Origin: a virus | IMG/VR virus record: IMGVR_UViG_3300032006_000017 | Location: 1 to 45,673 of that record | Reading direction: 5' to 3' (one strand) | DNA: 45,673 nt | Part shown: positions 1-45,673 of the stretch, one piece after another | How the letters are laid out: the number at the start of each line of letters is the position of its first letter | Numbering within the stretch: position 1 is the first letter of the stretch | The notes under the pieces: model-generated | Database searches by the model: none | What the model saw: only the letters and a program-made list of their open reading frames with translations | Told to the model about the DNA's origin: nothing | Made by a program: the position numbers and the translations under genes

Positions 1-507
1 TGTATGCCATATATACCAATCATCACTACCATTTGTCTTCTTCACAAAAATCAGACCTGGAACACTACCTAAATTATGAGCGACTGTCCTATTACTACCG
101 TTTCCTGTGTAGGTAACAATATCGAAGAACCCAGCGGTTTCCTTGTAGGTCCAGGAGACGTATTCTGCACCAGAACTATTAGTAGATCCTCCTGAACCAG
201 TTTTATAACCATCTGAGTCAAAAGATGTAATATCATTAGGTTCACTTGCCTGTGCAGCACTGCTATTTGTAACTAATCTATAACTAATACCTCTTGCTGA
301 ATCAGTAAGAATATTATTTGTTTCACTACTTCTTGATTTAGTCCAAACAAGACCACCTCCAGTTAAATCAATATTATTATTGATTACACGATCACCGCCG
401 CCATTACCTACATATACATACGTGCTGAATATATCGTCAATGTATTCTCCTGCTCCTCCTCCTCCTGCAGCTGCACCTGCTCCAAGCATCATTTGTTGTA
501 TAGGCAT
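1..507 (-). CDS. Tail-fibre/adhesin protein with lectin-like domain, C-terminus cut by window edge
   Basis: The reading frame starts at an ATG (505-507) with Shine-Dalgarno GGAGG about 8 nt upstream and runs open to position 1, so only the N-terminal ~169 residues are present. It begins MPIQQMMLGAG, then a Gly/Ala-rich stretch, then a beta-rich domain with GLVWTKSRSS, FDIVTYTGNG and VAHNLGSVPGLIFVKK. That pattern recurs in marine phage tail-fibre proteins (I believe the domain is catalogued as DUF7483; not verified here). It follows the fibre gene 522-2207 with a 14-nt gap and shares its MPIQ start with an in-frame ATG of the LamG gene upstream. Role inferred: distal fibre or receptor contact. 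Confidence 0.8.
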   Translation of the reverse strand, partial: MPIQQMMLGAGAAAGGGGAGEYIDDIFSTYVYVGNGGGDRVINNNIDLTGGGLVWTKSRSSETNNILTDSARGISYRLVTNSSAAQASEPNDITSFDSDGYKTGSGGSTNSSGAEYVSWTYKETAGFFDIVTYTGNGSNRTVAHNLGSVPGLIFVKKTNGSDDWYIWHT

Positions 508-521
508 CTAACTAACCTCCA

Positions 522-2207
522 TTATGATAATGCTGTTCCTTGCAGATATGCAACACTAGAAGAAACGAAGTACAGTGTTGCCATACCCCTAGCTCCTAAT
601 GTTTTAGATGTAACCGTTGTACCATCTGAAGTTAAGTATGTTGTTACTGCACTACAAGTAATTACCAATCCTCCAGCACTATTATTAAGAAGACTGACCG
701 TATCACCTTCAGAGAATGTAGAGGCAGGGACAGTCCAACCAGTTGTATTAGTTGAAACAACTTTACCTGCATCTGTTACTACAAGTGTTGCTGCAGATCC
801 AGTTACAGATCTTAGAGGTATGTCTCTTACATTACCTAAACTATCAGTACAGATGCCAGTGATTACCACTCCATCGTTAGTCGTCTCAAATTTTTGACTA
901 TTATCATATCTCAAACCTACAGCTCCATCCGCATCCGCAGTGATCATACCATGACCATTAGATTTATCTACAACCTTGAAAGTATCTGCTTGTATTGCTG
1001 AATATGTCCCATTATGCCACAGTTGGAGCTCACTACCATTCCCTAATGCTATATTATCAGAAGTGGCATTGCCATTAGGAACATGAATTCCACCACTAAA
1101 AGTACCAATACCAGTCGTTGTCGTTCCCGAACCAGTCGTCTCAAATTTTTTGGAATTATCATAGTATAAATCTGCGGCTCCGTCTGCAGTAAATGTACCA
1201 CAAATTTCTCCAGTGTATTTTTGAATAGAGGTTTTACTAGCTCTAATCGTGAGTTGACCCGTTCCCGATTCATCAATATATGTGTTAGATCCGTCGTGAT
1301 ATATGGAAAGATCCGATGCATCTCCTACGTTTAATCTTACATTATCGTGTAGATGTACATCACCAGTTCCACTAAATGTGGCAACTCCAGCAATACCCAT
1401 AGTAATGCCAGTACCTATGGTAAGTTGACCACCTGTTATATTAACACCACTCTTGGCAGTTATAAGACCAACCGAATCAACACTCGTTACATCTTCATAG
1501 GTTAAAGTTCCTGCAACAGAGAGACCAGCACCAATATAAACATTCCCTCCTATACCAGCACCACCAGAAACTACTAATGCACCTGTAGATGTTGATGTAG
1601 AATCTGTTGTACTACTTACCCTAGTAATACCACCAAAGGTTGAAGCAGCACTTACATTTAAATCTGCAGTTGTGGTAGCAACACTAACAATATATGCAGT
1701 ATTAGCAAGTCCAGTTAATGCACTTCCATCCCCACTAAATGAATTAGCAACTAAAGTGCCAGCAACTGTAGCAGCACCAGATATATTAACATCAACAAAA
1801 CTACCTATACCAATAGTACCAATACCACTTACATCAATTTGATTAGCAGTTATACCTTGAGAGAAAGATCCAAATCCACTTTGAACATAAAGATTCGTAC
1901 CTACATTAAAATCAGCTCCACTACTATTAACTTCAGCTAAATTAAATCCTTTATATGCAACTACTTGTACTGTTGATCCAACCCCAACAGGAGTATCTAA
2001 TATAATTGTTGATCCATCTGTTGCAGCATAATCAAGAACATTAACTAATTTTACACCATTCCTATAAACATCAATAAGACCTGGATCATACCCTGCAGTG
2101 AAAGTAAAAGTTTTCCCTGCCCCCGTAGGTTGAAAATATTGCTTGGCTAAAACTATTGACGAGTCACCAGGTGCTCTTCCAATATAACCACTCCTATTAA
2201 AACTCAT
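522..2207 (-). CDS. Virion structural protein, tail-fibre-like (561 aa)
   Basis: The N-terminus carries the ~90-residue beta domain shared with the paralogue at 5315-7033 (aromatic/Gly stretch then DVYRNGVKL and YAATDGSTI). It continues with repeated fibre units of the form GIGTIGIGSF.DV..SG.AT and the module TYEDVTSVDSVGLITAKSG. Ser/Thr/Gly richness, near absence of Cys and repeating hydrophobic spacing fit a trimeric fibre. Two YDNS.KFETT repeats occur in the C-terminal half, at DNA about 1135-1165 and 885-915. One base separates it from the stop of 2209-2745. Similar proteins are annotated only as virion structural proteins in marine T4-like phages; receptor recognition is inferred. Confidence 0.85.
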   Translation of the reverse strand: MSFNRSGYIGRAPGDSSIVLAKQYFQPTGAGKTFTFTAGYDPGLIDVYRNGVKLVNVLDYAATDGSTIILDTPVGVGSTVQVVAYKGFNLAEVNSSGADFNVGTNLYVQSGFGSFSQGITANQIDVSGIGTIGIGSFVDVNISGAATVAGTLVANSFSGDGSALTGLANTAYIVSVATTTADLNVSAASTFGGITRVSSTTDSTSTSTGALVVSGGAGIGGNVYIGAGLSVAGTLTYEDVTSVDSVGLITAKSGVNITGGQLTIGTGITMGIAGVATFSGTGDVHLHDNVRLNVGDASDLSIYHDGSNTYIDESGTGQLTIRASKTSIQKYTGEICGTFTADGAADLYYDNSKKFETTGSGTTTTGIGTFSGGIHVPNGNATSDNIALGNGSELQLWHNGTYSAIQADTFKVVDKSNGHGMITADADGAVGLRYDNSQKFETTNDGVVITGICTDSLGNVRDIPLRSVTGSAATLVVTDAGKVVSTNTTGWTVPASTFSEGDTVSLLNNSAGGLVITCSAVTTYLTSDGTTVTSKTLGARGMATLYFVSSSVAYLQGTALS

Positions 2208-2208
2208 T

Positions 2209-2745
2209 TTAGGTTACCCCCTTAAGGATACTTGCAGTTACATCTATTGCATTATCTGTATCCACATATACTCTTACTTCATCATAAGTCTCTAACATGG
2301 TTTTACCAGTATCCGTTATAACAAACGAACTTCCATTAGGTACTGGTATTTTTACTGCCAATCCAACCTCAGTAGAAGCACTGGCATCCCAAATATTAAC
2401 AGTCAAATTAACCTGACTTGTTGTATTGTTAGCAAAAGTTCCACCAATTAAAACACTCTTCGTTTCAGTAGATTGATATGCAGTCGTTACTCCCAAATAC
2501 TTAACCGTTTGATTTGAGGCAGCAGCAGTGTTTACTGAATCACTATCAATAGTTGTAGAATTAACTCCTATTGCAGTAACTTTAGACCCAGCTAAAAACC
2601 ACTCATTATCCACAAGATCACTAACTGCAACACCTACTGTAGATATACCAGTAATCAAATTAGTTGTTATACCAATAGATCCACTTGTGCTAGTTGACAC
2701 AATCCCACATCTTCTTTTTATTGCATTTGAAAACTGTTCTGCCAT
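2209..2745 (-). CDS. Small virion structural protein (178 aa)
   Basis: It begins MAEQFSNAIKRRCG and is rich in Thr, Ser, Val and Ala, with predicted beta content and no enzymatic motif. It lies between two fibre genes and has its own late-promoter-like GATAAATA about 20 nt upstream, which fits a virion component made late. A segment reading LIGGTFANNTTSQVNLTVNIWD resembles the beta-sandwich of small tail-fibre accessory proteins (inference). Exact role unknown. Confidence 0.75.
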   Translation of the reverse strand: MAEQFSNAIKRRCGIVSTSTSGSIGITTNLITGISTVGVAVSDLVDNEWFLAGSKVTAIGVNSTTIDSDSVNTAAASNQTVKYLGVTTAYQSTETKSVLIGGTFANNTTSQVNLTVNIWDASASTEVGLAVKIPVPNGSSFVITDTGKTMLETYDEVRVYVDTDNAIDVTASILKGVT

Positions 2746-2765
2746 TGTTCCTTACTTGTTAATTT

Positions 2766-2773
2766 TATTTATC
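2766..2773 (-). promoter_or_regulatory. T4-type late promoter GATAAATA
   Basis: Minus-strand GATAAATA matches the NATAAATA late -10 element of T4-like marine phages. It lies 20 nt before the ATG of 2209-2745 and overlaps the stop codon of the upstream gene 2772-3863. Confidence 0.6.
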
Positions 2774-3863
2774 AACCGCCAAGTGCGATTGCTAGACCTA
2801 ATGATGCACCTGGTTTTACTTGAATGGTAGCAATACCACTTGTTCCTGCAGGAGTAACCACAATAGCCTGTCCTGTAGAAGATGAGAAGTTAAGTACACT
2901 AGCACCTGCTCCCATATAATCTCCTTCAGAAGAAATAGCAACTTGAGCAGATCCAGTAAAACTAGTAGCAGTTATTAATCCAGATACAACTAAATCTGTA
3001 GCATTTAATTGAGTGATAGTAGCACTCGTGCCTACAAAATCAGTATTTGCTATTCTAGTAAGGGTACTAATAGTACCAACTAGATTAGTTGTATTCAATC
3101 TGGTAATAGTACCAACACCAGTAATGTTGATATTTCTACCATCAACTTCATCATATACAATGTCACCAGTAACTGTTAAATCGCCTGCAATGGTAAGACC
3201 ACCACCAACCCACGCATTAGTAAAGGTTGATACTCCAGTAAATGTAGATGCTCCACTAACTACAATGTCTTTAGAAACATCAAGACGAGTAATAGTACCA
3301 ATTGTACCAACTAGATTAGTTGTATTCAATCTAGTAATTGTACCAACACCAGTGATGTTGATATAAGAACCACCTACATTCTGGAATGAAATATCACCAG
3401 AAACAGAAAGATCCTGTGTTACTGTAAGACCACCACCAACCCAAACATCACTAAACGTAGAAAATCCACTAACTGTTGATGCTCCACCAACGATAATATC
3501 TTTATCAACATCAAATCGGCTAATAGTACCGACACCAGTGATATTCAGGTTTCTACCTGTTACCTCATCATATACGATATCATCTAAAACGTAAAGGTCT
3601 CCACCAACATAAAGATCCCCTCCAGTGGTTGTAATACCACCAGCAGAGGATAATGTTGTAACACCTGATATTCTTACATCACTCAGGAATGTTGAAACTC
3701 CTGTTACTTGTAAAGTAGTAGCACCAATTCCACCAAAAGCATGAAGAGTGTATTGTGGAACTGACGTACCAATACCTACCCTAGAATTGGTGGCATTAGC
3801 TAGAATGAGATCATTACTAACCTCAAGCCCATTTTTGACTACAAAGTTCTTATTTACAGCCAT
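2772..3863 (-). CDS. Tail-fibre-like structural protein with internal repeats (363 aa)
   Basis: The N-terminus MAVNKNFVVKNGLEV is a common start of short phage fibre proteins. The body repeats NITGVGTITRLNTTNLVGTI and VGGGLT..DL.V.GDI, with a 231-nt (77-residue) internal duplication visible at DNA 3075 and 3306. The C-terminus ends in a compact domain (AGTSGIATIQVKPGASLGLAIALGG). Two overlapping NATAAATA late elements lie upstream. Probably a fibre or fibre-associated trimer; which part of the tail it occupies is unknown. Confidence 0.82.
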   Translation of the reverse strand: MAVNKNFVVKNGLEVSNDLILANATNSRVGIGTSVPQYTLHAFGGIGATTLQVTGVSTFLSDVRISGVTTLSSAGGITTTGGDLYVGGDLYVLDDIVYDEVTGRNLNITGVGTISRFDVDKDIIVGGASTVSGFSTFSDVWVGGGLTVTQDLSVSGDISFQNVGGSYINITGVGTITRLNTTNLVGTIGTITRLDVSKDIVVSGASTFTGVSTFTNAWVGGGLTIAGDLTVTGDIVYDEVDGRNINITGVGTITRLNTTNLVGTISTLTRIANTDFVGTSATITQLNATDLVVSGLITATSFTGSAQVAISSEGDYMGAGASVLNFSSSTGQAIVVTPAGTSGIATIQVKPGASLGLAIALGG

Positions 3864-3901
3864 AATGCGGGATCACTCTCCCCCGTATACTTAGTCTTAT
3901 T

Positions 3902-3909
3902 TATTTATA
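3902..3909 (-). promoter_or_regulatory. T4-type late promoter TATAAATA
   Basis: Minus-strand perfect TATAAATA, with an overlapping AATAAATA at 3898-3905, about 39 nt before the ATG of 2772-3863. It lies in the 56-nt gap after the LamG gene. Confidence 0.7.
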
Positions 3910-3919
3910 ATACTTAAGA

Positions 3920-5299
3920 TTAGAATGGTCCACCAACAACTGAAGGAGAAGAAATTGCGGTAATTGTTCCAGGAGTGACAGCTGATCCTGTAGTTGTTGA
4001 TTGACCACAGCATAAAAGCTTCACATTATCACTTATCGCTCCTTGAGAAGAGTTTGTTAAAGGTGATATTGCAGGTATGGGTGAAGTAAAGTTACTTGTA
4101 TAAAGTGCTTGGCCAATTGTAATTCTTACATTACTAATCTTACCATCATACTGTCTTCCTGAACCTGGATTGTGTTGCCTACCAATACTTAAAGTTCTTG
4201 TTTCACCACCACCATCACTATAATTATAAGCAGTTTCTGTAAAATTACCAATTGATGTGCCATTAAGATATAAGTTATTAGAAGTACCATTTCTTACCAT
4301 TGCTACATGATACCAAGTACTATTCGATAGATTCCCACTAGTACTAATTGGGTTAGTACCATTACGACCCCAATAGAAACCATTATCATTTTGGTGCAAA
4401 GCCCACCATGCACCACTAGCACTACTATTTTGATAAGTATCCATAATAGTATCAATACCACCATTAACATTATCAGGCATTATATAACATTCTACGGTAA
4501 AATCATTTGTTAAGAAATTAGGGAAATCTGCAACTGTTAATGCATCACCATCACTTGCTCCATCAAACTGAACAGCATATCCTCCATTACTATAAAATGG
4601 GAATGGGTACTGGTCGCTGCTTGCTGTTGGGTCACCACTAGTGGTAATTGTTCCAGGAGATACGGCAGCCGTTGTTACTGAAGAATTATCTTGACAACAT
4701 AAAAGTTTAGTATTGGTTACATTCGTGAGTGCTGATGAAGGAGGTGAGAAATGATTTGTTCCGTAAACATTTGTTCCTTTAACAAAACGTAAATTAGACA
4801 TATATCCATTAAAAGTCGAACCACCACCGTCATTACCTATAAGAGTTTGAGCAGTAGGCCAGTTAGTAGAATTTGATACGTTTCCTTTTTGTGCTCCATT
4901 ATACCATACATATAATGTTCCACTTTGTCTTGCAACTACTACCTGAGTCCATTCTCCTACAGTTGGAGCAGGATCAATTGTAATATGATTAGTAGTACCA
5001 CCTGTACGAACGACCCAATCACCTTGATAAGCTCCTAACCAAAAACCACCAGTACCTTGGTTGTTAAAATATATGTTATCAAAACTGCCGCCCCATGAAG
5101 CATCAGGATATAACCAAACCTCAAAAGTAAAGTCCTGATCACTTGGAGATAGAACTGCATCACTAGCAAGTATTAATTGGTCATTACCATCAAAGTCAAC
5201 TGAAAAAGGTCCACCAACACCTCTAAATGCAGCACTCATAGCACCTCCACCCATCCCAGTATATCCCTGTATAGGCATTTCCTTTTTATTAAAATACAT
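3920..5299 (-). CDS. Two-domain LamG/concanavalin-like tail protein (459 aa)
   Basis: Two tandem laminin-G-3-like jelly-roll domains are visible. The first, about residues 30-190, contains FTFEVWLYP, GEWTQVVVAR and LYVWYNGAQKG. The second, about 240-420, contains FTVECYIMP, STWYHVAMVRNG and NLYLNGTSIG. Each ends in a KLLCC motif. Such domains bind carbohydrate in many proteins, so a glycan-binding adhesin is likely (inference). An in-frame ATG at 5278 begins MPIQGYTGMGGG, like the left-edge gene, and may be the true start. The 5299 start has a GGAG about 11 nt upstream. Confidence 0.82.
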   Translation of the reverse strand: MYFNKKEMPIQGYTGMGGGAMSAAFRGVGGPFSVDFDGNDQLILASDAVLSPSDQDFTFEVWLYPDASWGGSFDNIYFNNQGTGGFWLGAYQGDWVVRTGGTTNHITIDPAPTVGEWTQVVVARQSGTLYVWYNGAQKGNVSNSTNWPTAQTLIGNDGGGSTFNGYMSNLRFVKGTNVYGTNHFSPPSSALTNVTNTKLLCCQDNSSVTTAAVSPGTITTSGDPTASSDQYPFPFYSNGGYAVQFDGASDGDALTVADFPNFLTNDFTVECYIMPDNVNGGIDTIMDTYQNSSASGAWWALHQNDNGFYWGRNGTNPISTSGNLSNSTWYHVAMVRNGTSNNLYLNGTSIGNFTETAYNYSDGGGETRTLSIGRQHNPGSGRQYDGKISNVRITIGQALYTSNFTSPIPAISPLTNSSQGAISDNVKLLCCGQSTTTGSAVTPGTITAISSPSVVGGPF

Positions 5300-5314
5300 A
5301 ATTTCTAATTCTCC

Positions 5315-7033
5315 TTAAGTCGCATTACTAACATTAGCAATAACTTTAAATCCAGAATCACCTGTACCAGTACCAGTTTTTATAATAGTAAAGGAATATA
5401 TATCCAATCCATCAGAACCACCAGCACTAGGAGCAGATCCACCTACCCATTCTTCTGTTACAGCATTACCATCAATTGTCCAGTTAGCACAATAACCACC
5501 AGCAGCAGCAGTTGCAATAACTGTGACTGATGCAACATCTCCAACTGCCATCTTACTACTTAATGAATAAGTATCATCCCACCTAATATTTGGTGTTCCA
5601 GTTGTTGTTTCTTGAGTAGTAAAATAGAAGACGTTTGCAGTTGCTATACCTATTTGCAAATTATCAGTTAACTTACCTGCTTTTATCCATGCTCCCTCAA
5701 AGAGACCACCAGTAACACCCATACCAGCAGTAGTAGACGTGAAACCCGTTACCTTAATTCCTTCGTTAGTCGTGGCTAATTTAGCAGAGTTGTCATAGTA
5801 TGCTTCAACGGATCCTCCAGCCGTAGCAACAAGCATTGTTTCAGCTGTACCGTTCTTTCTTAAAGAGACAGCACTACTATTAGGTGCTTCTATAAATAAA
5901 TTTCCTTGCGAATTTTGAATATAACTAGAAGCGTTTGAACTTGAATGATAAATTCTTAAATCAGTAGACGAACCCCAATTAGCCTCAACATTATCAGCAA
6001 ACTCTAATGCATCATCTGACCTATCCCATACCATAGAAGCAGTTACACCAGAAAAATCAACATCGCCAGCAAAGGTAGTAAGACCAGCAGTACCAATCGT
6101 TAAAGCAGTACCAACTTTAAACTCTCCAGCACTACCAACAGTTAATCCTGCAAGTGTACCAACTGATGTGATGCTAGTTTGTGCAGCAGTATTGACTGTA
6201 CCAGTTAAATCACCAGTTACATTACCAGTAAGTGGACCTTCAAATGTGGTTGCTTGAACTTTACCAGTAGAAGGAGTAATAGTAACTGCAACTCCAGCAG
6301 CACCGATAAAGGTTGCAACACCAACACCACTAACTGTTAATGCACTACCAACTTTTAATTCACCACCAGTTATATTAACACCACTTTGTGCGGTAATTAA
6401 TCCAACTGAATCAACACTTGTTACATCTTCATAAGTAAGAGTTCCTGCGACAGAAACATTACCACCGACATGCAATTCTGTCCCAACCCGAAGACTTTTA
6501 GCAACACCCACACCACCAGAAACTACTAATGCACCTGTAGATGTTGATGTAGTCTCAGTAGTATCAGTAATACTAGCAGCTCCTGATGTTGTAGTACTAC
6601 CATCAAATGTAGCACCACCAGATACTCTAATATCAGTAAAACTACCAATACCAATAGTACCAACACCAGTTACATTGAGTTGTGCGGGTAGAAAATCTCC
6701 TGCATATAATTCACCAGTTACGTGTAAATTACCATTAACAGCTTGTGATGATGCTGCACCAACAATAACTCCAGCAATATCAAAACTATCAAAAACAGAA
6801 AACTCTAATACATCATCAGCATCTACAGTATCAGAAATTAATGTAACCGTTGTCCCATCAGTTGCAGAAAAATCTCTTCCATCTACAAGACGAACACCAT
6901 TTCTATATACTGCTATTTCATTTATTCTATAACCACCAGTAACTGTAAAATCTGTCTGCCCTTCAGTTGCTGCAATACTAATATTCTTTGACGTAATATT
7001 AGGGGTTAATTCTATGGGTCTTCCTATCGCCAT
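5315..7033 (-). CDS. Virion structural protein, tail-fibre-like paralogue (572 aa)
   Basis: Paralogue of 522-2207: same N-terminal beta domain (INEIAVYRNGVRLVDG, FSATDGTTV) and the same TYEDVTSVDSVGLITAQSG module. A Lys/Ser segment with SLRKNGTAETML and YYDNSAKLATTNEG follows. The C-terminal domain (~residues 450-572, ending FKVIANVSNAT) differs from the paralogue, as expected for a variable receptor-binding tip. A perfect late promoter precedes it and overlaps the stop of the upstream gene. Fibre function is inferred from composition and context. Confidence 0.85.
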   Translation of the reverse strand: MAIGRPIELTPNITSKNISIAATEGQTDFTVTGGYRINEIAVYRNGVRLVDGRDFSATDGTTVTLISDTVDADDVLEFSVFDSFDIAGVIVGAASSQAVNGNLHVTGELYAGDFLPAQLNVTGVGTIGIGSFTDIRVSGGATFDGSTTTSGAASITDTTETTSTSTGALVVSGGVGVAKSLRVGTELHVGGNVSVAGTLTYEDVTSVDSVGLITAQSGVNITGGELKVGSALTVSGVGVATFIGAAGVAVTITPSTGKVQATTFEGPLTGNVTGDLTGTVNTAAQTSITSVGTLAGLTVGSAGEFKVGTALTIGTAGLTTFAGDVDFSGVTASMVWDRSDDALEFADNVEANWGSSTDLRIYHSSSNASSYIQNSQGNLFIEAPNSSAVSLRKNGTAETMLVATAGGSVEAYYDNSAKLATTNEGIKVTGFTSTTAGMGVTGGLFEGAWIKAGKLTDNLQIGIATANVFYFTTQETTTGTPNIRWDDTYSLSSKMAVGDVASVTVIATAAAGGYCANWTIDGNAVTEEWVGGSAPSAGGSDGLDIYSFTIIKTGTGTGDSGFKVIANVSNAT

Positions 7034-7054
7034 CTGAATACTACTGTTTTTACT

Positions 7055-7062
7055 TATTTATA
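7055..7062 (-). promoter_or_regulatory. T4-type late promoter TATAAATA overlapping a stop codon
   Basis: Perfect minus-strand TATAAATA, whose internal TAA is the stop codon of the gene at 7058-8800. It lies 21 nt before the ATG of 5315-7033. Confidence 0.7.
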
Positions 7063-8800
7063 TTGAAGAAGCTGCTGGAAATACTGGTTCGTTATCCGAT
7101 GCTTCATCTGTTGACTCTATAACAATAAATGCAGTGTCATCATTACCACCAACTCGTGTACCACTCAATAAAGTAGTACTAGTAAGAAGAGTTATCTCTC
7201 CATTAGAGTAACCTGATCCTCCTCCACCTCCAGCATTACCACCTAATGATGGACCATCACCACCTCTGGCTCCTGCTCCACCTCCACCACTTTTACTATT
7301 AACACCATTTCCACCATTTTCCCTATACCCAAACCCTGCTTTATATCCTCTATCTATAGTTGCACTACCAATAATTATATCACCATCATAAGTGCGAGCC
7401 TGTACATTTCCCAAATCTTGGCAAGGAGCATAACCCTCATCTGCATAATAATCACCTTGAGTACACTTAGTTAAATATCCACCTTCATTATTATTATTAT
7501 TAAAGTTAACAGCAGAAGTTTCTGATGTCCCACTAGTAGCATAAGAACCATTAGTACCCATTTGACCAGTGGAAATCTGTGCTCCTCCTCCACCACCATT
7601 AATACCTTGACCTCCTTCACCAGCTAGACCTACTCCACCACCATCTCCACCTCTTCCATATTGACCAGCACCACCACCTCCACCACAAACTGCAATAACA
7701 TTTGCTTTACGATACAAAACAGCAGAACCTCCACCACCAGGATTTCCTCCCTGTGGTGCAAGATTAGCAGAATATGGAACTCCTAATTTAATTGTATATT
7801 CTGTGTCTTTAAGAAGAGTAATCTTGAATACTGATATTCCACCATGACCTCTACGTCTACCATACTGTTCATCACCTCTTGAACCACCCATCGTAATCTT
7901 AACTTCACTATTTGTTTCTGATGGATATATTGTAATTGATCTAGTAGAAGCAGATGTATCAGCACGGAAAGATAAATTACCATCTGCTAAGTCATGAGTT
8001 CCACTTGAATTTAATGAAGTAGAGTTCTCACTAAAACATTCATACTTAATAATATTTCTTGCAGTAGTAACATCATACTCAACCACATCAGTATAAACAG
8101 GAGATGGATTTGCTGTAGGATGAGATACTTTACATCTCATGGTAGTAACACCAAGAGTAGTAGAAGATATACTAAGTTGTGTTGTAGCAGATCCTGCAAC
8201 TGTTGAACTATTACTTAATGCAATTCCGTCTTGTTGCCATTCATATGATAAATCAGTATTAGTTCCATCAGTAGCAGTTGCATATAAACTAAAAGTATGC
8301 GTAACACCAGTTGCTATAGTTGCTTCCTCTGGTTGAGTAACGATTGTTATTACAGGAAAAACTGTAAGTGTACCTATTCCAGAATTTAATGGTTCATTCG
8401 TTGCATTTCCTGTAAAATATCCACCTAAACTAACAGAAGTAACTCCACTAATAGACTCAGGAACATAATCAGCTTGTAAATAATATTCTCCTTGATTAAC
8501 ATCATTACTTAAACTACTTACCGTAAGAACAGTAGATCCTGCACCACTAATTGTATTTCCAGCAGAAGTTGTTCCGTCAGTTAAAGATCCAACTCCAACT
8601 CTCCACCATCGATAAGTAATAATTCCAAGATTATTTACTGAATTGGCAACGTCACCAACAGTAGAAAAAGTTGCAGTAGCAATACCAGTAAAGGTTGCTA
8701 TTCCTGCAGTGCTAGTTGCTACTCCAACTGGGTTAGTAGTAAATGATAGGTCAGGACCATTAAGATCCAGACCTGTTGGGACTAATCGGAATAATGACAT
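7058..8800 (-). CDS. Ig-like plus glycine-rich putative adhesin (580 aa)
   Basis: The N-terminal ~240 residues look like two Ig-like beta sandwiches (YRWWRVGVG..., then VTQPEEATIATGVTHTF and LSYEWQQDG... MRCKVSHP). From about residue 340 the protein becomes glycine-rich, with repeated GGGGGAG, GGDGGG and GGGGAGARGG tracts, broken by a Cys-containing insert (LTKCTQGDYYADEGYAPCQ). Such Gly-rich blocks occur in phage adhesins that pack polyglycine-II helices, for example gp38-type adhesins of T-even relatives; the resemblance is compositional, not proven. Located among fibre genes. Likely receptor-binding tip. Confidence 0.82.
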   Translation of the reverse strand: MSLFRLVPTGLDLNGPDLSFTTNPVGVATSTAGIATFTGIATATFSTVGDVANSVNNLGIITYRWWRVGVGSLTDGTTSAGNTISGAGSTVLTVSSLSNDVNQGEYYLQADYVPESISGVTSVSLGGYFTGNATNEPLNSGIGTLTVFPVITIVTQPEEATIATGVTHTFSLYATATDGTNTDLSYEWQQDGIALSNSSTVAGSATTQLSISSTTLGVTTMRCKVSHPTANPSPVYTDVVEYDVTTARNIIKYECFSENSTSLNSSGTHDLADGNLSFRADTSASTRSITIYPSETNSEVKITMGGSRGDEQYGRRRGHGGISVFKITLLKDTEYTIKLGVPYSANLAPQGGNPGGGGSAVLYRKANVIAVCGGGGGAGQYGRGGDGGGVGLAGEGGQGINGGGGGAQISTGQMGTNGSYATSGTSETSAVNFNNNNNEGGYLTKCTQGDYYADEGYAPCQDLGNVQARTYDGDIIIGSATIDRGYKAGFGYRENGGNGVNSKSGGGGAGARGGDGPSLGGNAGGGGGSGYSNGEITLLTSTTLLSGTRVGGNDDTAFIVIESTDEASDNEPVFPAASSI

Positions 8801-8803
8801 TTA

Positions 8804-11800
8804 TTATGCTGTGAAGTTTTGTCCTGTAATTACACCAAAGATGCCTTGATTATCTAGATCTGCTCCATCAAAGATCTTAAAGGAGTAGATGTCTGTCTTA
8901 TCCGCAGTTGTAGTAACATCTGGAACAACACCACCTGGCCAGTACACTGATATAGCATCGTCATCACCGTTATGTATTGTATCAATACCAACTCCATGTC
9001 CACCCGTACTATCCTGAACTAATTTTAAAGTAAAGGACTGTGCTGTATTGGTCTTATCAGCATTATATAATCTAATCCTTGAAATATCATCACTAACAGT
9101 ACAAATAAATGTACTTGCCTCATTCAGATAAATCTTAAGTTGATTAGAAACAACAGTTACAATACCAACCTCTTCAGATACAGTCTTCAATCTAGCATGT
9201 CCTGTAACATCTAATGCTGCCCTTGGTGTTACTGTTCCAATACCTGCACCAGATGTAGTAGTTGCAAATATTGTAGCACTACCTCCTACTTTTATGTTAG
9301 TAGCAGTTAGAATACCAATCGTTAAATTACCACTCGTAACATCTAAAGCTGAAGCAGTTAAGATACCACTAACATGAGCATTTTTAGAAACTAATTCATT
9401 ATTAAAGAACGCAGATCCATAAACAAAGAAGTTAGTTGATCCAATACCCGCTGATGCATCATTAGAATTAGAACCAACTGTCAATCCATGAATGGAAGGT
9501 GCAGAAGTTCCTATACCTATTTTTGCTCCATCATAAGTATTGTAAGTAACAGATGAACCACCTGAAACTGTATTTGTCCAACCTGATGCACTAATATTAA
9601 GACTGGTCAATTCACTACCATCACCCTTAAATGCAGTTGCAGTAACTGTACCTGATACATTAACATCTACAAAAGTAGAAACACCAGATACTTTAAGATT
9701 ACTAGCAGCATCTAAAGCAAATAGAGTAGATCCAGAACCAACTTGCAATATATTTGTTCCTGGAGTTGTAGTTGCAATACCTACCTGATCGTAAGTGTAT
9801 ACATCACCTTCTTTATTCAAACTTACATTACCAAATCTCCTCCAATCATTCTCAGAAGTATAAACCCAACCAGCATATCCACCTTGATCTGGATTAGCAA
9901 AGTAACTAACATCTCCTGGGTTTCCTGCAAGAGTAGGAGTTCCTAATCCAACAGTGTATTTTCTAGCAACTGTTGTATCACCTTGAAGATATATATTTTG
10001 TGCCTCAACACCCTTAGCAGAATTAACAGTCAATTTGTTATTTAATATAACAGGACCATTAAACTCAGAAGAAACCTTATTGTCATCACCACCATCAACC
10101 TTAATTGAACGAGCAAATGATCCCTCAGTAACTTGAGTAACGTTAATAGAAGGAAGATTACCAATATCCTCACCAGTTACTGTCTGTACTGGAGTATCAA
10201 CAGTCTCTTCTTTTCCTGTGATGGTACTTACTTTTTTATTACCAGAGTATGCAATACCCTTATCATTCATTCCTGTATAGAAGTTTACACCACCATCTTG
10301 CTTAGTTGATTGTGCTAATCTTTCTTCTTCAGGAGTAACAACTCTATCCTGTTTAGATGGGAATGCAGTTGAATAGTTACCTGGACCAAAACCAACATAT
10401 TCAAATGTGTGTCCAGAAGCACGAATTAGTGAATGTCTTCTAAGTTCAACTGGTTCAATACTAACCTTTCTTACGACAGAGTTAATGGAATGACTATCTG
10501 CTTTAGACCCCATAACTCCACGGAAAACAGAAACAGAAGAATCTCCATCAGCAACTGTAGTCTTCACCCTCATCATTTCATTATCTACTATAATATAATC
10601 ACCAATGTTAATATCATTATTACCCGAACTTTGATTCGTAAGAGAAACTGTTGAAGTAGTAGAATTACTAATTGTTGCAGAAAGTGTAGTTGTAAATCCA
10701 GCATATCTTGGAACCTGTCTACCTGTTAGATTTTCATCCTCTACAGTAATGACACCATCATTAGCAGCATATCCTTCACGATATGCATAAATGGTTCCTG
10801 TTGCAGTTGGGTTAGTTGTACCCGTTCCCATATTAACTGCAAACTCAGTTAAACTATTATTCTGAGTAACAACAAAATTTCCATTATATTGTGCTTGACC
10901 TGCACCAGTAAACTGTACACTCTCATCTACAGATAAACCATGATTACCACTACTGGTTATGGTTGCAATACCAGAATTAAAATCGTAACTTATAGCACTA
11001 ACAGGAACTGATTCACCTGTCTGATACATATATGCATTAGCAGTTAGTGTTTTACCAACACCAACATTTAACTCACCTATACTAGAAATACCAACTGTTG
11101 CAAATCCTGAAACAGTAGATGCAGATTCTACACTAATACTTCTTGCTACACCAACATCAACACCAGTAATTCTATAAAGTTGATTATATCCAGCATAAGA
11201 TTCAGATGATACACCAGATATTCTAACTACATCACCAACGTTATTATAAATTTTTTCAACTTCAACGTATGCCTGAACAAATCCAGAAGTAGTTGCAACA
11301 CCAACAACATTTAAAGTATTACCAATACCATATGCACTACCACCATCCATAATCTTGATAGCAGTAATAGTACCACTACCATTAACAGTTAATTTTGCAC
11401 TCGCACCTTTACCAGTTATAGAGGATCCAATAGAAACTAACTTAGCATTATAAAGATCTCCTGCTGCACCAGATCCATAACCAGCACCACCAGAAGAAAT
11501 ACCAATCTTAGTAATTCTATTAAAACCATGATCTAAAATACTAGTAATAGTATGGGCAGTACCTGTACCAGAAAATATGTTAGTAACACCAACACCAATT
11601 TCAGTATCATTAATAAACTTATTAAGAGTTTCTTTCGTTAAACTATGTTGAGGATTATCAACTACAACCTTACCAATTATATCAGGAACAGCAAATGATT
11701 TTGTCTCATTAGGATCAGAAACTGGTGTATCTCTATTAGTTTGAGGATATAGATCCTTTACTGGTTGAGAAAAACTTTCATTTAAAAATGGAGAAACAGT

Positions 11801-14758
11801 TGGTTTGTTAGATGAGTTTGCTACGGTTAAATAATAAACACCATCTTGCTTTCCAGCAATATATTCTTGAGCTTCCTTAGAAGTATAAATTGTATATGTA
11901 TTATTATATCTCTTTCTCTTAAAATATGGTAGAGAAGTTGTTCTAGAAGACAAATCATTTGTAAATGTACCTGGATCTGTGGTTAATCCAACAGTAAAGC
12001 ACTTCGTACTACTAATACCAACAACTTTATAGTGCCTATTAAATCCAGTAGCAGCAGTACCAGTAGTATTCAAAGAACTTGTTATATTAGCTAATTCAAC
12101 TTCAGATCCTACAGAAAGATTATGAGGAAGTTCTGTAGTTACGTTAATAGAAGAACTACTGTCCCAAAAAGCATCCGCAATAATAGTAAAGTTTCTTTGT
12201 TGGTTTATATTAGAAAGTGATCCAGTTCCAAAATAACTTTGAACTTCTGCATCAGTTCCACCAATTCCAGTATTAGATTCCTGAATGATATATCCATCTG
12301 CTGGTGGACGTGCAACAGTAACTCCACTAGCAGCAGGAATTACATACCTCATTCTATAAAGAGTGTCATCAGCATTTCTATTATCAGATTTTCTCTTAAT
12401 ATAAGTTCTAGTTGTAGCACTTCCAAGTCCTGTTGATCCAAGTCCAACTATAGTAGTGTAAATACTATTCTCTGTAGCAGCAGTAGCAACATTAACATAC
12501 CAGTTAGAATTTGTAGCATCCCATTGAATTGGATGTCCTCTTTCACCAGAAACTTTATCAGATACTCTACTAATAACTTTTAAAAGACCACCTTTATTAT
12601 TAATCGAAAGAGCAGTATCACTAAGTGCTTCATTTAATGTCTTTCCAAGTTTAATATTAGTATTAGTAGAAATTCCTGATCCACTTGTAATTGCATAGTA
12701 AACAATATTAGATTCTAATCCGTCAGGAACTTGTCCGTCATCACTAATCACACGAACAGACTCACCATTAATAAAGGAATGAGGTGCAGTTAAAGTAATG
12801 ACCTTATCATTACCACCCTGACTATTAGATCCAATACTATTAATTCCTGTTGCACTTTGTCGAACAGTAAATATTTTTTCCGAACTTAACTGAGTTAAAT
12901 CTTCTCCACTAGTGGCTTTATAACCATCCATAGTAATACGAGAACTATACTCGGTTACAGATCCAGCATAAGAAACTAGAACATTTAACTGATCACTTTT
13001 CTTTGCACCAACTCTATATCCCTCAAGGACATTTTCAGGTTTAACTGCCTGATTAGTCTGGTTATAAAGGAAAAGATGTCCTGTTGATCCAACACCAACT
13101 GCCTTACCTGTTGTATTGACATCTATAGATTCAAATTCAATAGCACTTTCAGGAAGTGGAACTGTCTTTGGTGGAATAATATGTGTAATATATCCTACAT
13201 CATCCTGTGAATATGCATCATTTCTAAATCCCTTAGATGCAAGTGCAATAGCACCAAAGTTAGAGTTAGAGTTAGTAAGTGAAATATCACCACCACTCTC
13301 AGTTAAGAAATGATTTGCGTAACCAATCGCAAAGACAGAAACTGCCTGAATAACTGCGTTGTTAATTACCTTAACATGGAAATTCTTATATGACGGCTTA
13401 TAGATTGCCTTTGAGTTTGTACTTAAATTAGAAACAGTCAAACTCGTATCATAGTTACCAGATGGAATATCATCAGTATTAAACCTTACAAATGCATTAT
13501 CATCTTTCTGTAAACCAATACCAGTAAACTGAGCAACCACCATACTCTTAAATCCAGTTGCTTTCTTACCATCAGCAACCATACCACACATACCATAAAC
13601 TGAACGCAATGAACAGTTAAAGATATAAGGTGATGCAGAAGTTACCGTATCTGATGAAAGAGTTAATGTAGAACCTGTTGCAGAAGGATTAGGTGTTGAA
13701 GGTGAATTCTGAACCTGATATTTTACTTGAGTAGAACTAGGTCTATCAGATACAACAAATTTACCATCATATCCAGCAGCAGAAATACCATCAATTCGGA
13801 ATGGTGTATCAACATCTAGTCCAGTAATTGCACTATCAAGAGTAACTGTTATGGTACTAGAAGTAGTTGTTCCATCTCCTGCAAAAATACTAGTAATTCC
13901 TACAGACTTACCTGTAGAACCAACAATTCTATATTCATCAATTTTAGCTTGAATATCAATAGAAGTACTTGGATAATCTGGTTCAATAGCACGACCAGAA
14001 GATTGTCCATATGCAAGACCAACCTTCTCATAATACATGGTAAGGTCAGTCCTGTTTGTTGTATAATCAGTTATAAATTCATCATTAATCTTTACTTCAT
14101 TTACACCATCAGCATACTCAAAACAAGTTAATTTATGGTGAGAAAAATTGGGAACAAATTCATTAGCAGTATAATCTTTAAATACCTTTCCATTAGGATC
14201 TCCATCAAACATAGAGAACTGCCAAAGGTAACATCCACCAGTTACTCTGAATAAACAAGATCTTTCAATATTATCATTCTCTGGATCGGGAACATACTTA
14301 GGTCTTATTTTTGTCTTTCTTAAATCTAAACCAACAAGAGAAGTACCACGAGGAAGAATTACACCACCGTAAATACTGTTTAACTTATAAAGTTCATTAT
14401 TAGGTGAATCTAAGTCAAAATTAGTTGTTAAATCAAATGGTGGTAAATTATCAGATGTCGTACCATTTCTTAATCTAAAATTATTTGTACCATCAGGAAT
14501 CCAACCAGGTCTATTATCTAAAACATGCTCACCAGGATATAATAATACTGTAGTTTTACCAAATCTATCGTTATCTAATCCCTTCTGATATGAAAATCTT
14601 GATGCTTCAACTAAAGCACGTTGAATAGTTTTAAAAGGACGTGTTAATGAGTTTCCCTGATTCTCTATACTGTCTGTTGCATCCAAATCATTTGGATTAA
14701 CATAGAGAATGTTTCCTCTCGTCGATTTTAAAAAATTATCTAATCTGGAAAGACCCAT
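8804..14758 (-). CDS. Giant tail-fibre/virion structural protein (1984 aa)
   Basis: Residues ~17-125 read ILYVNPNDLDATDS, then PFKTIQRALVEAS and TTVLLYPGEHVL. This is the DUF1565/pectate-lyase-like opening of right-handed beta-helix proteins. Much of the centre is beta-rich with YSSRITMDGYKAT and FRGVMGS. From about residue 1600 it turns into fibre repeats (GNPGDVSYFANPDQGGYAGW, then KVSGVSTFVDVNVSGTVTATAF) like the neighbouring fibres, and ends TDIYSFKIFDGADLDNQGIF. Its length and order suggest the main long tail fibre or baseplate-attached fibre (inference). A GATAAATA late promoter lies 30 nt upstream. Confidence 0.85.
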   Translation of the reverse strand: MGLSRLDNFLKSTRGNILYVNPNDLDATDSIENQGNSLTRPFKTIQRALVEASRFSYQKGLDNDRFGKTTVLLYPGEHVLDNRPGWIPDGTNNFRLRNGTTSDNLPPFDLTTNFDLDSPNNELYKLNSIYGGVILPRGTSLVGLDLRKTKIRPKYVPDPENDNIERSCLFRVTGGCYLWQFSMFDGDPNGKVFKDYTANEFVPNFSHHKLTCFEYADGVNEVKINDEFITDYTTNRTDLTMYYEKVGLAYGQSSGRAIEPDYPSTSIDIQAKIDEYRIVGSTGKSVGITSIFAGDGTTTSSTITVTLDSAITGLDVDTPFRIDGISAAGYDGKFVVSDRPSSTQVKYQVQNSPSTPNPSATGSTLTLSSDTVTSASPYIFNCSLRSVYGMCGMVADGKKATGFKSMVVAQFTGIGLQKDDNAFVRFNTDDIPSGNYDTSLTVSNLSTNSKAIYKPSYKNFHVKVINNAVIQAVSVFAIGYANHFLTESGGDISLTNSNSNFGAIALASKGFRNDAYSQDDVGYITHIIPPKTVPLPESAIEFESIDVNTTGKAVGVGSTGHLFLYNQTNQAVKPENVLEGYRVGAKKSDQLNVLVSYAGSVTEYSSRITMDGYKATSGEDLTQLSSEKIFTVRQSATGINSIGSNSQGGNDKVITLTAPHSFINGESVRVISDDGQVPDGLESNIVYYAITSGSGISTNTNIKLGKTLNEALSDTALSINNKGGLLKVISRVSDKVSGERGHPIQWDATNSNWYVNVATAATENSIYTTIVGLGSTGLGSATTRTYIKRKSDNRNADDTLYRMRYVIPAASGVTVARPPADGYIIQESNTGIGGTDAEVQSYFGTGSLSNINQQRNFTIIADAFWDSSSSINVTTELPHNLSVGSEVELANITSSLNTTGTAATGFNRHYKVVGISSTKCFTVGLTTDPGTFTNDLSSRTTSLPYFKRKRYNNTYTIYTSKEAQEYIAGKQDGVYYLTVANSSNKPTVSPFLNESFSQPVKDLYPQTNRDTPVSDPNETKSFAVPDIIGKVVVDNPQHSLTKETLNKFINDTEIGVGVTNIFSGTGTAHTITSILDHGFNRITKIGISSGGAGYGSGAAGDLYNAKLVSIGSSITGKGASAKLTVNGSGTITAIKIMDGGSAYGIGNTLNVVGVATTSGFVQAYVEVEKIYNNVGDVVRISGVSSESYAGYNQLYRITGVDVGVARSISVESASTVSGFATVGISSIGELNVGVGKTLTANAYMYQTGESVPVSAISYDFNSGIATITSSGNHGLSVDESVQFTGAGQAQYNGNFVVTQNNSLTEFAVNMGTGTTNPTATGTIYAYREGYAANDGVITVEDENLTGRQVPRYAGFTTTLSATISNSTTSTVSLTNQSSGNNDINIGDYIIVDNEMMRVKTTVADGDSSVSVFRGVMGSKADSHSINSVVRKVSIEPVELRRHSLIRASGHTFEYVGFGPGNYSTAFPSKQDRVVTPEEERLAQSTKQDGGVNFYTGMNDKGIAYSGNKKVSTITGKEETVDTPVQTVTGEDIGNLPSINVTQVTEGSFARSIKVDGGDDNKVSSEFNGPVILNNKLTVNSAKGVEAQNIYLQGDTTVARKYTVGLGTPTLAGNPGDVSYFANPDQGGYAGWVYTSENDWRRFGNVSLNKEGDVYTYDQVGIATTTPGTNILQVGSGSTLFALDAASNLKVSGVSTFVDVNVSGTVTATAFKGDGSELTSLNISASGWTNTVSGGSSVTYNTYDGAKIGIGTSAPSIHGLTVGSNSNDASAGIGSTNFFVYGSAFFNNELVSKNAHVSGILTASALDVTSGNLTIGILTATNIKVGGSATIFATTTSGAGIGTVTPRAALDVTGHARLKTVSEEVGIVTVVSNQLKIYLNEASTFICTVSDDISRIRLYNADKTNTAQSFTLKLVQDSTGGHGVGIDTIHNGDDDAISVYWPGGVVPDVTTTADKTDIYSFKIFDGADLDNQGIFGVITGQNFTA

Positions 14759-14787
14759 CTTACTCTACTATAGTTCTTGTTATGGAT

Positions 14788-14795
14788 TATTTATC
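14788..14795 (-). promoter_or_regulatory. T4-type late promoter GATAAATA
   Basis: Minus-strand GATAAATA, 29 nt before the ATG of the giant fibre gene, in the gap after 14810-15085. Confidence 0.65.
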
Positions 14796-14809
14796 ATCAC
14801 AAAAACCCT

Positions 14810-15085
14810 TCAATCAATTGGCACTAGTTCAGGATTCTCCAACTCCAACTCAAATAGCATAGGATTACACTCTTCTTCCATTAAATAAGAGTATGCCCTA
14901 TAAAGATCTTCTTCATTCCATCTCTTTTGCCCATTAGCAAGAGAAACTATTTCTACATCATCTTTAGCAACTTCAGGTAATTCATCAAAGGTGAAAGGGA
15001 CATTCTGAATAAAATACATACAAACAATTTTTTCACCGTCAGTAGTATCATACCAACAATATTGGGTGTGTATGAGGTATTTCAT
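14810..15085 (-). CDS. Hypothetical small acidic protein (91 aa)
   Basis: The start MKYLIHTQYCWYDTT is preceded by GGAGG about 13 nt upstream and by a GATAAATA late element. The sequence is acidic, with a C-terminal run of Glu/Leu (LFELELENPELVP), and has no recognisable domain. It belongs to a pocket of three tiny genes inserted between fibre genes. Function unknown. Confidence 0.7.
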   Translation of the reverse strand: MKYLIHTQYCWYDTTDGEKIVCMYFIQNVPFTFDELPEVAKDDVEIVSLANGQKRWNEEDLYRAYSYLMEEECNPMLFELELENPELVPID

Positions 15086-15107
15086 TGTTCTATATTTTCC
15101 TCCACCT

Positions 15108-15115
15108 TATTTATC
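15108..15115 (-). promoter_or_regulatory. T4-type late promoter GATAAATA
   Basis: Minus-strand GATAAATA followed by AGGTGGAGG; 22 nt upstream of the ATG of 14810-15085 and just after the stop of the tiny membrane ORF. Confidence 0.6.
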
Positions 15116-15117
15116 GT

Positions 15118-15198
15118 TTAATGTGGATTATAAAGTCCCAAATAGTAAACAAATAAACAAATGGTGACAATCATCGCAAGACCAATAAAATAAATCAT
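15118..15198 (-). CDS. Tiny single-span membrane peptide (26 aa)
   Basis: The frame reads MIYFIGLAMIVTICLFVYYL, then GLYNPH and a stop: essentially one transmembrane helix. It begins 3 nt after the stop of 15201-15383 and ends just before the late promoter of the next gene, filling what would otherwise be an empty gap. No clear Shine-Dalgarno. Tiny membrane peptides are common among phage accessory genes; function unknown and the call is tentative. Confidence 0.45.
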   Translation of the reverse strand: MIYFIGLAMIVTICLFVYYLGLYNPH

Positions 15199-15200
15199 AA

Positions 15201-15383
15201 TCAAATAGGATCAACGTAGGATACAGTGTCAACAGGGGCATGTTCACGAACGTAATTTAATACGCTTATGAACTCTTCAGGAGTATCACACTCTACAGTT
15301 TTCTTATCCCCCTCGTTAGAATAGATGTGAACAGTCCTTCTAACGGTGTCCACAACACAACGAGACAAATATTCTTCTTCCAT
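15201..15383 (-). CDS. Hypothetical small protein (60 aa)
   Basis: Begins MEEEYLSRCVVDTVRRTVHI at the first ATG; a longer TTG start at 15398 is less likely. It resembles short conserved proteins of marine T4-like phages with a beta-beta-alpha pattern (VHIYSNEGDKKTVECDTPEEF). It has its own TTGACT-N17-TATAAT promoter, unlike the surrounding late genes, so early expression is likely. Function unknown. Confidence 0.7.
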   Translation of the reverse strand: MEEEYLSRCVVDTVRRTVHIYSNEGDKKTVECDTPEEFISVLNYVREHAPVDTVSYVDPI

Positions 15384-15407
15384 AGAGAAAATACCCAATT
15401 ATATGTT

Positions 15408-15436
15408 ATTATACCACAAAATAGTAAATTAGTCAA
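15408..15436 (-). promoter_or_regulatory. Host-type sigma70 promoter TTGACT-17-TATAAT
   Basis: On the minus strand TTGACT (15431-15436) is separated by exactly 17 nt from a perfect TATAAT (15408-15413). It overlaps the 3' end of the fibre gene 15429-15899 and fires toward 15201-15383 and the tiny genes after it. The start codon is about 25 nt downstream of the -10 box. Confidence 0.75.
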
Positions 15437-15899
15437 CTGAAACAACTTTCCAAGTACTTCCGTTATAAAAATTAAGTTTATTTGTTGATGAATTATATAC
15501 CATTGCACCTGCCGTAACAGTCATTGCATCTCTCTGAGTAGTAGTAACAACTGGAGGATAAAATGGAATGGTTGTAGTATTACATATTACACTTGATGCT
15601 GTCAGAATACCTAAAGTTGCATTACTTGCCGTCAAAATACCTAAAGTTGCATTACCATTTGATTCTATTGTTGCACCAGTTGAAACTTTTAATGTAGAAG
15701 CTGTCAGAATACCTAAAGTTGCATTACCATTTGATGCTATTGTTGCACCAGTTGAAACTTTTAATGTAGAAACAGTAGTTATGCCACAATTAATATCCTG
15801 ACTAACCCCCATTCCAAAAATAGCAGATTCTTCATCAATCTCAGATCTCGTATTCTGACCTGCTGTACTGTTATCAAAATAACTATAATAATTTGCCAT
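15429..15899 (-). CDS. Short repeat-containing tail-fibre-like protein (156 aa)
   Basis: Strong Shine-Dalgarno AGGAGG precedes the ATG. The N-terminus MANYYSYFDNSTAGQNT is followed by tandem copies of a 24-residue unit (TLKVSTGATIASNGNATLG ILTAS), with extra NATLGILTAS copies, encoded by a 72-bp DNA repeat. The C-terminus (QRDAMTVTAGAMVYNSSTNK, then LNFYNGSTWK) is the widespread short fibre-tip motif of phage proteins. Repeat number could vary and change fibre length. Role inferred as a small fibre. Confidence 0.8.
   Translation of the reverse strand: MANYYSYFDNSTAGQNTRSEIDEESAIFGMGVSQDINCGITTVSTLKVSTGATIASNGNATLGILTASTLKVSTGATIESNGNATLGILTASNATLGILTASSVICNTTTIPFYPPVVTTTQRDAMTVTAGAMVYNSSTNKLNFYNGSTWKVVSVD
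15601..15774. repeat. Tandem 72-bp coding repeat (two full units plus partial)
   Basis: Units 15631-15702 and 15703-15774 are nearly identical, and a truncated copy starts at 15601. The units differ at only a few bases (for example GTCAAAATA versus GTCAGAATA). They encode the 24-residue repeat of the short fibre protein. Confidence 0.85.
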
Positions 15900-15907
15900 A
15901 ATACCTC

Positions 15908-16711
15908 CTAATTAACCTTATTGTATCCTGCTATCTGATAATCATCATTATTGCCAGGATAATCTGCAGGAGTTGTACCTTCATATTCTGGAGTCAATCT
16001 ATCAATATCAGACCTTGTACCAAATACATGAAAATAACAATTGATTGGCATTCCCCCTTGTGCTTGTAAATAAATTTTATCTTCGTCTATTCTCTTCACA
16101 ATCACATTCTGATGTGCTCCTATTGGAGTTAAATTTACAGTAACTGTGGTAAAATCCACTAAATTTTTCCAAAATGTAGGAAATTGAATTATATTTTTAT
16201 TTCTCACATTTCCTCTAAAATATACATCATTCGATGGACCTTCTGGACAAGTATGTCTTAACCTATATCCTTCTTTACTGGGATGAGGCATGTCAAAAGG
16301 TTTTGCTCCCGAAGATCTACCACTAGCAGTACTTACACTACCAACATAATTACTTGATTTAATAGTACTAGAAGCAGTAATTGTTCCTGTCTGGTTTGTG
16401 TTTCCTATCTGTTTTGTATTTCCTGTAATATGAAGAGCATTGGGAGTTCCATCATCACCTTCTAAAACTGTATTACCCTTAACATATACTGATCTACTTG
16501 CTGGAACACAATCCTTATCATCATTTTTTGTTCTACCTACCATCAGAGTGGCAAAATTATCTGGAAATTCAGTAGGACCACCAAAAACTGCTGGACCTTC
16601 ACAGTGCATAGATCCATTTATTTTTTCATCACCTTCTTTAATAGCAGGAACAATCCCTGTACCTACCTGAAGTCTTCCTCCACAATTTATATCATCGAAT
16701 CCCCAAGACAT
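15908..16711 (-). CDS. Virion structural protein with conserved KPFDMPHPSKEG module (267 aa)
   Basis: Residues ~1-135 are a fibre-like repeat region (VYVKGNTVLEGDDG, ITGNTKQIGNTNQTG). Residues ~138-240 carry a module I recognise from marine T4-like structural proteins: KPFDMPHPSKEGYRLRHTC, EGPSNDVYFRGNV and VTVNLTPIGAHQNVIV. It sits directly after the needle-like gene and before the short fibre. It may cap or attach a fibre at the baseplate (inference). Confidence 0.8.
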   Translation of the reverse strand: MSWGFDDINCGGRLQVGTGIVPAIKEGDEKINGSMHCEGPAVFGGPTEFPDNFATLMVGRTKNDDKDCVPASRSVYVKGNTVLEGDDGTPNALHITGNTKQIGNTNQTGTITASSTIKSSNYVGSVSTASGRSSGAKPFDMPHPSKEGYRLRHTCPEGPSNDVYFRGNVRNKNIIQFPTFWKNLVDFTTVTVNLTPIGAHQNVIVKRIDEDKIYLQAQGGMPINCYFHVFGTRSDIDRLTPEYEGTTPADYPGNNDDYQIAGYNKVN

Positions 16712-16722
16712 TTTTATTCCTC

Positions 16723-17346
16723 CTATACTTGATTGTTTTCCTTTTGGAATCTTTGTCCACCTGTCTTAGAATCTTTCTTAGAACAGGCATCAGTTACTCC
16801 TCTAATTATAGACCCATACATCTTCAAGCAACTATTAGCAGCTATACTCATAATACCAGTAGTAGTAATTTTGGTCAACGCTTTAGAGTCTAAGATTATC
16901 TTCTTGGTTTCATGAACTGTAAAGGTTTCAGTAGCAGTACATTTGATGTGACCCTTTGCACCACCTTCACCAATAGCAACTAATTCAATATCAGTTCCTT
17001 GTAGTCTAATCTTACCATTATGAGCAGTAATACAGATATTACCATTAACTGCATTCAATACTAAAGTATCATCTGCTTCTTCTCTATCAGATCCACATTC
17101 AACCTGAAAATTACCAGGACTAGTAGAACTTGTCCACCCCTTCCTTTCACCATCAATCTCCAAATTTAATTGATGACGACCATCAGGTGTATCAAGTTTA
17201 ACCCCAGAAGTAACAGTTGCTTTTTTATCAATAACACCAAATTGAATAGATCCCTTATCCGTACCATATCTTACGGCACTATAATTTTGTTTGGCTTGAC
17301 CTTCATCATCACCTCTATTCAGTTTTTGATTATTAGCTGTAGGCAT
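16723..17346 (-). CDS. Membrane-puncturing needle-like protein (gp5 C-terminal beta-helix type, 207 aa)
   Basis: Residues ~90-175 show the strand repeats of a gp5/VgrG-type triple beta-helix: GNICITAHNGKIRLQGTDI, then KGHIKCTATETFTVHETKKI. In T4 this helix is fused to the gp5 hub and lysozyme. Here it is a free-standing gene, separated from the OB-fold hub by the 2021-residue protein. It most likely forms the central spike tip of the baseplate (inference from fold resemblance). The region before residue 90 is charged and may bind neighbouring hub proteins. Confidence 0.75.
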   Translation of the reverse strand: MPTANNQKLNRGDDEGQAKQNYSAVRYGTDKGSIQFGVIDKKATVTSGVKLDTPDGRHQLNLEIDGERKGWTSSTSPGNFQVECGSDREEADDTLVLNAVNGNICITAHNGKIRLQGTDIELVAIGEGGAKGHIKCTATETFTVHETKKIILDSKALTKITTTGIMSIAANSCLKMYGSIIRGVTDACSKKDSKTGGQRFQKENNQV

Positions 17347-17351
17347 TTTAA

Positions 17352-20300
17352 TTAAGTAAGATTATCGGGAGTTCCAGGAATGTTGAGTCGAGGATTGTTA
17401 CTATTAATGTCAGTACCTTGTCTCTGAATTGCAGATGGAGGTGTGGTGACTGTAGCATCAATACTCTCTTGCATTGTATCATAAATCTGAACTTTTTGTC
17501 CAGGTGTATCATAATATCCTGCAAATCGAAGACCATCTTCATAGAAGACAGCACCATAATAAGGTTTACCATCATAATATCCAGTTTGTTTCAATCCAGG
17601 AAGATCCGTAACCTGAATTAATCTATCAGGTTCAACCCCAATAGGATCTATAACAGGTCTTAATATAGGTATGGGTTTATATCCTATACCACTACTAGTT
17701 CTTACTCTTATTTCAGGATATGTCCTGTATCCGTTAGGTTTTCCTCCTGAACCACCAGAACCACCATCTCCACCATCATCTATAATAGGTTTGAATGGAC
17801 CTATTCCTGTAGTTGGGGTTTTAGGAGGAGTAAAGCATATCTCCTCACCAGTTTCAGTGTTTATAACACATACCTGATCATCAGGTCCATAATTTATACC
17901 AGGTTCTCCAATAATTTCATCTAATTCCAAAATAACTGGTGGACCTGCAGGAGGATCACCACCATCAGGAGGTACAACAGGAGGATATCCATTTCCTGGA
18001 TCAGTAATAATAACAGAAGTAACAATACCAACACCATTTATTTTCTTAGGGCATGGTGGTGGAATAAGAACTGCAGAAATACCAAGAGGATTAACTGTCC
18101 AAGGTTTACCCTGTGCTGTTCCTGTTCTAGGATCTACCTTTGCTACTTGCGTTTTTTTAGTAATCTTTACAGCAGCAACAGTAGGATTACTAGAAAATGG
18201 GGAATTTAGTTGTATATTAGTTAGAGTTAATTCTACAGTTCTTTTCCCTTCAGTCACATTAAATTGAGTCTTTGATATACCATTACCAACCTCAGCTTTT
18301 GCAACTTCAACACCATCAATTTTTACAAATAAAAGATCATCTGCTTCTGCCTGTATATCATAAGTTCCTGTCTCCTCAAAATTAACATTACTCCATGTCA
18401 TTTTCCAAGTCTTACCATTAAAATTGGCAATATAATCTTCATCAGTATCCCATGTAGGAGTAATGAATGGTCCCAATTCTCCAGATGATGCATAAGTTGC
18501 TAATGGAGGTCCATCATAACTAACACCACCCTTTGATGATCCACTAGTAAGACCCTTACCATATACTATTTCAGTTCTACTTGTAGGAGGAACCCTAAAC
18601 TTACAAGTTCTTCCCTGTATATTATAAAATTCACCTTCAGTAGCAGAACATATAAGATCATCAAAGAAACCAACACCCTTATCTCCTGCATCTTGAGCAG
18701 GTATATCTTCCATTGCTATAACATTCTTACCTTTAGTTTTTAATTCAATTTGCTGATTATTATTTGTAATTGAAGAAGAACTACCAATCTTAACTGTATG
18801 AGTCTCACTACCAGTCTGTCCAGATTGTGTCCAAGTTGTAGTTCCTATCTTAATACTCTGTACAGCAACTCCCTTACTGGAGCTATCATTCCAAGATAAA
18901 GTAAATGTGACACTTCCATTTCCTACTAAACTCTTACCATCATCAGAGAACTTAACATCTCCATTATCAATAGTAAAGGAAGCATTACAATCAGTTCCAG
19001 AATTATCTTTTAAACATAACCTCTTTCCATTATTAGTAACTTCAATAGGATTATTTTTAGCATTTAATCCAACAAATTGAATTCCAGATGGAGAAGAATT
19101 TGTAATAGTACTTGTAAACCTAACATCATATACTTTACCAACTTCAATATTATGGTTATGAGTTTCTTTTATTTGAGTTCCATCATATTCTTTAGAATCA
19201 CTGAATAAAGGAGCATTGGTTAAACTACCATCAAATATTGTAACCGAAGATCCAAATAAAGTAGAACTAGATACTTTAAAAGTAACATCTACATTCTTTG
19301 GACCCTCAATAGTCTTTTCAGTTTGAGTTTGTTTAGATGCCCAATCTGCAGTGCTAAAAATTTTCTTATCTATTGTATTGTAAGTAAATTGTTTTTCATT
19401 TTCAACTTCAATGGTTATATCAACAGTCTTCTTTTCTAAAAATATTTTTTTAGCTTTAGGAGATTCTACCTTAAAATTCTCCAACTTCTTATCAGTATCA
19501 GGTCCAAGAACTTCAACACCATCAATAAAAAGTTTTCCAAAATTATCTACAGTTCCCTTTACTCCATAAAATCCTTTATAAGGAAGTTCTACTTTCCAAC
19601 TATTTCTATAAACAGTTCCAGCACCATCAGTCCCTTTAAAACCTAAAGGAGGAAGAGGAGAAATACCATACCTATTGGTAAACTTACTCCAAGCATCTAC
19701 TCTTACTGGATACCAAATTTTATCAACATCTTTATTTGATCGAGTAGTCCAAATAGGGTTATTAGGACATCTTCCTTCTTGTATCTGAGGAGGTTCCTTT
19801 GGTATTGGAGCCATGGGAGCATCAATAGTCATCGCAACTCCCATAGGATTCTCATTCCAAGATTTTGCAGAAACCACTTCTATCTCATTACTAATAAATG
19901 CAGCTTTTACATCAACAGCAAGTGCCATTGGATTTCCATTTGCTAATGCATTACCTGGAATTTGTTCTAAAACTGCTTTTAATGTATAAGTTCCTGACTT
20001 AAAATATTTTATCTCAATAGATTTTCCTTTACCTGTTTTTGCATCACCACGAATTCTAAATCCCTTTTTAACTAATACAACATCTTTAACATTAGCCTGT
20101 GGACTCTTACCACTAAATGTAAGAGTAACATTATCATCAACCATCGTTGTAATAGAATAATTTCCATCTTCAGGGAATATAATATTATTCCAAACAATTT
20201 CATGAAATCCTGCATAATCATCAGTAGATGCATTAGGATAATCTGGGTATCCAAGAACAGTTTCTTCAATCTGCTTCCTAGATGAAAGGGGAGTAATACT

Positions 20301-23300
20301 AGTAATTTTTATATTAGCATTTTGATCATATCCATTACCTATATTATCATCATATCCAATTGATGTTTTATCTACACCAATCCGTGATCCAGATCCTTTA
20401 CTACCACCTAAAGTTTTTACCTCATATTTTTTACCAGCACTAAAAATACCAATTCCTCTGTCTGTGGCTCTTGTGACCCACTCCCTTTTCATAAGAATCT
20501 CACCATCATCTGCTTGTATTTTTACTTCTCTTAAAGCAAGTCCAGATCTTCTTGGATTGTCATTTACATTTAACTGCAGACCAACCTTAACTCTACCATT
20601 ACCAGTAACTCTTAAATAATTTTTTCCATCATCACCAACCTCAAATTTCACACTAGGAGGAGCTCCCGTAGGAGCAACTTCAACAGTTTTTTTAACTTTC
20701 TTTTCAACCATAGAAACTACAGTTGGATCAAAAGGGAGAACACCAAACTGATTTAAAAAATTTGCATCTTTACCAGCACTTGGATTAATTTTCCACAACT
20801 TTCTATTTGCCTTTTGTATATAATCAACAGTATTGAATACATGTGCTCTTTCTCCTTTTTGAGTAGAATTTGCTTTCTTTACAGGGGGATCAACAACAAA
20901 ATTACAACTACTACCACTTATACCATAAAATCTTCCATTATTAACAGAACATACAAGATCATCAAAAAAACCAACACCTGCATCTCCTGCATCTTGACCA
21001 GGAAGATCTTCCATTGCTATAACTTTTTCACCTTTAGTTTTTAATTTAATAGTAGATGAATTACCTGAACCAGCAGAAGAACTTGATAAAGTTACTGTAT
21101 GAGTTTCAGAACCCACTTCACCAGATCTAGTCCATCGTGTACCCCCTACTGTTATAGAATCTAAAGCAAATCCATCATCAGCTTCGTTATCATCATATGA
21201 AAGAGTTAGTGTAACTTGAACCTTATCACCTTTAACATCTATACCTTTACCATCTGTAGAAAACTTTGCCGATCCTCCAACAACATTATCAATAGTAAAA
21301 GAAGCATTAGTATCCCAACCATTACTAATAGGATCTTCATCAAATTCAAGTCTAGTGCCACTTGCCCATCTATAACCATTTACAGGATCTTTTAATCCCG
21401 AAAAACTTATTGCTGTCGATGAAGATGTTTCCTGTTTAAAACCACTACTTCTTATTTTAACAGGATAAACCCTACCATATTCAACTTTTTTAGTAACAGT
21501 TTCACTTAAAGGATTAGTTCCTTCATCATATGGCTTTGAAACATCTATTCCCAATCCTTCAATGGTAATACCAGTTTCAAACATCGTTGAAATGTTAATA
21601 TTAAAATTAACTTCATCAGAAGTTGGAACTACATCCTCCTGAATCTTCTTCATCTCCATAATCTGGTGATTAACAAGATCTAAAGTAATTTTAGCATTTC
21701 CTGCCTTCATATATTTTTTAATAGAAGCTGGTCCTGATAAGACATGTCCTGCAGCACCACCTTTTCCTATATGAAAATTATCACTAACTGGGTCGTTATT
21801 AACAAACAAATATGCATCATTGTCGCATTGAACATTAAAAATATAATCTCCTTCATATGGAAATTCCTCTTCCCATTCAAAAGTATAAGTTTTTCCTGCA
21901 TTATCAGAACCAGGTACATTTGATGGAGGAACAGGAGATATTGCATATTGATTCATAAAGGAATTTTTAGTATCCTTAAACTTTGCTACAGCAACATCTT
22001 TATTTGCAATAGATAATACATTATAAACAGAATTATCTTTAAACTCAAAAATTATATTACCATTATCAATAGAAAATGTTCCTAACTTACATTGTACTTG
22101 CAAATCATCATCATCAGGAGCAGTCTTAGCAATATCAGAAAAAATAGCATCACTTGAACCACTGCGTTGAGCAATATCTCCACCTGTTCCAAAAGTTCCC
22201 TTTCTCAAAAGTCCTTGATCTCTAATTCCCTTTTTACTAGTTGTTACTACTTTATATTTTACATTTCTCTTAACTTTGATTTTAATCTCCTGTGCAAATG
22301 CATTATCCTTGTAATCATCAGCTTTTATTTGAAAACTATGATTTCCAACTAATGCTGTAAATATAAATTTTAAACCTCTACCTCTACCACCCGATGTATA
22401 AACACGGAAAGAAGACTCTATAAAATCAGTAGACTTAGAAGCATCCCCACCAGATGTTAGGGGGAGAGTGGGTGAAGAATTAGATTTTATTCCACCCCAT
22501 GCAAAATGCTGAACATCAAACTTATCTCTCGAAACTTTATCTGGAGAAGTTACTCTTGAAGGTGGTTTTTGTCTTGTTGTCCACCACTGCAAAATTCTAT
22601 TATTCTGAATACGAGTTCCATCTTTTAAAGTAGCAAGATACTTTTGATACCTTTCAATTTCATAACGAATAGGATCTGTTCTATTTTTAGTAGCTGACAA
22701 ATAAACATTAGGATCCCATTTACCCAAATCTTTTCCGTCTGGAGAAAATCTCTGACCATATCCTATACTCTCTATATTTGGAGCACAAGTCTCTAAATCA
22801 TACTCTTCATAATCTTCTTCTGCATCAAACTCTTCTATTAAAACTGTATCATCAGATGTTCTTGTCTTGATAAATGCTCTAGCAACAACACCAGATCCTT
22901 GTCCTGTATCATCACTTATATCAACTATAGGAGGATATTGATATCCAAACCCACCACGAGTAACTTGAACTGCTAATATAGAACCATCAATACCTATAAT
23001 TGGAGCTGCTTGAACTCCTACTCCACCACCACCATAAAAATCAACTGCTGTCTTATCTCTTGCATCACTAGCACCTTCTTTAGTAGTTCCTCCAACAATA
23101 GGAGTTGTAAGATCAAATGCAGCATCAATACTTTTCTTCGTATCTCCCTCTAAGTTTAATCCAACAATACCACTACAACCACCAGTTGCAGAAATCTTAT
23201 CTGGAAGCATGTCTGCTGGAACTAATTTATTAACTTCGTTTATATTAAGATAATCTACCTTATCTCTATTCGTAAAAATAAACTGAGTACCAGGATTTAA

Positions 23301-23417
23301 CTTGGCTTCCTGATTTGCTTCATAGACACTAATTCCATCCACAAAACCCCTATCAGTTGAAATATATCCAACCGTAATATCACATTTAGTTGCTGGTCCG
23401 AAAAGATCGAATGACAT
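17352..23417 (-). CDS. Giant virion protein with four PA14-like modules (2021 aa)
   Basis: Begins MSFDLFGPATKCDITVGY. Four stretches have the PA14/GLEYA-like pattern (W, F/P..G.Y, D...LF.DG) at residues ~504-550, 1066-1102, 1260-1305 and 1664-1704; for example FNGKTWKMTWSNVNFEETG and DLLFVKIDGVEV. A second beta module (ASFTIDN ... GSETHTV ... DAGDAGVGFFDDLVC) is duplicated at ~702-824 and ~1477-1592. The C-terminal ~230 residues are Pro/Gly rich. PA14-like domains often bind glycans. Its place between hub and needle suggests a baseplate-tip or adhesin role (inference). An AATAAATA late promoter precedes it. Confidence 0.85.
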   Translation of the reverse strand: MSFDLFGPATKCDITVGYISTDRGFVDGISVYEANQEAKLNPGTQFIFTNRDKVDYLNINEVNKLVPADMLPDKISATGGCSGIVGLNLEGDTKKSIDAAFDLTTPIVGGTTKEGASDARDKTAVDFYGGGGVGVQAAPIIGIDGSILAVQVTRGGFGYQYPPIVDISDDTGQGSGVVARAFIKTRTSDDTVLIEEFDAEEDYEEYDLETCAPNIESIGYGQRFSPDGKDLGKWDPNVYLSATKNRTDPIRYEIERYQKYLATLKDGTRIQNNRILQWWTTRQKPPSRVTSPDKVSRDKFDVQHFAWGGIKSNSSPTLPLTSGGDASKSTDFIESSFRVYTSGGRGRGLKFIFTALVGNHSFQIKADDYKDNAFAQEIKIKVKRNVKYKVVTTSKKGIRDQGLLRKGTFGTGGDIAQRSGSSDAIFSDIAKTAPDDDDLQVQCKLGTFSIDNGNIIFEFKDNSVYNVLSIANKDVAVAKFKDTKNSFMNQYAISPVPPSNVPGSDNAGKTYTFEWEEEFPYEGDYIFNVQCDNDAYLFVNNDPVSDNFHIGKGGAAGHVLSGPASIKKYMKAGNAKITLDLVNHQIMEMKKIQEDVVPTSDEVNFNINISTMFETGITIEGLGIDVSKPYDEGTNPLSETVTKKVEYGRVYPVKIRSSGFKQETSSSTAISFSGLKDPVNGYRWASGTRLEFDEDPISNGWDTNASFTIDNVVGGSAKFSTDGKGIDVKGDKVQVTLTLSYDDNEADDGFALDSITVGGTRWTRSGEVGSETHTVTLSSSSAGSGNSSTIKLKTKGEKVIAMEDLPGQDAGDAGVGFFDDLVCSVNNGRFYGISGSSCNFVVDPPVKKANSTQKGERAHVFNTVDYIQKANRKLWKINPSAGKDANFLNQFGVLPFDPTVVSMVEKKVKKTVEVAPTGAPPSVKFEVGDDGKNYLRVTGNGRVKVGLQLNVNDNPRRSGLALREVKIQADDGEILMKREWVTRATDRGIGIFSAGKKYEVKTLGGSKGSGSRIGVDKTSIGYDDNIGNGYDQNANIKITSITPLSSRKQIEETVLGYPDYPNASTDDYAGFHEIVWNNIIFPEDGNYSITTMVDDNVTLTFSGKSPQANVKDVVLVKKGFRIRGDAKTGKGKSIEIKYFKSGTYTLKAVLEQIPGNALANGNPMALAVDVKAAFISNEIEVVSAKSWNENPMGVAMTIDAPMAPIPKEPPQIQEGRCPNNPIWTTRSNKDVDKIWYPVRVDAWSKFTNRYGISPLPPLGFKGTDGAGTVYRNSWKVELPYKGFYGVKGTVDNFGKLFIDGVEVLGPDTDKKLENFKVESPKAKKIFLEKKTVDITIEVENEKQFTYNTIDKKIFSTADWASKQTQTEKTIEGPKNVDVTFKVSSSTLFGSSVTIFDGSLTNAPLFSDSKEYDGTQIKETHNHNIEVGKVYDVRFTSTITNSSPSGIQFVGLNAKNNPIEVTNNGKRLCLKDNSGTDCNASFTIDNGDVKFSDDGKSLVGNGSVTFTLSWNDSSSKGVAVQSIKIGTTTWTQSGQTGSETHTVKIGSSSSITNNNQQIELKTKGKNVIAMEDIPAQDAGDKGVGFFDDLICSATEGEFYNIQGRTCKFRVPPTSRTEIVYGKGLTSGSSKGGVSYDGPPLATYASSGELGPFITPTWDTDEDYIANFNGKTWKMTWSNVNFEETGTYDIQAEADDLLFVKIDGVEVAKAEVGNGISKTQFNVTEGKRTVELTLTNIQLNSPFSSNPTVAAVKITKKTQVAKVDPRTGTAQGKPWTVNPLGISAVLIPPPCPKKINGVGIVTSVIITDPGNGYPPVVPPDGGDPPAGPPVILELDEIIGEPGINYGPDDQVCVINTETGEEICFTPPKTPTTGIGPFKPIIDDGGDGGSGGSGGKPNGYRTYPEIRVRTSSGIGYKPIPILRPVIDPIGVEPDRLIQVTDLPGLKQTGYYDGKPYYGAVFYEDGLRFAGYYDTPGQKVQIYDTMQESIDATVTTPPSAIQRQGTDINSNNPRLNIPGTPDNLT

Positions 23418-23438
23418 ATCTTAGTTCTCTATAACAGT

Positions 23439-23446
23439 TATTTATT
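23439..23446 (-). promoter_or_regulatory. T4-type late promoter AATAAATA overlapping a stop codon
   Basis: Minus-strand AATAAATA, 21 nt before the ATG of 17352-23417. It touches the TAA stop of 23445-25331. Confidence 0.6.
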
Positions 23447-25331
23447 ATGCATTATCAAATGCTTCATCTAAAGACTCCCCAACCTCATTCAATCCCTTTA
23501 TTATGGGATTATCTCTCAGATCAATATTAAGAGTAGCTTTTGTTGGTTGAGCAAACTGTTCAACAATTGAAGAAATAATAGGTTTTTTACCCTTAACAAA
23601 CTGTTCAGTAACTGCTGCTTTACTAAATATTTGACTTGCCTTTGTCCCAGATCCACCACTACAGAATTGATAGTAATCAGAAACTGCTTTATTTGGTGGA
23701 AGTTCAAAGGGAAAAACATTCATTTTAATATTCTCAAAATTTAATGCTGATGTCATATTACCTTTAATATCTCCCAACTTAGAAAGCATACTGGTAATAC
23801 CACCTGCAGCTCCCCCTGCAGTAGACATCTCAGTCATCATATCACCTATAAATGTATCCATACCATCAATTATATCATTATTCATTTCATCCATCTTACT
23901 TTTATTAGCATCTAAAACAGTAGCTATGGCATCCTCAGATACACAAACAGGAACTCTAGGTACTGCTTTTGGTTTTTCATCTCCTGTAGATGTATCATTA
24001 AAAGCAGCATTTAATGCTTGAGTCAATAATCCTGGTCCATCATCAGTATCATCTAAACCTATCATATTATTCAATACACCCTCCATCAATCCACTCAGTC
24101 CACCTGTCATATCATTAAAACTAGACAACATTTTTTGAGTCATATTATCTTTTAAATCAAGCATTTGCCACCTTTTACTTGCAGGTAATGCAGAAACTGC
24201 AGCAGTCATTTCTTTGTTTAGTTTCTTCTCACTATACTCCATCACCTTATCCATCATAACTTTCATATATTTTGATTGAGTTTTAGAAGAATCACTAATA
24301 ACTTTCTTTAAATTTCTAATATTCTCAGTCATAGAAACAGCATCAGTATAACTTGATAGTGCATTCATAGCCTTATCAATACTCTGTGTCATATTATCCA
24401 TGTCGGTCTGCACTGCTTTGTTAGCAGAATCAACAATATTATCTGGATTTAATAAAACTCTTTTCTTACAAAATACCTCATCCAGTTTAATAGTAGCAGC
24501 AGTTTGAATGTGGGGTGATTCAGATTCAATCGTTGCTCCTGGATTTACCTTTGATCTAAAAGAATTTGCCTCTTTTTTAAGTGATGCCACCCCTTTGGCA
24601 ACCCTATTTCTAATTAAATTATCTTGTGCATCTTTAGAAAAACCAGGATTATCCTTTAAAATTACTTCTACTTCTGCTTTTGCACTATTAATAAATTTTT
24701 GTTGCTCTGGTGATATTGGAATATTATCAGGTAATCCAAATTTATTTAATCCAACACCAGGAACTTTATCAGATAGTTGCTTTGCCAGTTCCTTTGGTTT
24801 TGGTTTATCAACTACCTTATCACCATCTGGAACTTCAGGTTTACTAGTTCCTTTATAATCAACATTTCCTTCAGCAAAACCACTCGTTGCTAAAGTTCCT
24901 GGTTGAGTATTGCTAACTCTATTATCACCAATTTTAGTTGCTAATTCTGTCTGGGAATTATTTCCCATAACTCCCATAATAACAGGTTGCTCTTGTTCAG
25001 GACCATCTAAGAAAAAACCAAAAACAATATTACCCTGTCTGATCATGGGAGTTTGACCAGAGCTCTGCAGATATGCACCTGCAGTAACAGGATACATTAC
25101 GTTTGCCCAAGGTAGATCCTTAGATTCAATTCCACCTTCACCTGCATCATGAAGACCAAAAATCCTTACTTTATATCTGTATCCCCAACCAGGAATACTT
25201 TGCTTGTCTTTAAATTTTGTAGGATTAATATTATCTCGCCAATAGGAATCATCAGAAACTTGACCAATCCACCAATTGAATCCTTGGCCAAGAAACTGTT
25301 GATTAAATAATCCTCCTCCTTCTACTGACAT
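23445..25331 (-). CDS. gp5: Baseplate hub protein, gp5-like OB fold without lysozyme (628 aa)
   Basis: Residues ~17-125 match the N-terminal OB-fold of T4 gp5: NWWIGQVSDDSYW, YKVRIFGLHD, LPWANVMYPVTA and GNIVFGFFLDG. After that T4 gp5 has a lysozyme domain and a beta-helix. Here the remaining ~500 residues are helical and Lys/Glu/Met rich, and I see no lysozyme catalytic motif. The needle is in a separate gene (16723-17346). It probably forms the hub trimer together with the gp27-like protein two genes upstream. Confidence 0.78.
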   Translation of the reverse strand: MSVEGGGLFNQQFLGQGFNWWIGQVSDDSYWRDNINPTKFKDKQSIPGWGYRYKVRIFGLHDAGEGGIESKDLPWANVMYPVTAGAYLQSSGQTPMIRQGNIVFGFFLDGPEQEQPVIMGVMGNNSQTELATKIGDNRVSNTQPGTLATSGFAEGNVDYKGTSKPEVPDGDKVVDKPKPKELAKQLSDKVPGVGLNKFGLPDNIPISPEQQKFINSAKAEVEVILKDNPGFSKDAQDNLIRNRVAKGVASLKKEANSFRSKVNPGATIESESPHIQTAATIKLDEVFCKKRVLLNPDNIVDSANKAVQTDMDNMTQSIDKAMNALSSYTDAVSMTENIRNLKKVISDSSKTQSKYMKVMMDKVMEYSEKKLNKEMTAAVSALPASKRWQMLDLKDNMTQKMLSSFNDMTGGLSGLMEGVLNNMIGLDDTDDGPGLLTQALNAAFNDTSTGDEKPKAVPRVPVCVSEDAIATVLDANKSKMDEMNNDIIDGMDTFIGDMMTEMSTAGGAAGGITSMLSKLGDIKGNMTSALNFENIKMNVFPFELPPNKAVSDYYQFCSGGSGTKASQIFSKAAVTEQFVKGKKPIISSIVEQFAQPTKATLNIDLRDNPIIKGLNEVGESLDEAFDNA

Positions 25332-25333
25332 CC

Positions 25334-25603
25334 TTAATCGTCGTATACTCTACATTCTAATGAATCTGGATGATTATCACAATAAACTTCTAAATGCTTA
25401 TCCTCATGCCTCGTATGCCAATCATTAATCTTTGCATCATTCGTATCAACTTCTGAATCATCATGGGCATGGAAAGCATCATTGTGCATCTCCAAATCTT
25501 CCTTACTATACTCTATCATACCATGATTGATATGCTCTTTACCATCTTTAGGTTCAAGATAGACCTCATGGTTTAAATCGTGTTTTGGAGTGTTGGTTGT
25601 CAT
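25334..25603 (-). CDS. His/Asp/Glu-rich small protein (89 aa)
   Basis: Contains 11 His and two Cys in 89 residues, with a C-terminal EVYCDNHPDSLECRVYDD that I recall as conserved in marine T4-like phages. It has no signal peptide or membrane helix. It sits between the gp27-like and gp5-like hub genes with 2-nt and 9-nt gaps. Composition suggests metal binding; it could be a tip component or assembly factor. Function not established. Confidence 0.75.
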   Translation of the reverse strand: MTTNTPKHDLNHEVYLEPKDGKEHINHGMIEYSKEDLEMHNDAFHAHDDSEVDTNDAKINDWHTRHEDKHLEVYCDNHPDSLECRVYDD

Positions 25604-25612
25604 GATTTCCTC

Positions 25613-27082
25613 TTAGTTAGTTTTACCCTTAGTTGGATTACCATCTCGACCAAAGGAGTCTCTAATCAAATTCAACTTAGTATAAGTCTCTTTGGCAGTA
25701 ATGTAGTGACACAAATCTGCTATAATATATAGACCTCCATCCTCCTTATTTACTTCGTCGCCACAAGCTTTGTTTTGACTTTCACCTATTTGAGGAATGT
25801 CCATAAAGACTGCATCACCTGCATGTAAAGAGAACTCACCAGGTATTGTAATTGTAATTTGAGAAGCGAATAATTGATTATATCGCATGATAGACTGATT
25901 TACAACCTCATTCTTTTTAAAGTTTTCATTCTCTGAATTTTTAATTTGTTCTTCAGTCTCACCCATATGCTGTTGCCCTACAGTAGTAAGATAATATGTG
26001 GTTCTAGAAAAATTTGCATCTGCACCATCCTTAGTAAACACCTCATTCTGCGTTGGTAGTCCTTTTCCAGCTAATTTTAATTTTTCTTCATTTTCAAAAG
26101 CATCGATAATTTTAGTTTCATAATTTGTATTAAAGGGATTAATTGCAATACTACGAATATTGTATGCTCCCTGTGCAAGTTTTTTCTGAACATTTACACG
26201 ATTATCTGTATCTAACGTAAGTGCTTTTGTATCATATTCGGGTGGAATACCCTTACCTGATGTATCAGGTGTTTCATTATAGATAATTGATATCTTTTTT
26301 TCTTGTGATAATAATGTATCAATAGATTTAAATTTATATCCTTCAGAAGTTTCAAAGAAAAAATAACCCGCACTAAAACCAAGTTCTTGACTTCCTGATG
26401 ATACTGCTTTTTTAGATAAATCATTCAATACATAAAATGGTTTTCTATTCTTACCAATATATTGAATAGGGTTTTTAGTATCTTCAATATTTTCATCTTT
26501 TATTTTTTCAGACTTTAAAACATCCTTCAATATCTTTTTTACTTGCTCAGATATTTGATCAGCAGAACAATATCTTACTCTTTCTTTTTCATTATCAATA
26601 AACTCTTTAGACACTAGATCCAACTCATATGCTTTATCTGTGGTTTGCGAATCAGTAGGAATAGGTGTGATTGAATTAACATATAAACTATTATCTCCAG
26701 ATGAACTAAACTTTATAGTATTACCCTTATTATCAGTAAACTTTAAACTTACTTGCTCTTCACCAACTATAGGTAAACCTTCAACAGCACTTATTTTCTT
26801 CTTATCCTTTCTTGATCTTGATTTATTACCCTGCCCTCTACCAGTCTTTACTGTTCTTGTCATCGTATTACCAGCATCACTAAAAACCACAGATGCTCTT
26901 ACTGTATCTTGTAAAATACTTTCCCAATACAATACACGAACCGTTCCACTTATTAAACTTACAGTAGAACTTGAATTTTCATTAGAAACAACATCTATCG
27001 TTTGTAAAAGAGCAGGCGCAGATGGTCTTACCTGTTTCTTAAACAATTTCTTATCTGATTGAGTTAATCCTGCAAATGACAT
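25613..27082 (-). CDS. gp27: Baseplate hub subunit, gp27-like (489 aa)
   Basis: Begins MSFAGLTQSDKKLFKKQV. Alternating beta segments and a C-terminal barrel-like motif (FSLHAGDAVFMDIPQIGES, then GLYIIADLCHYITAKETYTK) match the gp27/VgrG-type hub architecture that binds the gp5 OB domain. Its position beside the gp5-like gene supports this. T4 gp27 is 391 aa; this version is about 100 residues longer, mainly through charged Lys-rich inserts. Family call moderate. Confidence 0.72.
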   Translation of the reverse strand: MSFAGLTQSDKKLFKKQVRPSAPALLQTIDVVSNENSSSTVSLISGTVRVLYWESILQDTVRASVVFSDAGNTMTRTVKTGRGQGNKSRSRKDKKKISAVEGLPIVGEEQVSLKFTDNKGNTIKFSSSGDNSLYVNSITPIPTDSQTTDKAYELDLVSKEFIDNEKERVRYCSADQISEQVKKILKDVLKSEKIKDENIEDTKNPIQYIGKNRKPFYVLNDLSKKAVSSGSQELGFSAGYFFFETSEGYKFKSIDTLLSQEKKISIIYNETPDTSGKGIPPEYDTKALTLDTDNRVNVQKKLAQGAYNIRSIAINPFNTNYETKIIDAFENEEKLKLAGKGLPTQNEVFTKDGADANFSRTTYYLTTVGQQHMGETEEQIKNSENENFKKNEVVNQSIMRYNQLFASQITITIPGEFSLHAGDAVFMDIPQIGESQNKACGDEVNKEDGGLYIIADLCHYITAKETYTKLNLIRDSFGRDGNPTKGKTN

Positions 27083-27105
27083 TAGTTATTTCCTCCCATA
27101 TCTAT

Positions 27106-29283
27106 TTAACCTCCTTTGTAGAGTGCATCACTAACTTCACTATCACCTCCTCCACCACCAACAACTACTGGTGTTAATGACTCTTTACTTTCTGTTTCAG
27201 GAACAACATCACCTCCAGTTTCAGATCCAGATTTAATAACGATTGTTTTTTCCTCATCATCATAATTTGAAATATTATTTGTTTTCTTAGCAATAGAATT
27301 TACATCTAATGGAAGAATGTTTTCAGCATTACCCTGAAGAGTAACCCGTCCATTATTAATCTCTACCTTTTGCAATCCATGTTTCATAATCAAATCAACA
27401 TCTCCAGCATATTTTTTATTACCAACCCAATCATTCATAGCTTTTCCACTACCTTTACTAGCCTCAATTCGCAAATTATATAAAGCTTGTTCTATTTTAC
27501 TTCTTTTTCCCGATTTTAACATAGAGTAATAACTTTCTTCATTTCTTTCTATTTTAGTAGTTGTTTTCTTTTCTGTCTTCTTATCATTCTTATCTTTTTT
27601 TCCATCTCCTTTAAAAAAGGAAGAAACCGCTTTGACGGGATCAAAAACGTTTTCTGTTATTGGATCCCTTGAAAAGAATGATTTAATTAATAACGGTGTG
27701 GTTTTCAAAGGATTCATTAACCAAGGAAGTATTGGTATTTTTTTACCCATTAAAAGAGAAAGTGGACCTATTAACAATTTCAATCCAACCCTAGCAGCCT
27801 TCCAAATTTTTTCCTTAGAACCAAATCCAAATCCAGGTATCCAACTAGGAGGATCTTTAGGAAAATCAGGTATCAAGACTTTAGGTATTCCTTTATAAAA
27901 CCTAGAGAATCCTTTTCCTGTCCATTTAGCAACTGCTACACCTACATTTAAAACTTTCTTTATATCATTTGTCAATTTTTTAAGTACTGCTCCAGCACCT
28001 CCACCTCTGAATAAAGTATATAATAAATCTCCAATATAATAACCAATTGCTCCACCTAACAAAGTACCTATTACAGGAATTGGAATTGCCGTTCCAAGCA
28101 TTTCACCTAATGCAGTTCCTAGACCAATAAACAATGCCTTATCCCATTTACCATCCGCAAGATAAGAAGTTAATGCAGCAATTATAGGACCAACAATAGG
28201 TATCCTCACACCCTTTGCCATTTTAGATAGTCCTTTCATACTTTGAACCATCCCAGTATTCATCTTCATCCCCAATCGGGTGACAATTTTACCAGCAGTT
28301 TTACTTATTTTACCAGCATTCTTACTAGCAAATTGACTGATCTTACCAGTAACCTTACCAGCATTCTTACTAGCAAATTGACTGATCTTACCAGTAACCT
28401 TACCAGTAACCTTACTAACCTTACCAAATGCTTTAGTGGTCTTACCTACAAATTGTTTAGCTTTAGCAAATTTCTTCAATCTTCCAAATTTCTTCACCCT
28501 AAGCAATCTATCTGCTTTAATTTTTTTAATATTTTTTAATCTTTTTAATTTTTCAGCACGTTTAGGATCAAAAAATCTTTTTGCTCTCTTAAATATTCTT
28601 TTTCCTTTATTAATGACCCCTCTTCTAACTCCTTTATCAGCTCCCATCCCAAACATTCCTGCTTTGGCTCCAACCATAGCAGCAATCAATGCAACATTTA
28701 AAAACTTAGTAAAAGTTTCAGAAAAGTTCTTAAATTTTTTCGCAGCACCATCACCAAAAACATCACCTATCCATTCCTCTGTTTTCTGAACTGCATTATA
28801 TCCAATATCAATAAAAGTTACTAACCCATCAAGAAGTTTTCCACCAAAATTAATAAGAAAATCAGCAACAGCAGCTAGTGGTTTAAGAAGAGAAACAATT
28901 TGAGGTAAAAATTTAATTAATCTAAAGGTGAGCCATCCCATAAGGACATCACCAAGAAATTTCTTAATTCCATCTAAGAAACTAAGTTTAGGTATTAATG
29001 ATTTTGGAGTTTCTTTCTCATCTTTTTTATCTGGTTTTTCTTTATCCTTTTCTGTTTTTGCTCTGGATTCATCTTCTTTTTGTTTTATCTCATCCTTTTG
29101 CCTTTTTTCTTTCTCAGCAAGAGTTCCCTTCAAAAGATCATCAACCAATATTATTTTTTTCTGAATGGTAAAAACAATATTACCACTTTCTTTAGGAGAC
29201 TTTATTAAAGAAGTTTTAGGAGTGACTGCTAAATTTCCTCCTGTTTTTCCTTGTGGTAAAAATTTTTGAGCAGTTATTGCCAT
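27106..29283 (-). CDS. Tape-measure/tail-hub-like protein with Lys-rich repeats (725 aa)
   Basis: The N-terminal ~110 residues are highly charged (coiled-coil-like KDKEKPDKKDEKE). Residues ~260-340 are Lys/Gly repeats (GKVTGKISQFASKNA, two 15-residue copies). A hydrophobic region at ~345-420 (GPIIAALTSYL, LGTALGEMLGTAIPIPVIG) resembles tape-measure proteins. Starts by a TAATG overlap with the preceding tape-measure-like gene. It may be part of the gp29-type tail-length determinant or distal hub; assignment to a specific T4 gene is not possible here. Confidence 0.7.
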   Translation of the reverse strand: MAITAQKFLPQGKTGGNLAVTPKTSLIKSPKESGNIVFTIQKKIILVDDLLKGTLAEKEKRQKDEIKQKEDESRAKTEKDKEKPDKKDEKETPKSLIPKLSFLDGIKKFLGDVLMGWLTFRLIKFLPQIVSLLKPLAAVADFLINFGGKLLDGLVTFIDIGYNAVQKTEEWIGDVFGDGAAKKFKNFSETFTKFLNVALIAAMVGAKAGMFGMGADKGVRRGVINKGKRIFKRAKRFFDPKRAEKLKRLKNIKKIKADRLLRVKKFGRLKKFAKAKQFVGKTTKAFGKVSKVTGKVTGKISQFASKNAGKVTGKISQFASKNAGKISKTAGKIVTRLGMKMNTGMVQSMKGLSKMAKGVRIPIVGPIIAALTSYLADGKWDKALFIGLGTALGEMLGTAIPIPVIGTLLGGAIGYYIGDLLYTLFRGGGAGAVLKKLTNDIKKVLNVGVAVAKWTGKGFSRFYKGIPKVLIPDFPKDPPSWIPGFGFGSKEKIWKAARVGLKLLIGPLSLLMGKKIPILPWLMNPLKTTPLLIKSFFSRDPITENVFDPVKAVSSFFKGDGKKDKNDKKTEKKTTTKIERNEESYYSMLKSGKRSKIEQALYNLRIEASKGSGKAMNDWVGNKKYAGDVDLIMKHGLQKVEINNGRVTLQGNAENILPLDVNSIAKKTNNISNYDDEEKTIVIKSGSETGGDVVPETESKESLTPVVVGGGGGDSEVSDALYKGG
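28311..28400. repeat. Tandem 45-bp coding repeat (two units)
   Basis: Two identical 45-bp units starting at 28311 and 28356 encode GKVTGKISQFASKNA twice inside the tape-measure-like gene. Degenerate GKV(S/T) copies follow. Confidence 0.85.
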
Positions 29284-31202
29284 TATACACTAATCCCCAA
29301 TACCTTTATCTTTTGAACAGATCTCATGGCAATAACATTAAAATTAGGAATCTCTGAAGAAGATTTTTCTGTATTTGGTTTATCTGCCATATTTTGTTTT
29401 TCTTGCTCATATGCAACAATAACCTTCGGTTTCTTTATTGGTTGTATTTTATTTGCTTCCATTCTTCTTTTTGCAGCACCTCTACCCATCTGCACTCTTC
29501 TTACTTGACCACCACCTTGGAAATATTGAACTAAACCACCATTTTTAAAATTCTGAACTAAACCACCATTTTTAAAATTCTGAACTAAACCACCATTTTT
29601 AAAATTCTGAACTAAACCACCACCATTCATTTTAGCACTAACAGATATATCAGCACCTAAATTATCCAGTTCAGACTGATTCTTAAGGTTTAATAAAGCT
29701 GTTGCTTGTGGGTTTGCTGCAAAAAACTTCTCCCTATCTTCTTCTGTTGTTTGACCTATTTCAGCAGAAAACGAAGTTTTACCATCGACTGTTTTTGATG
29801 TTGATGCGGTCTTTATACCCTTATCAAAATCAAAATTAGTGTCTGATGTTTCTTTTATTCTTGGACCTGGACCTATAGCTTGTGTAAGTTCCACACCTGG
29901 AGCATAAGTTAGATTAGTTAAAGGTTCCATACCCTGCAATACTCGTTCTTCATTAACAAACTTAAGCATATATGCTTCTTGTTGTTTTCTCTCTTCTGGG
30001 TCACTTACGACACCTGGTTGAGCAACTGCTTTACCACCTACATTATATCTACCCATTGTTGGTCTGTTAGTTCCACCTCCAGCAGCATTCATAGCAGCAA
30101 GAGTATTAGCACCATACTTTTGAACTGCTCCTTTAGACATAACAAACTCACCAGCAGTTAATCTTGCAGGAACTTGATCTATACCACCAGGACCAGATAC
30201 AAAACCACCTTGTTTATATCCTATAGTAGGAAGCACATATCCACCTTCTTCATATTCCATAGTAGGAAGCACATATCCACCTTCTTCATATTCCATAGTA
30301 GGAAGCACATATCCACCTGTGTTAAATTCAGCCTCACCACCACCTTCTTCTTCTCCTCCACCTTCTTCTTTATTTTTTCCCATCAACTTGGAAATACCAA
30401 AAATAGCAGCTCCTGTTCCCATAGCTGCAAGAACCCAAGGATTCAACATCAATTTACCTATAGCTAATAACATAGGAGCCATCCATTTCCCCATCGTTAT
30501 TAACATTCCTGTCACCATACTTGTCAAAGAATTGCCAAATAACAAATACCCAGCCAGCATCACAGGCCACCAATCCTGAAAGAATTTAATAATACTTTGC
30601 AATTTACCTTGATTTTCTTTATTACCCATCCACTCCAAAATCTTAAAAAGAACTCTACCAAGAATAACCTTTCCAATAAAACCCAAAAACTCACTCCATG
30701 CATTCTTCATGGGTGCAAGTAATTTAGTTGCTGTTTTCTTTATACCATCAAATATTTTAAATTCTAATTTATTTTCATCTCTTCTTCTCTTAAATCTTTC
30801 AGCCATTTTCCTCAAAAAAGAAAAATGCTTTTTGTCTTGTTTCTTTTCTAACTTTAAAGTTTTAACAATAGAATCAACACTAGTCCCAATCTTTACTATT
30901 GCACCACCCATCTCTCCTTCTGGAAGAGATTTCTTTTCCTTTTTATCAAAAAACTTAGAAGTGCTTATCTTTTTCTTAGTTGCTTTCATTCCTGCACTTG
31001 GTGCAGCTGCTTTTCTTTCCTTTCTTACCCTTATCAATTCCTCTTGTAAAATATCTGCTCTTGCACGTCCACTAGCACCAGCTTGTTGTAAACTAACTAT
31101 AGATTCCATCAAAGCACTAAGATAGTCCTCATCGGATTCGATGTCTACCATCTCATATCCAAGATGGTGAAGTATTTCTATGGGACTAATCTTAACTGGC
31201 AT
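29283..31202 (-). CDS. Tape-measure-like baseplate/tail protein (639 aa), possible gp29 counterpart
   Basis: The N-terminal ~150 residues are charged helix. Residues ~165-275 include strongly hydrophobic helices (FLGFIGKVILGRVLFKI, PVMLAGYLLFGNSL, NPWVLAAMGTGAAIFG), as in tape-measure proteins. Then come tandem GGYVLPTMEYEE repeats, the segment GGIDQVPARLTAGEFVMSKG typical of tape-measure C-termini, and FKNGGLVQN repeats near the end. It overlaps the gp51-like gene and precedes another tape-measure-like gene. T4 gp29 is 590 aa and this location fits, but homology is inferred only. Confidence 0.72.
   Translation of the reverse strand: MPVKISPIEILHHLGYEMVDIESDEDYLSALMESIVSLQQAGASGRARADILQEELIRVRKERKAAAPSAGMKATKKKISTSKFFDKKEKKSLPEGEMGGAIVKIGTSVDSIVKTLKLEKKQDKKHFSFLRKMAERFKRRRDENKLEFKIFDGIKKTATKLLAPMKNAWSEFLGFIGKVILGRVLFKILEWMGNKENQGKLQSIIKFFQDWWPVMLAGYLLFGNSLTSMVTGMLITMGKWMAPMLLAIGKLMLNPWVLAAMGTGAAIFGISKLMGKNKEEGGGEEEGGGEAEFNTGGYVLPTMEYEEGGYVLPTMEYEEGGYVLPTIGYKQGGFVSGPGGIDQVPARLTAGEFVMSKGAVQKYGANTLAAMNAAGGGTNRPTMGRYNVGGKAVAQPGVVSDPEERKQQEAYMLKFVNEERVLQGMEPLTNLTYAPGVELTQAIGPGPRIKETSDTNFDFDKGIKTASTSKTVDGKTSFSAEIGQTTEEDREKFFAANPQATALLNLKNQSELDNLGADISVSAKMNGGGLVQNFKNGGLVQNFKNGGLVQNFKNGGLVQYFQGGGQVRRVQMGRGAAKRRMEANKIQPIKKPKVIVAYEQEKQNMADKPNTEKSSSEIPNFNVIAMRSVQKIKVLGISV
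29527..29607. repeat. Tandem 27-bp coding repeat (three units plus partial)
   Basis: Units 29527-29553, 29554-29580 and 29581-29607 are identical or nearly so, and a partial fourth follows. They encode the 9-residue FKNGGLVQN repeat. Confidence 0.9.
30205..30312. repeat. Tandem 36-bp coding repeat (three units)
   Basis: Units 30205-30240, 30241-30276 and 30277-30312, the last two identical, encode 12-residue GGYVLPTMEYEE repeats. Confidence 0.9.
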
Positions 31203-31365
31203 TAGATTGTTGCTGTTGCTTTAAATTTTCTTCCTCAATATGTTGTTGAAGTAGAGCTACATAGATGTCTCGTTCCCAAGGCATCATATTTTCAATCTCC
31301 GTCAAGCTATATTTATGGTACTGCATCAAAGCAAAATTTAGTTTGAAGTAACTCTCCAAACTCAT
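31192..31365 (-). CDS. Short baseplate-assembly-like protein (57 aa, gp51-like position)
   Basis: Frame MSLESYFKLNFALMQYHKYS, then LTEIENMMPWERDIYVALLQ and a Gln-rich tail. The helical motif with MPWER...ALLQQH is typical of short tail-assembly proteins encoded after gp26 in marine T4-like phages. Starts 12 nt after the gp26 stop; its end overlaps the ATG of 29283-31202. Much shorter than T4 gp51, so the functional link is tentative. It may act as an assembly chaperone. Confidence 0.75.
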   Translation of the reverse strand: MSLESYFKLNFALMQYHKYSLTEIENMMPWERDIYVALLQQHIEEENLKQQQQSNAS

Positions 31366-31376
31366 ATGCAGTAGGG

Positions 31377-32093
31377 CTATGCGAAAAAAGACGCTAAACC
31401 CTCCAATACAACATCACTCTTTACTTTTGTCTTGGGGTTAGTAACCTTGACAGTATGAGATAATTTAGGCATAGTCTCAAAAAATGATTCAATCTCTTTA
31501 AATTGATTAGAATTCATTTGCTCTAAGAAATCTTTCATTTCTTTCTTAGTACAATCAGCAGATGCCCATACTTCATCTTCAGTATAGATCTTATCAATAC
31601 AAGTTGCGATCAAATCAAATGATTGATCCATCACATTATCATTAAAATCAAAATTGTTCTTAATAAATTGATCAAGTGATGGATACTTCATTTCCATCAT
31701 AATAGAGTCATCTACTTTAATTTTATTACTATGGTTATCATTTCTTTGAACTTCAATGTCATCAAGGTTAATAGTTACTGGAACCTGAGTCTCTTCATCA
31801 TCAGGGCAAATAATATTAACTTCCAATTCTTCTCCAACAGATTTACCACGAATATTTAAAAACAAATATTCAATATCAAATGTGGGAAGATTTTCTACTT
31901 TTATTCCTTTAGAAAGAATGCAACTCTTCAGAACTGCTTTAATAGCATTTGTAATTTGCTTATTATCTTCACTCTCTAGAGCAATCACAAGAACCTTCTC
32001 TTCTTTTACAAGAAATGGTCTATATTTAACAGTTGCACCTGTAGAAGGTAACTCCAACTCATAGGTCGGAGTCGCAATTTTTGGTAAAGGCAT
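31377..32093 (-). CDS. gp26: Baseplate hub/assembly protein gp26
   Basis: Begins MPLPKIATPTYELELPSTGA and continues with VKYRPFLVKEEKVLVIALES, the recognisable start of the T4 gp26 family (T4_baseplate). At 238 residues it is slightly longer than T4 gp26 (208). The centre carries a ligand-like LEVNIICPDDEETQVPV segment. It acts in baseplate hub assembly. Neighbours gp54 upstream and the gp51-like gene downstream match the T4 order of hub genes. Confidence 0.85.
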   Translation of the reverse strand: MPLPKIATPTYELELPSTGATVKYRPFLVKEEKVLVIALESEDNKQITNAIKAVLKSCILSKGIKVENLPTFDIEYLFLNIRGKSVGEELEVNIICPDDEETQVPVTINLDDIEVQRNDNHSNKIKVDDSIMMEMKYPSLDQFIKNNFDFNDNVMDQSFDLIATCIDKIYTEDEVWASADCTKKEMKDFLEQMNSNQFKEIESFFETMPKLSHTVKVTNPKTKVKSDVVLEGLASFFA

Positions 32094-32119
32094 AATTTAC
32101 TTTAGCACTTCAGTATTGT

Positions 32120-32127
32120 TATTTAGT
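32120..32127 (-). promoter_or_regulatory. Late-promoter-like variant ACTAAATA
   Basis: Minus-strand ACTAAATAAC, 26 nt before the gp26 ATG; one base off NATAAATA. The same variant precedes 40618-40920 and 42816-42941. Confidence 0.4.
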
Positions 32128-32131
32128 GGGT

Positions 32132-32947
32132 TTATATAGGTTCTCCACCAGCACCATTTCGTGCAACACCATCTGCACCCATAAACCAAGCTCTTCCTAA
32201 CGCATCTCCAACAACAGCACCAGCAACGTCTCCAAGGAAATCATTTCCAGTCAATCTATCAACACCAGCATTAACTATACCCGCTGCTAGACCTGCTGCA
32301 TTAAATCTTGCTTGTCCTGGAGGAGTAGTTTGTGAATATGCTGCTGTTTTATGCAAGTTCTTTAAAACATATCTTACATAACTCAGAGACACAGTGCATT
32401 TTAATAATGAAGAAGTGTCATAAGAAACGGGCATAGAGTTTATTGCCAAGGGGAATACTCTAGTAAACTCATACTGCAAAAGATTTTGATGATCCCTTTC
32501 AAACTTTGTAACTTTTAATCCTGAACCCACATAACTATCAGGGTATTTCATCCTATAATCATAATTATCTTGCAATAATTGGGTATCCTGATCCCCACCA
32601 CTAATATTTCTTCCATTAGTGATATATGAAATCCACTGCTCAAAAAATTTGATTGGTTGATATAATCCAGAATCAACATAAAAAGTTAAATCTATTCTAT
32701 CATCAAATATTCTTCTATGGACATGTTTCTCTGTTACACCTGTTCTATCATTATTAACCTCAAATGTTGCTAGATTAGATCCAGGTAAAACTGCTTCCGA
32801 ACACATCAATTGAATCTTATCTTGCTTACCTACACCCCTCCATTGAGAAAGCGCATCAATAATAGGTATCTCAACTTCAAAATGAGAAGTAGTTGCTGGT
32901 CTTAATAAATTAGCCTTAATGTCTGAGACTCTTGCTACTCGTGGCAT
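32132..32947 (-). CDS. gp54: Baseplate tail-tube initiator gp54
   Basis: 271 residues starting MPRVARVSDIKANLLRPATT. The beta-rich core with HRRIFDDRIDLTFYVD and FFEQWISYI matches the gp19-like fold of gp54/gp48 that starts the tail tube on the baseplate. It ends in an Ala/Gly-rich tail (AGAVVGDALGRAW). It diverges from the plus-strand gp4-gp48-gp53 unit. T4 gp54 is 320 aa. Confidence 0.82.
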   Translation of the reverse strand: MPRVARVSDIKANLLRPATTSHFEVEIPIIDALSQWRGVGKQDKIQLMCSEAVLPGSNLATFEVNNDRTGVTEKHVHRRIFDDRIDLTFYVDSGLYQPIKFFEQWISYITNGRNISGGDQDTQLLQDNYDYRMKYPDSYVGSGLKVTKFERDHQNLLQYEFTRVFPLAINSMPVSYDTSSLLKCTVSLSYVRYVLKNLHKTAAYSQTTPPGQARFNAAGLAAGIVNAGVDRLTGNDFLGDVAGAVVGDALGRAWFMGADGVARNGAGGEPI

Positions 32948-32949
32948 TT

Positions 32950-32957
32950 TATAAATA
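32950..32957 (+). promoter_or_regulatory. T4-type late promoter TATAAATA
   Basis: Perfect plus-strand TATAAATA 32 nt before the gp4 start, in the 42-nt divergent gap with gp54. It should drive the gp4-gp48-gp53 unit late in infection. Confidence 0.75.
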
Positions 32958-32989
32958 CTTTTTGACCTTATATATTATGTATAAGAGAT

Positions 32990-33433
32990 ATGGCAGAAAG
33001 TATTAAGAGTATATTTAAACCAAAGAAACCTAAGAAATATAAAGGAGATATAACTAACATTATTTGTCGTAGTTCTTGGGAAAGGAGGTTTTGTAATTGG
33101 TGTGATATAAATGAAAATATTGTTGAATGGGGAAGTGAAGAATTTTGGATCCCTTACCTATCTCCAGTTGATAAAAGAGTGCATCGTTATTTTCCAGACT
33201 TTATTATAAAGGTAAAAGAAAGCACAGGTAAACTTAAAACATATGTTGTTGAAGTTAAACCTCTCAAACAAACAAAACCACCAATTCAGAAAAAAAGAGT
33301 AACTAAATCATATCTTTATGAATGTAAAACATATGCTGTAAATCAAGCAAAATGGAAATCAGCAGATGAATGGTGTAAAGATAGAAAAATTGAATTTAAG
33401 ATTATTACCGAAAAAGAATTAGGAATCAAATGA
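32990..33433 (+). CDS. gp4: Head completion protein gp4 (PD-(D/E)XK nuclease fold)
   Basis: 147 residues with the gp4/gp50 head-completion signature: SSWERRFCNWCD, YFPDFIIKVK and YVVEVKP. Acidic and lysine residues E31, D70 and E88-x-K90 form a PD-(D/E)XK-like nuclease site. In T4 the protein finishes heads after DNA packaging so that tails can join. First gene of the plus-strand unit; its stop overlaps the next start (ATGA). Confidence 0.88.
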   Translation: MAESIKSIFKPKKPKKYKGDITNIICRSSWERRFCNWCDINENIVEWGSEEFWIPYLSPVDKRVHRYFPDFIIKVKESTGKLKTYVVEVKPLKQTKPPIQKKRVTKSYLYECKTYAVNQAKWKSADEWCKDRKIEFKIITEKELGIK

Positions 33434-33783
33434 ATAGAATTGAAGCAGTCTACCAAGAATTAGAAAATTCCATCAATGATCCTGAAGATCTAATGTTAAT
33501 CATTATGGAAGCACTAAATGATACTGTTACACCCATACCTGAAGTGGGTAAATTCTATACCTTTATATACAATGCAAAAACTCCAAATATTACTTATGAC
33601 CAACACCCTCTTATTGCTTGTACAGATTTGCAATCATGGGGATTTAAGGGATTAAACTTTCATTGGAGACAATCTCGTAATTATACATGGGAAGAACTTG
33701 CTGGACAACTCTATATTGTTGATTATGATGAACTTGATGAGTTGCTTAGATTTCCCTATGGAAAATTCATACTAAATAAGTAA
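33430..33783 (+). CDS. Conserved hypothetical protein (117 aa)
   Basis: Starts MNRIEAVYQELENSINDPED within a 4-nt overlap with gp4. A Trp/Tyr-rich centre (FKGLNFHWRQSRNYTWEEL, then LYIVDYDELDELLRFPYGKF) is typical of a small conserved protein between gp4 and gp48 in marine T4-like phages. Function unknown; the context suggests virion assembly. Confidence 0.8.
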   Translation: MNRIEAVYQELENSINDPEDLMLIIMEALNDTVTPIPEVGKFYTFIYNAKTPNITYDQHPLIACTDLQSWGFKGLNFHWRQSRNYTWEELAGQLYIVDYDELDELLRFPYGKFILNK

Positions 33784-33797
33784 AAAGACTATATCTA

Positions 33798-35126
33798 ATG
33801 GCAGATCCAGTCACAAGTGGAATCAAATCTATCTACACTGGTAGGGATGGTTTAAAGAAAACACAAGTCTATACGGCAACTAAAATAACGCCCACCACAC
33901 TTCCTTCTGGAAATAAAACATATAAAGTAGAAATTGTTCAATATGATAATAGAAAAGGTGAAGGTGGTAGAGTCATAGGAACTAAAAATGGTAATAAGAT
34001 AACTTGGAATGATAATGCAAGTAATGAAATAAAAGAAGATGAAAAAGTTATTAATAGAATTAATAAAGAATCTAGACACCAAGCATCCACTATAGAAAAA
34101 GATCTTGCAACAACTTCAGCAGATAAATCAGCATTTAATAAAGCTAACGGAAATGGTAATAAAGGAAACGAAGCTGATAATAATCAAGATCCACCAAAGA
34201 TGAGTAATCTTAATAGTGCTGCATCTACTCTTAATGCAGGAGCAGGAAAAGCTGCTGCTGGTACAAGAGAAAATGGATTTACCCCAAAAGGAAAACCATT
34301 AGTTTTTCCTCAAAGTTTAAGACGAGGGACAGATGGACAAGACTTTCTTAAATTTGATATGCTTAAATATGAACCAAGAGATTTTGATGATAAATCATTC
34401 TCCTTCAAAAAAAGATCTAACACAAATACAAGAACGATAGGAACGGTTATTCTTCCTATTCCTGGTGGAATCCAAGATGGTCAAAATGTTGGATATGGTG
34501 ATAGTCGCATGACTCCATTAGATATGGCAAAAGCTAATATAGCACTATCAGCAGTAGAAGAAGGATTAGGGGCTGGTGTAGCTGCTGCAGGAGATGCAGC
34601 ACAAACTCTTGCTGCTGGAATGGGTGATAATAAAAAAGCACTTGCAGCCGTTATTGCAGGAATGGCAGCAGGAGCAGGTGATCTACTTACCAGAACTACA
34701 GGTGCGGTAGCTAATCCCAATATGGAACTATTGTTTAATGGTCCTTCATTAAGAACCTTTAGTTTCCAATTTCTTCTTGCTCCTAGAAGTCAAAAAGAAG
34801 CTAAAGATGTAATAAAAATTATTAGATTTTTTAAACAGGGAATGTCACCAATTAGAACAAAATCTAGATTATTCCTAAAATCACCCCATACTTTCCAATT
34901 ATCATATAGAAATTCTAAGGGGGATGATCACAAATACTTAAATAAATTTAAGGAATGTGCTTTATCTACGTTTGGGGTCAATTATACTCCAAATGGAAAT
35001 TACTCAACATATGAAGATGGAGTAATGACTGCATATCAAATGTCTATGACTTATAGAGAACTTAATCCAATATATAACGATGATTATGGTAATAGTGGTC
35101 CTCTTCCTGCAGAAATAGGTTTCTAA
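33798..35126 (+). CDS. gp48: Baseplate tail-tube cap gp48
   Basis: 442 residues. The C-terminal ~150 residues (NPNMELLFNGPSLRTFSFQF, then YLNKFKECALSTFGVNYTP) match the gp48 tail-tube-cap family. The N-terminal ~120 residues are Lys/Asn rich and the central part is Ala/Gly rich. T4 gp48 is 364 aa. It caps the baseplate at the base of the tail tube together with gp54. One base separates it from gp53. Confidence 0.85.
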   Translation: MADPVTSGIKSIYTGRDGLKKTQVYTATKITPTTLPSGNKTYKVEIVQYDNRKGEGGRVIGTKNGNKITWNDNASNEIKEDEKVINRINKESRHQASTIEKDLATTSADKSAFNKANGNGNKGNEADNNQDPPKMSNLNSAASTLNAGAGKAAAGTRENGFTPKGKPLVFPQSLRRGTDGQDFLKFDMLKYEPRDFDDKSFSFKKRSNTNTRTIGTVILPIPGGIQDGQNVGYGDSRMTPLDMAKANIALSAVEEGLGAGVAAAGDAAQTLAAGMGDNKKALAAVIAGMAAGAGDLLTRTTGAVANPNMELLFNGPSLRTFSFQFLLAPRSQKEAKDVIKIIRFFKQGMSPIRTKSRLFLKSPHTFQLSYRNSKGDDHKYLNKFKECALSTFGVNYTPNGNYSTYEDGVMTAYQMSMTYRELNPIYNDDYGNSGPLPAEIGF

Positions 35127-35127
35127 A

Positions 35128-35799
35128 ATGTCAAATTATTTTAATTTAGTCCCAAATTTTGAATATGTTAGCAGACTTCCTGATGCTAAAATATCAGACT
35201 ATATTACTGTAAAAAATCTTTTTAAAAGAGTATTTCTTAGAGAAGATATTTACCAAAATCTAACATTTTTCAAAAAATACTCAGTTGTTGGTGATGATAG
35301 ACCAGATAATGTAGCTGCTCAAGTATATGAAGATCCTACACTAGATTGGTTAATTCTTTTAGCTAATAATATTATAAATGTTCAAAATGAGTGGCCATTG
35401 CCTCAAGAAGACTTTAATCGTCACCTTTTAGATACATATAATGATGATTATGATAAAATTTATAACGGAATTCATCATTATGAAACAATTGAAGTAAAGG
35501 ATAGTAATAATATCATCATAGTGCCTGAAGGGTTAGAGGTAGGTGAAGATTTTTCAACCACTTACTATGATTACTTTATTGGTGGATTAACAACTGCTAA
35601 CAATATTACCCGACCAGTAACAAATTACCAATATGAAGAAAAAATAGAAAATAAAAAAAGAGAGATTTTCATCCTAAAACCAGAATACATTAGTGTCATC
35701 ATGGATGATATAGATGATATATCAACATATAAAAAAGGTTCCACCGAGTATGTCGATGAAACCCTAAAGAGAGCCGAAAATATTAGATTATATCAATAA
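35128..35799 (+). CDS. gp53: Baseplate wedge protein gp53
   Basis: 223 residues starting MSNYFNLVPNFEYVSRLPDA. The motifs DPTLDWLILLANNIINVQNE and WPLPQEDF mark the gp53 wedge family. T4 gp53 (196 aa) joins wedges around the hub. It is the last gene of the plus-strand unit, followed by an inverted repeat facing gp32. Confidence 0.9.
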   Translation: MSNYFNLVPNFEYVSRLPDAKISDYITVKNLFKRVFLREDIYQNLTFFKKYSVVGDDRPDNVAAQVYEDPTLDWLILLANNIINVQNEWPLPQEDFNRHLLDTYNDDYDKIYNGIHHYETIEVKDSNNIIIVPEGLEVGEDFSTTYYDYFIGGLTTANNITRPVTNYQYEEKIENKKREIFILKPEYISVIMDDIDDISTYKKGSTEYVDETLKRAENIRLYQ

Positions 35800-35836
35800 A
35801 AACCTAATAGGGCAAAAAATACCAGAGTTTTTTTTC

Positions 35837-35860
35837 CGACTTTTTTGGAACAAAAAGTCG
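35837..35860. terminator. Inverted repeat between convergent gp53 and gp32, possible bidirectional terminator
   Basis: CGACTTTTT (35837-35845) pairs with AAAAAGTCG (35852-35860) across a 6-nt loop. An eight-T run precedes it on the plus strand. It is the only hairpin in the 73-nt gap. A classical 3' T-tract after the stem is missing, so the terminator call is tentative. Confidence 0.45.
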
Positions 35861-35872
35861 AATTTCCCTCAG

Positions 35873-36781
35873 CTATTCTTCCGCTAACTTTTGGAAGTAT
35901 GATAATGCATCATCCTCCTCTGAACTAGCAGATGCTACAGCAGCAGTCACAGTTTCTTCTGCTTTACGTGTCTCAAAGTTAGGTTGGAAAGAACCACGAG
36001 AGTTGTCCTCTTCAAACACTTCCTCATCTACACGACGAGCAGGTTTTTGTCCTAAAACATACTTCAGACGTTTCTGAAGATCATCATAAGACTTAAACTG
36101 ATCAGCAGCAGTGACAGCAGAAAGAGAATACTGCTTCTTCCATAATGCTTCTAGTGCATCATCATCTTCTAAGAGAGGAGATACTTTATCGAACTCTGAC
36201 TTATCATAGTTCCAATAACCATCCTTCTTGACGATCTTCAACTTGAAGTTAGCACCTTGCCAGAAGTCAAAAGGATTAATTGGTGTTTCATCCTCAAACT
36301 CAGGCTGCATTGATTCCATAATCTTATCAAAGATCTTCTTACCAAACTTGTAGAGGAATACTCCACCCTCATTCTGAGGATTGGTAGGATCTTTTACAAC
36401 GTAGATGTTTGCATAGTAAGAAAGCTTACGCTTCTGTCTACGAACTACATCTTTGTCTGCTTCATTACCACTGTTCCAGAGTTCACGATTGTACTCTGAT
36501 ACAGGATCCTTGCCACCAATTGTGGTCAAAGAGTTTTCAATATACCATCCACCTGGTCCTTGGAATGCATGTGAATACATTTTTGCCCAAGGTATTTCTT
36601 CTCCTTCAGGGGAAGGTAAGAAACGAATTACGGCATAACCATTGCCTGTTTTATCAACTTCAGGCTTCCAGAGACGCTCATCAGCACCTCCACTTGTGTT
36701 GTTCATCTTCTCCACTTCTTTGACTAATTTTTGAGTCAAAGATCCTAGAGAGGATTGTTTTTTTAGATCTTTAAAAGACAT
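35873..36781 (-). CDS. gp32: Single-stranded DNA-binding protein gp32
   Basis: 302 residues: N-terminal basic LKKQSSLGSL segment for cooperativity, OB-fold core (YAVIRFLPSP, WAKMYSHAF, SYYANIYVVKD), and an acidic tail (EEDDALSYFQKLAEE) for partner binding. It coats ssDNA during replication, recombination and repair. The zinc ligands of T4 gp32 are lost: only the His is retained (about H71) and the protein contains no cysteine at all. Driven by its own TTGACA-type promoter; the leader is A-rich and lacks a Shine-Dalgarno. Confidence 0.93.
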   Translation of the reverse strand: MSFKDLKKQSSLGSLTQKLVKEVEKMNNTSGGADERLWKPEVDKTGNGYAVIRFLPSPEGEEIPWAKMYSHAFQGPGGWYIENSLTTIGGKDPVSEYNRELWNSGNEADKDVVRRQKRKLSYYANIYVVKDPTNPQNEGGVFLYKFGKKIFDKIMESMQPEFEDETPINPFDFWQGANFKLKIVKKDGYWNYDKSEFDKVSPLLEDDDALEALWKKQYSLSAVTAADQFKSYDDLQKRLKYVLGQKPARRVDEEVFEEDNSRGSFQPNFETRKAEETVTAAVASASSEEDDALSYFQKLAEE

Positions 36782-36820
36782 TTAGATTTGTTTTTAGATT
36801 TGGCTTTTGTGTACCTTTAT

Positions 36821-36849
36821 ATGTTACTAGGTAAGTTCATTCCTGTCAA
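36821..36849 (-). promoter_or_regulatory. gp32 promoter TTGACA-17-TAACAT
   Basis: On the minus strand a perfect -35 TTGACA (36844-36849) is 17 nt from TAACAT (36821-36826), about 40 nt before the gp32 ATG. It overlaps the end of the DUF1825 gene. Confidence 0.65.
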
Positions 36850-37168
36850 TCTGTTTTTTCAATACATCAACCATAGTAGCCATTTGACTAAATGCTTGAT
36901 TCATATCAGAACTAGATGGGAAACCCATCATTTTAGCAGATTCAATGATCTGCTCTTTCATTTTCTTTGCTTCGGGATCATCCGATAAACTAAGACGAGT
37001 GTACATAATCTGTTGCTTCTCAATCAACCTTTCAAGAATATCAACATGATGATGTTGATCTTCCTTTGACATCGAAGGAAACTTAAAGACATTAGAATAA
37101 ACTTCTTCTTGAAGTTCACTAATCTCTACCATCTCCGCACGGACTACATCTGATTGAAAAAAACTCAT
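36827..37168 (-). CDS. DUF1825 family protein (113 aa)
   Basis: Begins MSFFQSDVVRAEMVEISELQ and contains YTRLSLSDDPEAKKMKEQI, the DUF1825 signature. That family is essentially cyanobacterial and cyanophage, which supports the host inference. Entirely helical; no catalytic motif. It lies immediately before gp32, and its 3' end contains the gp32 promoter. Function unknown. Confidence 0.85.
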   Translation of the reverse strand: MSFFQSDVVRAEMVEISELQEEVYSNVFKFPSMSKEDQHHHVDILERLIEKQQIMYTRLSLSDDPEAKKMKEQIIESAKMMGFPSSSDMNQAFSQMATMVDVLKKQIDRNELT

Positions 37169-37183
37169 CTGTTTCTTAATTCC

Positions 37184-37432
37184 TCAAGAGTCACCGTCGC
37201 TGGAATCACTCCCCTCAGAGGATTCGATATCTGCGCCATCGCTTTCGCCCACGACGCCTTCGCTTTTGGTGGCATCTTGTGCCTCCACATCTTTGCTGTC
37301 TTCAATTTGTTGCAATACATCTATAGCACCCTCAATTTTAATGCGAGTGTTAGATAATTCATTAAGTTGATTGGTGATAGTTTTATATCTTTCCTTCAAC
37401 TCTTCAAGTATTGAAGCATTTTCAAGTGCCAT
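37184..37432 (-). CDS. Coiled-coil small protein with acidic tail (82 aa)
   Basis: The ATG at 37432 has an excellent Shine-Dalgarno AGGAGG 9 nt upstream; the longer TTG start is rejected. Residues ~1-50 form a heptad-rich helix (ASILEELKERYKTITNQLNE) and the tail is Asp/Ser/Gly rich (SEGSDSSDGDS). Starts inside the last codons of gp59. Function unknown; it may interact with replication proteins given its place between gp59 and DUF1825. Confidence 0.75.
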   Translation of the reverse strand: MALENASILEELKERYKTITNQLNELSNTRIKIEGAIDVLQQIEDSKDVEAQDATKSEGVVGESDGADIESSEGSDSSDGDS

Positions 37433-38036
37433 TAATAACAACCTCCTTTAGAATTTTTTTGTAACGGGGTACATTGATATTTAGGAAAGGTGTATATTTT
37501 TTAATTTTACGACTGACGGTTTCCCACACAGGGTCATTCAATCGTTTATCAAAATTCTTTCCATACCCTAATATTATATCACATATCACCATAGTTTCAA
37601 TTGAAGTTCTATTTCCCAAATAGCTCCTTAGAATTGGTGGGTGTCCTTTAGAACAATTAAACATATCATCAAAGTTTTGTTTATAAAAAATATTTTTAAC
37701 TTCTTGCTTAAAAAGATAAGAAAGTGATTGATTTCTTTTTTGCCAATCCTTATAAGTACTACGACCATTCTTAATAATATCTGCCATATATACATTTTTA
37801 GGATCGGTTCCTGAAATAAAATTAGAAATAAAAAATTCTTCTATTTCTTTATCAGGAAAATCTCTAGACATCTTCTCAAAGAAAAATCTATCCTTTCTAC
37901 TATAAAAAGACTTTACTTTTAATCTAGGAAGTCTATTACCATATCTCTGATAATCATAAGAATCTTTGGTAAAATGAGACTTCAAAGCAATATAAGTTTT
38001 ATAGCAATCAAAGGGCATCATTATATAATAAGACAT
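37422..38036 (-). CDS. gp59: DNA helicase loader gp59
   Basis: 204 residues with MPFDCYKTYIALKSHF, YSRKDRFFFEKMSRDFPDKE and FISNFISG, which align with the gp59 family (T4 gp59 217 aa). It loads the gp41 helicase onto gp32-covered forks. The true start may be the Met at residue 6 or 7, which would better match relatives; no Shine-Dalgarno decides. It is near gp32, its functional partner. Confidence 0.85.
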   Translation of the reverse strand: MSYYIMMPFDCYKTYIALKSHFTKDSYDYQRYGNRLPRLKVKSFYSRKDRFFFEKMSRDFPDKEIEEFFISNFISGTDPKNVYMADIIKNGRSTYKDWQKRNQSLSYLFKQEVKNIFYKQNFDDMFNCSKGHPPILRSYLGNRTSIETMVICDIILGYGKNFDKRLNDPVWETVSRKIKKYTPFLNINVPRYKKILKEVVINGT

Positions 38037-38055
38037 AAAGGAGATTGAATAGAAA

Positions 38056-38757
38056 TTATATATCTACAAAAATATTTCCAGAAACACTTATTCGATCCTC
38101 ACTACAATTGTAGTAAGGATAAACAATATGTTTTAACCTAGAAGGAAAGAAAAGTAAAGTTCCTTCATACCGTTTTCCCATTTTATATGAATTAGTACAA
38201 ACTTCTCCTAATATATTGGTATATGAAAAACAAAAGTTTGATTTTTCAGGTGCATTGGTAACTCCATAACTAGGATGGTTCTGCTCCGCATGTTCTGTAG
38301 GAATCTTTAACCAAAGTACAAAACTATATACCCCTGTATGACCATGTATAGGATTAAATTCATTTTCTTTTTGATAATTTACCCACCAACTACTCAATGT
38401 ATAGTCCACATATGGACTAGATCTTACCACCATTTGACTCTCATCTTTTTCAGAAAGTTGACGGAACAGAGATTTAATAGGCAAGTTGACTGCCAAATTA
38501 GAGAAAGTATCATCATATAATGATATTAAGGGAGTTAAAGTATTATTAAAAAACCATTTATCTTTATCGTTTAAAGGAAAACTAGAATCTATATTACCTG
38601 CAAGAACATTATTACAATGGTCTATAGGTCTTTCATCAATACACTTCCATACATAATCAAGTTCTATTTTATTTAATTTATATTCTAACCATCCATGATT
38701 AGGTGGAACATGCCATTGTGTTCTTGATTTAATTTCTTGACTTATTTCTTCAGACAT
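38056..38757 (-). CDS. 2OG-Fe(II) oxygenase-like protein (233 aa)
   Basis: The C-terminal domain has candidate iron ligands H138-x-H140 (PIHGHTGVYSFVLWLKIP), H210 (FFPSRLKHIVYP) and a 2-oxoglutarate-binding R222 (DRISVSGNIF). This is the TIGR02466-like family seen in marine phages. The related gene 41540-42187 shares FFPSRL.H and RIS.SGNI. Substrate unknown. Starts at a TAAATG junction after 38758-38937. Confidence 0.8.
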   Translation of the reverse strand: MSEEISQEIKSRTQWHVPPNHGWLEYKLNKIELDYVWKCIDERPIDHCNNVLAGNIDSSFPLNDKDKWFFNNTLTPLISLYDDTFSNLAVNLPIKSLFRQLSEKDESQMVVRSSPYVDYTLSSWWVNYQKENEFNPIHGHTGVYSFVLWLKIPTEHAEQNHPSYGVTNAPEKSNFCFSYTNILGEVCTNSYKMGKRYEGTLLFFPSRLKHIVYPYYNCSEDRISVSGNIFVDI

Positions 38758-38937
38758 TTATCTACCCTCTCTTGATCTATTTCTAATAGTAATATGATTA
38801 CCTTCAATAGCAATCTCTAAGTAATCTCTATGACTCCATCCTAACTGATCATATAACTTATTAAGTTTATCCATGTCTTCCCAAAGATCGGTGGGAGTAG
38901 GCTCCCCCCAGAAAGGATTGTCATCAGGATCATTCAT
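38758..38937 (-). CDS. Conserved small protein (59 aa)
   Basis: The frame reads MNDPDDNPFWGEPTPTDLWE, then DMDKLNKLYDQLGWSHRDYL and ends ITIRNRSREGR. It starts in an ATGA overlap with the gp33 stop and ends TAAATG against the oxygenase gene, so it is translationally coupled on both sides. I recall similar Asp/Pro/Trp-rich proteins beside gp33 in marine T4-like phages. Function unknown. Confidence 0.8.
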   Translation of the reverse strand: MNDPDDNPFWGEPTPTDLWEDMDKLNKLYDQLGWSHRDYLEIAIEGNHITIRNRSREGR

Positions 38938-39191
38938 AGTGGTAACTTAGCTCGTGAACTACGTTTTAAAAAGTTAAGTTCTGATGCTTCATACTTAATC
39001 TTTTCCTTTAAAGGTTTTGGAATAAGTTTAGGGACTGATTCCAAATCAATACTATTCTGATCACAAAAGTGAATGATAGCATCAATATAATTCATGTCTT
39101 TATTTACCTGCACTAAAGTTTCAATTTCTTGTGCAAATCCAGCAGAGGAGAAGAACTTACTCTTCAATACCTTCTCTAATTCATTCTCCAT
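38934..39191 (-). CDS. gp33: Late-transcription accessory protein gp33
   Basis: 85 residues from ATG at 39191: MENELEKVLKSKFFSSAGFA, then PKLIPKPLKEKIKYEASELN and FLKRSSRAKLPL. This is the gp33 signature, an RNA-polymerase-binding co-activator linking sigma gp55 and the sliding clamp for T4-type late promoters. The longer upstream start is rejected because relatives begin MEN. Overlaps the exonuclease stop by 11 nt. Its presence fits the NATAAATA promoters elsewhere in the window. Confidence 0.88.
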   Translation of the reverse strand: MENELEKVLKSKFFSSAGFAQEIETLVQVNKDMNYIDAIIHFCDQNSIDLESVPKLIPKPLKEKIKYEASELNFLKRSSRAKLPL

Positions 39192-39864
39192 CCTGTCTCC
39201 TAGTACTGTTACTAACAAATTCTTTTATATACCGTACTAATAATTTAATATAGTCCCCTTTGTTCCTTTTGTCAAATACTTTTACTTCACCACCAGGAGT
39301 TACCATGATAGTAATTAATTTCTTAACAGGAATTTCAGTTAACTCATAGTAAGCAGCAGCATAAAAGGTTTCCTGTACAAAATAGTTTTCCAACCACTTC
39401 TCAGGTTTAATCTTTTCGGATGTCTTAAAATCTATGACTGCCAATTCACCTTCATACTCTGCTATACAATCAACTCTACCTGCAAGACCAAGGTACTCAG
39501 AGTAAAGGGTTCTTTCTATAGCATGTATGTTATTTATCTTGTCCAAGTATGGTTTAGCATGGTGGAACATAAACTTAGTAGCAGGTCTAAACTGCTCCCA
39601 ATCTATTTCATTGTTCCTCATATACACTTCAACTGCTTCATGGAAATCAGTTCCACGAGTAGTTGCTTTCTTTGTGATACGATTAGCTTCTTCTATACCA
39701 ACTCTCTTACGCCAGTTAATAAAGATCTGACGATTATAAAAAGAAGTGACTGAAGTAATAGAAGGAACCCAACTACCATCAGGAAGTTGATACAATCTAC
39801 AACCAGGAGTTTCTTTCTTTTTTAATTCAATATCACCTAAGTAATTACAATGCTCAAAAATCAT
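39181..39864 (-). CDS. PD-(D/E)XK exonuclease (Cas4/MGME1-like, 227 aa)
   Basis: Ordered nuclease motifs: RGTDFHEAVE (H75), E117 (ERTLYSEYLGLAGRVD with D132), DFKTSEK (D145, K147) and Q164 (YFVQETFYAA). This is the RecB/Cas4-type fold annotated as exonuclease in marine T4-like phages. Probably processes phage or host DNA ends. Overlaps phoH by ATGA. Confidence 0.85.
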   Translation of the reverse strand: MIFEHCNYLGDIELKKKETPGCRLYQLPDGSWVPSITSVTSFYNRQIFINWRKRVGIEEANRITKKATTRGTDFHEAVEVYMRNNEIDWEQFRPATKFMFHHAKPYLDKINNIHAIERTLYSEYLGLAGRVDCIAEYEGELAVIDFKTSEKIKPEKWLENYFVQETFYAAAYYELTEIPVKKLITIMVTPGGEVKVFDKRNKGDYIKLLVRYIKEFVSNSTRRQDGE

Positions 39865-40616
39865 AGAGTTGTTTCCAATTTAGCTAAGAGATACTCCTTG
39901 ACAAATCCAGAACGAACAATATCTTCGACTCCGAACTCAATAATATCAACTGATGGCATAATGCGAAGGATCTTCATAAAATCAATCACACCATTCTTTT
40001 CATTGGTCTTAACTAAATCAGATTGAGTAGCATCACCACAGAACATGATCTTAGAATCTTGACCAACTCTTGTTATTATACTATCTAACTCATGAAAATT
40101 CAAGTTCTGATACTCATCTACAATAACAATTGCTTTATCAAAAGTAGTTCCTCTTATAAATGAAGTACTCCAGAAATCAATTGTACCTTGAGACTTAAGA
40201 TTACCATAAAGCATTTCAAAGTCTGCCTCTGTTGGCATCTCAAACATATATTTGACCATATGTTTGTAAGGGATCTGGTATAAAGATGACTTATCTTCAT
40301 GATCTCCTGGTAGAAAACCAATCTCTCTGGTAGATACTAATGACCTTACAATATAGATCTTTTCATAAGGAGTCTTAGGATCTAATACATCTTTAAGTGC
40401 ATTGTAAAGAGTTATAAATGTCTTACCAGTACCTGCACAACCATATGCCACGAGGTTTTGATTATTCTCATAGCATCTGAATAATTCTTCTTGGTTTGGA
40501 GTTAGAGGAGTGATTGTCCTCATCAAGTCCGTATTAATAGGTTTCTTTCTTTTCATTTGCTTATTACTCATTCCATATGGAACAACTGGCTTACGAGTTT
40601 TAGATTTGGATGGCAT
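39861..40616 (-). CDS. phoH: PhoH-like ATPase
   Basis: 251 residues. Walker A GCAGTGKT (59-66) and Walker B IVIVDE (163-168) are intact, followed by CGDATQSDL and a C-terminal EFGVEDIVRSGFVKEYL. phoH genes are common in marine phages and have been proposed to relate to phosphate limitation. The biochemical role is unclear (ATPase, possible RNA helicase-like). Sits between the FmdB-like gene and the exonuclease. Confidence 0.93.
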   Translation of the reverse strand: MPSKSKTRKPVVPYGMSNKQMKRKKPINTDLMRTITPLTPNQEELFRCYENNQNLVAYGCAGTGKTFITLYNALKDVLDPKTPYEKIYIVRSLVSTREIGFLPGDHEDKSSLYQIPYKHMVKYMFEMPTEADFEMLYGNLKSQGTIDFWSTSFIRGTTFDKAIVIVDEYQNLNFHELDSIITRVGQDSKIMFCGDATQSDLVKTNEKNGVIDFMKILRIMPSVDIIEFGVEDIVRSGFVKEYLLAKLETTL

Positions 40617-40617
40617 A

Positions 40618-40920
40618 TTATTCTACATCAAAAGCAGATTGAGTTTGAGATTCGTAAGATCCTTTTCTGGCTAATCTTCCCGAAATACCACCAGATTTTT
40701 CAGATTTCTTTAAGATTTCACCCCATCCAGGATTTTTATTAACTAGTTTATCTCTCCACTCACCAATAGTTTCAAGTCCCAAACCAGGCATCGTAGAAGG
40801 ATCAGAGTAATCTCTATCCCAATCAGGATTGTCAGTCTTCCACTGATCCCAAGCATGGACACTCATCTTAACTTCTTTCTGTTCACCAGTTTCTTTGTTT
40901 ATAACGGGGTATGTTGCCAT
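40618..40920 (-). CDS. Small conserved protein, FmdB-like without zinc motif (100 aa)
   Basis: Starts at ATG 40920: MATYPVINKETGEQKEVKMS, then WDQWKTDNPDWDRDYSDP and PGLGLETIGEWRDKLVNKNP. The pattern recalls short phage FmdB-like proteins, but no Cys pairs are present. It ends one base before phoH. A late-like ACTAAATA lies 24 nt upstream of the start. Function unknown. Confidence 0.78.
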   Translation of the reverse strand: MATYPVINKETGEQKEVKMSVHAWDQWKTDNPDWDRDYSDPSTMPGLGLETIGEWRDKLVNKNPGWGEILKKSEKSGGISGRLARKGSYESQTQSAFDVE

Positions 40921-40943
40921 ATCAATAAGATAATGTGTACGAT

Positions 40944-40951
40944 TATTTAGT
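40944..40951 (-). promoter_or_regulatory. Late-promoter-like variant ACTAAATA
   Basis: Minus-strand ACTAAATAAT, 23 nt before the ATG of 40618-40920 and just before the upstream gene ends; same variant as before gp26. Confidence 0.4.
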
Positions 40952-40954
40952 TGC

Positions 40955-41536
40955 TCATCTAAAAGGTGGACCACTAAACCAAACAACAAGTGATTTTCTT
41001 ACTCCAGATGTAAGAGGTCTAACTCGATGCCAACTATTAGAAGGAAAAACAATTATAGATCCTTTAGGTAATTTGAATGTGTGATATCTTAAATCATCTC
41101 GTGGTCCTCCAACTTCTATATCTAATTCTCCACCTTCATATTCATCAGGATCATTTAACCAAATACTAATACTAATTTTTCTCACTATATTAGGATCATA
41201 ATCTGGTGAATTTGGATGAACTACATCCCTATGCCATCCATAATATCCTCCCTTATTATAAATTCCATATTGTGGGAATTCTAAACTAGTAATATTCCAC
41301 TTCCACTTAGATATATTATTATTCCAATCGATAATCATATCTAATAATTGTTGATTCAATTCCATATTATCTAAAAAAGCAATATCACTTATTCTTAATC
41401 TATCATCTACGTATGGAATTGCATCACCTATTTTAGCTACTTCCATATTCAAAGAAGGTTTACTAATTTCTTCCTGAATCAAATGCCATGTATGAGTATT
41501 AAATATACTATTTGTCCCATAAGATAAATTTTCCAA
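40955..41536 (-). CDS. Prolyl-4-hydroxylase-like 2OG-Fe(II) oxygenase (193 aa)
   Basis: Canonical P4Hc motif: H102-x-D104 (YGWHRDVVHP), distal H170 (FPSNSWHRVRP) and R180 (RKSLVVWFSGPPF), with the usual SIWLNDPDEYEGGEL strand between. All iron and 2-oxoglutarate ligands appear intact, so it is probably active. Substrate unknown. Third oxygenase-type gene within 3.5 kb and immediately after 41540-42187 (3-nt gap). Confidence 0.88.
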   Translation of the reverse strand: MENLSYGTNSIFNTHTWHLIQEEISKPSLNMEVAKIGDAIPYVDDRLRISDIAFLDNMELNQQLLDMIIDWNNNISKWKWNITSLEFPQYGIYNKGGYYGWHRDVVHPNSPDYDPNIVRKISISIWLNDPDEYEGGELDIEVGGPRDDLRYHTFKLPKGSIIVFPSNSWHRVRPLTSGVRKSLVVWFSGPPFR

Positions 41537-41539
41537 TAT

Positions 41540-42187
41540 TTAAAGTAGTTCTAAACGATTCCACTCAATAGTATTCCTAACATATGAATTATTTCCTTTT
41601 ATATAATCATCAACTCCTTGTAAGTAAATATTTCCAGAAAGACTTATTCTAATTTCATTAGGATTATTTGATAAAAAAGGATGTACTGCATGTCGCAATC
41701 TAGAAGGAAAGAAAAGAAAATCTCCTACATCTGAAGGTGTGAGTACCATTGTATGATCAAATTCTCTTACTACACCATTATAATAAAAAATAAATTCAGA
41801 TATTTTAGGAAGTTTTAACCAAATACTATATGATAAAACTCCATTATGAGTATGAATCGGTAAATAATCATTAGGTTTTTGAAGATTAAACCACGGCTTT
41901 CCAAAAACAAAAGGACTGTTACTAGACAAACACTCAATAGCATTAATATATGAAAAATTATCCATATATTTACCTATATAAGGAAAAATAAAATCCTTTA
42001 AATAACCAGTATTTTTATTTGATACAGTAAAATGAGAACAAGTTTCATTACCTTCGGGTCTTTTTAATCCTGTCTCTATCTCTTGATTGTTATTACATTC
42101 TAATGCTTCACCTAATAAAGAATCAAATAAATTTTTAGGTAAAGAACCACGAATATAACCATCATTAGGAAGTTGTTTTAATTCCAT
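41540..42187 (-). CDS. 2OG-Fe(II) oxygenase-like protein (215 aa)
   Basis: Candidate ligands H112/H114 (PIHTHNGVLSYSIWLKLP), H166 (FFPSRLRHAVHP) and R180 (RISLSGNIYL). Related to 38056-38757 by the FFPSRL.H and SGNI motifs, so probably an in-phage duplication. Overlaps the thyX 3' end by 10 nt, so it is co-transcribed with nucleotide metabolism. Substrate unknown. Confidence 0.8.
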   Translation of the reverse strand: MELKQLPNDGYIRGSLPKNLFDSLLGEALECNNNQEIETGLKRPEGNETCSHFTVSNKNTGYLKDFIFPYIGKYMDNFSYINAIECLSSNSPFVFGKPWFNLQKPNDYLPIHTHNGVLSYSIWLKLPKISEFIFYYNGVVREFDHTMVLTPSDVGDFLFFPSRLRHAVHPFLSNNPNEIRISLSGNIYLQGVDDYIKGNNSYVRNTIEWNRLELL

Positions 42188-42816
42188 TCCAATGCTTCAG
42201 AAACTGCAGGGAAAGTCTCTACAAAAATATTCTTACACCCATTTGCTATGTCCATATGTTCTTTCTGTGTTCCATGTGCTGAACGTAGATTGATATAATG
42301 TATCCAAGAACGACATGAACCAGTCATATAGATTCTGGTAGGAGTAGCAAGAGGGAGTACAAATCTTGCACATTCTTTTGCCACACCTGCTTCTAACATC
42401 TGATTATATAAACCAAAGGCAGAACTAAACAGAGTATTCATCTGTCTATTAAATTTCTCAACCATCTCTGGATCTAGATCATCAATACTATTCTGTCTGT
42501 TCTTATCATCTTGTCTACGGAGTTCAGGCAATTCAATATCTCCTAGAAGATTACTATCAGCATATCTTTGAGAAAACTCTTGATAGGTAAAACTTCTATG
42601 CCTTAATATCTGTGCAGCAATACCTCTTGTAGTATTGATCTCTACCGTCATGAATGCTTGCTCAAAGACACTCCAGTGACCGTGCTGGATGCAATACTTA
42701 AGAAGACCAGCAAACTTCTCATTGTCTTGGTTCTTAGGGTTACTAACACGAGCAACATATGCCATGTGTTGTTCAGCATCAGGAGTGACACTGATTAAAT
42801 TAATATCTTTATTCAT
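42178..42816 (-). CDS. thyX: Flavin-dependent thymidylate synthase ThyX
   Basis: 212 residues with the ThyX signature RHRSFTYQEFSQRY (residues 72-85), flanked by HWSVFEQAFMTVEI and a C-terminal RSWIHYINLRSAHGTQKEH. It makes dTMP from dUMP using methylene-tetrahydrofolate and FAD, supplying DNA precursors. Starts at a TAATG junction with the small upstream gene. Confidence 0.96.
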   Translation of the reverse strand: MNKDINLISVTPDAEQHMAYVARVSNPKNQDNEKFAGLLKYCIQHGHWSVFEQAFMTVEINTTRGIAAQILRHRSFTYQEFSQRYADSNLLGDIELPELRRQDDKNRQNSIDDLDPEMVEKFNRQMNTLFSSAFGLYNQMLEAGVAKECARFVLPLATPTRIYMTGSCRSWIHYINLRSAHGTQKEHMDIANGCKNIFVETFPAVSEALEWN

Positions 42817-42941
42817 TAGTCAGGGTATCCATCATCATCTTCAAAAACTTCTTCATAATCTCCTACAGGTACAGATTGGTATGCTTCTATATCTGAATAA
42901 ATTTCAGACTCCAACTCTTCTACAACTTCTTTAAGAGCCAT
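42816..42941 (-). CDS. Small acidic protein upstream of thyX (41 aa)
   Basis: The frame MALKEVVEELESEIYSDIEA continues YQSVPVGDYEEVFEDDDGYP and ends PD; about a third of the residues are Asp or Glu. Its TAA shares bases with the thyX ATG, indicating coupled translation. AGAGGAAA lies 18 nt upstream of the start. I see no domain; function unknown. Confidence 0.7.
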   Translation of the reverse strand: MALKEVVEELESEIYSDIEAYQSVPVGDYEEVFEDDDGYPD

Positions 42942-42986
42942 GATTAAAACTTTTAATTTTCCTCTGTTCATGATTTTGTTTCTCAT

Positions 42987-42994
42987 TATTTAGA
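42987..42994 (-). promoter_or_regulatory. Late-promoter-like variant TCTAAATA
   Basis: Minus-strand TCTAAATAAT about 45 nt upstream of the 42816-42941 ATG; one mismatch to NATAAATA. Confidence 0.35.
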
Positions 42995-43070
42995 GTGGGT
43001 AGGAGGTTGGATTTATGTGTACCAACAAGTAAGGGGCATTGCTACATGAGTAGATTTTTACCTCACTGTC

Positions 43071-43128
43071 TGAGACCCGACTGGTAAGTCGATTCACCTT
43101 TTCAAGGTGCAGCACCACCTGTGTCTCA
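43071..43128. other. Cloverleaf-like inverted-repeat structure in the 319-nt gap 42942-43260
   Basis: Outer stem TGAGAC/GTCTCA (43071-43076 with 43123-43128) encloses three hairpins: CGACT/AGTCG (43078-43091), CACCTT/AAGGTG (43095-43109) and CAG/CTG (43110-43121). The middle hairpin can open to a 7-nt anticodon-like loop, TTGAAAA on the minus strand. At 58 nt with no canonical T-loop it is not a normal tRNA. Orientation and function unknown; apart from this, the nearby 43175-43196 hairpin and the terminator I see nothing in the gap. Confidence 0.45.
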
Positions 43129-43174
43129 TCACCTTAACTAGCCTTATGCCAGCAAGTTTATTCAGTCACTCCCG

Positions 43175-43196
43175 TGTTGGGTTCGTCAACTCAACA
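43175..43196. other. Hairpin with T-arm-like loop
   Basis: TGTTGGG (43175-43181) pairs with CTCAACA (43190-43196) across the loop TTCGTCAA. It lies between the cloverleaf-like structure and the terminator. Possibly part of the same structured RNA or a decayed tRNA remnant. Confidence 0.35.
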
Positions 43197-43210
43197 AATA
43201 TATTATTGCA

Positions 43211-43239
43211 TAAAAAAAGAGGGGTGTCAACACCCCTCT
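43211..43239 (-). terminator. Rho-independent terminator of the DUF4278 unit
   Basis: Minus strand: 9-bp stem AGAGGGGTG/CACCCCTCT (43218-43226 with 43231-43239) with a 4-nt loop, followed directly by a T7 run. It lies 21 nt after the DUF4278 stop. Confidence 0.9.
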
Positions 43240-43260
43240 CTAAACCAAGTAAGGTTATGC

Positions 43261-43404
43261 TCAACTCTTAGATGCGAACTTGCGTTCTACCTTGACTCCA
43301 CGATACATAAGATCATGGTTTCTGTGCTGAGCTGCTTCAGCGAGTACCTTATTGTTGTACTCTGTAGAGTCGTAAGAGACTCCTCTATAAGTGACTTGTG
43401 CCAT
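43261..43404 (-). CDS. DUF4278 family YRG peptide under tandem riboswitch control (47 aa)
   Basis: ATG at 43404 with Shine-Dalgarno GGAGA about 6 nt upstream: MAQVTYRGVSYDSTEYNNKV, then ...MYRGVKVERKF. The two YRG motifs mark DUF4278, a short family found in cyanobacteria and their phages. A longer frame upstream runs through the riboswitch and is rejected. The gene forms its own unit: sigma70 promoter, two glutamine-type aptamers, coding region and terminator. This fits the short peptides placed after Downstream-peptide RNAs. Molecular function unknown. Confidence 0.85.
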   Translation of the reverse strand: MAQVTYRGVSYDSTEYNNKVLAEAAQHRNHDLMYRGVKVERKFASKS

Positions 43405-43437
43405 TGGCTTTCTCCAAAGTAGTAGGGATTTTTGCCC

Positions 43438-43479
43438 CGTTCCTTCAGTCGGCATTTGCGTCCCCCTTGGGGATGAACG
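43438..43479 (-). promoter_or_regulatory. Glutamine-riboswitch-like aptamer 2 (glnA/Downstream-peptide class)
   Basis: Minus strand: P1 CGTTC/GAACG closes the element. It contains P2 TCCCC/GGGGA with a 3-nt loop, then GACGCAAATGCCGAC and a TGAAGGAACG end. This matches my recollection of the glnA/Downstream-peptide consensus (CGUUCAUCC...GGACGGAAGU...GAAGGAACG). It lies 33 nt before the DUF4278 ATG, placed to control translation or transcription. Confidence 0.78.
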
Positions 43480-43482
43480 ATC

Positions 43483-43525
43483 CGTTCCGTGTCGGCTTAC
43501 TTGCGACCTCCTATGAGGTTGAACG
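43483..43525 (-). promoter_or_regulatory. Glutamine-riboswitch-like aptamer 1 (tandem copy)
   Basis: Minus strand: P1 CGTTC/GAACG, P2 ACCTC/GAGGT with a 4-nt loop, and the junction CGCAAGTAAGCCGAC. The layout is the same as aptamer 2, with only three bases (GAT) between the copies. It begins about 3 nt after the predicted transcription start. Confidence 0.75.
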
Positions 43526-43534
43526 TGTGTGTTA

Positions 43535-43563
43535 ATACTAACACTTGCTTACTATATAGTCAA
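43535..43563 (-). promoter_or_regulatory. Host-type sigma70 promoter TTGACT-17-TAGTAT
   Basis: Minus-strand -35 TTGACT (43558-43563) and -10 TAGTAT (43535-43540) with a 17-nt spacer. The predicted start, near 43528, is at the 5' edge of the tandem aptamers. Confidence 0.72.
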
Positions 43564-43592
43564 GTTTATTTGTATTTCCTGATACAGTTTTG

Positions 43593-43751
43593 TTATTCTC
43601 GTAACATTTCATCACGAATTCTTCTTGCCTGTTCATTATGTTCACACAATTTAGACATCCATATTCTCTCATCCAATCCAACTTCACCATCAGTTGAAAT
43701 CATGCGGCAACAAATATCTATTATGTTGTTCCGATAGTTAGTGCTTAACAT
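43593..43751 (-). CDS. Small conserved protein (52 aa)
   Basis: Start chosen at the internal Met, MLSTNYRNNIIDICCRMIST, because a longer frame reaches 14 residues further into purN. Contains DGEVGLDERIWMSKLCEHNE, helical and charged; I recall similar short proteins in marine T4-like phages. Overlaps the purN end by 14 nt. No clear Shine-Dalgarno. Function unknown. Confidence 0.7.
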   Translation of the reverse strand: MLSTNYRNNIIDICCRMISTDGEVGLDERIWMSKLCEHNEQARRIRDEMLRE

Positions 43752-44301
43752 AGTCCAATACTGTAGTCGGTAGAGAATTTTTAACATGTTCTATTGCTGC
43801 TGGTAGTATACCATATTCCATTCTTTGAATTGCTTTTGTTAATGATTCTACAGTATCTTCTGGTAAAATGGGAACCTTTCCTTGAAGAATTATTTCACCA
43901 CCATCTAATTCTTCATTCACATAATGAACAGTACATCCTGTTTCTTTATCACCTGCTTCCATTGCCCTCTCAACTACATTCAATCCTTTATACTTAGGAA
44001 GTAATGATGGATGTACATTAATTATAGGAGCAGGGAAAGAAGCAGGATTTTTAATCACTCTCATATATCCAGCAAGGATAATAAGATCTACATTCCATAC
44101 CTTAAACATCTCTATCATTCTCTCTTCATCTTTATGAGGTATCCTGACATGAGGTATACCCCATTTTGCTGCTCTCTTAACAGCACCACATTGTTTAGTG
44201 TTGTGTATCATCAACACAACTTCATGCTTATTGCATATGGGATTTGTAATTATGTTCTCGAAGTTGGTTCCGTTTCCAGAACACATAACACCTAGTCTCA
44301 T
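43738..44301 (-). CDS. purN: Phosphoribosylglycinamide formyltransferase PurN
   Basis: 187 residues. MCSGNGTNFENI (phosphate-binding loop), INVHPSLLPKYKGL (N95, H97) and EELDGGEII (D133) give the catalytic Asn-His-Asp triad of GART enzymes. It transfers a formyl group from 10-formyl-THF to GAR in purine synthesis, supporting phage nucleotide supply. Slightly shorter than the E. coli enzyme (212). Last-but-one gene of a chain of ATGA-overlapping genes. Confidence 0.95.
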   Translation of the reverse strand: MRLGVMCSGNGTNFENIITNPICNKHEVVLMIHNTKQCGAVKRAAKWGIPHVRIPHKDEERMIEMFKVWNVDLIILAGYMRVIKNPASFPAPIINVHPSLLPKYKGLNVVERAMEAGDKETGCTVHYVNEELDGGEIILQGKVPILPEDTVESLTKAIQRMEYGILPAAIEHVKNSLPTTVLDYVKH

Positions 44302-44465
44302 AGCCTGAATTTTAATGGGGATACTAACTCAACCTGTATTGGTTTGCTAAGTATGTCAGCAAGTTTATGATATGCAATAGCAGTCATTACTTGCGGTGCT
44401 ATAAAAGCAACCATTGCTACAACCCAAAAGAAATAATAATAATTTTCTTTGTTTTGTGTTCTCAT
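44298..44465 (-). CDS. Small membrane protein (55 aa)
   Basis: The frame MRTQNKENYYYFFWVVAMVA, then FIAPQVMTAIAYH, carries one hydrophobic helix (~residues 9-31), and the protein ends in a basic tail. ATGA overlaps both the upstream gene and purN. No other motif. Possibly an inner-membrane accessory protein. Confidence 0.72.
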   Translation of the reverse strand: MRTQNKENYYYFFWVVAMVAFIAPQVMTAIAYHKLADILSKPIQVELVSPLKFRL

Positions 44466-44617
44466 TCTTGTAATTCGTCTAGTCGATATGGTTCGGTTTT
44501 AGTAGGAACCCATTGATTGTTTTCCCACTTATAACCTTCTCTACCAAGATACTCTACCTCTTGTTCCCACTCATGTAAAGCTTCTATGATGATTTCCTTA
44601 AACCATTTCCTAATCAT
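44462..44617 (-). CDS. Small charged protein (51 aa)
   Basis: Start at 44617 has GAGG 7 nt upstream and an ATGA overlap with the previous stop; an upstream in-frame ATG at 44623 is too close to the Shine-Dalgarno. Sequence MIRKWFKEIIIEALHEWEQE continues VEYLGREGYKWENNQWVPTK. Predicted helix followed by an aromatic beta-like segment. Function unknown. Confidence 0.75.
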   Translation of the reverse strand: MIRKWFKEIIIEALHEWEQEVEYLGREGYKWENNQWVPTKTEPYRLDELQE

Positions 44618-44871
44618 TTCCATTCCTCATAAGGTGGTTCTGGTTCATTAATACGATGCTTGAAAGCATTGCTATCAAAATATGATTGACCTGTCTTACC
44701 TTCCCTTTCATCCAATACTTCATTGATAAGTATCTTCAACTCCTTAACTTCCTCTGGAGTATGTATCCTACGAGGATAGATCATCATAGGTTTATGTGTT
44801 TGTATTCCTACTTTTCCTTTATAGTTAGGATCAACAGGACCACTCATACCTTGAGTATCAATCTTACTCAT
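44614..44871 (-). CDS. Hypothetical protein (85 aa)
   Basis: MSKIDTQGMSGPVDPNYKGK opens a Pro/Gly-rich N-terminus; ARRIHTPEEV-like helix RRIHTPEEVKELKILINEVL follows. No domain recognised. ATGA overlaps on both sides place it in the purN operon. Confidence 0.72.
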   Translation of the reverse strand: MSKIDTQGMSGPVDPNYKGKVGIQTHKPMMIYPRRIHTPEEVKELKILINEVLDEREGKTGQSYFDSNAFKHRINEPEPPYEEWK

Positions 44872-45113
44872 AGTGGCTTTCCATCCTTATCAACAAGACC
44901 CATCTTCTTTACTTGTCCCAAGTTAGACTTCTCTGCTTTCTTTATCCTCTTATACTCTTCAACAATTTTATCCACCTCACTCTTAGGGATGTTAACCTTT
45001 AGTTCTTCACCCTTAAATCCTTTATTACCATTCTTCTCAATATAATCATTAATCTTGAGTTGGATGTCCGCCTCTATGATTTGATTGATTTGGTCTCTTA
45101 GTTCATCACTCAT
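44868..45113 (-). CDS. Hypothetical helical protein (81 aa)
   Basis: MSDELRDQINQIIEADIQLK begins a Glu/Lys-rich helix. The tail, VKKMGLVDKDGKPL, looks like a short zinc-less knuckle. ATGA overlap with both neighbours. No family recognised. Confidence 0.72.
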   Translation of the reverse strand: MSDELRDQINQIIEADIQLKINDYIEKNGNKGFKGEELKVNIPKSEVDKIVEEYKRIKKAEKSNLGQVKKMGLVDKDGKPL

Positions 45114-45475
45114 TTTCTTTTCTTCCCCTTCTTAGGTGGAGTAGCTTTAACACCCCAGAGATTAGGTCTTATTGTACCACATCCATATTCAATTTTCTGA
45201 ATTACACCTTTCCCATACCTATCATAATATAAATCAAAAACATTTGCCATCTTCTCAGAACGAGTTACATCTAAATGTTCTGTACCCTCTACCATATATG
45301 TGACGTTAAAAGCATCAGTAGGGAGACTCCTATCCCTTGCTTTCTCCCACGTAGTTTTCTCTAAAATAACATCACACCAGTAATCAGCGGGATTAATTTT
45401 TACTTCTTCTTTCTTTTCTTCTGCCAATTCCTGCTCACTCCTCTTTATTTGCTTACCACCAACATTAACGGTCAT
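45110..45475 (-). CDS. Hypothetical protein (121 aa)
   Basis: Starts MTVNVGGKQIKRSEQELAEE after an ATGA overlap. The centre has WCDVILEKTTWEKARDRSLP and FDLYYDRYGKGVIQKIEYGC; the C-terminus is very basic (PPKKGKKRK), possibly nucleic-acid binding. No domain recognised; resembles unassigned marine T4-like phage proteins. Confidence 0.75.
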   Translation of the reverse strand: MTVNVGGKQIKRSEQELAEEKKEEVKINPADYWCDVILEKTTWEKARDRSLPTDAFNVTYMVEGTEHLDVTRSEKMANVFDLYYDRYGKGVIQKIEYGCGTIRPNLWGVKATPPKKGKKRK

Positions 45476-45673
45476 GATCTACCACCCCATTGTATATCAG
45501 GATATGCTTCAGCAACCTGATCATATGTCACAGCATAATCTTCATGCAATCTACCATCCTTTGCAAGTACTACAACCCTTGCTTCATTTGGATGAAGTCC
45601 CTCAAGCATCTGAATAAACATAGATTCTCTACGTAAATTATTCAAAGCATCATTACCACCCTTCACAAAATGA
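45472..45673 (-). CDS. DUF6433-like protein, N-terminus beyond window
   Basis: The frame is open to the right edge: reading leftwards it gives HFVKGGNDALNN then RRESMFIQMLEGLHPNEA. HFVKGGN...ENMFIQMLEGLHP is, as I recall, the C-terminal core of DUF6433 proteins of marine T4-like phages. A GTG within the window is not the real start, because the frame and family conservation continue upstream. Function unknown. Confidence 0.8.
   Translation of the reverse strand, partial: HFVKGGNDALNNLRRESMFIQMLEGLHPNEARVVVLAKDGRLHEDYAVTYDQVAEAYPDIQWGGRS

Follow-up and report, generated by a model that had tools for sequence, protein, structure and literature searches.

A 2021-residue cyanophage protein as the probable, separately encoded distal half of gp5 and a putative hub-anchored glycan-binding arm

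The 2021-residue protein described here is, to judge from its architecture and from the origin of its ends, the separately encoded distal half of a cyanophage gp5, a reading that comparison of sequences supports well. We consider it somewhat better than an even proposition that this split distal half, together with the array of beta domains inserted in it, constitutes a putative hub/spike-anchored, calcium-dependent glycan-binding arm. The DNA analysed (hereafter the window) is the 45.7-kb virus record IMGVR_UViG_3300032006_000017 of IMG/VR, positions 1-45,673. The presence of a CP12 gene indicates that its source is a cyanophage, a virus of marine cyanobacteria. CP12 is a cyanobacterial carbon-metabolism regulator that is also borne by cyanophages, and the gene was found in 15 of the 15 tested contigs of relatives. 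The genes of the hub/spike block, together with the CP12 gene, are:

17352..23417, minus strand: PA14-array protein (2021 aa, 219 kDa), the probable split gp5-distal protein with its PA14-like array
23445..25331, minus strand: short gp5 hub protein (628 aa) with a Gp5_OB domain and without the distal half, directly upstream
16723..17346, minus strand: spike beta-helix protein (207 aa), directly downstream of the 2021-residue gene
25334-25603, minus strand: CP12 carbon-metabolism gene, between a GC15-type tail protein and gp5, next but one upstream

An earlier, sequence-only reading of this DNA had described a 2021-residue baseplate-region protein without giving its strand. The window translation contains a stop-free frame of 2021 aa on the minus strand, from 23417 to 17352, and the frame is conserved: close full-length orthologs on other IMG/VR contigs measure 1948, 1910 and 2191 aa. 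Because full-length orthologs exist on these contigs and in the Synechococcus phages S-SM2 and Bellamy, the frame is a real gene and not an assembly artefact. The same reading had placed the protein between hub and needle, which is correct at the level of the genes. The upstream gp5 matches Pfam Gp5_OB at 27.5 bits (cut-off 25), and the downstream 207-residue protein has repeats that resemble a beta-helix spike on inspection, its profile matching, with an E-value of 1.1e-4, the C-terminal end of All3320 (7b5h), an injection-system protein of Anabaena. From the neighbours and the annotation we infer that the 2021-residue protein is located in the hub/spike region of the virion; its copy number is likewise a matter of deduction. 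Elsewhere on the minus strand, the window encodes a protein of the tail-fibre region that Laminin_G_3 (concanavalin A-like) matches twice (3920-5299), a 156-residue protein with repeated STLKVSTGATI..NGNATLGILTA units (15429-15899), and a 2OG-Fe(II) oxygenase and a formyl transferase (41540-42187 and 43738-44301).

The 2021-residue protein can be divided into the following segments:

23061..23417, minus strand: N1, residues 1-119, N-terminal, with no counterpart found in the fused gp5 proteins tested
22479..23060, minus strand: N2, residues 120-313, partly matching the distal half of fused cyanophage gp5
21972..22478, minus strand: V, residues 314-482, a mosaic segment
21612..21971, minus strand: PA14a, residues 483-602, with Asp-Asn at the lectin Asp-Asp position
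20877..21611, minus strand: beta module 1 and weakly DUF4114-like tail, residues 603-847, first copy
20247..20660, minus strand: X, residues 920-1057, a beta region with ~40 columns common to the beta modules
19785..20246, minus strand: PA14b, residues 1058-1211, with Asp-Asp at 1094-1095 (window 20133-20138)
19332..19694, minus strand: PA14c, residues 1242-1362, with Asp-Asn that is not conserved in relatives
18579..19289, minus strand: beta module 2 and weakly DUF4114-like tail, residues 1377-1613, second copy
18093..18500, minus strand: PA14d, residues 1640-1775, with Asp-Asp at 1693-1694 (window 18336-18341)
17355..18092, minus strand: C, residues 1776-2021, partly matching the C-terminal part of fused cyanophage gp5

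The ends of the protein carry the evidence for its origin. A match to gp5 occurs in 441 records. In five cyanophages (P-TIM68, S-B43, B23, S-SCSM1 and S-SSM7) gp5 is fused, measuring 766-1008 aa, and no separate gene exists. All five proteins match profiles of the two ends, with E-values of 3e-11 to 4e-16 for N and 2e-12 to 9e-32 for C, and in their distal half N precedes C, collinear with the 2021-residue protein. On the N side this homology is weakened by the nature of the matching N2 part: it is a short beta motif, rich in Gly, and gp5 contains this motif repeatedly. Neither profile matches the 628-residue gp5 of the window or the gp5 of S-SSM5, and S-PM2 gp5 gives weak matches; by Pfam, Gp5_OB is absent from the 2021-residue protein and sits in the neighbouring gene. 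The sequence-only reading had suggested, as a possibility, a surface-scanning or tip-anchoring adhesin not present in T4. This needs qualification, as the protein is not wholly foreign: its N2 and C parts match the distal half of cyanophage gp5, and it could be a part of the hub that has been enlarged.

Two further phages illustrate what can lie between these ends. SynMITS9220M01 has a gp5 of 556 aa that overlaps by four bases the gene for a 405-residue protein consisting of N1, N2 and C only, without PA14. The unsplit gp5 of Sf-FS3 (L048:5947-8733), annotated as SbsA Ig-like domain-containing, has an N2-like part at residues 491-570 and a C-like part at 822-926, and the Ig-like domain, placed by reading the sequence and not by domain search, apparently lies between them. 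In a tree built on the OB region at the N-terminus of gp5, one branch (75/85) separates the split gp5 rows from the rest. We read these data as a single split of gp5, with the array placed where beta domains are tolerated; the reverse change, a fusion, may have occurred instead, and the direction is less certain because the branch is moderately supported and the tree carries long-branch warnings. In two other contigs (L023:5065-5763 and L025:5149-5781) a short ORF of its own (232 and 210 aa) encodes the OB part of gp5, and an ORF of 735-737 aa comes next, as if gp5 had been split again. A wider proposal, which we advance tentatively and hold to be rather less than evenly probable, is that adhesive beta domains (PA14 arrays, Ig-like) have a hot spot of insertion in the linker between the gp5 distal parts, and that the split of gp5 in the lineage of the window led to a glycan-binding arm anchored centrally in the hub, below the baseplate, which would form a receptor-binding layer distinct from the tail fibres at the periphery.

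That the array comprises four PA14-like modules, as had been proposed, is borne out by several comparisons. The motif W...F/P.xG.Y...D..LF.DG, once formalised, matches at residues 515, 1076, 1274 and 1671, the mean over 2000 shuffles being 0.022, a comparison that is illustrative only, as the pattern was formalised after the hits were known. The whole protein matches Pfam PA14 (PF07691) at 34.1 bits (cut-off 24) over two stretches, and three full-length orthologs match at 32.9-59 bits. Taken singly, PA14a and PA14b score 19.8 and 19.6 bits (about 19.7), both below the cut-off of 24, and PA14c and PA14d give no Pfam PA14 match, their tie to a and b coming from profile-profile comparison alone. 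This comparison links all four segments, with E-values of 9e-23 (a-c), 4.5e-10 (b-d), 5.7e-9 (a-d), 1.8e-5 (c-d) and 4.1e-5 (a-b). The segment of ~120 residues that was said to occur twice is indeed duplicated, but the real unit is larger and includes PA14: residues 483-847 correspond to residues 1242-1613 (~370 residues) with 38% identity over 396 columns, and each copy consists of PA14, beta module and tail (the PA14a and PA14c units). At the DNA level, the two copies are 76.5% identical over 213 nt around GSETHTV...FFDDL, the last part of the unit. An identification of the duplicated tail as DUF4114 (PF13448) was rejected at 25.6 bits, below the cut-off of 27, leaving a weak resemblance; Pfam does not list this domain for the orthologs, whose tails give sub-threshold matches.

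AlphaFold models, whose alignments (A3, A4) were built from IMG/VR loci only, have a mean pLDDT of 41 and 55, the beta regions being better. Because this overall confidence and the whole-model TM-scores are low, only local fold matches count. PA14-like folds were recovered in this way, as the sequence-only reading had anticipated: with Foldseek, residues 921-2021 match the PA14 lectins 6m8m and 5j6y/6x7x, and also 4cp0 and Epa9, with a probability of 1.00 that applies to the region as a whole, the output specifying no matching segment. In the viral library, this second half matches cyanophage PA14 proteins, with S-SM2 first. Residues 1-921 match modules of the CBM35 type and 3abz, a beta-glucosidase that bears PA14. 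At the sequence level, neither the 2021-residue protein nor a profile of its second half matches a solved structure, and NCBIfam gives no match for the protein.

PA14 domains are not lectins in every case. In PA14 lectins, an Asp-cis-Asp pair ligates Ca2+ and the sugar (PMC6650083, PMC8092209). The Asp-Asp pair is present in 12 of 12 aligned rows of PA14b and in 10 of 11 rows of PA14d; the corresponding position holds Asp-Asn in PA14a and is variable and unconserved in PA14c. PA14b and PA14d, two of the four segments, are thus good candidates for lectins, as predicted from this motif. The two segments devoid of Asp-Asp favour a purely architectural array, whose beta domains would thicken, space or stabilise the hub/spike or lock baseplate neighbours without binding glycans, and so do the swapping and loss of beta modules and of segment V in relatives and the lack of any array in SynMITS9220M01. 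Segment V is 84-90% identical to that of AG-345-E15, and that of L008 is also close, whereas the relatives that are otherwise nearest (L019, L021 and L007) lack it or have another sequence in its place; a weak DUF4214 match lies at its position in L021. The strict conservation of Asp-Asp in PA14b and its near conservation in PA14d speak against a merely structural array, as does the fact that, among fold matches of single domains, the best are to lectins and adhesins that bind sugars, and we regard this explanation as unlikely, at perhaps half the weight given to the glycan-binding arm.

The fold matches also include CBM35, CBM22 and CBM6 modules of glycoside hydrolases, and hub-region proteins neighbouring the gene in relatives are annotated as transglycosylase or endolysin. 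Both observations would suit a protein linked to enzymes of cell-wall or capsule degradation, its PA14 and CBM-like modules presenting the polysaccharide to a lytic domain; searches of Pfam, PHROGs, NCBIfam and PDB sequences found no catalytic domain in the 2021-residue protein itself, and we judge such a role improbable. A head protein, as suggested by phrog_773 (E 3e-41, residues 1241-1486 and other stretches) and by the RefSeq name "major head protein" of the S-SM1 and S-SSM5 homologs, is very improbable, since that family, originally deposited as PA14 domain-containing, is apparently the free-standing PA14 protein of ~700 aa found near psbA, whereas the 2021-residue gene lies in the hub/spike block and shares its ends with gp5; the name is probably a misnomer. 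The PA14 proteins at L046:2480-4588 and L006:9476-11602 bear it, probably wrongly.

In the glycan-binding arm that we favour, the distal half of gp5 would have become a separate gene, enlarged between N2 and C by an array of beta domains in the order PA14a-beta-tail, X-PA14b, PA14c-beta-tail and PA14d. N1/N2 and C probably hold the protein in the complex of hub and spike in the middle of the baseplate, as homology and gene order suggest, and the array would project as an arm. Given their fold and Asp-Asp motif, PA14b and PA14d may bind Ca2+ and then glycans on the surface of the picocyanobacterial host, and the arm could help to hold or orient the baseplate, presumably before the spike fires. 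Little is known of how marine picocyanobacteria are selected and held by their T4-like phages. If the proposal is true, a lectin-like arm in the hub/spike, and not in the fibres, would be a second possible place where host range is set, and a long-annotated cyanophage structural protein would acquire a role. A hub protein that apparently splits and acquires modules can be tested in the cultured phages S-SM2, Bellamy and SynMITS9220M01.

The PA14-bearing family has already been annotated in related phages, and it is the derivation from the hub and the common site of insertion that seem to be undescribed. The orthologs of S-SM2 and Bellamy bear the names "PA14 domain-containing" or "virion structural" protein, and the 2021-residue protein matches the profile of phrog_32965 (virion structural protein) with an E-value of 0, the best stretch being residues 1-1365. 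A literature search for PA14 in cyanophage baseplates returned only the 2010 genome paper, which names a carbohydrate-binding PA14 domain among the genes enriched in Synechococcus phages (Sullivan et al., 2010; PMC3037559), and in the literature searched nothing was found on a split of gp5 or on the site of insertion. Sullivan et al. (2010; PMC3037559) also report virion proteomics of S-SM1. Notes of the kind "similar to S-SM1 protein" on T4-GC 1038 are suggestive only as regards presence in the virion.

Among known systems, the PA14 lectins of RTX adhesins (MpPA14, 5j6y; MhPA14, 6m8m) share with the 2021-residue protein the local fold, matched at a probability of 1.00, and the Asp-Asp pair seen in PA14b and PA14d. 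They differ in that the window protein belongs to a phage tail, is only 16-18% identical in the matched columns and contains no RTX repeats by Pfam. In T4, gp5/gp5.4 forms an OB-domain hub followed by a beta-helix spike. This arrangement is common to T4 and the window, where the parts are separate genes; we know of no PA14 array at the T4 spike, and the distal half at issue is that of cyanophage gp5, not of T4 gp5. Unlike the window, the five fused gp5 proteins are single polypeptides with the OB domain, and PA14 was not found in their genomes. The free-standing PA14 protein of S-SM1, S-SSM5 and many other cyanophages (T4-GC 1038), with relatives in 278 phage records, aligns to residues about 930-1480, a block of the form beta-PA14-PA14-beta; in S-SM1 and S-SSM5 its gene lies close to psbA, and it lacks the gp5-derived ends. 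Free-standing and gp5-inserted PA14 are mutually exclusive in a few genomes, from which no general rule is claimed. In all 21 PA14-bearing full-length orthologs scanned, N1-N2 come first, C comes last and several PA14-like segments lie between, the order of the array being broadly kept and the beta and tail modules varying. The proteins of S-SM2 (1424 aa; T4-GC 1038) and Bellamy (1993 aa) are orthologous to that of the window, with which they have about 39-40% identity in the matched parts; they differ in the number of modules and in the beta and tail parts, and they have the same ends, a PA14-like array and a gene that likewise lies between gp5 and the spike gene.
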